From positions 372,001 to 436,000 of the forward strand of contig QEYB01000841.1 in NCBI GenBank assembly GCA_017562135.1: a stretch of 64,000 nucleotides of DNA, given 5' to 3'. The notes below the pieces were generated by a model that ran no database searches, was not told where the DNA came from, and saw nothing but the letters and a program-made list of their open reading frames with translations. Positions within the stretch are counted from its first letter, which is position 1, and each line of letters opens with the position of its first letter. Origin of the DNA: Dipylidium caninum (taxonomy: Eukaryota > Platyhelminthes > Cestoda > Cyclophyllidea > Dipylidiidae). Position numbers and translations under genes: made by a program. Below are positions 1 to 64,000 of the stretch, piece after piece.

Positions 1-489
1 GCATTGCTTTCTAGCTTTGATGGACCTTCTCGCGTTCCAGGGAAGGAGTTTATAGTTTAAAACTGTACACTTTGACAGTAATTGTTTTTAGGGCAATTTT
101 GAGATAGTGCCGCTTGTTTTCTCGTCTGACCATCGTACCAGCGGTGAAATGGGAAAAAGTGTATTTTTAACTGTTTTGTCAATTTGGAGACTATGCATAA
201 AAGTTGCGTGCAAAGCACGATGGCGTGGTAGACCAACGCTGTTGATAATAAAAGGTTGCCAAGGCCAGTGGAGTGACCACTTTCTCCTGAAGTTAGGGAT
301 TAAAGTTTGGTGAGATAACGCAACCATAATTATGCTGGAGGTAGGGGACCAGTTCACAGGAAAACATTGTTGTTTTGCTACCACACTTTAACTGAGTTAA
401 GGATCTATTGGGTTGGTACCTACGAAACGGGCGTTAAATACGAGGCAAAACACCAAAAGCACAAATTTTATATTCAACTACTTAATTTA
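1..489. other. No recognisable gene
   Basis: Short overlapping open frames on both strands lack start context, splice signals or familiar motifs. I see no RNA gene or clear repeat here, although the left edge of the dispersed repeat that follows is not sharply defined and may begin inside this stretch. Confidence 0.5.
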
Positions 490-1560
490 GTGTAAATGCC
501 CTTTACTGGCATCTACGACTTTCCGCCAACAATCGGGGCAAATCATATGCGCCATTGCTAAGAGACCTTCATTTTTGAGTAAATTAACAATTCAAACTCT
601 TTCCCTCACTTCATTTTAGTAATCGTGTTTTCCTTTCCAAATTAAACTTATTGCGGAAAAAAAGTATATAATCGGCCGGTGAAGTATATCGGCATGGATG
701 TGTGGGGATGCGGTAAAAGCATATTGACAAGAAGTTATTTAATTTTGATGACAAGAATTTAAACTGCATGTGATCGCTCAGCTTTATCACGCAATAAAGT
801 TGAGCCGTGCGGAGTGAACGATTTTGGCTATTTTGCTTCATAAGTTTCCCTCTCATGCATGACATCCCTTTTCAAGGCCTTGGGACGCCTTCGCTGTTCA
901 TGGCTTTGCCCTGTAGCGTAGGAAGGAAGGATTATAGAATGATCATACCTTCGACATCTCACCATACACTAGCTATAATATTTTAATGTAATTTCGGCTT
1001 AAGGTGTTGCTCTGGGTGTGCAGTTCTAATTATCTGTTTGTTTTGACAGTTTTTGATTATCTTACTAAACCTATTTTCATTCATAAGCGTTGATTTGATG
1101 TATCTATGGCGACAATCGTAGTATGCGCACTTGCTTTTGCGGTCGGTTGACCGTCTCCGCTTGCCTCGTCTATTCGTGTGGCCGGCACATACGTTTTGAC
1201 ACGGCTCTAACCGGTGGGGTTAGTTTATAGTTTAGACCCAAATTTACGGTTGGTTTCATGTATGAATCGCATTACCCGCTGATCCATCATTCTTCCTTCT
1301 CCTCATCAAAGTGGGCCGGTACTCAACTTGCCAGATCGAAAATTTTTGGACCCAACATCGAGCATTTTTCATTAGTGGATCCAACTCCGAATGCCTCATT
1401 AATGTTTTCTTGAGGCTTGTTGAACTGCGTCATGAATTAATTTGAACTCGTGCATAAAAAGTAGATGTAAACCGCTTTTTATTTCCATTTGGTATCGGTG
1501 AAAGACAAAGTAATAAAGGTGGGATGCCAACACAAAAAGAACTTTATGAACTAAACAAGT
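490..1560 (+). repeat. Dispersed repeat A, copy 1 (diverged)
   Basis: This stretch aligns by eye, in the same orientation and order, with about 12150-13110. Shared blocks include TGGCATCTACGACTTTC near 508-526 and 12160-12174, a block ending in CATAAG.TTCC near 840-850 and 12460-12470, and GTTTAGACCC-like text near 1225-1240 and 12785-12797. Another shared block is ACTTTATGAA near 1540 and 13103. The copies differ at many positions (perhaps a third) and by indels, and neither carries a long open frame. It is probably an old non-autonomous element; terminal repeats and target-site duplications were not identified, and both ends are approximate. Confidence 0.6.
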
Positions 1561-3250
1561 GTGGAAAACGTCGTCTTCATGTGAGCCCTCAAAGAAAATT
1601 ACAGGGTGGAGATGCGGCGAATCCCATTTCACTATACGTGAAGACCGTAACGGCGGAGTCGTGTGTACAATTAAAAAGATCTTCCCCATTCTTTGCGGGG
1701 TTAATTAATACAGACGAAGAGGGAATCTATGTAACAATTCGGTCTTGAAAAAATAGCACAAATGTCCAAGTCATTCGGTTGACTCTCAGCACTTCAAGGC
1801 TGGGACGAGAGGGAAAAATCGGTAACACCATCGTCTAAATGACATTTGCCCCCTCAAAACGGCCATGAAATCATCTGAATAGGATGGTTTTCCTCCTATC
1901 CGCCAGACTGATCACCAGCCACTTTAGCGATTTTGCTAGAGGAACAAGTGAAACATTTACTAACAGCTTTTATTTTCTCTATGTTTTTCTTACCCTCGTG
2001 GTTCGTGCTATGGTCAAGCATGTCTAAGAATTTATTTGACCTGTCAAAAGACCCACCGTCAGAGGACTCCTCTTTTGGCGGTCTTGATTAGATAAACCTT
2101 CCTTTGATTTACTCCCAAGGCTGCTGGGAATGTGGGCTGGATTTATGTGAAAACCTAACAGATAAACAATCGGCGTCACGAAGGAACTGCGAGACTCCAA
2201 ATTCTCCCAGTGGTTCCTTGCCATGACTTGTTTCACCCTGTCGTCAAAGACTTGCAGACAATAGAACCGAAGCCAAACGTTTGCAGGTAATCTGGAATTC
2301 CTCCCAACCATGCACTTCTACTCCACGACAATGTCACTTTCTTGCACTAGGCGAGATAAGATATCAATAGTTCATGCTACTTACACAAAAGTTTAATATA
2401 AAGGTTATTATGTAATAGTTTATTTGCAGTAGACTATTTTGAGGATGGCTGTATTTTATGGGTTGTTACAGTAGACATGCGAAACAGCACATCTGTTGAG
2501 AACGCGGAACTTTTTAAGTCTTTTACAGCCCCGTCCTGAAGAATGCCTGGACCTCCGATTTAGCATTTAATTTGTCTGGAGAGGTGAAAGAGATAGACAG
2601 TGGCTTTGCGTTGTAATCACATTTACAGCTAAACTGCAAGATTTAAAGTTCATCGTTGAAACTCAAAAGTATACACCTGACGGTAGACACTTTTCTTTAA
2701 CTACTCATCCAGTTTAACGAGGAAGCGTCGGCTTACTTTAATCTCGGTCTGTCTATAGAATGCCTAGTGTTGGAAAAAGGGTTGTCCAGTCTTACTAAAA
2801 ACAGTGTGATTTTCTCTTGTAGCATCACGAAAACCTTAAAATGGTAATGAAAAGTGCACTGGACTGCTGAGGTGCCAGAGCACTTGACAATTTTTCATTG
2901 AGAATTAAATTTAAATTACTCAATTAGGCTAACTTTAGGGTAATCTGGCAGTAAAGAGGTCAGTTAAGAGGCTTCAATTTTCCAAGTTCTTGGAAAAACT
3001 GCCAAAAAAAGTACTGCTAGAACGCGAAACTATGGGAATGTCGGAACGAAAACAGGAAAGAAGGCATTTGTGGCTGGTGTGTCCACAAAAGTAAATGGAG
3101 GTGGAGCGGCGAGAAAGGTATGTAGAGTGCTTTGAAATGAACTAACCAATCAACTAGACGGACGAGTTGACCAATCCAAAGTTAATTCCTCCACGGAAGA
3201 TACAGAAAACCTCAAATCAACACAAAGTTTAATAATTTTCTCCCCTTGAG
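1561..3250. other. No recognisable gene; region upstream of GPCR
   Basis: No conserved coding exon, RNA gene or tandem repeat is visible. The last few hundred bases should include the promoter and 5' UTR of the GPCR starting at 3251, but no convincing TATA or initiator element could be assigned. Confidence 0.4.
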
Positions 3251-5110
3251 ATGGACTACAACATATCCACCTCAACATCCTTCATCTCGAATTCTTCTCT
3301 ATACGTAAATTTCACTCTTCGACCTGCGATTTACTACAGCTTTCCCTACCGCCTTCTAGGCACAATAGCCGCAACCCTCATTCTTGTCGTCGGTTTGTCT
3401 GGCAATCTCCTCGTAATCACTGTGATTATGTGGTCTTCAAAGATGCGCAGTCCAACAAATTGCTATCTCGTATCTCTCTCCTTCAGCGATATGCTCTTCC
3501 TCCTTCACGCCACGGCTCCGTTCATCTGGGATCTCTACGTTATGATTGGCCAGTGGACACTTGGCACTCACGCTTGTCGAATTATCGTTGCCATGCAGTA
3601 CTTCTGTGTAGACACTTCAGCTCTTTCCATGGCGGCATTTTCGGTGGAACGCTGGGTAGCCATCTGCCATCCAATGAGAGCACAGACCCTCTGCACCGTT
3701 AATAGAGCCCTTAAAATCATCGCGGGTATTTGGATTTTCTGCGGTGCCTACAACTGTGTATGGCTCTTCACTCTCGATACCCAGGCAGTCGAATATGTCT
3801 ACGGAACGTATTATACTTGTACATACAAATTCTCACGAATGCGCTACTCCACAGTCTATCTCCTCGATTTTATCATCTTTTACACCGTTCCACTCGGCTT
3901 GATATTCGTCATGTACACCCAGATAACCCTGCGGCTCTTTAAATTCCACAAAACCCGTCTGGTTGACTTCGAGTAATACAAAATCTGAGGCTATGGGCAA
4001 GACGCATGGACGAGTAGAACGCAGAAGTAAGGCAACGTCGAGTGTGAGTGCAGTGGAATCGACAGGACAGCCTACCGGGTGTCGGAATGCGGGAGGCAGT
4101 TCCGTTCAAGGAAGCAGGTATGAAAGTCGTCAACTCCAATTCCGCCTTTCATACATTGTGGCCATTAAAATTGGTAGGTGTAACGTGGCAGTGAAGCGTA
4201 GTTTGGGGGGGTGGGTGGGGTGGCACGAAGTTGAGGTACAGGCATGCATAAGAAACGACTGTGAATGTCAAAAAAGCGTAAAAATCGGAAAACACTAATC
4301 AAAATATATGAATAGAAGAAAAGGAATACAAATAAAGAATACTTTTAAGTAAAGGGGAGCGATAGGCGGAAAACCAATTTAAAATTGATGTTCAACATCG
4401 AAGATGCCCATTTATGTCAATGCATTTGGTGAGAAGAGGTGATTGTCTGTGACCACACACTGCTTGCGCAATGTGTGGTCAACCATAACGCAGCATTTAT
4501 GATTTCACCGACACATCGCGTGTGACGTGGATAATCGCACACTTCGAAGGGTTCAACCTACACTCTCCACACTCCACCGTCAATCGACTGGCGCGTTGAC
4601 GAGTCGGTAGCCCAACAGACCACCAGACATCACGTCCGGCTTAGGGTCCGGGCACGCACAACAACATAGCCTCTGCATTCTCCTCCTTACTCCTTCGCTT
4701 CACGTCCCCTCAAGGTCGTCAAGATGCTGATGGCCGTAGTCCTCCTCTTCGCCGTATTCTGGTTCCCCTACCGCACCCTCGTCGTGTACAACAGCTTCGT
4801 CACACCCAAACGCACCGACTACTGGCTCATTCTCTTCGTCAAGACAATGGCCTACCTCAACTCCACCGTCAATCCCATCCTCTACAACGCCATGTCTCGC
4901 AAGTTCCGTCGTGCCTTCCGCCTCCTGATCACACGAGGTAAGACCACCGCCCTTCCCAGCCACATCCCACCGCACACCACGCCACCCACCATTTTGCCAC
5001 TCTACTTCAACATCTTCAGCCGCGTCTCACGCCCAACGCCCAAAGTACAACGCCCAACACCCACACCCCACACAGGGCTCAGGACACGGGGCACAGAGCA
5101 CAGTGCATAG
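3251..5110 (+). CDS. Thyrotropin-releasing-hormone-receptor-like GPCR (three exons)
   Basis: Class A seven-helix receptor for a peptide ligand at the plasma membrane. Exons: 3251-3972, 4054-4117 and 4715-5110 (393 residues if read to the stop); phases agree (2, 0). Exon 1 gives an N-terminus with N-glycosylation sequons (NIS, NSS, NFT), then helices 1-5, with GLSGNLLVITVI, MRSPTNCYLVSLSFSD, the ERW form of the DRY motif followed by VAICHP, and the extracellular disulphide cysteines (HACR; YYTC). Exon 2 supplies loop 3 ending SRKQ. Exon 3 gives VVKMLMAVVLLFAVFWFPY, then the helix 7 motif NPILY. The order and motifs match TRH receptors best, but the ligand is unknown. The 81-base intron removes an in-frame stop at 3974. 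A strong donor (GAG|GTAAGA) at 4937/4938 suggests that the true C-tail may lie in a later, unidentified exon; the read-through tail is Pro/Thr-rich and unlike the family. Confidence 0.85.
4450..4481. repeat. Perfect inverted repeat in GPCR intron 2
   Basis: TGACCACACA at 4450-4459 is the exact reverse complement of TGTGTGGTCA at 4472-4481, giving a 10-base-pair stem with a 12-base loop. It lies just upstream of the duplicated exon fragment. No function is assigned. Confidence 0.5.
4528..4690 (+). pseudogene. Decayed exon fragment inserted in GPCR intron 2
   Basis: These roughly 163 bases match the reverse complement of 10933-11093 with about ten differences by eye. In the 11 kb copy the stretch is open coding sequence on the minus strand (translation includes VDNRTLRRVQPPLSTLHRQ). 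Here the same frame reads on the plus strand but has a CAG-to-TAG stop near 4608 and a one-base insertion near 4645, so it is a dead copy. Its pyrimidine-rich end lies about 25 bases before the splice acceptor of GPCR exon 3 (4713-4714) and may supply part of that acceptor's pyrimidine tract. Confidence 0.75.
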
Positions 5111-5471
5111 TGCACACCACTCAATGTCGTCCCCATTCGCCATTTCACTACGTTGCATTCCCAGCCTTTGTCGGCGATGAGGAAGGCTTCCATCAAGTTG
5201 TAGGAGATAGGCAGACATTGGTACGTGTGAGTCCACCACTTGTACAAGAGAGGCCTCCACTGGCTACACCCCAACCACAACCACAACTCCATTTCCAACT
5301 TCACTCGCATCCCCACTCCCAGCCACCCGGTTCATCTGGTCACCATTCACCGCAGAGAACGAGGTCGACTTCGCGCCGAAAGTGTACGCACTGCCACGTG
5401 TACCCTTCGGTGGTTGGAGTCACCGCCCACCTACACCAAAGAAGTTAATAGGTGAGGATGCTGGCGAAGAC

Positions 5472-5725
5472 GAGAAGAAGAAGAAGAAGAAGGAGGAGGA
5501 GGAGGAGGAGGAGGAGGCATCTGATGCACTCTTTCAGCCAGGCACTTCCATTCTTCCTTCCTTCACCTCGGCCTCCCTTCACGCCCACCTTCATCCTTTT
5601 CTACCTTCCTACCTACCTTCAGTCCTTCCTTCTTTCTTTCTTCCACCCATTCATGCTTTTATTCATTCATTCATTCATCCATTCACTCGTGCATGCATCC
5701 GCTCACTCCTTTCTTCCCAGAGAGA
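5472..5725. repeat. Purine triplet tract followed by pyrimidine-rich tetranucleotide repeats
   Basis: 5472-5518 is almost pure (GAA)n running into (GAG)n on the plus strand. About 5545-5725 is rich in CTTC, TTCC, CTAC and ATTC units, including a short (ATTC)n run near 5660-5685. Open frames across it translate as poly-Glu, poly-Arg or Phe/His/Ser strings and are not credible genes. Strand-biased purine blocks of this kind are prone to length change and triplex formation. Confidence 0.85.
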
Positions 5726-8700
5726 TCGTAACTTTCAATCATCGCATGAAATGCTTTCACTCAGAGTAAGCAAACTCCTTCCATTGCGGCCAGTTGATGT
5801 CTCGCAGTCGGGCGAATGAGAGAGGACGGGCGGGTAGGGCGAGATTGACACCATGGCATTCCACGAGTCAGGACACACGGTCGGACCGTCACGACAACCG
5901 CAACTACGCGTCGTCCAAGCGTCTCGTCCTCCTCCGTCTCGATACTCCTGACAGTGTGCACAGTTCAGCCAGGACACACCAAATAACGGGAATGCGGGAG
6001 GAGAGGAAGGAATTTGAGAGAGCCTGTTGAACAGACCTCAGTTCGCCAGCTCTGTTTTGGGTGGAGGGACAGGCGAAACGAACCCCAAGGTGTAGAGGGC
6101 GGCTTAGGGTATAATGTGGGAGTTGAAATGTGAGTGGGGATGAGAGTGGGACTGAAGGTGGCGAGTAATGCCTGCTATTTGCGAGATTCTACTGAAATCG
6201 CGTTACTTCCAGCCGAAGCCGACTTAGTTCGAAGCAAAGATGAGACTTGGCCATAAAACCGAGTTCTCCATGAACGCAAGAAACCACAATGAGTTGGTTC
6301 ATTACATAGTGCAATCGGCACTTTAAAGTCCTTACGAATAGGCAATATTCACTCATGAATTATTACTATGCAAAGAGGGTTGCTCATTCCTTTCCACCCA
6401 GTCTACAAAAGAACATTCGTCATTTTTACAGCTCCGTGCTTCGAGAAGCAAATCCGTATGAACAGCGTGCTTGGGAGCCGACGCACAGAATGCATGCGAT
6501 CTCGTGATTACCTCCGTCAAGTCCAACAACAACGATGCCGAATGTCGCGAGATTGCGCCAATCATTTACAGAACGTTGAATTGCGCTCACTCACCGCCTG
6601 TCAGGACGTTGGGACCGCTTGAAGAACCCTGGACAACTCGACAATCCATCATAAGCGTCCTTCTCAATGACTGTAGAGCTTACCGAAATTTATGTATAAT
6701 TTGTAAATAATTAGAGGTTATCTGAGGTAAATGGGGTAAACTGACTTTGCTCTATCTGAATTACCACCATTTAACATAAGTCTTGCGCCAAGAAGGGTGG
6801 TTCATCATCTGTTAGGGAATAAATCTCTAGTTCTTGTTTAGGTAGTTACAATCTACAAGTTCCGTTTAACTAATGTTAGCTTCGGGGACCTTTTAATTTC
6901 CTCTCGACAGAGGCATTCATACTTAATTGAGTGTAAAATAGTGGACCAAATTCGGAGCAGAAATATATGCTTTGCTGTGATCAAAATCAAATTTTAACGT
7001 TTAATGGAGGAATCGTTTATAACTGTTAGCCTAGGATCTGAAGCCCGCCCCATTTAAGATCTGTCACGGTAGTAACATCATCTCCAATTTTCCTCATCTG
7101 ATAACTTGTCCTGAGGGAAAAACACCAAATTTGCATCTGGGAATGTACTTTTTGTTCTGAGAAAAATTGGTCACCACTTGAACTCCACCCTCCTCTCGCA
7201 AATAAAAAGTGTTTAGTTACAGTTTGGGCAAAATTAACCCCGTTATCAACACGTATCCATATGCCCTAATCAAAATTTCACTCATCTTTCTAATAACGAG
7301 GCTACGTAAGCATTTAAAGAGGGCTTCTTCTATAATTCTTCAGTGTTTTTTGTAGAAAGTGAAACATTTGACCTATTGGTGGTGCTGTTTGAATTAAATA
7401 ATTTAAAGACACAATCGCAACTGCAGCAACAGTAGTTTGTCCGCAGATTTGGTCTCGGGATAATTTATGTGAGAGATTAAATTCTAGCTCTGCTCACAAC
7501 TTATTCATCATTTTTGACAATATCATCATTCAAGTAAGATTTTTGCTGGACGAATATATGATTTGGTTTCGGTACTATGACAGTGGCAAATTATTTTAAT
7601 AAATAAGACTGCCGAATTTTCGTGTCTCAATTACATACACTCTGGAGGCGAACGAAATTATACCGCTTAAGCAAATACAATTTTGAATGTTGTTCCAACT
7701 TTTACTTTCGAGTTATGTCTCGGTCGAAACACCGGTTGCATTTCGTGGCCCTCTTGGGTAAGCTGAGTGAATTTATGAGAAGCATGAAAACCTTAACATT
7801 ATCCAGTGGTCAGTGCTTTTGTATGGATCTGCAGAAAGGGCTTAGGGATGCATGACGAAATAAGAAATTCAAGTTAGCAGGCCATCCCGCCCATCAGCCC
7901 ACACGAAGGGCATTCTACTACGCCTATCATGCGATATTACGGAGCGTATGGAGAGTTGAACAATCATCTAAGCAAATGCAAATGGACTACGCAGTTTCCC
8001 CTCCACAACCCCTCCTGCCATGCTCATGCGTTCAGTAGACCTCCTCAATCAGGCACGACTCTTTCTAGTCTGGACAGGTTGACAGTGATGTACTAATGAC
8101 TTCTACATTCTAGTTAAAACTGAATGAAATAGGAATGTATTTATCTGATAGTTACTATGGTGTCGCAATTCTATATTTCGTATCTCCGACGCTTCATTTA
8201 CTTCCAATACAGAAATTCAGGGGTGAGAGATATTATTAAACCCCTTCATATTATTGGGAGGCTTTTCGTCCGTCTCTGTGAACTTTAAAAGAGCTACTTC
8301 ACTTGAAGACATAGGAAGTCATAAGGTAGTGGAGTAGAGGTTGAAGAAGACATGCGAACGTAGAAACAACTTGACCGTCACCGACGGATCATAGTGACCA
8401 AAAAATGAAAAGTAGTCCTCTCATCAGAGTATACTGTTTCAGCTACTAAACTCACCTTCGAGAGAGCGATTGTCTATTGGTACCTCTTTGAGAAAATTAC
8501 CCGGAAATTGATGATGTTAGAAATGGACTAGTAAGAACATAATGCAGCCGTGCTAGAAAGTCATCTTCATTTTATCCCATATCATTTTTGTCTCGCCCAT
8601 TATTACCTGTCGAGCTAAATGGAAAGGTTAAAGCAAACACGGGAGATGTGAACCCCAACCACGTAATTTATCTATGCATGGGTCAATCTATTAACGGCTT

Positions 8701-10687
8701 GACACGAATACCCTCAGAGAAATTTGTTTGTAATTCTTTCAAGGACCCTCTTTTTAAGTTCTCATTTCATCCAAATTGCGGTTTTTTGGCCAGGAGAGAT
8801 ATCACAGCAGAATGTGTCCTAAGTTGGCAAACTGTGGCTAATACTGAATAATTGATAGTGGCGTTATCTGCTCACATCGTATGTGTGCGCATCAGATATA
8901 GCAAGCTGTGCATCTTCCCCCTTGAAAAAAAGCTCTTAATTCCCTCTCCCAGCGTGTTCCCTGCCAGCTCTGATGGTGGTGACAGCCCTGGGGATTAACA
9001 CTACGTAATCAAGCAACCGGAGTCCAGTGTTGCAGTGGTGCGGCTTAACGGTCCTACTCGCCCTCCCCCCCCCCCTACGGTGTCCCCTTTTGTTGAGAGC
9101 CATTACGGAGGTGTGGAATCAACTGCTGACTCGGATTTGATCAGGTCTTCCCCAAGTGGCAGATCCCAGACTCTGGGTAAACAAAAAGATCCCGAAAATC
9201 GAAGAGTGCACTGGATGGGAAAGAAGGCAAGGTCCCCTGTTGTGTACGGTCACATGTACTAAATGGGCGTATTTGCGTGTTTCATTGCACGAAGACTCCT
9301 TGATCTGCGCCATGCTGTAGTTAGGCATGGCGACACCGCCTTCAAGTGGTCTTCTTTCCCTCCTCTTCCTTTCTCTCCGTTGGCAGTTAGCTTTCCTTCA
9401 ATCGAAGCAAATTATTAGGGCTAAAGGAGGACTGGGCGAGGGCACTCAGGTCCCAGGGGTAAATCGTCGCCTCATATATAAGCTTTGAGCTAAAATACGA
9501 CAGGGCGGCAAACCCTGCGCAATAGTTGGCACTCTGCTATAGCAACCATATGTATAGAGGAATGGCGGTGATAATAATGATGAAAGGGGAATTGCCGGAG
9601 TAGGTGGGATGTTTGTGTGGAAATTGGGGCGGAGGAAAACTACTTCATCCTATGGAGGCGTGGGGCATCGCATAATGAATGTGTTTGATGGATGGGCGAT
9701 GGGGGTGAGCAGATCTAGCGTTTCCTCAAGGTCACCCATGAATCTACTTGAGAAGAATTATATACATAAATTGACGTTAAAGTAGTGTGCCTTGGATAAC
9801 TGTATGCAGGTCAAACGGAGATTTTTACTGGGCTTCTCGTGGACAGCTTAACATTATCTCATCTAGGTAATGGGTCCCCATACAAGTATCGGACCTCAGT
9901 GTTCCATAGAGCGGAAGACGTCCGCACTGTCAAATACTCAATTTGTGTGATGGAATTCAGGAAAATACATTTCTTTTGTCAGAGGAATTGGTTCATGGGG
10001 GGGGAAGGTGGATGAACTTCAGCACTTCAAAATGTGGATTGGCTAGTCAGATTTAATTCCTGGACCTTTACTTAAATTGTTTTCGTTCAAAAAGTTAACT
10101 CAGTGAAATTCCCGTAGGTAAACTCAAGACTCGTCTTGAAAGTGATGCGTTAATGCGATGCCGATGGCAGAGGTACACTCCTGTGAGAAACGAATGTCTT
10201 CCCTTTAACTAACTAAAAATTAATTCGTTTCCTGCCATCTAGTCACCTTTCACCAAGAAGAAATTCCTTTGTTGTGTTCAGATGTAGACCAAATTTTCGG
10301 GCACTCGGGAAGGATAAACTGTCCAGTTCTCTCTTGCCCCTCCTCTTTGATATGGTCTCTCCACAACCCACCTGTCTGAATATCATCGATCCTATCACTT
10401 CACATTAGGGATGGAGAAACGATCTAATTGAAGTAAAATCTTCTTGTGATTTTAGCGAATATCCTTGAGACTGTTGACGCAAGTATTGGTCAGTCAGGAA
10501 GTGGAGGTGAGTGAAATCTTTATGACTTTTTATGGCCTCACCTGTTGTAGAAGGTAATAAGGAAGGTGCTTAACTTGCACCCCGGCACATATCTAGCAAT
10601 AGCTTCATAAAGGTGATAAGGACAAAGTGCTTGCCCTGATGCAGACACATTGGCGAAGGAATAAAGAGCACCTACGGTGGTACTTAC
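5726..10687. other. Long stretch with no recognisable gene
   Basis: Only short frames without familiar motifs were found. A C-rich homopolymer lies near 9064-9075. If the GPCR has a downstream C-terminal exon it could lie in the first part of this stretch, but I could not identify one. No RNA gene or mobile-element protein was seen. Confidence 0.4.
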
Positions 10688-11334
10688 ATCTGAAGTGGCC
10701 TTGTGATAGGAAGAGAAATAGCAGTTGAGACAACTGGCTCTTTGAATTCGCGTGTGGTGAGGACTTTTTGGATTTTTAAACTGATTGCTTCTTTAATAGT
10801 AAATTTGCCAGTGCTACTGAAATCAGAGTGGGCGCATTTAAGTAGTTGGTCAATCATTGCAGAAAGATGGGCACCTGAATGAGATGATCGCGCCCCTTCG
10901 ACATCGCTAGTCGACAGTTCACCTGACCGGGGTAAGGAGGAGAATGTAGAGGCTATGTTGTTGTGCGTGCCCGGACCTAAGCCGGACGTGTTGTCTGGTG
11001 GTCTGTTGGGCTGCTGACTCGTCAACGCGCCAGTCGATTGACGGTGGAGTGTGGAGAGTGGAGGCTGAACCCTTCGAAGGGTACGATTGTCCACTTTATC
11101 GTGATATATGCTGTTGGAAGGCACAGCTGAAGGCCCTTCGTTGTGATATGAGGAGGATGTCATCTTTGAATTTTCTTTATTGACACTTTTTCCATGAAAC
11201 ATCCTTCCCGGCTTATTGTAATCGTTACAAGTCAGTCGTCGTCCCGTCCTCTTCTGACTCCTTGCCATTTGTTCTGGCACTTTGCCTTTTCCCTCTTCTC
11301 TCCCGACGCAGTCTTTTACGTCCAGCCGTCTTAT
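10688..11334 (-). CDS. Unidentified coding exon (at least 198 residues)
   Basis: The minus strand is open from just after a stop near 11335 down to a strong donor, CAGAT|GTAAGT, at 10688/10687, so this is probably an internal exon or one holding a start codon (in-frame ATGs at about 11268 and 11202). The translation is rich in Ser, Thr, Pro, Asn and Arg in its first two thirds. It ends in a more ordered segment including HLSAMIDQLLKCAHSDFSST and IKEAISLKIQKVL, which could form helices. I do not recognise a family. Part of it (10933-11093) is duplicated, in decayed form, in the GPCR intron at 4528-4690. The intact frame here against stops there argues that this copy is or was recently under selection. 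Neighbouring exons were not found. Confidence 0.5.
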
Positions 11335-12149
11335 TCACGGAGTAATGTAAGTGATGGCATTCATAATCCCTACGAATGGATGTTCAAGGCGTTACTAATG
11401 CTGTGGCTCACCAATTTCCACGCGATTTTACCTGAGGTATTTTCTTTAAAGGACGTCTTTACTGCACTCGATAGTTCCGCCAGTGAAAGCACACGCCACT
11501 CTTCCATTCTTACATCTCTCCTTCCACCAGCGGTCTGTGGACACCTTCTAGGGGTCTGCCCATGTCATCCGTCCAAAGTTAAAAACGTTATTCTTCTTCC
11601 CTGTTTTTACCCTCATGTTAATTATTCCTCCAAGAAGCGACAATATCGTTACTATATGACGTTTGCAGATAAATCCCCAGGAGAAAATGCTCTTTCCTCT
11701 CAACATGCTTCTGCACAAAGGAGTACACTAATGAGACTCCATATGCTGTTCGAGACTTTGTGATTACCCCGACCCAGAGGACAAAGAGATTCGACGCAGG
11801 AACTCTCACCCATTCGCTTTATAGAAACACTAGAAATACGTGATATGCTCGTTGGCATCCGATCTGCTGCAAGCCTTGCTGTGAACTCTGTCCTTCGAGT
11901 TGACGGCCTCGAGTTTCAGCTACTTCACTCGCTAGGCGTCCTCCTCTCTCCATCCGACCCGTTGCCACTTCAAGGGATGACCCAAAGGGCTGCATTTGTC
12001 ACTAAAGTGGAGGGACAATCCGGTCGGGAGAAAGTGAGCATCGGTGTCGTCAACAGTAGTGGGTGTCGTAGAATTTCCGGATTTGTGTCATCTCATGGGA
12101 ACCATGAAACAGGCCCTGGAGACAAGTGTAAAAAACGCAATTTTTTTAT
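11335..12149. other. No recognisable gene
   Basis: Plus-strand frames (for example 11194-11763 and 11845-12216) are open but show no family motif. The first is antisense to the minus-strand exon ending near 11334, and the second runs into repeat A. They are not called as genes. Confidence 0.4.
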
Positions 12150-13110
12150 GGCGTCCACTGGCATCTACGACTTTCTTTCAACGACTGGTCAAGTCGTATA
12201 TACCTTATTTTTATAAGTTGTAAACAAATCACAGTCTTTATCTAAAGCCAGTTTGGTTAGAGTATTTTGATTTTCTCGTAAAAAAATGCATTTTAATTCC
12301 GAAAGGCGTAATAATCTGTTTGGTTTGGTGAAACGTCATATTATAGGGAAGTTGTTTGCTCTGTGAAAAGGCATGGAAGCTTCATGTGGTCGTCGTGCAT
12401 TTCCATCATGCAGTAACATTGCTGCTGCGACGATTGGGCACGGCTGGTTGTCTTTTTCTCATAAGCTTCCTGCCATCCGTGACAGCCATTTCACTGCAAT
12501 TTGACTCCGCCTCTGATATGGTTTCGCCTGGTTGTAAAAAGGCAGGAGAAATGGATCACTCCTTGGCCATTCGACCGTATGCTAACTATGATGTTTCTTT
12601 GATGAACTTTCGGCTTAGCGGTGTGTCCTGGGGCTGCGTTCTTGCCCACTCCTTTGCTTGATGATTTAGTGTAAAAACGGCGACCGTCGTGTATTGCGAA
12701 GGAAGCAGCCAAGCAACAGTTGCATCGTCTGTTCGTGCGGTCGGCATATACGTTGGACACAGCCGTTACCGTTTGGCTAGTTCATAATTTAGACCCTAGT
12801 TTAAGAATAATTTTCAGTTTGGAATGAATTCCTCAAGCGTCCTTAATTTCGCCTCGTCATCTACATTGGCCGGGTGATCTTCCTCGAGGCGCCTTGACGA
12901 TGCTCGAATTACCAGAACGAAATATCCGAAACCAAAGTCTAACATATTTTCTTGATCAGTTGATCCTTTTCCGAAAGTCTGAGTGATGTATCTTAAAGAA
13001 GGTTAAATTGCGTTATAAGTCTTTTTCAACTAGTAGGCAAGAAGATTTTCCATCAGGATTTCGGCGAAAAATAAAATTAAATGGCATAAGAACATAGAAA
13101 ACTTTATGAA
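12150..13110 (+). repeat. Dispersed repeat A, copy 2 (diverged)
   Basis: This is the second copy of the element at about 490-1560, in the same orientation. Shared blocks run in order over roughly 1 kb with many substitutions and indels. Near 12700-12800 the text (CGTCTGTTCGTGCGGTCGGC, then AGTTCATAATTTAGACCC) parallels 1165-1240 closely. No coding sequence is conserved between copies. The boundaries are approximate. Confidence 0.6.
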
Positions 13111-14879
13111 ATGAGCAAGAAGAGTACCTCTCTCAGTCACAATTGAATAGAGAAGAGGCAGAATCACCTGTTTCATAGTTTCAAACCTAATGGAAGATCG
13201 CCTTGTGTAAATACACATGCTTCAATGACAAGTATATTTAATTAATGCATTATAAATGAGTACGAGGTGAAGGAGCATGTCGCCGTCCTGTTTATCATCC
13301 CAGTGGGCAGAATGGTTTCCTTCTTATTCAGCCTCACCATTGACAGAGCATTTTCTCCCCTTTCCTTGAATTAAGAGGGATCCTCCGACAAGCCTCACCC
13401 TCTGACGAAGACCCAAATTGCCTTATGACCGACCCGAAGCCCACTTCCGCCGAGGAAAGAGGATCCAAACGTCGATTTCGGGCGTCTCCTAAACCTAACG
13501 GGTCCGCTTGGCCAAACTCAACGAGGTCTCCATGTTTCAGCATTCCACACTCGCTCCACGGCATTCATTGCGTAACAAGCGCGGAGATGAAAATACCCAA
13601 GTAGAAGGGATTTTCACCTGCACCTCGTCGACACCATTTCCAAGGCGCGTTTCAGCTACCCGACTCTTGTTTCCCGTGTAATTTTTGCCGCGTTTAATGA
13701 AAGGGATTCGTGCTTTTTTGGATTCTCATTTTGCGCTCCTCAACTTCTTGGCGAGTAATTTACTCGGGCTTGAGTGCGTCTGCTAAAAATGCCATAAGGC
13801 ATTTACTCTGCAATGGCCTCTGGGGAGTTGGAGAAATCTCCAAAAGGAGGACCTAGAACTCCACCTCTCATCAGGAGATATTTTCGCCAAGTCAAAGACT
13901 ACCAGGTTGCCTCTCTGCTCTCTCTGTTGTTAACTCATCATCTCTTCTCTGGCAATAAACGTTCTCAGGTGCTACTTTGCTCTGTGGCAGGAAGAATGGT
14001 CAGAGAATTGTCAATCTTAACTTTTGACATCGGTTGAATAAGTGGTCATGGTTGGAGGTGGGAGAGGTGTCATCGGGATCGCCGGGGACGCAGCGATTAT
14101 GTGAAGACACCGCGGTAACGTGAGACGAGTGGAGATGTCGACAAACACAAATAGGCAGCGGCATTATCCGGTGGAACCACTTGTCCTAGTTTTGCGGTGC
14201 TCCTACTCTTCGAGGTGAGACGGTGTGGAACTAAAACAGGAATGACTGAGGCGTTGGCGGATCTTCGACTAGTCCACAGTTTCACCAAAGAGGACTCACC
14301 TCTAGATCCCTCGTAAGCAACTCACTTTGCCTGCCAGACTTTCTTTTCTTGACTCTTAAAAGGGATTTTTAGATGGCTGATGCGCGGCAGCAATTGGATG
14401 GGTGACTATGTAGTCTTGGAATTTACTCGCCTTTTTGCGGTTGGATCCATGACTCCTGGTGCAAATTTCGCTTGTAGGTGTGAGCCACGTGGATAAATTC
14501 CACGTCACACGCAGAGCTTGTTAATGACAGGCTGAGTTTATCACAGGTCAACGCCGCGTCTCCAGGCGCCAATCGAGGCCGATCTCTCTACACACGACGC
14601 ATTCAGACGCAACTGCACGGATATTTGGTAAACAGACGAATAGAAAACGACGGGCTTTGACACGATGCTGGTAAGTCGTCAACGGCTGCAAGACTTCGTC
14701 TTCCCCACTGCAGCAGTCCTCGTAAATCTCATTTTTATCTGCAAATGCGAAACCTGCGCTCGTCCTTCTAGTAGTTTCATACATCCCAGGGACAGGAATT
14801 TTGCCATTTGATGCTTCAGTGTATGCTTTCTTTCCTGTCCCGGGGCCATTTGTCACTGGTTGCAATTCCTTAATTACAG
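13111..14879. other. Region upstream of GALK2; first exon(s) not found
   Basis: The recognised galactokinase sequence begins at an internal acceptor at 14880, so at least one 5' exon carrying the start codon should lie in or beyond this stretch. No short ATG-containing exon could be assigned with confidence. No other gene was seen. Confidence 0.4.
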
Positions 14880-17800
14880 CCGGGATACAACGTCTTTGAG
14901 GAAGATGCGACCACTAAAAGGCTGAGTGCTCTGCTAGTGGAGAGGTGTCCTGAGCTTCAACGGTGCGAATTTGTCGTCAGGGCTCCAGGTCGCGTTAATC
15001 TTATCGGTATGTAACCCAACCATAGGCGGGGAGGATAGAAATGGTAGCAACATGAGTGCTTTCGTAACAGGCTGCACATTCACGTGTTGGCCGGAGGAAT
15101 CGGCTTGTGTGATCACAGAGTCATTCATTAATTTATTTCCGCCCTAATTTTTCCGTGCTTGGTCTGATTCGAAGTGCCCGTCAATTTAACATCTTAGTCA
15201 TGAATAAAACCCACGAACTTAAAAGACACTAACAAAAATTTCGACGTTTTTGCCTTGGTGGCTGCCTTTCTATACGGGCAGTTCGGAGTCGAGTGCCTAT
15301 TTTTTCCCTTCTACTCGGTCTCCAATCGCAAGCCGTGAGGTTTCGTTTGTTCAGAAGCCCCAATCGCCCACAATAGTCACCGCGTCGAGGTAAATAGCGT
15401 ACATCTGTGCAATTCGGTTAACTGGGACGACAACCTACTTATGTAAATTAAAGTATCATACGACTCCCCTGGAGCATTTATCTTACTAGTCTATTTTTAA
15501 CGCACAATCCAACTTGTAAAATCACAATGAAAGAGTTGAAAGGAGGCATCTCGCGTTGGCGACATGACAGCATGAGTAGGAGATCATTGGCATGGCGGGT
15601 TTTAATTAGTCTAAGCCGTAAGAAAATTACGGATTGGCGGCTATGTATAACGATTTCGGTTAATAGATATAAACGCTACTTAGATAAGTTGTCCTCGACA
15701 GTAGAGTACGCAAATTGTGACATTTCGCGCAAAGGAGAAAGTGGAGAAGCCTCGTCCGATTATTGCCGTGGGCGAAGTACACCAGTTATGCTTTGTAGGT
15801 GAGCACATCGACTACAGCGGTTACGCTGTGCTCCCCATGGCACTCAGACAAGCTGTGTACATTGCCGTGGCCAGTCTTCCAAACACATTCTCGAGGGACT
15901 ATTAAAATTCTTTCAGAGAACGTCGAGTTTGAGTGAGTAGTGGAGTTAATACGACACGTCGTGAGTTGATGTCTTTCGTTGACAGACAAATTCTTTTTAG
16001 TCAGTACACATCAGGTATCGCGATGCGCTGCAGTTTGCTTGCGGGGTCTCCCTCCCCTATCAAATGGTACCATTACGTCCTCTGTGGACTGCGAGGCTTT
16101 TACGACTACGCAATTCAGCACTTTTCCGTGAGTTTAACCGCAAATATCACATTTTCCGCCTCCCTAAAGGACCTGGGTCCAATGAACTAACTGGGCAATA
16201 TATGTAACTTTCTCCGAGTTATTCAAGGCGCGTTTAAAGCCAGGCTCAAGACCGAGTTGTTTCACACTTTCTCTCCACGCTATTGTCGAATAAGTGGGTT
16301 TACAATGCATAGATGTGCTTATCACGGTTTAAATTGCACGGAGCTTCGTTTTTCACCATAGCGCTGGCCTCAGTCGAAAGCCATATCAGGAAATTTGAGG
16401 AGCTGTTGAGCTACACCTCACTAAAACGTATACGATGCGGTCGTCTAAGGGCTTGTTAGTTCATCGCCACCGGATATACATTAGACGAGGGTTAAAAAAA
16501 GGAATGCTTGTCTAGACCCGTCCCACCTTGTTCAAGAACTCAGACACTCACTTGTTAACGATCCAAGTTGGTACATCGTTCCATATACGTCTGGTACGGA
16601 AATGACCGGGTCGTTTAATTAAAATTCTTCAAATACTTTCTTAACAAGGCGTTATTTAGTTTTCCTGGGGCAAATTATCTGACAGTTGACCTGAGAATCT
16701 TAATGAAGTGAGTTATGTTGCCATTTACCCATTTTCTACACAGAATTGGGTTTTCCCCTCACTGTGCCTTTTGGTGGGATACGGAGACGATCCGGCCTAC
16801 CTACCAATGAGTGCCGGATTGTCGAGCAGTAGTGCCCTCGTCGTCGCCTCAGCCATGGCTGTTATGCGAGCCTCCCACACGTCAATCGAAGCAGTTAGTT
16901 GTCCTTTCATAAGTCATTTGTAATAACTAACTTCCTTACCTTTATCTGGCGGCTTATCACCGTTGCAAAGGGTGATAAGCTCCCCTTTCCTCTACTAGTT
17001 CTCAGAGTGAAATTGACTTAACAAAACGAAAAGCTTGGACAGGAAATGTTTTTACCTGTTATTTATCACAATCGTTTTCACTCGTATAAACATCTTGCAC
17101 TATGGCATTTACAGTGCCTTCAAATCATATAAACAATGCAGGACCTGGTAGCCAGAAGCCGAAATTCTAGAATTCCTCGAGGGTCAAGATTCTCATAAAT
17201 GGGCAGAGTAACATGCTTTTTTGAGAGTTTCTCTCGTATTGGTTAACTTAAGAAAAAGTAGAAACTAAATTTGACAGTCCATTTGAGTAAATATACTTAA
17301 ACTGTTCAAATATTTCACATTGAGTCGGTACTCAATAATATGCAAAATCATATTCACCAATTTACTAATACATGTTACTTAAGTTATTTCAGTAGGACAC
17401 CGTAAATTACTTGCTGATCATCGTTTTCCGAAGTTGGGGTCGGCGCGAAAATATCAGACGAGTACCCCGAAGAGGGATGGGCTAATTTGATTTGTGCTAA
17501 CTCAATTGGGTTTTTTTCCCAATTCCTCATTCCTCGGTTTCATTACAGACCTTGTTAGCTGACATCTGCGCGAAATGCGAAACTATGGTAGGAACCCAAG
17601 GTGGTGGAATGGATCAGGCGGCTTGTCTGCTCGCAAACTCCTCGGTAAATAACCTTTCTTGTTTCGGGCGATCCCATTCCATGCATAGAGAACCCCGTCA
17701 CTAACGCGGGGATAGGCGAGACAACATTCGCAGACTAGATCTTATGTGACAAAGTCATAAAAACTGAGTGTTTATAACTCGAAAAGTACCAAAACAATAC

Positions 17801-20800
17801 CACTCACAACGTGAATGAACATTTGTGCTACCTCCCATCTGAAAAGACTGGACTCAAGCGTCTGGGATGATATTCACCTAAAACTTGCGCCTCTCATGAC
17901 CAAAGTACCATAAGAATAATGATGACTGGGTGGGAGAACGAGGCGGAGGGCAGCAGGCATAACCACAAATTACTATTTCTCCTGATCGCCACGATTAAGC
18001 ACTGCTCTCTACCCCTTTTGCATACTTATCATGATTAACTCTATATTGCGGTAGCTAAGTGAATAAAAGTGTCATCTTCAATGACAGGCGATCCTGATTG
18101 AATTCACGCAGCCAACTCTCAAAACAGAGCCGGTGAATATACCGAAAGGTGGCGTTTTTTGTGTAGCCGACTCTGGAGCCCGTCTCAACAAGGCCGCCAC
18201 ACCGGACTACAACACTCGTGTGGCACAATGCAGGGAGGCTGCCCAAGTAATTACTCTGTTTCCATGGTTTCGTCTACTTAAAAGTGAAACTTTACTGCTT
18301 GTCAGGGGACAGAAGTAAAATGGATGACTAAGTGGAGGACGATGGGGCAAAAGAACGAGTAAATCCGCCTCCGCTCTTAAGATATAATTAATTACCTACG
18401 TCCTCCATTTTTATGGGCGAAATCTTAAATCACAATGTAGTCTGCATCTCCAATCTAACTGGCCACCTTCTTTTTGCCTCCACACTGTGTAGATTTTGTT
18501 AAATCGTCTCAAGATCGCGCAAGATGTGAATGCAGGGAAGGTGACTCTCAGAGATGCACAAGAGGGGTACCGTAAATCTCAGCCAGGTCAAATGCTTGGT
18601 CTCGGGTCACCGTTTGACGTCGCCTTTCCAGGAGACCTCGGTAAGATGTTCACGAGTCGACGGTGTCTGGTAGAGATGAGGAAAATTGGCGGGATTAGAA
18701 GACTCAGACTGCCAGAGTTAATCAAAAATTCGTAAATCATGGCATTAATACTAAAATGCACGGGTCTACTCCTACGGTGACATTTCCATCCCGGACTGAT
18801 TTACGATAGCGAATTAAGACTAGACCGAGGAAAAGGGTGGCAACGAGACGGGGGATAAAGGTGTAAGAGATGATTCGTAGTAAATATTTTCACTCCCTAA
18901 TGATTAATGGGACTTAAGAGCTTCGCATCCGTAATATACCTCAGGTCCGAATAAATAATTAACAGCCACGGATGCAACGCTAATGATAGTCTGGGGCGTT
19001 TAAATCCACATTTCCCGACAGTGGGACCGAGTGAGCGGTTGCATTGGAGGTCCCGAGGATGGGGTGGTGCTCTTTACGCCCCTCTTACGCAGCCTCGCAA
19101 TCCCCATTCAGCGGTCTGCTTACCTCGTGGCCACTGAAACGGACGAATGGGAGCATCCGAACTGATCCGAGTCGGGCAGCTTGTCCGAGACACACTAATT
19201 ACATTCCTGGCTGGTAAAAATATCGCAGACATCACATTCCGACTTCAAAAGTGTACGAGTGGAGGCTCTAGACTAGGAACTTTGGACAGCCTAGGCATTT
19301 ACACCATTTTTGCCTTCTTCTGTGCCCACCACGCCCAAAGTACCACGTGCTGCTTTCCTAGTCACTTTAACCTTCGCCATTAGTCAAATGACAGGCAAAA
19401 AAAGAATAAATACATAGATATACAGGGAAGAAGTAGGAGAAGAGGAAGTTTGACACGATCACGATGACGGCGAAAGTGAAGTTGTGTACCACTTGACCTT
19501 TGCGAGGGGGACGGGAAAGTTATCGTCCTACTGATGGTGCGTGATGCGTTGGAGACTGGGCAGACGATGGGGCGCAGGTCACTCCAATCCAAGCCGAGTG
19601 CTGTGACAGTCACCAGCACGCAGCGGTCCACCGCCCAACAGGAAGCTACACTTCCGATCTGCCCAGGAAGAATTTCTCATCCCACGAGGTCGTGTTCAGG
19701 TCGAGAAAAAGTAGAAAGTCCACTGACTTTTGAGTCAACTAAACTGCCGTCTTTGTGTCAGTCTGCTACGTTATTTGTCTAAATTGAATTTGTTTTTTTT
19801 TGCCTTGTTACGCGTCATTTCCGCTTTGTTTCTTCAGAAGAATGAAGTAAATCGGGCTCCGTCTCACCCGAGTTTTGTTCCTTGTTGTCCGCGGTCATAG
19901 CGGTAGAAAGGGATAGGTCGAGGCAGTTGAATAGCTCGATGAGTCCACAGGAGAGCACAAGTAGGAAAGAAAGGTGCAGAGGGCGGAGGAAAGGGGAAGG
20001 ATGGCTTGCAAACAGTACACTACCACTGATGTAATCAACATGTGAGGCTCTAATTTACGTTTTGTTATCGAGATTCGTGTTTTGCGTCTTAAGACCGGGC
20101 GTGTTGCCTGTAACCTCCATCGCCGCGCTCCAGAGTCCTCTTCCACCCATCGTGTTTAGCCTCGCCCCATCTGGCCGAGCTCCACTCGGCCAAGATGGGG
20201 GTATTCGGTCACGGCGCCAAGCGAAAGTGCATGTGATCGCCACTTTGGCGGCCGAGGAACATAGTACGGCAGTAAATTACGGCGAAGTCGAGCCCCGTGC
20301 CACAGATCCGGTGTTTTATTTACACACTTAAAAATGTACCCTAAAACACAATTCACGCCCATATTCATATCATCATTGAACTATTTCACTAGGCAGAAGT
20401 GTTCTCGCCCGTCGCGTTAGGCATTGTTATTCCGAGGCGCAACGAGTTCTTGAGTTTGCACGACTCTGTGCACAACCGACAAGCGTTGAGAAGGACAGAG
20501 CTGATGAGGAAGAAATTCTTCGACGCATGGGAGAACTAATGAACGCTAGTCATGAGTCCTGCCGCGATCTGTACGACTGTTCTTGCCCTGAACTCGATCT
20601 TCTAGTTCAGATTTGTCGGTATGTTTGACGTATGTTTGTGGTTCGTCACGACTATTGCGAGGGCTTTTCCGTTCATTTAACTGCATAAGACGGTACTAAA
20701 TTGTCATCTCCGCGCCAGGAGTCGTCAGTCTAATTTTCTGCATTTGTCAGAAGAGTAGGAAGGCCCCTGAGAGACAATTGGAGCCTTTTACCGCACAATA

Positions 20801-22963
20801 GTCGCCAGTTATTCGAGGGGATGCCTTTCCTTGACCACATTGTTAGGCCTTCATTCGGTGGATAAACCGCTGACTTGATGTGACCAAGTGAAATGGTAGC
20901 CTTTTTACGCAGATTATCCCGAAGGATGAAGGCATGAACTGTCACTTGCAAAAGGGGAAATGAAGTCAGTGACTGGCGGTATGATGCTCCTCTTGATTAA
21001 CTGAAAGCGAGAACACAGTGTTAATGTCACGTCATTTCGCATCTGCACTATTCTCTCTTGTCATTCCTCGCCTTATATATTTCTTTCTCTCTCTCTGGCA
21101 CTTCTGTAAATGTCCCTATTGCCATCCCGGTTAACCCGATCTGAATGGCCAAGTATAAAATGTAATAAGGAAAGGAAAGTTGGTGGAGCCCAGATGGAGT
21201 ACGAAGATGAGGACTTGAACAGAAGGCTATGCTACTTCCTAAACCGTCCTTTCAACCGTCGCTCAATAGACGGTTCCAGGAGGAATCGAGAATCAGATCC
21301 TATCATTATTATTGAGCGAAGGTTATCGTTTTCATAATAAGCTTGCATGTACTGACACGTTGCGCGTGGCACGGAGTGACAATTCAAAAGTGCCTCCTCA
21401 CTGTCTTCCCCAAGAAAAATACTCTGAAAATGGGAGCGCCTATGAGCAATCTTCAATTTTCACACATTTTTCGCCAGGTCACTTCGTAGGGTGGATTGTC
21501 CTAACCGAAACAGTAATGTAGGTCGTCATAGAGCTTAATGGGTAATAATGGGGGTCCTGCCATCTAGTTCCGTAGTTCCCCACACATGAGTACTGCGTGC
21601 TACTTAAATATTTGTATAAGTAGTGTGTGCATTTGCGGTTAAAGTCTCATGACAGGATTGGATTTAGGTCAGCCACGTACGTCTAATATTATATCTCATC
21701 GCTTGCCTTTTACTGACGCATTCAATGCATCGCTTACACTAATACTTAGAACATCCTGGAAACACAACACGGTTAAATAGATTTGTCACTCCTAACCACG
21801 TCTATTTGATAACTGGTCATCAAGAGTTCTTTTGTAAAGGGAAAAGTTTGGCGCCGCCCTTGCGTTGTCCACACCTCCACGTTGTCTTACCTTTGTCACT
21901 TCAAATAAACTTGATACCATAAGTCATATGTGGTTAACGTAACACTGCCAGCCGGACGTCAGTGATGGCGAGATTTCATCGCCTTGGCATTTCGACTGAA
22001 GCGAGAGCAGTAAGTTCTGCGGGACCGCGATTGGTGGTTGAGTCACCTGCGATGGACGGTGATTGCCTAGAAAAAAAGAAATCTCCCCAAATGCGCAATT
22101 TAACTCTAATTGGAGAATGTGGCTCCGTCACCCTCACCTGCGCCCCTTTGGTTCTGCTCTATTTCCGCTCGTGCCAGTCGGTGGCGGTGGGTTCACAGAA
22201 TGTAGTAAATTCTTGATAGATTTACATTTGTCTTGAAGGTTTACGCCTCGTGAATTGACAACCCTCATTTTTACAAGCCCAAAAAGCGGGGTCCGCACAA
22301 TGCCACCTCATGAAGTTTGTCCACCCACCTTTATTTATGGCATCTACAAGATCAACTGAATTTCGTGGTCTGAATAGTGCGGTCTGGTGCCGTTTTCTAA
22401 AATGATCACATTGTGGAATTTTAGACAAAACACGTATAAATAGTAGACAGAAATGGTTTAAAACAAGGGCGGTAGTGAACCAGTGGTTGGATCGAACAAT
22501 CTCCCCGGGCGTGGCAGGGCGAGGCGAGGCGGTGAGATTTATGAGAGTCTGGAGAGAAGTGAACAAAAAGAGTGTAAAAAAGTTGGGGGTCAGTTGTCAG
22601 CGAAGTTGATGTCAACGTCGGCGAACCCACGTAGAGCTTGATGGGGCCATGTACATAAACAACGATGGGCGAAATATTTGTGCAGTAGTCTCATAGCCTC
22701 AAAGACTTTCAACGCAAAAGAATAACGCAACATTCCACTCTTAATTACCGCTTTGCAGATCGGCCGGCAGCTATGGAAGCCGGCTGACAGGCGCTGGTTG
22801 GGGAGGCTGTGTCGTCTCCTTGGTTCCCGAAGACCGCATTCAGGATTTCCAGGAGACCGTTGCGAAGTTGTACTACCAAACGACCGCAGATGCTCTTTCA
22901 GGGCGGCTCTTCTTCACACATCCCGGAAGGGCGGCTGGATTCATCGAAATTTCCCGTCGCTGA
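14880..22963 (+). CDS. GALK2: GALK2-type galactokinase (GHMP kinase), incomplete model
   Basis: Family role: ATP-dependent phosphorylation of N-acetylgalactosamine or galactose at C1 in the cytosol. Recognised exons: 14880-15006, 15799-15932, 16032-16131, 16744-16893, 17549-17644, 18088-18246, 18493-18640, 20397-20618 and 22759-22963 (stop 22961-22963). Motifs in order: signature GRVNLIGEHIDYSGYAVLP across exons 1/2 (GEHIDY.GY favours GALK2 over GALK1), phosphate-binding MSAGLSSSSALV, GTQGGGMDQAACL with the catalytic Asp, ADSGARLNKAAT, GELMNASHESCRDLY with CSCPELD, and the final GSRLTGAGWGGC. Active-site residues look intact. Problems: the start exon is missing; one exon between 18640 and 20397 (about 35 residues in the family) was not found; and exon 2 changes frame by one base near 15875-15890, between YIAVAS and IKILSENVEF. 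The break could be an assembly indel or a real mutation. Confidence 0.88.
16952..16980. repeat. Perfect inverted repeat in GALK2 intron
   Basis: GCTTATCACC (16952-16961) and GGTGATAAGC (16971-16980) form a 10-base-pair stem with a nine-base loop shortly after the exon ending at 16893. No function is assigned. Confidence 0.5.
20165..20200. repeat. GC-rich inverted repeat in GALK2 intron
   Basis: CCCCATCTGGCCGAG (20165-20179) pairs with CTCGGCCAAGATGGGG (20185-20200) with a single bulged base and a five-base loop, the most stable hairpin I noticed in the window. It lies about 200 bases before the exon starting at 20397. Its role is unknown. Confidence 0.55.
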
Positions 22964-25900
22964 CTTAATCTTCTCGCCAATCCATCCTCCTCACCTCGCT
23001 TTGCTACCATCAAAATAATAAGTTGTCACTTTGTTAAAGCTGATATCGGACGACGTGGGTGGATTTAGATTTAAGATATAGGCCCGAAAGACTTCTATTC
23101 CTCGGGGTTGTGACTTCAGGAAACGTCCTCCTGCATTATCAACCAGGTAACCAATTGATGAGTAGAATAGTAATTATTCGCCTTGTTAATGGGATTTATG
23201 TGGTGAAAGGTTGGGTGGGTGGGGGAACAAGAGCCGTAGAAACCCTCGCCGAGGTGTCTGTCGCTTTGATCTGTCATGCTAAGGCGGGAGGACTTGGCCA
23301 AGTAACTCGCCGAAAGGGTGCATGAGACGACATACTTTTGGGTACACGCAAACTGTCCCGTTGCAATTTTCTATCGAGAAACTAGCCTCCTCGGGCTAGT
23401 TTGACTGGTGTGCCAAAACCGCATGAATGCTGCCAGGTGATTCCCCGCCCTCAGGAACAGGGTTAAGAAGTGGTCCGAAAGTCCTCCACAGGTGAAGTAA
23501 TTCAGCTTGGGGTTAATCGGACTGGACAGAGTACAACAAGTGTCTCAATCGCGGTGGACAATAATGGCAAGCCATAATGACCAAGTGAATGTGAATGAAG
23601 AGGAAATTCCTATCAGAATTCAAGAAAACTCTCTATGGATTCGGATGGCGCAGACACCCAACCGAGGCCCCACTGCTCTCTCAGAGTCATCAACCTCTTC
23701 CAAATCGTCATCGCCTCTAAACTCCTCTCCACGTCAGTCTCTACCCTCACATTCTCGACTCCTCCTCCACATTAACGTTCCCACTTCGTTTACTTCTTCC
23801 ACGGACTTGAAGGATTCCAAGGAAAGGCAACGCCACTGCTATATGAGGAGTCGATTACGGCTGGCGCCAATCGCGATTCTTGCAAAATGCTATTTTGACA
23901 GTCCTACCTGTGTATCCAGCCCTCAAATTATACGCTAGTTTTCTTCTCGCCGTGAGGTCTGAGTCGCTTTCGTACTCCAGCCGGGGAGGGGAGGCTCTTG
24001 ACACTCCCTTGGCTCTTAAGCCTTCCGGATGACCATAACACCGATGCTGAGTCTCTCCAAAGTCTCATAGCTGTCTGACAGAAGGAACCCTAAAGACGGG
24101 AGTCTATTTAATCAAGCACAACAATAAGTCTTTTAACTTCTCTCGTCGTGTGTGCAAGGTGAGAGGTTTTCATGAAGGGTAATGACAGCAGTTTATGAAG
24201 CAGGTGGAGGCTTCCGCCTGCCAATGCACACCCAGAGCGGGAGGAAATGGGGCACGCCGAAAGGTCTGCTAAGTGCCGCTAATTGACGGTCTACTAGTTC
24301 CGGTGATAGAATAAACAGAAGAGTTCCTGCTCGCATAGAGAAGACCTCTTTGAGGCTTCCAGTAATCAGGTCAACAGCCTTGTTGTTGGTCCGAGGGACG
24401 AAAACACGACACATAAAGTGATTGTCTTTGTTCGCTCACTGAAAACACACATACACTCAAACATATACACACGTTTATTAGCCACGGGAGATTGAGTAAA
24501 GCCATGGTTTCTTTGTTCTCAGACAGTTGACCTCTTCAGGAGTTTGAGGAGGCAGTCTTCACCTTGCCTCCATTTCAACAGGATTTACCATGATAATAAA
24601 CCCAAAGGCATATATTTACTCACACTTGAGTCACTTAACATTTACATACGTGGCACTATGCAGCGGTGGAGTCACCTTTGTTGCCCTCACAAGTGACGCC
24701 TGTGCTCTGAATTGTCGTACCATTATCCCCCCCTTGGCGTAGACAACCACCCACACTAGTAGCTGGCAAAGATTGCTCACCGATTGTCAGTGAGAGTTGG
24801 CTCGGATCCTACTTTGCGTCAGAGTTCGTATTAGATGATTTAGTAACTTTTCCAAGTGACTTCAGCCAGTTACCAAAGAAGACGCGAGGATGTCGCACGA
24901 AAATTTTGGGTTTCCTCATCACCCCGAGTGAGACGGCTGTGAAATTGACTTGTCAAGGGGGTGGCAGTGGCTGCTAAAGCCTAACTAAACGAATTGCTTC
25001 TCTTATCTACGCAGGAGTATGGGGGGAAGAGGAAGAGGGAGACACGACTTTGTGAGGACTCAATTCACTGTAGTCGAGGGCATTTACCTTCCCTCGGTGA
25101 AATCTCTGCCAAGATGAGAGGCAGGAATGGATAAGACGAAATTTTTCACGGAACAAAAACAATTAGAGCTATCAGCGCAGTAAAGGAAAGAACAGGAGAG
25201 AGAAAAGGCTGAAGATGGATGTATTGGACTACACTCCCACCGACCTGATTAGTATCCAATCTTGTAACAAAACCTTGACAAAACAATCGTGAAGACTGCA
25301 AAGGAGAGGGCGGGGGATAAAAATGAAAGAGGACCGTGAGAAAATGGGTCACGAGGGTTGGGAGGGTATGAGGGTGGATATTTTCGTGCTGTGCTTCTTT
25401 TGGTGCGTTCACTGGTTCCGCCCACTAGCAGTTCAATGTCGGCACATCAGCGGTGTGCAAAACTCGGTAAACACAAGCTACCGAAGCACGCAAATTGTTT
25501 AATACACCTGTCCACTACAAGAGCACGTTTCGAGTTTCACCTACGCGATTCCCCTGTAGTGGAGAAAGGGGTTGAATTAGTCAGATGTCGCCAATCGCCT
25601 CAGTTGCGTGGATGGCGTTTGCGTTGCCGGCCTCGTTCTGAAACTCCCGGTGGTTTAGCCGCTTTGTTGCAAAAGTCGGTATCCTATTACCTCGTACAGT
25701 CCTGCTCAGACTTGTTGTAGGACTTCCAGCCACTGAGATTAAGCGGCGTCCACGCAGACCTCTGGGCTTTTCATCGCTTAAAAGTTGCTCCACTGGGCGC
25801 CTTTCCCGCTTCTCACTTGCCTCATTTTCACGAGGGAAGGTGGGAGACACATCGTTTCTGACGCAGTGTTATAAACATTCCACAGTTTCGTGGCCACTTA

Positions 25901-28389
25901 CTTGACCCAATAATAACTTCGCTAGCGTGTTGGCACATGTTCGAGCCGAAAGCCTGATAAGACCTGTCTCCGTCGTCACCAGGTTGTCTTAACATTCCAC
26001 CGAATTGGCAAAGCAGTGCAGAACTCCGAAGATTCCTTTTATAACCTAATTAGGGGATGTATTGATGAAGGAGTCTGAGACCGAGCCTTTCCCCCATCAA
26101 CATGAAATGGCTTTCAGCCGGACATGAATGAAGGAACAGAAGTCCTTTAATTTATGCTGACTTCTTTTATCTACTGGCCCAGCACAGTCAATCACTAATG
26201 CCAAACTGCGTACGTCCACCTACTATCTTTGCACAGGACGGCTGAAACCGGAGGAGGAGGAGAAGGAGGGGGCGCTTTCCCCCATGATAATTCATGCCCG
26301 CCTGCAAATGGTGGAATCACTTCACTTTTATTGTTAAGCAATTTTCGGTCCCGAAAACACTGACATGTTCGCAGATGCTAAATTTTCGTTTGGACCTGGG
26401 CCTTAGTGTAGGGCAGAAGAGGTAAACATGCAAAGCCTGGTTCAGTGCAGAAATCGGTTGTCTGCACACCCGACTACACGAGAACCCTAAAGATTGACTG
26501 CTTCGGTTCACGGTGCATTCCATTGGTATGTCTGAAACACGGTAGTGTGACCTTCGAGGTATTAGTAAAAGCATCTCTTGTGGGTCTAAATGCCAAACAA
26601 AAGTAGTCGAGTTGGTTGAGGATGAGGAGTAGAGAAGGCGTCGGGGGAATTGAGGCAGCTGAAGAGCTTTTCTCGCCTCGCAAGAATCTTTATTCACCAA
26701 ACCTAACCGTTAAATTAGCCTACTGCAGGCTAAGCAATAGAATGTTGCTCTTTGCACACGGCCCACTCATTTTCACTGTTTTTCCCGTAGTACACGATGA
26801 GGATTTGATTGTAATAAATTTGGTACCGTGAATAAAAGGCGCTTGCATGATGAAGTTGTGTACAAAATACGTCGAGCGGCTTTCCGCGGCAGTCAAGGCA
26901 TAGTAGCCCTGGATCCTCACTACATAGGATGCATGAACCATCTGAATTCTCCAGGTTTATTCTAGCCGTAGTTGTGGTAAGTGGGAATCTACGTAAAGCG
27001 CTGGGGTCCTTTACGTCCCCCTGAAAATCATTCCTTATTCCGATATGAGAATTACAAGTCATCGTTCATCAAAGTAAACCTCGAAGGATATCTTTGGGGT
27101 CGGACGACAATTGACTTGAAAGTTCCTCCCATTTCATCCTTCAGAGCACTACAGACAAGGAGGGATTTACAATGGATGCGTTAACAATTTTGTGATTTGC
27201 TCATGATTTGCGACGCTTTAATCAACCAACCCTCCTTCCTCGAGAGCGAAATATTCTCTGAAATTCCTCGTCTCGACTAAGTTCCCCACTCGCCCGAAGT
27301 GAACCAGCCGCACATCCCTTGAAGCGCTCCACATTTCTGGTTTCCTCACATCCTCCACTAAATGTAGACTATGCGAAAAGTTCAGCCTTCATACGCAAAT
27401 TTCTTTTATTGTGGGCGCTATTGCCCAAAAGCCGGAACAAATGTTGTCATAACACCATAAAAAGCCGCAAAAAACATAATTGTGTCTATAGTACACTAAT
27501 TCGCTATGTTTGCATAATTAATGGCTCGATGTGGCACTGTCGCCAAAATTGTAACATCAAAGAAAATAAGTATACATATAATAGACAAAATTGAAGCTCT
27601 TTTGCCCCCCCCCCCTTTATTCGGTTCAAGATATATTGGCGTCTTTTACACACCACTTATAGCAAAATATCCCGTTGTGATATAGCCATTGTGTCGTCCA
27701 TACCCATTCGCGACCCATGTAATTGTAACATTCAGGGATTTTTAAGTGATCTACGGCTCAGATCGGCGGTAAAACAGAAGATCAAAAGGGATGGAGAGGG
27801 AGGCAGGAGGGACGGAGTGCGGCCTTCAAAGCTAGTGTTGCACGAGGTGAATTTTTAAACCTAATGCTGGAATCACATTAGTGCGGACAAGTATATAATT
27901 CGACCTTAAATGATTGAAAACCCACGCATGTAGAATATTTGCTCAAATTGAGGTAAATCGACTTTTGGCCGATGAGACTATTTTGCGCTACCAAGCGGTC
28001 GAGCTAATGAAGACATCCAGTCGTATCAACAGAGGCTACAGGAAACCTCTCATAACTTCCCGGAAATCGTTGCCTAGACAAAAGATCTTCTAGAAGAGTC
28101 ACGCCAGCACTTAGTACTATAACTCTTGGCGCACAGGTCGCGATTATCCGAAACACTGAACGCTTAATTTCCATTGTCATTGCGAATTTCGTGCAACTGC
28201 TGTTCCCAACTTGCTAATTGGTTCCTTCAGCAGCCAATCAGTTTGCAGGCGGAGGAAGTCGACCAATGGTAAGCCAGTGGGTAAGTGCACAGCTGATTTG
28301 GAAACCTTGAAGGTAATAATTTGGCGCTAACAGCTCGGAGGGTAGAGTCGCCGAGGCTTTCACGCCTTGCAGACTAAGAGCGAGTCTGA
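22964..28389. other. No recognisable gene
   Basis: About 5.4 kb with only short unremarkable open frames; the longest, near 23507-23938, is Ser-rich and lacks a family motif or clear splice sites. There are homopolymer C runs near 24728 and 27605. The last part should contain the promoter of the membrane-protein gene at 28390. Confidence 0.4.
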
Positions 28390-29769
28390 ATGGGGTCGTT
28401 ATTAGGCCTACTCTCCTTACTTAACACAGTGCTGACAATTGTGTTCGTCCAGGTTTCAAAATCAGAGGAGTGTCCTTTCAGTTGTTTTCTGTCTGGAGAT
28501 CAGGAACTACTCTGCTCACTGTATCCAAATAATACTTTGGAGGTAGCAGTTGCCTGTCGGAAGGACTTGATGAATGATAGGTTTATCATTGGCAACCGGA
28601 GCAGCATTCGCCGAGTTATGCCTGGAGGATTGAAAGACATTAGCAAGTTTGACTCAGAAGGGACTCTCAACATCTTTCTTAATACAAATATCCTCGAGCT
28701 AACCACGACGTCTTTCACCGGACTTGAAGATGTTCTTAGCAGCCTGGAGTTCCTTCATGTGGGCACCATTCACCCGGATACTCTCATGAAACATGGGAAA
28801 ATTGCCTCGCTCACTTTCGACAGTGATCGAGTCCCTCAACTGCCTGATCACATCAGACTTGGGGCCGATGTTCCTGCATTTCTACGTCTACAACCTCAGG
28901 ATCCCAGCACGCCAATAGAGGTGAATATGGATGTCCGATGTCACAAGTGCGTAGGGGAAAAACCTTTCCCCAAATCCACAATACTGACGTTTTCTTTACA
29001 CGACTCCACCAAGGCAGCAGATACTCTTGACACTCTTACCATTGTTTACATGGATACTTGTCCGACCTTGAGCAACGCCTTGGGCTGCCCAAAGAATGGC
29101 TCCATTGATGACTACATTGTGCTCGTTAATGCCTCAAGCGGTTGGGAGGCTCCAATGGGTGAGTCTGAGGAGAACTTTGCGACAGTAGCGAGTGGAAGTA
29201 CCAAAACGAAGCCATTATTATTGTCAGTGATAATTTGGTGCACTGTTCTTACCCTCCTCCTAATTTGCCTCATCATCGCCATGGTCATTCGGCGACGAAT
29301 TAGAGCGAAGAGACGGGCAGTGGAGAGACGTGACACATCGCCACGTCGTTATTCTGCGACTTCCTTGAAACACATCATTTGTGGGACTGCTTCATGTGAG
29401 GATCTGCGTCGAGTATCTCTGAGCAACGGTGGGACATGGGTCTACGGCACACCGTCTCAGAACTCCTGCTCGAACCTTCTAAGTGAAACCCGCAGTCAGT
29501 ATTCTTTTCGGCCGCCCCTCACTAATATGTGTTATCCACATATACGTGAAAGTATGTATTCTACCGAGTTGCCATCTGGTTACCGCGCCTCCATACCAGA
29601 TATTCTCACTTTGGTTCCGCGAAGTAAACCGTTTATGGGGAACGGTGATGTCCTCCTCATGAATGGAGATCATGCCCTGCCTGCGTTGCCGCCAAATACC
29701 GAGTTTAGAGTGTCTGCCACGCCCTCATACAAGCGGTCTCACGATGGTACCTTCAAGATGGTCCAGTAA
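28390..29769 (+). CDS. Orphan type I membrane protein, single exon, 459 residues
   Basis: One uninterrupted frame from ATG to TAA with all the parts of a cell-surface protein. Residues 1-25 form a hydrophobic signal peptide. The ectodomain runs to about residue 272 and starts with a cysteine cluster (CPFSC, LLCSL, VACRKD). It has several N-glycosylation sequons (NNT, NRS, NGS, NAS) and short leucine-containing segments that loosely resemble a degenerate leucine-rich-repeat array with an N-terminal cap. A transmembrane helix at about 275-299 (LLLSVIIWCTVLTLLLICL) is followed by an Arg/Lys stop-transfer run (RRRIRAKRR). The roughly 155-residue cytoplasmic tail is rich in Ser, Arg and Tyr and could be a phosphorylation platform. 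I do not recognise a named family; the leucine-rich-repeat reading is tentative. The single-exon structure contrasts with every other gene here. Confidence 0.82.
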   Translation: MGSLLGLLSLLNTVLTIVFVQVSKSEECPFSCFLSGDQELLCSLYPNNTLEVAVACRKDLMNDRFIIGNRSSIRRVMPGGLKDISKFDSEGTLNIFLNTNILELTTTSFTGLEDVLSSLEFLHVGTIHPDTLMKHGKIASLTFDSDRVPQLPDHIRLGADVPAFLRLQPQDPSTPIEVNMDVRCHKCVGEKPFPKSTILTFSLHDSTKAADTLDTLTIVYMDTCPTLSNALGCPKNGSIDDYIVLVNASSGWEAPMGESEENFATVASGSTKTKPLLLSVIIWCTVLTLLLICLIIAMVIRRRIRAKRRAVERRDTSPRRYSATSLKHIICGTASCEDLRRVSLSNGGTWVYGTPSQNSCSNLLSETRSQYSFRPPLTNMCYPHIRESMYSTELPSGYRASIPDILTLVPRSKPFMGNGDVLLMNGDHALPALPPNTEFRVSATPSYKRSHDGTFKMVQ

Positions 29770-32700
29770 AAGACCTACTTCGTACAATCTGCGCGCGCAC
29801 GTACACGTACTTGCACATACACACACACTTCCTCCTCACAACTCTTGGTGAGTGGTTTTGTTTACTTATTTACTTAAACGTATCTTGAAATCGTGGTTTT
29901 CATGCTGTCGTCCTTCACATACTCAAAACTTTATAAAAGTGCGGGTCGGTAGGAGGGATGCGTTAGTCTCCTCTGTCGTCTAGGTTTCCTTCTACCTTCT
30001 CAAGTTTCATTCACTCGATGTTGAGATTTTAGCATCAAACATGGACTCACGTGGACCTGTTGCTGCTCAGCCCTCTTTTTTCTTGCTTTCGGGGGGATTT
30101 TCAACATTTGGCATAAGAATTACTAGGGGCTGCCTACTTAAATGATGCTTTCTACAGCGGGTTCGCGAAGTGTCTCTCTCAGCATGAGTGCCCAAACCTA
30201 TAAGAATTTTTAATTAACACTGAATATTTCCTGAGCGTCTTGCTTGGTCCAGGTTCACAGCTAGACTTTGTTTTCATTTTCATAAAAGGCAAACAATAAT
30301 TAATTCTCTCCTTTCTTCTTTTTTCCACCTTGTCTTTACAACTGCAAGGTTACGTGAGAGGCGTCTCCAAGTCCCCTCCCCCATTCCCACTTCACCGTCA
30401 TCTCCCCTCGTAAATCGCATATCTCACGGCAGTCTTTGTTAACTAGGTTTCTCTTCCCACTCACACAAGTGCGTCATTTAAAATGTCACACATTTTATTC
30501 CATGACAAATCGAGTGAATTAACATCGCAAAAGCATCAACATCACATAACAGGGCCAGTCTTCCTCATTTCCATAGCGATGCGGGGCGCGCACGAAATCC
30601 GCTCTCACCTTCCGCGCCAAATATTCTGCCTGTTTGCTAGAATTTTGATGTCGTGAAGCTACCAAACGAAAGTCATGGTAGTTTGAGATGAAATATCTCC
30701 AGATATTGTTGTACTTTAGGTGCCCGAGGAGCTGTAATTCCGGGCCAAAAATATGCCCCCGCCCATGAAAGAACAGAGAAATGCCTTATTGTACACCCAC
30801 ACAGGCACAACTATGTGAATTCTTCTGGGGTGAAAGTGTGACAGTGAATGCATGCCGATGAGTTAAGAAATCCTTAAAGTTCTCCTCTTCACATAAGAGA
30901 CCATTTGTTAGGTGACTTCCTCTCTGTCCATCCTGCCATTCTTCTGTTTCTCCATCCGTCCATTCATCGAGTTTCACTGCTCGTTCGGCGTTGCCATCGA
31001 TGATTCCTTCCCTGCCTCCTGGGAAGCAGTCATTAGCGGAAGTGGTGGAGAAAGTGGGCCAGTAGCACAGTGCGGAAGGGAAAAGAGCTGGCCTGATCTG
31101 CCAAGTGATTTCCCCTTATTTTACGCAGTTGGTAGGCTTGCAGACGCCGATGCTACGCGAAGAGCTTCTATCTTCAAACGTACGGCTTGAGGAGCTGAGA
31201 GAGTCGCAACTATTTAGACTTCCTTCCAGCCGCACTCGCGAAAGATAAAAGGCTTAAATGGTGGTCTCTTTAGTCGGGTTGTACTCATCTTCCACGCGTA
31301 GTGACAACAAGTTTGCTAACACCGAGAGAAGCATTGAAAGGAGACTGGTGAATTCACGAATCTACGTGAATCTACGTTTGTCCTTTGTCAGAATGGCGGT
31401 GACGGTGGTGTAAGGGAGCCTCGGTCCCAGTTTATCTGTATGCTTCCAGCCTCACAACTTCTATCTGGTCACAGATACCGGAGGCAAAAAGCAAATGAGG
31501 ATGAAAATCCATCTTCTGTTAAGGTGTGCACTTGTTTAACCAGTTTTTCACATTTTAGTAATATTGCGTCGTAGATCTTCTTTAATCACCTATTTCGCGT
31601 GATTTACGAAACACCTTTTCCATGTATCAGGCAATTCTCTCTCCAAGAGGGAACCCAATTAGCCATCCTGGCAAACCCCCCCCCCTTCCCTTTCTCTTCC
31701 TTTTAACTGTTGAATGTGCAGGTGCGTGCGTCTGGATTTTCCTCTCATGGAAAAGTATCTCTCAACGAGGAACACGAGTAGGGCGTGATGTTGACGTCTG
31801 ACAGTTGGTCAAAGGCATAAAATCTATTTGCCTATTCACAGACCACGACTTCATGGAGTGGGTGTAACACCTCTACAGGTGTTCTTGCCTCACCAGTAAG
31901 TGTCTAGATGACTGAGTTATTCAACGCAGGACTGAGAGAGTGAGTGAGTCGGAAACATCGCCATCCTCTTCACCAAGACAATTCTGTCTGCCGCATGGTC
32001 AGTGACAAAAGCATGCGTGCTGCATATGCCTCGTACAATGCCTGTCCGCTTTGACTAATTCTTTTTTTTGGAGACAAACTGGGTCAGTTGACACGTCATT
32101 GTTTGCACATCGAAGTGTGGGTGTGACGCATAGGCGACATGTGACTGTCTTCAATGGCCGGCCGGAGGACACTTTGCGTGTAGCAACTCACAGCTCTCTC
32201 TCAGCTTCTCACATCCACCGACAAATGGGTGCTGTCTGTAAAGGAGTCTACCTTCCTAGAAGAACTCGTTTTTTGCTCTTTTCTCTCCACATCATCTCCT
32301 CCACTTCCGACAGGACTCGTCACATTTCTTAACGTTTGCGAATTCACCTTAGCCAATTGCATGTCCCCTTCTGCCATCATCATAATTTGACCACGAAGCG
32401 GGGATTTCACTCTCCTTCGGTGGGATCGTCACTCACCACTGATTGTATATTTGTGTCGTCCAGGCCCTGGGGAAAACTCTTGTCGTGGTACTGCTGTCAT
32501 TCCACCAAAATCTGAATTGACTCAAAAAGTCACTTGTCAAAACTAGCTACACCGTAGTCCAAAACGCATTGTACATGCAAGGCAATTTGGGCAATTGTCC
32601 GCCATCATACAACATGCAAACAGCATGCCCTTCTGCCCCATGCCTGAGACATAGGCGCCTTAGGCGAGGGACGAGTGAAGCATCAGAAGTGTTCGAAACG

Positions 32701-35700
32701 CCGATTTTTCGGTGCGCCATGTCTGGACACCCACAAGTCCGCGTTATTTGGCCCTTCGTTATCCTCTTTGCCATTTCTACCCCGGGTTATTTTACTTTCT
32801 ACGCACATCTTGGGGGGTAAGTAGGCACTTTCCACAGTCATGGACATGTAAGATAAACAATTGACGATTTATTAGTCCTGTTGCCACCTCAACCCCACAG
32901 TTGTTCTCTCGCCTCCGAGGTATCCGTCTCCGCCGTCGTGATTCCTTCGCCCTCCCATCGCTAAAACATGTCATCTATTTCCTCCTCGTGAGCACCGACC
33001 GGTCCCAGTCTTTAGCACTGTGTATTCCTGTACTCTGCCACAATTACACTCCTTTTTCTCTTCTCCACCAAACCACGCACCTTGCGACCCCAGTGTTCGT
33101 GTTCTCCTCCTAAGGCTCAAGGGGATATGACACGTCAGGTTGAACGTGAGAGGCTATCAGTTGGACTGTAGCCAATCCCCTTTCATGTAGGCAGTCAATC
33201 TGACACCTGCCACGCTCTCGGAAATGATTTGCTTTCATTACCATTCCGCTTGTTTAAACAGGCGTGTGGTTAAATATTACGATGCCATTTTAAATTGACT
33301 TCTACAGTGCACCGAGTATAGAGTAAGCAAAAGTGATACATCTTCATTTGCGGTAGATCAAAGGAAATCGGCAAGACATTCGCTTAATCATTGTGATCAT
33401 TAAAAATTTATGCCTGACTGTAGCCACATGTGTCCGGATGGCGACCTAGCGCTTCCCACAGTGATACACTTGAGGCGTCCGAGACACTTACTGTCCCAGC
33501 AGAGCTTCGGCTCTGGGGCCATAGTACACCGGCTCGATAAGGCTGTAGTTTACATGGTAGAAGAAGGTGACTGGATAATCACATGGTGATGTCAGGCAAA
33601 GTTCAGACCGTCACTAAATCAGTTTTTTTCACTCTCTTAGTGAGTGTGTGTGTGTGTATCTGTGTGCTGTACGCCACTTTGGACTCTCCACTAGCACACG
33701 ATACTGTCTCGACTGTCATCGCAGTTGGCAGATAGATGCCCAGAAAAAGAGAGCAGGCTACACTTAGAGTTTTCGAATTCTAAATGCGCTCCAACCGCCC
33801 TCACCTGTCAGGTGTGCGGATTGGCATGTGAAGAACTTCATGAACGCATAACAAGGCGACAAGGTCGTCAACTCCACTTACTTTATCAAATGACGCCATG
33901 GTGCCGAAGTTGCGTCTCCACTTGTCAGTCGGAACAATTACACCGGCGATTTGTAAGTACGCAGGAAGCCGTTCTGGTGCCCATTTGCGGACGCGTCGAT
34001 GCTATGTGCTGGCAGATAAGTGGGAGGTGGTGGAAACACACGCTGCAGTATACTTTGTTACAAATCTTTTGTGTATACGCGTATCTGTGAGATTATCGCT
34101 GATTTCTTGTCTACGAAGAGACTCCATTCATCCAGAGCAGCCGCCTGCCGCGAAAACGGGTGTTGGACATCTGAACTTGCATTAAGGGGCCTTAATTCTC
34201 TTGTCGAGTACCAATGGCTCTAGAAGAAGTTACCGACAACGGTGACTACTCAACTGAAGCGTCTCGTGGTAAACTTAACCTAACCGAAGTGTGGAATGGT
34301 CAGCCTTCATAACTTTCGCCTCGGACCCCCTAATCCCCAGCCCTAAATTGAAAAGTGGGGTTTGTGCAGTTCCCATCTTTCCTCTGCATATTAGTGCCTC
34401 ATCTCTGAAATCTCGGCGTCGCTTATCGCGTCAATTGAGGGAGAGATTAACTGAGTCAAAGAGTCTTTTGGCGCCGGCCAAATCATCGCGTGTGGTGTTC
34501 TTCCACTCGCCCCTCCAATCATGACGAGGGAGAGACCCGCAAATTTTGGCACACAGCCACTTTTTAAAAATGTCTCTGTGCCGTGACGACTCGGCGTTCA
34601 TTGTACCCCACCCACGCCTTAGCATCCTCCCGATTTTCTCCCCCCCCTTGTGCAACTACACATCTGCGCCGTGTGTCTGGCACGGTGTTGGGAATTAGCT
34701 GGCCTGTCCTAACAGTCCGGCGTTCCAAAGATTAGATGCCTCCAAAAGTGGCTTCTATCTATCTCTGTTCACTTTATATTTTGGACATTTGGTCTTATCT
34801 CCTCCCCTAATCGTTCTAAGGATACCAACCTTGCCCTATAATAATGCAGCCCGGTTTTTGAGAGTTTGACACAATCACTATTCCCTATGGCAGCTCCACA
34901 CCGATTGTGCTAATCCAGCATTAACTTGGGCTTGTCTGTCCGTAGTCTAATGAACTTATCTGCCGACCGTAATGGCACACAGGTCATAGACTTTCTTTTC
35001 AACAATTAAGTGGACATTAGAAGGGCCTTGTATTGCCTTTTTCAACACCTCTTGTCACGTGCATCTATGATGATGGCAAAAAGAGTTGACATTAGTGACT
35101 GTTGACAAGTTATGGAGAGCTGAGGAAACAAAGTATACATGATTGTTATGACAGCGGATCACAAGCAACCTTCTCGTGTGTATGAGACGTCGCCATTATG
35201 GGGTCAATTAAGGGGTACATTTGCAATCGGACGGTCGGAGGAGGTCAAGGTTGTCAAATCTATTTTTTTCTCATTCCAACGCTTTTTCTCCTTGACATGC
35301 GACTATGGAAAAGCGTCGTCTCCGTATACCGCGATTTCGTTAGTCTTTTCTCATGAGATAGCGATGTCGGCTTCTGCCCTCCTTTTTTTCCCGTTACCAT
35401 TTCTGAGCGGTTCAGCACTTACCTCACTTCACGACCCCTGGGAGATGTTTTACGGCATACCTGAGTTAATCACAGTCTACTACTCTATCAGTCTTTAAAT
35501 TTAACTATCCACCTTGAAATAAAACTTCTGAAATACGACATTCTGATTGGCTAATGTGGCGCCAATGAGAACTACGGAATTTATGATGTCCATTTTTTTA
35601 CGTCCCAGTCTACTTGCGAAATCGTTGAAGTCTACTTCTCATCGCCCGCCTAGTGGCTTTCCTTTGTTAAGATAATTGTTGGAGGCGACGAAGAATTGAC

Positions 35701-38700
35701 GTCTATCTTGCCTTATATTACAGCACATTCGCGCAACTACGAGACTTCCAGTCGGTTTCCCTAATCAACGCGTTCTCCGCTCGGTCTTGCTACACGGTGT
35801 TATTTTGTTTACTTTTCTCGGTGCCTCTGGCCATTGCAAATGTCAATGCATTTGCGTTAAGTGTGCTTTCAACGCTTTCTGGTTCGGTCTCATCGCCCCA
35901 TGCTATCCCCATCCCCGAGTTGCTGTGTACAGTGGTTAGACATTTTTTTTCATTTTTTTTGAGGCTAGTGACTCTACACCGCATTCACTGACTCTCACCT
36001 CGTCCTCCTCATCCAAACGTGCATTTCACTTGTAAAAGGATCTACGCATTCCCCCTTCTGCACGATCGCCTCGAGGACAGTCATCTTCATCGCCGCCATT
36101 GCCTCATTCACCTCCACCTCCCTCCGCTCTGTACCCAAAGTCTTGGTTTATTTTGTATAGCATAACAGTGCCTCCTGGAGGTGGGAAGTCTTCATCCTCC
36201 TCGATGACTGTCGTGAGGCTGGTTGAGACTCGAGAAGTTTTCTCGGTCGTGGTGGCGGGTGTGTTGGAGGTCAGGGGGACGGGTCATCTATCTCCTTCCA
36301 CCCCCCCCTGGATGGTCTCAATACCAAAAATACTTACCATACAAGAAAATCCAACCGCCACCAGCGTTTAGATGGTCTCACTATTGAGATTATGGTGGTG
36401 CTAGTGACAAAGTGGTAGTATTAAACTCTCCCGCACATAAGCTGCTAGAATTACGGGCGTCTGCAGATTTTATTGTCAGTGCTCAGTCAGGCGCTAACGA
36501 TTGATTCACCTTCAACGTGCACAAACACACAAATGCAAGCATACAGGCGCTTTGTGAAGGACGTCTGGCGTCTGAGCTGATTTGCACACAACTCAAGGCT
36601 CCAATGTGGCTGTACGACAATAAGAGGGCCGTGTTGCCATGTTTGCTGCTGCATGGAATCGTCTAGGGGAGGCGCAGACAATCAGAAGCACTTCTGCTAC
36701 GGTAGCCGATGACCTGATCTGGACTGCAGATGACTATAGGTAAATTTTTAAGTAAATGGGATGACAAAATTGATGAGCACATGCGTGGTTTATGATTAAT
36801 TTGGCGCAAATAGCCGTTCCGAACACCACGTACATTAGCGTCGGTAGCCTGCACTGTTTGTGGTCCACGCCACACGAATGTTTACCCTCACCGTAATTGC
36901 CATTATGGGCATGTCACGATGATGTGCCTGAAGGAGGGCAACTACGTGCCCTCGCAGTTCTTTTGGATGTGATTGGTGGAGTCACAGTGTTCAGCGGGTA
37001 GGGTGGATAGTAGCTGGACGTGACAAAAGTGAGTGAAAGTTGTCTCCTCAGGACGCGTTAAGCACGAAGCATCAGCGCCAGTGGATAGCTAGTAGGCTTG
37101 CCTGAAGAGTAAGCCAAGTAGCCGACCGCTTTCTCGTCATGGAGGCGGTAGAGGCAATAAACCGTCCTCTGATCGGTTGGAGTCCGCCACAACACCGCTT
37201 CTCCTAACAACCTCGAGAAAATTGACATGAAACGTGGCGGTAAGGTTGCCATCTATGGGCTGAAGTGAATATCAGGAACCTTGGAGACTTATTCTGTCGG
37301 AAGCAGATGACTGGACTAAGTTTTTTTGTAATGAAGAAGATCTCGGTTGACCCTCCGACTCGAGATCAAAGCCTTTAGAAGAGTATTAGCCGTGTTACGG
37401 GTTTGCTCTTGTTTCAGACATTTGTAAGTAGGAAGGCGGACGGAGCTTCGATCCTTCCTCTTCGCTCTTTCGCTCGTCTCCTGCCTCTCTTAGGCGCAAC
37501 AGGTTTAGTCATCCCCGGCATTTGGGCAAAAGCAGTCAGTTAACAAAATCCCCGTTTTGCCTTCGTTGGCGCGAGATATTCCGATGCTGCAGGTCGTTGA
37601 GCCCTTAAATTCACCTGTAGGTAGGCGGAGTTTTTCGTGGAATTTAATGGAGTAAACTGGGAAATTTCGCCTTTCAGACGATGCTTTACCACAACTTATC
37701 CCGGAAAATATGCTGGTGTATGTATGTCCGTGAGAGAAAACCGTGAACTGCAAGCCTCGTCCGTGCCGGGAGAATACGGCCAATGGACAGTGGGAGCCAT
37801 TAATTATTTATAAATTTTAATTATATATCTTTGTCGTCACGGCAACAAATCCGCGACGTTCTCGAAATGATCGTGTTTCCGCCACACAAAATGTAGAAAA
37901 CATAAATTTGTAACAAAGATAATACGTAGAATGATGAGTATAAGCCGTCTTCTCGGCCCCACACGAGACAGGATTGCAATGTGATGAGGATTTCGTTTTG
38001 ATTGGAGTAACTTGAGGTTGCAAGACTAGTGATTGCCAAAATGATGGTTGAAACGTAAATTCGACCCTTTCTATGACGCACACATTAAGCCCGCAGCCAG
38101 TCTCACCCTATTCTCCCGAATTGTTGAAGTTCTCCCATTGACGAGGGACTCGGCGTAACGTCATTAGTGAGTGATGTCTCGGAACTACTGCCGTGAATAA
38201 GTAGTATCGTGTTGAGGTGAATGATTTAAGTATTTGATGGGACCTGTAGCGATAACGGCTGAGGGATAGAAGCGAATTTAGGCTCCGGTTTGGTCGTTTC
38301 AATCTTCTTATCTAATGTTTGCACTTAAACGAATTTAAGGAATGTACATTCATTGAAACATCTTTTTCCTGAATCAATCACCCCTGACATTTCATCCATT
38401 CTATTTCTTTCCAGCTCCTCCGATTTGGCAACAGAGGGAAGTGGACTGTCAGAGAGCTGCCAAACTGCCTTGTGCCTTATTCCGACACTTGAGTGTGCCT
38501 GCATATCCCCATCACCTTAGGAGACCACATTGTATGATGAGATTCAAAATAAGACCATCTGTCTGAAGATAGCAGTTACTTTACTTCCTTGCCGTGCTTT
38601 TCCGCAGAGATTGAGCAACTACCTGTTGGTGACCCTTGAACTGGATACGCTAAGCGGTATCTCCCATACACTGCCTTAAGGTAGGACTTACTTAGTTCCT

Positions 38701-40670
38701 AAACTAAGTAAGCGGACATCGGCATAAAGGGTGAAACTGTCGGCCATGAAAACAAGGCCAACACGTTGGTTACAATTCACCAGTTGCTTTTGGGAATTAG
38801 GCAAACCTCAAGTGAAGGCTAAGTTTAGATTTTGACTAGATTTCGCTGCTGGGTGCATGCAATTTCCTAGCCAAAGTAAAAGTTCGCTTGGTGAGCCAAG
38901 ACGGAGAGGCAACTAATCACCATAGTAACGGGGTGTTCGGGCTGCGTCATCAACATCTCAGATTTTGAAGAAAGTAGTGAAAACGTTACGGTTTCGGCTT
39001 GTTCCCACCTAAAATATCTTTGAACAAGCGGCGCCGGCGTCAGATAGGTAATTGGCTAATGATTTACAAAATTGAGTGGCATCGTCATTAACTTTAATTT
39101 CTTGCACAGTGAAAATTTTCCCAAAGCAAATTCTAAAATTTTACAAATGTGCAAAGGAGGATGTGGCTGCGCGCCTATCTCCCTGTAATTCACGAAATGG
39201 AGGCTCATAATTACTTTTGTTAAACAGTGTCTTCGGACAAGCTCCTCAGTCTACGAGCAATGGCTTTCCAGCCTAATCTGTGCCGGTGTTAAACTCATGC
39301 TAGCTGATAAGATAACAATCTCAGAGACGAAAACGGGATATCAAACAGCATCTTTTACGGTCGAAGGCTATGGACAATTATAAGAAATACACGGTGGCAA
39401 TGGGGTGGTGCCGTATGCGATCAGTGCACTACGTACGCTTCGCCATTAAACCACTACAGTTCGCCAAAGTTTGTGGTTTTATTCTTGGGTTTGGAGACGT
39501 ACCTAACCTGCGCGATGGTGCGTGAAAAGTCAGTCCAAAAGACTAAGAATTTTAGGTTTTATGAGGAAGTGAAAGACTCTTAGGCTGCAGTAGGATATTT
39601 ATGTCGATCAGGGGGCAGTACGACGTCGCCGAGAGACTTGGTAACAATTGGCATATGATGCTTCTCAGGGCGACAGGGACGTAACCAAACAAAATTACGG
39701 CTGAACGAGCGCAGGGTGTCTCATTACGAAGCTGTTTGTAACTTTCAGTGTGTACTTGCCTGAACCATGGAGCGAGGAAAGGGGAATCAGATGTGCGAAG
39801 ACAACATATAAAAGAAGCATAAACTGTGAATGCCTCCGATTACTTGACCAAGGGTGGACTAGAAAATGTTAAAATTTAAATGAGCCTCTTTTCAAAGATA
39901 AAATTACTTTAACCACTGCTCATTATCAAAAGTAAGAGTGGTGCTTAGAGAGGGCCCCACCATGTATAAAATTCGATTACTGAAGTTCGTCATTGACGCC
40001 AAGGATTGATATCTAATACCGATACTATTGAAACCGTTAATATCCGCTAGAGTTGAACTAAATGGTACAGTTTAAATTAGAATGTCAAACGTTCCGTAAC
40101 TAAAATATAGAATGACGAGCGAACATTTACGCTAGTATAGAAGTATTTTTAGTTCTGGTCCGCTTTTACTCCTTGCTGGGGCTGTAATGCTCCTGTCGGT
40201 TATTGAGGATAAAGAATTTATCTTATTTCGAAGGCCTACTACTATGCTCAAGGGGGCCGAGCGTTCTGGACTCTATTCATTATGAGAATATTTGGAGCTC
40301 GTGAAAAATATTTTTAGTCAGCTATATCTTCACCCTATAATGGTAGTTTTTAGCGCTACTAGGGATCCTACGTTTTGCTGTCTTAAAGGGATACATCGAT
40401 TCTTTCAATGCGGTTATGCTGTAAATTTAGACAGACCGCTATGAACCAAAGCAAATTCATGTTAAGAAAAATCCTTGATTATTATCATCCATAAAATGGT
40501 TTAAACCATGAAATACAGTACATACTCTATCTTGTTAATAACCAGGACAATAATCTTTTATCACATTTGATTTTTAACGACCTTACCGTAACCAATTAAC
40601 ATACCGATTCATCTTATTGGTTCATTTACGCTAACAGGGAGACGTCATTCGTGTGCATGCTTGGCGATGA
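29770..40670. other. 10.9 kb with no recognisable gene
   Basis: A CA-rich tract lies at about 29797-29832 just behind the membrane-protein stop, a (GT)n run at about 33643-33657, and a C homopolymer near 31675. Open frames are short and unremarkable on both strands. No transposase, reverse transcriptase, tRNA or conserved exon was recognised. It may hold diverged mobile elements, long introns or non-coding RNA that cannot be seen without alignment. Confidence 0.4.
38687..38712. repeat. Perfect inverted repeat
   Basis: CTTACTTAGTT (38687-38697) and AACTAAGTAAG (38702-38712) form an 11-base-pair stem with a four-base loop, in intergenic sequence. No function is assigned. Confidence 0.5.
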
Positions 40671-43600
40671 ATGTCAGCGGCATTGAACTCACGCGAATAT
40701 CACCCCAAGTTAAGTGCTGGAATGCGTACTGTACAGAGATTGCTCCCATATGTTTTATTGGAGTTGACCACAGGTAAAATATTTGCATACTTTACTACTC
40801 GACTAGATGTGACCGGAATAGGGGTAAGGCGGCTTGGACTCATCATTCATTTGGTGAACACATATGCAGTAATTGTAAACACTTTTTTGATTACATTAGG
40901 TAATTTTATCTTAATGATTAAATCGTCAGTAAGTCTTCAGGGGCTTTAACAATCCACCAAGACGCATGGTATCGGCGTTTGAAGGAGTGGACTGATAGTT
41001 TTAAGGACTGGTCTATGCCCTATGGCAAGAAGACAAAACTTTCGGTATATGACTTCATTACTAACAACCTGTTGCCATGGTGGGTTCAATGTAACAACTG
41101 TGGACGATGGCGACAGATATCTATTGGCCTTGCTACAAAGCCGGAGATATTCAGCCCCGAATTCACTTGCTCGATGCTTTTGAGGGTAGGTAATAGGTAT
41201 TTCTATATGTCTTTCAAAACACATTTTCACGATCAATTTTTTTTGAACTCTTAGCTCAGAGCTGACCCGTGCTCACAACCGGAAGATCAGGTAAACGGCT
41301 TCGTCATATTTATGCAGATGAGCTTTTCTTAATGTACGAATTTCTTGTTTTCGTATTTCATGTCTTGTGATTTTGTTCGTTGCAGTTTCGAAAGTATTTG
41401 GCCAACCTCTTTTTACAGTTGGATCTCTTAATTTCTGGTGCTACGTAATTTAGCACTTTAATAATTTTTTTTTCCAGCGGATCACCTTGGTTTTACATAA
41501 CCGTGTCAACTTTCAAGCTAGCATGCAAATGCCTGGACTGGTGCATAATAGCCCGCTAATCTATCTTTGCCCTCTTTATTCACCTGTCTTGTTGGGAATC
41601 GAACCCCCCTCCCTTGGAAGTGATATTGATTCGTCCAAATTTGATGATTGGTCCTTGAGTAAGTTCGCGTACTCAGATTGCATCTCTTTGATTTATTATC
41701 AAGCAAACGACTTCTCGAATTAGGTGTAAACTGTTATCTTGCATAACCGAGATACTCGTAATTTGTCTCTTATTTGAATGGGCTAATCTTGATCAATTTT
41801 TCCTATCTCTTAGTTAATCCCCCAAAATATGGTAAACGCTTTTTCTGTCCTTAGATTACCCCGAGTTTCGTAAACCATTCTGTAGACCAAACGAATTTCC
41901 CATTCCTCCCGGTTCCTGGTCGCCCATTGAGCTATTCAAATGGGAAAACTGTACATTCCCCTTCATGACTCGGTAAGGCAACAGTCAGTAACTTTTTCCT
42001 TATCCTGTTCTATGAGCTAACTCTACCAATCTTTTGTAAGGTATCCGTCACTTTATCGGGCCATAAGAAATACTGTGATATATCTTTGGAACCACAAGGG
42101 ATTCGTACGTTTTCTCGTTAAATTCAGTTAAGTTTCAGATTAGAGAAAGTTGCAGTGTTAGTGTCTTTTTTATTGCAGCGTTTCATTACTGCCAGGATCG
42201 CAGCAAGGCACCTATTCATCCGTGGACTGATAAGAATAGTAATTGTTGAAGTGTGGCTCCCTTTCCTCATTGCTCACTTAACCTATCGGGGTTTAATAAA
42301 CGTTGGACCTTGTGTATTACTGAGTCAGGTATGTAGTATTTTCTCAAAATTTTATCTACACTTTGATGTTATTCATGTATCTGATTGAATTTCGAGTTTT
42401 TTTTTCGGTGGTATACGCTCATATTTTTAAAACTTGGGCGAACTTTGGCCAGGTGTATAAAGCTACTAAAGATCCGAAAGTAGCTAGTATTTAGAGGGAG
42501 CTTTTTCATAAATAGGAATGATTGGTCAAATGATTTCAGTCTGCCGGATTTTTCGTAATTAACGTATTTACTCATAGCTTGGCTTCTCTTGATTCATTGT
42601 CCTCAAGCTTATACTAATTTTAGCCTGTTAGCGCAAAACCACGACGAACTTTAATCATTGGACCCACTGATTTAAAATCGGCTATCTTGAAATGTCAACT
42701 GCGAAATAGCTTCGAGCTCCGCCGAGGAAATTCGAAGAACGCATCCGATACAGTCGAATTCTATGCAGTTGAAAGCATCTCCACTCCCAGTATATTTGGG
42801 CAATCCCAATGTAGTGTTATGTTGGGAAATGGAGTCCAGGTGAGAGATTTCTCTACTTTGGGTTCTATTTGGGTCTTAATTAAACTACTATGTCTTTTTT
42901 TATTTTGAATATAGAATGAAGTTATGTTCTTGAACCACGGCATTGGTAACCACGTAGTTGATCCAGTCAACAATAACGTGATGGTGCTCGCTCATCAAGT
43001 TAGTTCCAATAATAAAAATCGAAAATGATCATATAAAAAGGTACTTTCTCCAGGTTTCACTCCTCTTATAGTTGAGACTAACAACCGCAATTGAGCCGTC
43101 TCCTATCATCTTCAACACAAGGAGTGAGAGGCTGGTGGTTATCGTTCAAGATGTCTTCATTCGCGTTCAGAAACATGCCTATGAAGTTTTTCTTCAAATA
43201 ATGACCGAAAATGCAGTTGGAAATGAATTCTCTAATGCGATGACTGTACAAGGTATTGTTGACCTTTTTTAACCTTTCCTTAAACGAACGGAGCCTAACC
43301 CGCTTTGTCTTGATTTTTCAGAGAGGTTCGATGCTATACACCTCAAAATGATGAAACGGTTCTCAGACCAGGCAGATTTCCAGGTACATAGAGACACGAT
43401 GTGTAAGTAACGAGGTATGAGGTCGTTGATGTACGCTTCTGTCTCTTTCGTGCAGAATGACTCACAACTATGTGAGTACTTTCTCGGATGTATAGAGGAG
43501 CGACTCGTTGAACGTTTCCTCGTTTCGGATGATGAGGACGCTCCATCAAACGCTTCCCTTTGTGATATCCCCCTCACGAAGCTGCGTTCCTTCCTATCAA

Positions 43601-45197
43601 AATCCGATCCTTTTTATCTGCATTCATTGAGCCTGCTTACTGAAAACTATGAACCCCTCGACTTCATCGGGATTAATGCCCATGAAATGCTGGTCAATCG
43701 GCTTATTTCATCTAGCTCTAAGGAGAATCGAGTGTGTGGTGTTGTTGTGAAGCATATCGGTCCAGGAAGCGGTCTTTACGTCCTACGTAGAGATGACACC
43801 GAATTGCAGCCAGTCGCCTCTGTATGTTTGTAATTTCACGAATTTTTCTACTTAAAACTTGTTAGTGCAACTTTGTTCCCATATAGGTTCTGGTGACTCT
43901 GCCGAGCAAAGCCCTCAAGATTATCTTTTGTGATGATCCGCTAGAAGAAGCACTTAACTTGGACTCTATGATGGCAGAGGATGATATTTTATCTATCTAT
44001 TTGCCACACCACTTCCGGATCCCCTCCTGCCAAAATAAGCTCAATGAGAAGGAAGTGTCAGACATGCCACTGTGCATCTCAGTGACCCTCGTATATCCGT
44101 CTCCTTGGTGGCGTACGCTTCTTAGTAGGGCGATGGAACCTGACTCGCTTCTGCTTGAGGGTTACGGAGTTGACCTTGATGAATTCCCAGAGGATAGCAG
44201 AGCTCCGGCTTTGTTCTCTTTCATTCCGGAGGATCGATCGTTGCGCGGCTTTTGCCATAACTTTAGGGACATATCTCCATCCGTATGTTACTTACCTGTT
44301 TTATTTGTCTTGGTATCTCCTTTAAGTATAGGAGAATGTTACTTCATTTAATATTTGATTTTGCAAGGAACCAGCGGACGGCGTGGGCATTATCCAGACG
44401 GTGATTCTTTCGGGGAGCATCGATGGCCTTTGGGCAAAGAATGACACAACGGTAGCTCAAATGGTGCACTCCTACTTGGTAAGAAGTCTCAAAGCTGGTA
44501 AAGGCTACATCCGGAGGTACCTCGCTAGTTCGGTGAATCGGCTGTATTCTCCGGCAGCATCCCATACTGCCGAGAATGCGCCCTTCTTGGAGGCCAAGTC
44601 TGTGAAGCCATCACTCAAAAATGTTGGCTTGGCCGTTTCTTTCAAAAATGCGCGAGACTCGGAGGTAGTGTCGACTGAGACGAGTTTTTCTATCACGAAG
44701 GATTGGTGGAGACTGCTCTCAGATGGAGCATCTATTCACGTTTTGCCCGAGTTGACACGTTCGTCTGAAACTACCAATTCTGGAGAGGTATTTTTCCTAA
44801 TTAATGGCTAACTGAAGAATGTTTGCGTGGAATTTCCTTGTCATTTTTATCGTAGAATGAAGGATTGGCGAAGGATGCTCTCTCATGGGCTGTAATGAGA
44901 GGTTTGAGGTGGGCGAAGTTTTACCTCTCCGAGAACTCATCTACATGCTGGTCGGAGAAACGTGCGGTGGCTAGTCTGATGGCTGCAACTATAAACCAAC
45001 GTGATGCAACATGCACAGACAACACTCCTCTTTCAATGGAGGATGCTGCTGTTGATGATGACAGAAGTGGTGATAGCGAAAATGTTGACGACGATGACGA
45101 ATCGGAAAATCTGGTACCGGGTGCATTTAAACGTTCCTCTCTGTCCCTACGGCGGTCCTCCCGATCCACTAAAAGACCTTGCACTTTACATTTATGA
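40671..45197 (+). CDS. KDM1B: KDM1B/LSD2-like protein with degenerate amine-oxidase domain
   Basis: Fifteen exons, all phase-consistent, 991 residues: 40671-40773, 40941-41185, 41255-41290, 41478-41658, 41855-41972, 42041-42116, 42179-42328, 42624-42839, 42915-42998, 43072-43252, 43322-43383, 43456-43821, 43887-44282, 44368-44787, 44856-45197. KDM1B normally demethylates histone H3K4 using FAD. Order here: CW zinc finger (WVQCNNCGRW, zinc cysteines about 85, 88, 111, 122, ending CSQPED); SWIRM at about 228-295 (YRAIRNTVIYLW, FIRGLIRI, LTYRGLINVG); amine-oxidase domain from about 310. That domain is broken in function, not in frame. The dinucleotide motif reads IIGPTDLKSA at 314-323 instead of GxGxxG, the GGRV motif is absent, the catalytic lysine aligns near Ile670/Ser671, and no GEAT-type motif follows. 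VLVTLPSKALK (607-617) keeps the family signature. The tail is acidic then Arg/Ser-rich. A stop lies in frame just before ATG 40671; the N-terminal C4H2C2 finger of vertebrate KDM1B is not seen. Confidence 0.88.
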
Positions 45198-46322
45198 CTT
45201 CTTTTCTAGTCGTACTTGCAAGTCACTACGGCTTTCCGCTAAACGCATTTGCTTATGGCGTCCCGGGCCGAGTCTCCTATTTATTTCCCTACTCTGTTTT
45301 TGTATCTGGACGCCCCGTGCATTCCAAGCTAGCAAATGTCTCAACAGATTACTCATATTTTTTTCTAATTGGTTAATATATTTTAATTCCTAAGGATTTC
45401 AGCACTTTTCCTTTTAGTCTAGGTCGCAATTTTTATGGTTTCTCGGGGCTAAAAATTGCGGCCCTTCTTGCTGGGGAGTAGCACATTTGTACTAAAAGAA
45501 GTAGAAATACTAGTCTTACAGAACGACCGTTGATTTGGCTAGGTGGCGACATCATGGCAGGGCACTACAATTGTCACCAAGTCCACTTAGTATTGAAATT
45601 GCTCTTTCCCTCCGATTCACAGTCATAGGTAGACGTCAGGAACGCTACTGAACTACGGTTTCTTTCAGTACTTGCCAGGTATTTAGGCGCCACGACAAAA
45701 GGAAAATGTCGACACTTGAGTCGCTAGGAGGAGGAATGCCCATGGTGTTGTGAGAGAAAACATTCCACGACCGAATGACATGACGGATTTTGTAAGGTAC
45801 AGTCCACGTAGTCAAGATTTGCCCGGTTGAAGAAAGTCCAACAGAAAGCATGTTTCGTTATTTATCTGAAAAGACCTTATTGCCGCTGACTCACAAATTC
45901 CAGTATATGCATTGTCAATGCTCGATCAACTATGTCCGACGTCACCGAATTTGCGACACCGGTGAGTGGATCGGAGAGGCGCGAATTCTTGTGTATTGCA
46001 TCCTGTTATAGTAAATCACTGTTAAAACACATTGAGGATACTGCGGTGGGGCTCGGAACCTAACGCCAGGGACGTTGTCGTGTTTGCCCGTGCAATTGTG
46101 GAAATTATGAACAGCACGCTGCATCGCCCTTCTGAGGAGTGTAGGACGGTCAATGTAGAAAATAGAAAATGTGAACATTGAAAATCTTGAATTTTCCTCC
46201 TAAAGATCATATCGCGATGAGAGACCTTTCTCAGTGCTTTCAGGAGGAAATTGAAGCAAAATGAGTGTCTCACCAACACAGCATCATTGGGAAATACAAT
46301 AGACTGTACATTTCGATAGATT
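45198..46322. other. Convergent intergenic region between KDM1B-like and KRI1
   Basis: The two genes end towards each other with about 1.1 kb between stop codons, so this holds both 3' UTRs. A perfect inverted repeat lies here (see separate entry). No clear AATAAA signal could be assigned to either gene by eye, and no further gene is visible. Confidence 0.5.
45425..45460. repeat. Perfect inverted repeat behind KDM1B-like stop
   Basis: CGCAATTTTTA (45425-45435) and TAAAAATTGCG (45450-45460) give an 11-base-pair stem with a 14-base loop, about 230 bases after the stop codon and so possibly in the 3' UTR. Possible roles in 3' end formation are speculative. Confidence 0.5.
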
Positions 46323-49300
46323 TTACATCTTTCCACTACAAATAAGGAATTTATACTGTTTAGGATCAATGCCAGCCGCTCTCAGACGCTCATCCGAGAG
46401 TTTGGGCCTCTTAGAGGCGGGTCTCTTATGCTGAGTCTCACTCGCCATGGTCTCGGATGATTTGTGCTTTCGTTTCTTCGTTGGCCGGCGCTTTTGTGCC
46501 CTTTCATCACCTGATTTAGAGTTGGCATTGGGTGTAAATTTATCACCACTTTCCTTGGCTTCGCCCTCGACTGCAGCCAGCGCAGAGAAAAGTTCAGCTT
46601 TGCGCTGTTTTTTTCGAAGACGTTTCAAGGCTTTCCTGAAAAGTGATAAAAGTTTACATGCAGTGCCCTCAAGTTACAATACTTATCAATTTTGAGCAGT
46701 ATTAATAGTGCAAGTTAAAAAAGAAAAAAAATTGAGTAGTGAACAAGTTTTGAGTAATATTGCCCCATGGGAGAATACATTTGTGCTACAGAAAACATAT
46801 GTGAATAAAAAGCATTGCATAATCGAGCCCTTCAACGAAACCATTTGAGTCAGTTTTGCTTGAAATAGACCATGCAAAACCAGTCATTGGCCACCCGAGA
46901 CTAAACCTGTCTCTACAAGGAACATCTTTCCGAAGGTAAGTGACGGCTTTACTGAGAAGAATATGGTGGAAAGGTAAGATACATCCAGAAGATCTCCTAA
47001 ATGACTATGACGAGAATCGGCTGGTACCTCAAATAAAGAAATAGATGCGGTTCGCAATGACTTTTCCGCTTCGAGAGTGAGGGACTGCCTCAGGGCTGCA
47101 TGTGGGTGCAGTGGAAGTCAATGGGAAGTTGGTGAATTCTACAACGAAAGTTAGTTGAACTCACTTGGAGAGCCGTTTCTCCTCGTCCTCTGCCGACTTC
47201 TCGTCTTTTGCCGACTCCGCCTTCGCACTTGACGTCTGCTTCGCCTCATCTTGATCGGTTTGTTTATTCACAAGAGAGGGGATAATAGAAGTCTTCTTTT
47301 TCAACATCCTGTAAGAGTGGTATTTCCGCAAGTCACGCTCTTCCTCCTCTTCCGTCCTGTTAACCAAATGGTAATAAAGTCAATAAGCATCCGGCGGTGG
47401 CAACACAACCTTGTTTAAGATTAAGCAAAAGAGGAGGCAAGCCCAGGAAGTGCAAAATGCTGCAATCTATTTCACCACGCTACTTCATACGTTTATGCGT
47501 CGCTAATGTCTTCTACCACACAGCCATGACATTGAAAGTAACTTTTCCGTACGGCTACCCAGTCAGTCACCAATCTTATGCCCATGTGCTCGCTTCCTTT
47601 CACCATCTGAAGGTGACATTTCAAACTTGCAACTGTCAGTATACGCGTGAAGGATCTTGTCATATCCAACATCTTCACTAAAGCCAATCTTCTCCCCTAA
47701 TCTGGTTAAGTATGGTTAATATTGACTCTACTCCACTCCACTGAATGTCACCAGAGCAAACTGGGGGCTGGAAGCGAAGATATCGCTACTACAATCCTCA
47801 CCAACGTCAGACAATCACCATTAGAAATTCTATGCGGAATAAATGTCATAATTAGGAGCGACGGATATCTGCATGCCCGTAACTCTATCCCTTAACACAT
47901 CCTGCTCCGCCCACCAAACACAGAGCCTTGTCCAACGGTACTAAGGGGTCCAAAGTATCTCATTCCTCTGATCACTGCGACGTATTGCTGGCCAAAGGCG
48001 CTCACATATACCGAGGTGCGATAACATTTCAGTTTAACTTGAAATAGACTTAAAATGGTGTTCATAAACTAACCTGTATTTACTCATGGCCCTCACAGAA
48101 ACCCAACGATTCAATTCCTTCTCGTCAGCGTCGAGGATTTCCTCCACACTCAAACCGAAGTCGTTAGGTTTTACTTCGCGGTATTTGAAACGACAATGCA
48201 CATCGTCGCCTGGACCCGAGCCATTGATGATGTCTTCACAGTCTAGTTGATAGAACTCATTGAAGTACTTTTCGAAATCGGGATACAGTGTGGGATCGAA
48301 TACAGGTTTTTTCTTATCTAAAGCACTCCGTAGGAGTGACCGAGAATGCTCCCTTTTGCCACGTTTCTTTGAAGACATGTTATTTTCCAGTTCCTTCGCA
48401 GCTCGATCCAGAGCCGATGTTTTCACCTCTCCACGAGCCCCATTTTCATACTTCTCCCCTCGCGAGGAATTGTCAGTGACGCTGTTTTCATCATGATAAT
48501 CGGAGAGCCGCTACAAAAAAGGAAGTGAGACAGACATCCCCTATAATTAGCAAAGGCATTATGAGACAAAGGAAGCTAAGATGTCTCAAATATGACTCGC
48601 AATCGAAAAAAAAGATCCTCATAGTGTCCTCAGTAATAGCAGACTACGACCCCGCCATATCGGGTTAATCCAGGAGATCCGTAAAGTGCCCTGCTAAAAG
48701 GCCGATTATTCAAACTATACCAAAATCCTCAATTGCGTGCGTATACACATATGAAATGAGTATACGCATTGGTTTCGGAAATAAACGGGAACACTCCAGA
48801 CTCCTCTCCTTAAGAAGGCATTAAATCTCGGACAAAATGGTAATTTTACACTCGCAATGTTTGGTATTAAGAGCCCACCACGCCTGACAGTTGACAAGTG
48901 AAGTTATTGGCCGTTTTGAAGGAATAAATAAGAAAGCCAAATCACCTGTCTCGGAATATAACCATCGTAATCACCGTTGTCAAGGCGGAGAGGAAATAGG
49001 TTGTCATCTTCATCCGACTCAACTTTCGGTGCTTCATCCAAATTGTCATCAGCCGTCTCGGCGCCATAGTAACTGTCGTCGAAAAGCTTAGCAACAAGAA
49101 CGATCGTGGGCCTCAGGATCCCAATCATTGTCTAATGAGTCAATAACTTCTTCGGTCACCTATAGGAAATAGGCTCCAGTAAAATATTTTTAGAATTAGT
49201 GTAATTGATGGCGAAGTGGACACTTAAATTGAATTTCGTGGTTACGCAAATTATGGCAAGAAGGCACAACGTATATCAGGTAAAAAAAGGGGGTTGTTAA

Positions 49301-51432
49301 AACAAGAAAGTGAAACAGACATCCTTTGCGTTTTCGTGTGATCCCAAATAACACGCTAACGTCATCTAGAGGCTAGAATTCCTTCACTCAGTCAAGGGGG
49401 GAGCAGTTCAAGCCCCGCTGGGTAGAATCGTGAAAAAAGGAGGAGCATTGAAGCTCAGGGGGGTGGAGCATCAACTCGTAAATCTGGAGTTCCAAATGTT
49501 ACCCAATAAAAGAATAATATAAGGGTCTCCTCACGTCGACTTGTAAGTCAAATTAGGTGAAAAGCGCCTACGCATCGTCAAGACGGAAAAAACCGAGCTC
49601 AAGTTGAGCTAAGTAGGAAGGATCATCGAAAACACCAGTCCCTAACCGATTCCAACTTGTTCCAGTCCCTCCGGTTATTTTGGTACCAAAACTACTTCGA
49701 GATCATTCGCACTTCACTATACTTTGTCTTATTAACATTTATGATTGAAATGAGATAAGGGAAGATAAAATAATATCAGCGTTGGGACAGGAAAACCCAT
49801 GGACTTGTAGTGTGGAGTGGAGATTGGAGGATAAAAAGCTGGCCGAGGGAGATTACAGGAAGGTGACTAACCTTGTCCATCGGGAGACTGCCCTTTCCTC
49901 CGGTATTCACTCCAAGCAATGCATCAACAGCTAAACCTTCACCACACGTCTTGCGTATACGCTCCAACTTTTCCGCAAACTCGGCCATCTTCAACTTCTT
50001 AAGTCTTTCAATGTCCGCCATTTTGGCAGCCTTCTCCGCTGCTTTACGTTCGGCTCGAGCTTTCCGCTTCTCAGCCCGCGTCAAACCCTTTGTTGAGAGC
50101 TGCCGTAGCGAACTCTCAATTTTACGCGGGTAGGATTTGATCTAACAGATAACAGTTTGGTGAAGTTAGCAGAGAAAAGTTGCTTACAAACTCCTTATCC
50201 TCTTCTTCAAACCGATACCGTGAGGCCGAAGTTTTGGGATATTCCTTTGCCTAAAGCGAGTGGCAGGTAAATATTGTTTTGAGAAAGAAGCAAGCTTTTC
50301 AAGCATGACACGAACCAATTCCTTGTCATTTCTATTCCATGCTTCCTCAAATCTTCGCGCCTTGACGAGGAACTCATCATCTGCTTCCAAATCTTCCTCA
50401 ACTGTCAGCAAGGGTTCATCAGTTCCGACAACTTTTTGCCTCCTTACGGAAAGAATCTCCTCCGCCATAGCATCAGCACTAGGTTTCGGTGCCTTCCCAG
50501 TAGACTTCTCGGCAACCTTCCAACGCCTGTTAACGAGATAGTCGCGAAGAAAATCCGCATCCTCTCCCGACACTTGAAAGGTAAAATGAGAGGTATCCTA
50601 AAAAGAAATTCGAGTACGTTAGAACGGGAAAAATGAAAAAAACACAAGAATAAAGTGAAACAGTAACAAACAATTGAGGGACTTCTGTGTTTATTGGTTT
50701 GAGTGTCTGATGCCTTCTTCGTAAAGATTTCCTCATTTTCGTTACATTTGCCAAAAAGTTTCTCAGTTTCCCTAAAAGTCAAAAAGAAGGGGCAGATGAT
50801 ATTACTACTAACATTATTATTAACGACTAGAGGTTGAGTACCACGACAGGCTGAAGAGGGTGGAGCTGCCCAAGTGGCGGTAAAACCAAGATGACAGTCA
50901 CGCCACCCAATTCACATGAACTATTGCGTTTGTGGAGAAAGCTCGCATCCTTTACGAGATAAATGCTTACGCCAAGAAATTGTCCTTCTGTACTTGTGCA
51001 TTTTCGACATGCTCTGTCATGGCAGCAATTTGTCCTGGTTCACCATTTGCCATTTTCTCCTCAGAAAGCAAGAGTTCACGAGCATGGTCTTTAAGTAGAA
51101 CCGGCTGAATTTTCTCCTTTGCCTGTTTTTCAGAGTTTTCGGGTTTCTCGCGGAACCACACTTTGTTGTCATCATTTAGCGCTGGATCGTCTCGACAGAG
51201 GGCATCATAGAGTCGCAAGAAGTCCTCGTGTTCTTGCTCCTCCCACTCGGAATCTGACTCTTCAGAAGATGATGAAGACGAGGAATAGTCGTCACTCCCC
51301 TTCTTCTTCTTTTTCTTTCTTCGAATCCAGGAGTTTGACATCGCCATAGCGGGACTTCAGTTTCTGGTACTCCTCCTTCTGACGGTATTCATTATAATGT
51401 TTGGCGAACTCTTCGTTTATTTTGAACTCCAT
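46323..51432 (-). CDS. KRI1: KRI1, ribosome-biogenesis factor (nine exons)
   Basis: Nucleolar protein needed for 40S subunit maturation. Exons in order: 51432-50971, 50771-50672, 50597-50316, 50250-50188, 50141-49872, 49159-48946, 48510-48074, 47356-47165, 46635-46323; about 776 residues, close to the family's usual length. Matches in order: INEEFAKHYNEYRQKEEYQ with RYGD, a Ser/Glu acidic run, PVLLKDHAREL, GEDADFLRDYLVNRR, SRYRFEEEDKEF then IKSYPRKIESSLR, a Lys/Arg/Ala coiled stretch, DWDPEAHD and DDSYYGA. The C-terminal core follows with KKPVFDP, EKYFNEFYQLDCEDII, CRFKYREV, DFGLSVEEILDADEKELNRW, then ERLRAAGIDPKQYKF. Two exons contain apparent one-base insertions (near 51300-51350 and near 49105); elsewhere phases agree. 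Intron 50251-50315 is only 65 bases. The start sits two bases behind a strong acceptor, about 195 bases after the KY-like stop codon. Confidence 0.9.
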
Positions 51433-51475
51433 GTCTGGAAAGCAAAGAAGACACGATAAGAACATGTAATAAATG
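51433..51475 (-). promoter_or_regulatory. Candidate trans-splice (or 5' UTR splice) acceptor for KRI1
   Basis: On the minus strand the bases before the KRI1 ATG read TCTTCTTTGCTTTCCAG, then AC, then ATG: a textbook pyrimidine tract and acceptor. The upstream gene on the same strand stops at 51627, leaving little room for a separate promoter. This could accept a spliced leader, or could be the 3' end of an ordinary intron in the 5' UTR; the sequence alone does not decide. Confidence 0.5.
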
Positions 51476-51626
51476 CTATTTTTGAAGAAAAAAAAGTTTT
51501 AGCTTATGCACGGCAAACTCAGTCATATATATTTTCCAGTACAGAGAAGACAAGGAATTAAGTGAAAATTAAAGCACGATGGAGGCGGGTCGGTGAGATT
51601 GCATAATAAAGAGGCGTAGAGCTGCA

Positions 51627-54600
51627 TCAGCAACCTGCTGATGACTGCTGATTTTGTTGCTGTGGTGGCGTTGATGAAGATGGCTGTGGCGGCGGCACAG
51701 GTTGGAAGAGGGAGTATTCGAGAAGTTTCACGTAGGGCACGCATTCTGAGTTGTCTGCAGTGGAGTTGTCAGCCTCCTTCACGGTGGACGCGTAGATGGC
51801 CAGCTCGCCGATGACTGCCGGAACCACCTTGCCCGACCACCGGGCACAACCCGAAGAGGAGGAAGTGGGAGAAGACTTGAGAAAGTGCCACTCCGAGGCG
51901 TTGATCACCACGGCCACGGAGGCATACTTGATCGGCACATCGAGACGGAAAAGATGGCGTTTGTTCACCTCAAGGCTTAAGCGTGTAGGTTCGAGGAGAC
52001 GAGCGCCCACCCACCTTCGAAAATAATATTGAGATTTCAATGGTTCAGATTAATAATGCCTCTAGATAAAGACTATTCTAATGAATGGAATAATAAGCCT
52101 GTCGGAGACCCTTTGGCAGAGGTAACTTCACCGACAAATCTGCCTAACATCTTTGTGGATGACTCAGGTTGTGAGACTGTGAAAGCTTTGCCGACACTAA
52201 ATAAGATCAAACGGCAAATTTTTGGGGTGAACAAAAGGCTAAACGGCCAAAAAACAGGGAGGGGGGGTGTGAGTGTATTATGAAAGAACCTCAAGGCCTA
52301 AGTAACAAGAGAAAGGCAGTGAATTGGAGGAATCACAATCCTCAAATAGGCAAGTGGTCACCATAGAGATGAAGATACATTAGAAGGAGAAGATTAAGTT
52401 ACGTCATGCTGTTTGTTCAGTATGAAAGAAACTAATCGCGAAATTGAATTTCCTATGATGTCAGAAAATTACTGTCAAAGAGAGGAAACACTGAAGAGGT
52501 CGCTTATGCAGCGGAATGTAATGCCTGTAACGTAGGGTTAAAAACAACTTCAGACAGTCGACTTCAAATTCAGTAGGTTAGTGATTAACCCATCAATCGC
52601 GTTTCTTGGGGCGCCTTTGAACGGTCAAGTCAAAGGGAATGAGAAAATAAACATTAAACGGTAAAAAACAGATGTTGTGTGACAAAACGTGAGACTGGAA
52701 CAAGCAACTGATGATCAACTATGCCGACATGAGGAGAGACTTGCCAATAAGTTTGTCTAGGAAAGGCAGGCACTAGACCGGAGCCGCTAGAAATAGTGGG
52801 CCGTCGTGCATCTACAAGAATCCGATAGACACATTCGAGATGATCACTGGCCTCTGTAGAAATGGTTCCAATGTCCTCGTAGGCCGCGTAGACAGTAAGG
52901 TAGTAGAAGGCGCTAGCAGGCAGACGCAAATGGTAGTGTGCGTTGGCGGCTGAGCAACCTAGGCTACTTCCGAGTGCATTGGTGGCAGTTGTGGTGATAG
53001 CAGTCGTAACGTCAAAGCCTGACGAGGGACGCATCTGCAGCAGGGCGTAGTTGTCACAATCGGTCATCTGGTGACCTGGACGGTCGAATGACTTCAACTA
53101 TGGCACAACTGAAGGTGGAAGGAGTTAACGAAGCGTCATATTATCATAGGAAAATTTGGAGCACTCTCGGTAGTCGGGAATTGTGAGGGCAGCAACATCA
53201 AACCGTGAACACGATTGTTATAAATGTAAATTAGGGTGTTACAGTGGCGATAGTACACGAATAGTAGTGGACGGTAGATGTCCGCTGCGCGGGTAAATCT
53301 AAGCGTCTTAAATCTGGTTGCAGGAAGTACTGCAGAGGGCTTGACGATAATGCAATCACAAGTAGCAGAAAAAAAACAATGAAACCAAAGTGCGACGGTT
53401 AGCAGTATTCAAAATTATTGCCCTTTCCTCGGTTGCGAAATTCGTAAGTTTGGGGATTAAAATAGACTTATGTCGTAGTTCCCGCCGATAGGGTGTACTT
53501 ACCCTCAGGCCAGGAGAAATTAAGAAAGGAATTTTGAGAGGATCTGAAGAAGTGTGTAGGATGTAGGGCCGATTGGTGCTGCTGCTGCTTCTGAACAACG
53601 AGACGCCAAAGTGTTGGGCAGCTGGAGTTCTGCCCAAAAAACCAACCTCTGGCAGTCGTCCCATAACCACTAAACGTTGGTAATTGAATTCACAACAATG
53701 GACCTGGACAGAAGTGTTAAAAACGAGGAAAAACTTTTAACAAGCATGAAGGAATAGCATTTGCTCCGATTATATGTTTCGCGATGGGAAGCAAAGGTGG
53801 GAGAGTGGGAATTTTACGACCTAAATGCGGCGCAGAGGAATATATCCTGATGAGAATCGCCGACTAAATGAAGACTTGTTAAAGTTGCCATAGGAGCCGT
53901 TTGCAATTTTGGTTTCTTGCCCCGCTCAAGGTATAAATAAACAGAAGTAAACGCGAGGAGATTGCTAATAAACCACTGTCCCCTCTTCGACGAATCATGA
54001 CAAAACAATTAACATTATTTCCCAACAAGTTTTGACATTAGATCAAAACACTCTTGCGGGAAGTAGAGCAAGAAAAGTTTATGAAGGAGATATCAAAAAA
54101 TACACGAAGGAAGTGGAAAGACGCAGTGAAGCAATATCATTGAATGTCCGCTCCCAAGTGCGAGCAGAGTCCATTAGAGCGGAAGCTCATAACCGATTAC
54201 TGTTACATCAACTAAAAACGTTGCAATTACAGCGGTTGTTTCGCGATTTATAGTTGGCTGGGGAGAACAGAGAGCAGACAATGGTTTGAGATAGGGTTAG
54301 ATTGTGTAAGTTTATCGAGGTCCTTTCAGTTCTCATGATGAAATGACAGACAGGGGGGTTCATCAAAACTATAAGGGGTGGGATGTCCCGAACAGACAAC
54401 AAATTACAAAGCGGATAAGATGGGGAAATATTGAGGGCTAAGACTGATAGAGAATAGAATGAGACAGCAATAAATAGCATCTGTCAAAATGAGGAAGGGA
54501 AGAAGTTAAGTGTTACTTGAGTGGATTGATAGTAGAAGTTCCCAAGTCCAAGTCGGATGCCGAACCACCCAACCCACGCATTACTCTTAGAACTAGTAAA

Positions 54601-57600
54601 CATAGTATTAAGGTGTCACGATATGCAAGTAACAAGGAATACGGGATGCTAGTCTTCCCAGGTAGCATTGCGAGACCCCAGAGATTACCGAAAGCAGAAT
54701 TACATCCGGTCGTTCACAGGGACATGAGCACACAGGACGGGCTACAAGAACTGTGATTGGCGTACTCGGTACAAATTGGACCGAAAGCGATCTATCCGCT
54801 ATGTTACCATCGTTCACGTACGAATAATCCGTGAGAATGGGGAAGATGTAGTGGTCAGTTAGGAAAAAAAGCACTGAAAAACATTTAGTGAAATAGTAAC
54901 AAAAACTACGTGTCGCATGTTTGTACACGTGTAATGAAAGGAGCGGGGTTAAAGAAATCCTCGATAGACTGCATTACGGAGGGCACGAAAAGGCAGTTGG
55001 ATAAGGTGCATGACATTCATAAAAAGAGTCACTCAACCATGGCCTGTGTTAATATCTTGGTTTCAAAAAGGTTTTGGGGGATATTGGCGACTTACCTGAA
55101 ACGAGCAGGCTAACTCGCGAATGTCGTCCCGTCGCCAATCCGGCGAACGTAGACATTGAGGTAATAGCGACCCGGTTGTGATGGGGCACAGTGGATGCGG
55201 ACCATGTCCGACGGTTTAATGAGCACCTCGGCTAAACAAAAACCTTTGAGGAAGCTGCCGTCGGCGTAATTCTCCAAGCTGCAGGAAATGCCCACGAAGT
55301 AGGGCATTCGTAGTTTTATGCTAACCTGTGGAGTAGACATAATTAAACAGTATAGGTCGATTACCTCGCCTCCATGTGGCAATTATTGTCAGAAAAAAAG
55401 AACAAAAGAGAATTCAAGTCCTTTACAAATACAAAAACGCCGAGTCTGCATTAGCTACAATAAAATTATCATTACCATGCCGCACTTTTAAGCTTTTTTC
55501 CCAATAAAAGGTCGTTGGTATTTGATATCCCGTGGATTATTCATTACCTCCCTGGGGCAATTTCAAACACATCCCCATTCATCTCAATACCATTCACTAC
55601 TCGTAGTGCGTCCACTTGAATAACGACTCGTACAACTTTGTCAAGTTCTCGCACCTCTCCCCGCCGTCGAAGAGGGGAATTAAACTTTCAACTCTCTCGA
55701 ATGGAAAGTTTGTCGTGTGAAAATGAAACAGTGAGTGGTGTAAGGCATCTTTAATAAGTAAAGGTGAGTATGAGTCTTCACGCACTTGCGGTCGGCATTA
55801 TGAACCTCGTAAACAAAGAATACCCATGAAGATGGCCGAGTCCAATTTGATAGGAGAGAAATACCCGCTGACATGAGTTTACAAAAAAGGGGGTAAAATA
55901 GCGGCATCTAAGGCAGACTATGATTTGTGGGTTTTTAAGCTCGCCGTAAAAAGCTGCCCCACTGCTAAGCACTTGAAACCGCATTCGAAGAACCGCGCAG
56001 TTTATAAAGCCGATGGTAAAAGTGGTAGCAGGGGTCATAGTGTCCACAGAAGGGTGGGCAATAACGGAGTTTTAAAACTCCGGCCAGGAGATAGGGTTAC
56101 GCAAACTCCCTCAAAGGAAAGAAGCGGCGGAGGAGATGACAAAAACGCCCAAAATGCCGACATCAATTGAATGCCAGGAGATATTTCAATGCTAATGACA
56201 AAACTAGCCATGTAGTCTTTACTACTTGGGGATCAGTCTATGCGAAATGGCAGGACACTACGCGATAAAACAGTTGTAGTGAGTGAGGTTGTTCGGAATT
56301 AGTTCTAACTTGTAATTGGGGAAGAGGAAAGGGATCACAGAATCTCAAGTTGTTACGAAATAAGAGGGAAAAATTCAGTAGGAATTAAGGCTTTTAAATA
56401 AAAGTGGAATAGATTGTTAACATTAAGTATCTTTCTGCGAAAACCTACTTGACCATTCTTTGTAACTAAACGCTGAGAGTAGGGCTTCTTGAGTGAAAGG
56501 CCAGCATTGAAGAAGGCTGATTTGAGAACGGGGAGGGCGACAAAACGCGCTTGAGATATGGGCTTGGCGTGGAGCAACTGCCACACCTTATTATCGGGCC
56601 AATGCTCGAAGATATGTTGCTCGGGATCGGTAAAGAAGTAGAAATCGTCACATTTTGGAGCCATTTCCGTAGCTATCAAAAAAAATGGAGAGATAAATGT
56701 TGGTAAAGGTTGGAGTAGGACCTACAGTCAGGTGAGAGAGTGTTCCACGCTGAAGTGGCATAGCGTGCAGCCCAGTTACAGTTGACAAATCTCCAACCCC
56801 CCGCTGCGTAGACCACCAGCCAAGTGTTGCGAAAGAGGGAACCCTGTTTCAAGGACATGCCAGGCCGGTAACCAGCGCCCTTCGAGTAGCCAGAGATGTA
56901 TTGACAGTAAATCCCGGCAAAGCTGTGTACGAAAGCGCCAGTGGAAAAGTTAATTACTCTGTGAAAGTGGGAGGAAACTTAAAAAAATTACTGATTGGAC
57001 GTACCGACAAAGCTCGTGGAAGAGCTCGTTCCGCGAAAGGGAGCCCATCTGGACGTTGCGCAGCATGCCGATAAAGGAGTCACGAGGCGCGGAGGGGTCG
57101 TACTCGACTAGGTCGAAATTCTTCGCTGTCACCCACCGGAACAGACGTCTGGAAAGGGGTAATAAAACAGAGGGTAATGAATTAGCATTTAAAAATCGGG
57201 CAAAAGCCCTTAAAGCAGTAATGAGATTTCCTGTCTAACAGCGAGGTCGTGGAACTGTTCATGCGAGACTGATGCACGTATGCCCATCATGATGGAGTGC
57301 TTGTAACGAATGAGTGAGCAATGTGGAAGGGGTTGCAGAGACGCAGTCGTGTGCATGTGGGAGAAATGACCAACCTAACAAGTTCGACATCCGAGTTACA
57401 GTCCACCTTCAATTGGGAGACTAAATCGGTTATCAGGAGTGGATTCACATTCAACATCTGAAAAGGAATAAAGATGATCAGGGCACAATTATGTCAAAAT
57501 GGATGCGAGTTAAGGAAATTAAGTAAATTGGGTGCTTTCGAAAAAAAAGGTTACCGTAAAGAAGTAAATTTGTCAAATCCCTTCCAAGGTGAAGAAAAAG

Positions 57601-60600
57601 ATGCAAAATTAAGCCTGATAGTTGGAAGTAATAACTCTCCCACGGAACAGAGCAAAAAGCAGAACAGGAAGAAAATAGAAAAAAGTGAAATAAAATATTT
57701 TAAATCAAATATGGCATGAAAGTAGTGAATAGAGATACTTTTAAAGGTATAAAAAGCCATGAATTTGAAAGCGAACAAAATTAGACTAGGAAATCACAGA
57801 ACACTGACCAGGGACAAGCCTTAATTGTCAATTTAAGGATTCAAAGAGGAACACCGAAGATTCTTTCGGAAAATAAAGATGCCCGCATGTTTACTCACTG
57901 ATACGACTATGAAACATAGAGATGATAAACACTTGAGACAATTAAAATCGGAAAAAGCACAAAACACCGTGCATCGGTTACAAGTAAAACGGAGACATGT
58001 ACTTTTTAAGTCAAATCAACTGGTTATCCGAGTCTACCAGCCGAATTATGCAAATCTTGGTTTTTAAAAGCTTCTCAAAATATTTGCGATATTACAAAAA
58101 CGCTCGGTCGTCATTTCCGCGATTGACTCCTAAACAATGCCACTGCAATTCCACAAGTTGTGATGGCATCATTTCGCGTCCGGAAGAAGATCGGGACGCC
58201 AAATGTATTTACTTCCACGAAGACCTCCTTCTTGGAAGTCAAACAGTTAAGAATACGATCAGATATCATAAAATTCACTTCAAAATGAATGATTGCAAAA
58301 ATTGGCATTGTAGAAGTAGCTAGAATAGGTCCTCAGGTGGAAAAAAGTCTGTTTTCATTATATACTTACAAAGCAACACAAAACCTCATACAACACAGTC
58401 CGTCCTCACCTAGAGTGAAAATAGGAAACAGTTTTTGTCAATGGTTATGATATACTCGGTAAAACCAGACAACTGAAACCAGAATGATCAAGAACTAGAA
58501 GTGAGGAAGAAACGAAGAAGAAATTGATACTTTTACAGAAGTAAACAAATAGGAAACCAAAACCTACAACACACCACCATAAGTAGGGCGTTTGAAAGGG
58601 ACACAAAATAATAAATCAAAAGAGCTAAGAAAAAGCCATTTCAATGACAAAGGTATTAATCGTTTCGAAACGCCGTGCGTCTATATGGTAATTCCGAATA
58701 CGAAACATTGCGAAAGAGATTACTTGGATTAAATATGTCTAAAGAAATAAATCAGCGCATTCACAAGTCTTTAATAGAATAGATTAGATGGAACTGGCCG
58801 TAAGCAACATTATCTCGTTTTCGAGCTGAAATATTGTAGTGGCCCTGGCGCCTTATTGAAGAGTAGAAATATAATGTGGGCCATTAAAAGTAGAAGGTAG
58901 AAAGACTCTGTATTTAAAGTAAATTAGAGTCGATATGAATTATCTCACCTTGAGAACATGATCATCAATGCGAGCCAGATCCTTAGCTGCCGGTACAACG
59001 GCGGAACGAGGCGAAGGAGGAGGAAGTGGTTTAGGCAGAGGCATAGAGAGTCGAGGAGGAGGAGGTTCAACCAGTCCTCCGGGGGGTAACATCACTCGAA
59101 CAATAGCGGAGGCTGCTGCATTAACATCAGGTGAGGTAGCAGTGCTGGCTGATCTGCCATCTCCCGTGACAGACATGGTCGACGTGTTTCCAAAAATTTC
59201 ACTGGACTTATCATCGTCGTCCTCCTCCTCTCCACTGTCATTGTTGGCCACGGCACCGGCCAATTTTAGGCGAGAGGCAAATGACTGTGAGAGGTCACTA
59301 CTCAGATCGCTGGTATCGGTAATAGGGTCGTTGTGAAATTTTCCGACCTTATGGGAGGATTGATCCTTAATAAATGATCAATTCGTTTAAGAAATAACCA
59401 GTAGAGGTGAGGAGTTAGCACACAATGTGCTAAATAAAACGCAAGTGTCAAAAAAGATCATTCTGAGCAAATCAAATCGATCCTGTGGCAAAACACAGGG
59501 AACCAAGGGGTTTCCGGTAAAAAATGGAACCAAAATCAACGTTAAGAAGAAAATCTTAAAACAAGTGACCTTAACCACCTCAAAGAACATAAACGAAATA
59601 ATAACTAACTGACGGACACATTGTGTTAGAGTCCTACCACAAAAAGCCAAGAAATACCTGTGTTTTGTAATGAGAAATACAACCAAAACAGCTTCTTAAG
59701 CGAAGTTAAAGTGGTTGGCAGTTAGGAACGGCGTTAAGAACATGCAGAAATGGTAGACGAGAAGGAATAAATCAAAATACTAGGTGGAGTACCTGATTAG
59801 GAGGAGATCCTAAAAATGTCAGACTAACGGTGGCAGAGTGATGGCCACCAGTTACCAATGGTAGCTAACTATTCCATCTGTACAGGGAAGTAAGACATGG
59901 GCGGACGAATTATAACTATTTTTTGGCAGTCAGCCATTAGATCTACTTAATACACCACTCATAGGATGTGTTAGTTTCGTTCAGTGCGGTAGGTGGCCAA
60001 ATCAGTTAGGCAATGAGACGCCGAAAGGACTCGTTAAAAAAAAAGCAAATAAGAATAATGGTAGAGGCTTAGAAAAGACTAAGACACCACTCGAAATTTC
60101 TACTAGCGAGAGCCGTGAAGCTCAAATTTAGTGGGTTGGAGGGTTGGTGACTCGAAGGTCACGTTTTATTCCCCATGGTCAAAATATGACATGAGGTAAG
60201 TGGGGGGCATGGCACACACATTATTCTAGTCAACAATATACACATAGATTTAGTCAACTCTGGGTAAATGGTGCAAGAGCGAACAAGCTAGAACGGCAAT
60301 TTCACCTACGTACCCAAAACAGCTCTTCGTAATACGCTTCCATGCTCGACACGGACGTACGCTAAACTGGTCAGACTATTGAATCATTCTCAAAGAGCCC
60401 GCATTATACGCAAGCAAACAATTAAAAATGCTGTTAGCCACACCTAGAGATTCTGTCGCAAAAATGGGGGCTCATTCTTCAACCGAAGAGATGATTGGTC
60501 TATTAAGGACACACCAGTCATTTAATGCAATAGTTACAGCCACATAAGTACGGTAAAGAGTACACAAAAACGCATAAATCTATGCCAAATAAATAAGTAA

Positions 60601-63257
60601 TATGTACTAGCACAGATGCGAAAATAGCTCATGGTAATGATTGGGAGGAAGGCACGAGGAGGAATGTAGTATTAATGAAAACGGAGGCCAAAGACATCAC
60701 AAAAAATGGGAAGTATATGCGAGGTAAGCGAGGAGTTAGCAAGCAACAAGGCGTGTAAAAGATTGCATTGACAACACGTACCAAGTACAACACTGAAAAA
60801 AGAAAAAAGAGTAGATAATTACAATGAGATAATGCTTTGGTAAAATCATAAGAAAATCGTAATGAAAATTCTTTAGGAGATCGCATTGTGAAGACCAGCA
60901 GTCTCCATACGTTTCCGTTACTTAAACCAAGCGCTTTATTGGTTGTGTGCAGGTTATTTATTCCGAAAGAAGGGTTATAAGTAGGGGTTGGAAGGTTTAA
61001 ATAGGGAGACTATCCAAATCCCAACAAGAACGGGTTTTTACAAGCCTGAAATACGTAGCAGTAGATGAGACGCGTGGCCTTCCCCCCTCCCTCCCTCCGT
61101 TACTCCAAATATTCGTATAGTGCAAATATTGTCAACCAAGATGAAGAATCTGGCAAAAATGACAATGAATCTGTAGACGCAACAAAATTGTGTACTCATA
61201 TTCTTGCCGGTGCAAATGGTAAAGCAGGGACTCAAATACCTTCTCTCCTTACGAGAGAGTTTTCAGCAGACAATAAGATGGTGAGGAGTAGTCACTAGCT
61301 TTGTGAACAGTAGAGACATTTTCAGTGTGGCTTTAATGCAATGGAGGAATGTCAGCAGCTAGTGGTTCCATTCCTTCTCCAAAGTACAGACGTCTTCCCG
61401 GGGAAGACTAATTATCCTGCACTAGACTAAGGGAAAGGATTAGCTCCAATGGAGACGTTGGAGATAACAAGATCCTTCACACACACCCTGAAAGTTGCAA
61501 TTTTGAAATGCTATTTTCGGATGATAGAATGAAGGAGGTACATTGACATGAGCTGGCTGAGTGACTAGATAGCCGTAAGCAGAAATTACTTCCCATGTCA
61601 TGGTTACGTGGTAGTCAAGGCATCAGTGACGAATAAGCGTGGGGAGATGGAGGGGAATTTGATCATACAAGAAACGGAGTGCAGCAATTTGCACTCCCTG
61701 AACTTGCTTTCTCTTCTTATTCAGTGCGCTTTTAATTGCCGATACTGAAGATGATATAAGTAGCACAGACGCCACACGGAGAAAGTAAATTGCCACAGCG
61801 TCAGTTGAAGAATCCATTATCGCCATTAAACATCCTTTCGTAACAATTTATTTCACACCGAAACCATGTCTGTATTTTCCGCATAACTGCTTTCCCCAAG
61901 GGTCATAAAAGGGGGAAATAATTGGCTAGCATGTGCACTTAACTGCTGTTTTTTTGATCTAACGAAGTGCGAAGCAGACAGACGCTTTGTTTGCTCCAAT
62001 TAACACGAAATTGAGTAGATAGCAAAAATATTAAATTTTGCACAAGGAATTAAGATAAAGTACTTGCCATAGAATTTAAACAAGTACCTATTTATCCCTC
62101 CAACAAGGAAAAGTGATCTCAGTGTATGAACGCTCGCGCCACCCATGCAAATGGTAATAGAAAGCAAAAAATGTTAACATCTACTAAGCTGAGTAAAACA
62201 AGAAAGATAAGTAGGCAGCATCGTTAGATAAGTATTTTTAGGAAAAAAATAATTCATGAATTTAGTTGAAAGTACATTCGTGCCAAAATGAGAGGCAGCA
62301 GAAGTGTTGAATTTCGACGTAGAGGGAAAATAATCGTCTAGTAGAGGTAGGAATATCTGACTGAAAGCGGAATTCAGACTCCCATTCTAATAAATGCTTT
62401 AGCAACAATGTCTCCACTACGTCTCCCAACCATTGGCTGATCATTACTCGGAAGAAATAATTAATACGACATCAAAGTGTTTCTAAAAGAGCCATAGCAT
62501 GTGAATAACACACTTTTAAATACAGATAAATAAACCAGCTCCACAAGCGGAATTGGCAAGCTATGAGGAAAAAAATTCGAAACTAGTAGAGAAGACTGGA
62601 ACTTTTAGCTAACAAAGATGAAGGAATGAGTAGCGGGATCCGGCTCGAATTACCAGGGTAAGATGGTCTTAATAAAAAGATCTATATTGGTGAACAAACC
62701 TGCGAAGGACTCTGGAAATCGAAAATAGCTCCTTCGCTCGTCAAGTAATCTAACAAGAATAGCGCACGTTGACGCATTTCAGGCCGAGTAAGTGCTTTCA
62801 GCAGAATGGATTGAACTTCTACAGTCCTTCCCTCGGCCAGCATAGGTTGAAGACGCATCGCTAGAGCGTCCACAGCCCTTGCGTCATCCTCTACATTGTC
62901 GTCCTCGTCGAGATCAGCTGAAACACCTTCCATGGAAGACTTCGGGACTACCGCCCTACTTCTCATTCGTGGGTTTAAAGATCGTGTCCGGCGTCGTCCA
63001 CATGTCCGATCGTGCGGTTTAGAGATCGTGATTGGCCAAAATTCGTCGGAGGAGAAAGATCCATATGGGTTATTATCACCTCGGATATCTAAAGATGAGG
63101 AACTTGAAGATGATGACACGGAAGAGGCCAGAATGCGACGTCTAGAACGACGTTTCAGATCGTTCACAGAACGATAACCGGTCGGGAGAGAGTTGTGCAG
63201 CTTATTTCGTCTTTGACATCTCATTGAGAGTGAGTCTTCACTGGACTCTTTCCGCAT
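51627..63257 (-). CDS. KY: KY/hillarin-type transglutaminase-like protein, triad lost
   Basis: Family role: cytoskeletal, muscle or septum-associated proteins with a transglutaminase-like core and C-terminal KY repeats. Exons supported: 63257-62700, 59347-58949, 57457-57375, 57148-57005, 56922-56726, 56672-56449, 55325-55096, 53648-53503, 53097-52741, 52014-51627. The first two encode Ser/Asp/Pro-rich sequence ending IDDHVLK. The core has VRRLFRWVTAKN, ELCRFAGIYCQYISGYSKG, NTWLVVYAAGGWRFVNCNW and FYFFTDPEQHIFEHWPD. Repeats include VSIKLRMPYFVGISCSL, GRYYLNVYVRR and FYYLTVYAAYED, and the last exon has GELAIYAS and a Pro/Gln-rich end. Family triad positions read Ser (57040-57042), Asn (56826-56828) and Asn (56781-56783). 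Exon 55325-55096 appears to lack one base near 55135. Phases show that exons between 55096 and 53648 and between 52741 and 52014 are still unidentified. The ATG at 63257 follows TCTGTAG directly, so upstream exons or a trans-spliced leader are possible. Confidence 0.82.
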
Positions 63258-64000
63258 CTACAGATTTAAGGTAATTCGTTGTAAGCCTATTAAACAGCCA
63301 ATATTTTCTAATGAGTATCAGGATAACCCTTTCAGTGTTTAGTATCTGTAAGACACCTATTTTGTGTTGTACATGAGGATACAATCTGGATAGAAGTCAT
63401 TCATATCACACCTTAGAGCATCGTCATCTATTAGAAGTTGAGTTCATAACGAGGATGAGTTACAATGGATTGCCCATAAATTTGCCCATTTGGAGCTGTC
63501 ACAAGAACGCAAGATATTAGCAACATTAATTCCTTTACTGGAATACGTAATATTTCAAGTGTCAGATAGATGTTTGACCTAGTAGTAAATTTGACCAAAA
63601 GTACTTTATCTAGTTTCACATTTCCCGAGTCTACGAAATTCATAATATGAGCCTAGCAATAATTGCGAACTGAAATAACTAAGCCGATTCCAAGCTTATA
63701 TCCATTAGACGGTTCTCAGAGGCGATTCGTGAGAAACATTAGTAGCAATATTGAGAAATGTAGTCACGCATTATTTTACCGACTAAACACGAAATTGAAT
63801 TAGCTCAGGAGGGAGAGCGGGATACATTGAAAGGGAAGACTTGATGATATCAGGAACTATAACTATTCCTGAGTCCACAAAAGTTAAATTTTTCTTAAAG
63901 CGAGACCTACAATTTATTTGTGACGAGAAGCAAACTTGTTTAGAATCCAAAAATTACAGATTATACAATGAGGGGGTTAAAAGAAAACCAAAAATTTTAC
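63258..64000. other. No recognisable gene; upstream of KY-like gene
   Basis: AT-rich sequence with only short frames. An A-box-like stretch (TAGCTCAGGAGGGAGAGCG, 63800-63818) recalls the 5' part of a tRNA, but no matching acceptor stem or B box follows. Upstream exons or the promoter of the minus-strand KY-like gene may lie here. Confidence 0.4.

Follow-up and report, generated by a model that had tools for sequence, protein, structure and literature searches.

The gene occupying positions 40667 to 45197 of the window (the whole stretch of 64,000 nucleotides of Dipylidium caninum DNA that was analysed) proved to be genuine; its frame is intact, and it is conserved in other tapeworms. It can be regarded with good confidence as a descendant of LSD2 (KDM1B) whose product became a pseudo-demethylase in tapeworms, and which is probably a non-catalytic chromatin scaffold. 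At the sequence level we demonstrated (i) the architecture of the N-terminal third, (ii) the loss of the catalytic motifs, (iii) the sharing of these features by five sequences, (iv) the retention of the reading frame, and (v) the presence of a KDM1A gene with intact motifs in the same genome.

Structure of the gene

The spliced model, joined by GT..AG sites and reading frame, comprises 16 exons on the + strand and encodes 1023 residues; all introns are of the GT..AG type and the frame contains no internal stop. The unbroken frame described in the sequence-only reading was thus upheld, while its count of 15 exons and 991 residues had to be revised. Its start at 40671 lies in another frame; the true ATG at 40667 is equivalent to the starts of the homologous sequences P0001 and P0002. 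The resulting N-terminus, MNVSGIEL, compares with MNISGIEL in P0001 and MNISGIEF in Taenia solium. The features of the gene are as follows.

40667..45197, +, whole coding sequence: ATG at 40667, TGA at 45195-45197; collinear with four relatives, some of whose models miss exons
40667-40773, 40807-40899, +, exons 1-2: C4H2C2 zinc finger (alignment to human KDM1B)
40930-41185, 41255-41290, +, exons 3-4: linker and the CW finger with its four Cys (Pfam zf-CW, KDM1B alignment)
41478..41658, +, exon 5: linker joining the CW finger to SWIRM (KDM1B alignment; 75% identity to P0001)
41855-41972, 42041-42104, 42179-42328, +, exons 6-8: SWIRM domain, the best conserved part (KDM1B alignment; identity 78% to P0001, 81% to T. 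solium)
42624..42839, +, exon 9: start of the putative degenerate amine-oxidase-derived domain, with G-P-T-D-L-K in place of GxGxxG at 42660-42677
42915-42998, 43072-43252, 43322-43383, 43456-43821, +, exons 10-13: completing the first half of that domain; contains the anchor VNNNVMVLAHQL, corresponding to human INNPVALMCEQL
43887..44282, +, exon 14: VLVTLP anchor, and Ser (TCA, 44079-44081) in the catalytic Lys column (alignment)
44368..44787, +, exon 15: LPELT at the GEAT position (44743-44757; alignment)
44856..45197, +, exon 16: final helix, followed by a C-terminal tail with an acidic stretch and the terminal motif LRRSSRxxKRPCT (motif in 5/5 sequences)

An 18-base exon (41814-41831) of the first, 1029-residue model was removed because it is absent from every relative (0/4). 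The longer model had served as the query for the PDB phmmer search, the first Pfam scan, the homologue search and the alignment with the relatives; the 1023-residue model was used afterwards. A DNA search of the D. caninum genome (106 Mb, 920 contigs) with the locus found one copy.

The N-terminal third retains the architecture of KDM1B

The best PDB match, found by phmmer, was human KDM1B (4gu1, E 4.5e-28), and it extends over the N-terminal third of the protein (residues 9-336 of the 1029-residue model, i.e. 9-330 of the final one). The domain order is that of animal KDM1B/LSD2/AOF1: a C4H2C2 finger, then a CW finger, then SWIRM. In the alignment with human KDM1B the four Cys of the CW finger are retained, as are the eight residues that we take to be the zinc ligands of the C4H2C2 finger. 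Pfam recognised zf-CW in the D. caninum protein at 1.6e-9 (residues 118-164 of the 1029-residue model) and in three of the five sequences altogether. The Pfam SWIRM match was weak (2/5 sequences, best E 0.086), and the SWIRM region is covered by the phmmer alignment with KDM1B. The CW finger proposed earlier is therefore present, and so is a SWIRM region. The C4H2C2 finger encoded by exons 1-2 had not been reported in the sequence-only reading.

The C4H2C2 finger is complete in two of the five sequences, and the D. caninum gene and P0001 are the only ones in which both fingers are complete. In the models of T. solium, T. crassiceps and Hydatigera taeniaeformis exons are missing in the finger region, and the last of these also misses part of SWIRM. 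We read these absences as probable gaps in the gene models.

Origin of the C-terminal domain

For the last 680 residues, descent from an amine oxidase appears probable from the order of the domains and from short anchors, which have to carry the argument because most comparisons were without significance. The collinear anchors comprise an IIG-type strand directly after SWIRM, the pattern NNxVxxxxxQL, VTLP, and an FIPxDRxxRG..F.D block aligned to human FGHVPPSASKRGLFAVFYD. When preceded by I, N or V, the NNxVxxxxxQL pattern fits four of the five sequences, Hydatigera having FNNDVMLLAHQL. By eye, the correspondence of these anchors with KDM1B is convincing.

The alternative, in which KDM1B contributed only the finger-SWIRM part and, its oxidase having been lost, an unrelated domain of 680 residues was added at the C-terminus, is unlikely, even though hhalign, BLASTP and Pfam all failed to give significant similarity to amine oxidases. 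The Pfam Amino_oxidase match (E 0.1, in one of the five sequences) was below the cut-off. Residues 336-934 scored 15.5 by hhalign against active KDM1 sequences, with shuffled sequences reaching up to 25.5, and a second comparison with KDM1 gave 19.3, which was equalled or exceeded by 16 of 60 shuffles. With BLASTP there was no match to the human KDM1B oxidase domain even at E 1000; in the same comparison (database size set at 5e8) the KDM1A of this genome gave 1.6e-49. Against an unrelated origin stand the anchors listed above and the behaviour of a five-sequence profile, which placed human KDM1B at the top of 301 sequences (300 of them shuffles), at just 1.3 bits. Alignment z values of the five sequences against shuffles were 2.3-4.8 (global) and 0.9-2.0 (local), those of KDM1A as a positive control being 29.8 and 76.6.

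Retention of the amine-oxidase scaffold, as claimed earlier, is thus suggested by the collinear anchors and does not reach significance by the usual measures (hhalign, BLASTP, Pfam). The degenerate domain is too divergent for insertions, including the tower insertion, to be placed. AlphaFold2, run on P0001 with three relatives, yielded a mean pLDDT of 27.2 and a pTM of 0.20, and a structure prediction of this quality is worthless.

Loss of the catalytic motifs

In all five sequences the GxGxxG position is occupied by GPTDLK, GPMDLK or GSMDLK, and the AGEAT position by LPELT or LSELT. The catalytic Lys column (presumably that of the K661-type lysine) was located by means of the neighbouring FPYRFW/YPSPWW block; human GIIEKIALQFPYRFW is matched there by D. 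caninum PLCISVTLVYPSPWW, and the column contains Ser in 5/5 sequences. The loss of the lysine and its replacement by Ser, both suggested earlier, were thus found in every sequence, and the Ile named as another possible residue was not seen at this position. GxGxxG and GGR were sought in the five proteins and occur in none of them. The loss of GxGxxG, GGRV and GEAT noticed in the D. caninum gene is consequently common to the whole set.

No occurrence of GxGxxG, GGR[VI] or GE[AHN]T was found in any + strand frame of positions 40500-45600, and therefore no alternative exon within the locus restores these motifs. When the genome was searched in six frames with Amino_oxidase (E <= 0.001), eight matches were obtained on four contigs, none of them at the KDM1B-derived locus. 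The tetrapeptide GENT occurs once in T. solium, elsewhere in the protein and within a variable stretch.

A second, catalytic-type LSD gene was sought in the same genome and was found among these eight matches. This KDM1A gene (contig C262, matched to human KDM1A with a joined query) retains GAGVAGL, GGRIW, LNKV and GEHTNR, and 223 of 446 positions of its oxidase part (50%) are identical to human KDM1A.

Conservation in other tapeworms

Protein searches identified four relatives of the D. caninum protein: those of T. solium, T. crassiceps and H. taeniaeformis, and P0001. Searches for deeper homologues returned the same four each time, and fluke, planarian or Hymenolepis sequences were not found in them. 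P0001 (1021 aa) lies on contigs no longer than 3417 bases. Since the gene spans 4531 bases in the D. caninum genome, such contigs are too short for the introns, and P0001 is therefore probably a spliced transcript (mRNA). Pairwise identity is 64% between D. caninum and P0001, 58-60% between D. caninum and Taenia, and 71-76% between P0001 and Taenia, which suggests that the D. caninum sequence lies outside the Taenia-Hydatigera group.

The D. caninum and P0001 proteins are separated by five gaps of 1-4 residues each. Their identity by region is 75% in the C4H2C2 finger, 62% in the CW finger, 78% in SWIRM, 52%, 61% and 66% in consecutive parts of the degenerate domain, and 58% in the tail. The first part of the degenerate domain is therefore the fastest-evolving region measured against P0001, and by these identities constraint is looser in the oxidase-derived part than in SWIRM. 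In 200 runs of a neutral simulation (substitutions only, to 64.5% identity) a mean of 18.4 stops accumulated, with a minimum of 7; the number observed was 0. The motif loss, being the same in 5/5 sequences, is thus a shared one, and the absence of stops where about 18 would be expected suggests that the frame has been under selection.

A decaying pseudogene whose frame happens still to be open is accordingly very improbable. Such decay would fit the rapid change of the degenerate domain, whose first part shares only 52% of its residues with P0001 while KDM1A remains 50% identical to its human counterpart, and also the exons missing from the models of three of the four relatives. It is, however, difficult to reconcile with 16 exons free of stops, with relatives in three other named species that carry identical motif changes, and with the probable mRNA among them. 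An active but highly divergent enzyme (with another flavin mode, another cofactor or another activity, e.g. that of an E3 ubiquitin ligase) is scarcely credible. Conservation of the altered DLKSA motif and of the ELT block does indicate that something is selected there. However, 5/5 sequences are without the Lys, two of the three glycines of the FAD motif, GGRV and GEAT, and no other region measured against P0001 changes as fast as the domain's first part.

Putative function of the tapeworm protein

The gene still encodes a full-length protein, in which the two fingers and SWIRM are followed by a degenerate domain, putatively amine-oxidase-derived, and an acidic-basic tail. It differs from KDM1B/LSD2/AOF1 in the absence of the FAD motifs and the catalytic Lys and in its degenerate C-terminal domain, and human KDM1B does not end in a tail of this kind. 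Judged from its residues, the degenerate domain should neither bind FAD nor oxidise methyl-lysine. The finger-SWIRM module, together with the remodelled C-terminal domain, probably makes contact with nucleosomes or partner proteins, and flavin-dependent demethylation of H3K4 would be left to KDM1A. No NPAC/GLYR1-type dehydrogenase was recognised in the genome, and the simplest account is that of a chromatin scaffold without catalysis or control by NPAC.

The interpretation offered in the sequence-only reading had two parts. The pseudo-demethylase is supported by motifs missing in 5/5 sequences with the frame and SWIRM kept; for a CW finger reading methylated H3K4, the literature on KDM1B is divided. 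According to the sections of these papers that were available, the CW finger of KDM1B seems to be inactive through steric inaccessibility and to play a role in stability and regulation (PMC9043364), while a figure legend places KDM1B among the proteins with a CW floor Trp for H3K4me3 (PMC5811534), and in a review the CW region is said to be needed, according to one proposal, for repression that does not depend on demethylase activity (PMC11241480). "Non-catalytic scaffold" is therefore a safer wording than a CW reader of methylated H3K4. Human LSD2 is also described, in the accessible portion of one source, as being stimulated by NPAC/GLYR1 and as an E3 ubiquitin ligase (PMC11118440).

Demethylase relatives kept without catalysis are known from other systems. 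JARID2 and other inactive KDM relatives provide a parallel in the accessible part of a review (PMC11241480), although JARID2 belongs to the JmjC family and, unlike the LSD2 line, is not flavin-dependent. Lsd1 and Lsd2 of Schizosaccharomyces pombe likewise have functions beyond amine oxidation, as far as the available text describes them (PMC7226997), but these are demethylases with additional roles and not natural pseudoenzymes.

The literature searched, which mostly did not extend to subscription papers, contained no report that we could find of a catalytically dead LSD2 from a flatworm. To our knowledge, natural pseudoenzymes of the LSD family have hardly been described. The tapeworm gene offers a natural test of LSD2 function in the absence of catalysis.

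Implications for flatworm LSD2 proteins

In Schistosoma mansoni two putative LSD2 genes, Smp_160810 and Smp_162940 (SmLSD2), have been listed with both fingers and SWIRM, and with E values of 1e-6 and 1e-8 against human LSD2 (PMC6288008, in the part available); an excerpt of another study gives identities of 28% and 27% (PMC7077139). As far as these sources describe them, they resemble the tapeworm gene in the fingers and SWIRM and differ from it in being two genes. Their E values are far weaker than the 1.6e-49 of the D. caninum KDM1A against the oxidase domain of human LSD2, the searches being different ones.

We tentatively suggest, as an idea that may or may not hold, that LSD2 catalysis and the activator NPAC/GLYR1 were lost early in parasitic flatworms, before the split of tapeworms and flukes, and that the protein has served as a non-enzymatic scaffold since. 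If this were true, the schistosome genes catalogued as LSD2 demethylases would be pseudoenzymes as well. No NPAC/GLYR1-type dehydrogenase domain was recognised in the D. caninum genome with NAD_binding_11 and NAD_binding_2; the former gave no match at E up to 1, and split exons could hide a gene from both searches. The NAD_binding_2 matches were rejected as NPAC, being by eye 6-phosphogluconate dehydrogenase and, below the cut-off, 3-hydroxyacyl-CoA dehydrogenase. PWWP was detected at eight places in the genome.

Database proteins of tapeworms carry the name "Lysine-specific histone demethylase 1B". Such proteins may be poor targets for FAD-directed LSD inhibitors, for which KDM1A would be the sensible choice. 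The same perhaps applies to the schistosome LSD2s, for which druggability scores are listed in the accessible part of PMC7077139.

The search of the genome with the SWIRM family indicated one place only (contig C300) and missed both KDM1A and the KDM1B-derived gene, and it is therefore an insensitive test for paralogs. The only other place with a CW finger found in the genome (contig C452) is MORC-like by eye, being assigned from what we take to be the GHKL pattern.

The LSD2 protein and its activator

The LSD2 protein ends in a C-terminal tail:

44856-45197 (+): C-tail, residues 935-1023, an acidic run followed by a basic end

Both the acidic run and the basic terminus, LRRSSRxxKRPCT, were present in all five sequences (the window protein and its four relatives); this terminus is possibly a nuclear localisation or docking motif. 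The relative from Hydatigera (P0004), labelled 'Guanylate cyclase' where it was deposited, has a gene model without the exons encoding the fingers and some of the SWIRM domain; label and model are likely a misannotation.

Searches of the source genome (G000) recognised no dehydrogenase of the type of NPAC/GLYR1, the activator of LSD2; the only dehydrogenases seen, at places including L021 on contig C296, were 6-phosphogluconate dehydrogenase and one 3-hydroxyacyl-CoA dehydrogenase.

Other genes of the window

3236-5110 (+): rhodopsin-type GPCR, 7tm_1 match and second open frame
28390-29769 (+): single open frame, 459 residues
48034-48510 (-): KRI1 C-terminal domain (Pfam, E 5e-24)

The 459-residue frame had no Pfam match at E 0.01; by eye, it has a hydrophobic N-terminal start and one likely transmembrane stretch, and its product resembles a protein that is secreted or sits in a membrane. 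In the GPCR gene, the 7tm_1 match (Pfam, E 7e-38) covers 3236-3976 (+), and the open frame at 4670-5110 (+), judged by eye, looks like the C-terminal part of the receptor. The KRI1 domain belongs to an opposite-strand gene located downstream of LSD2.
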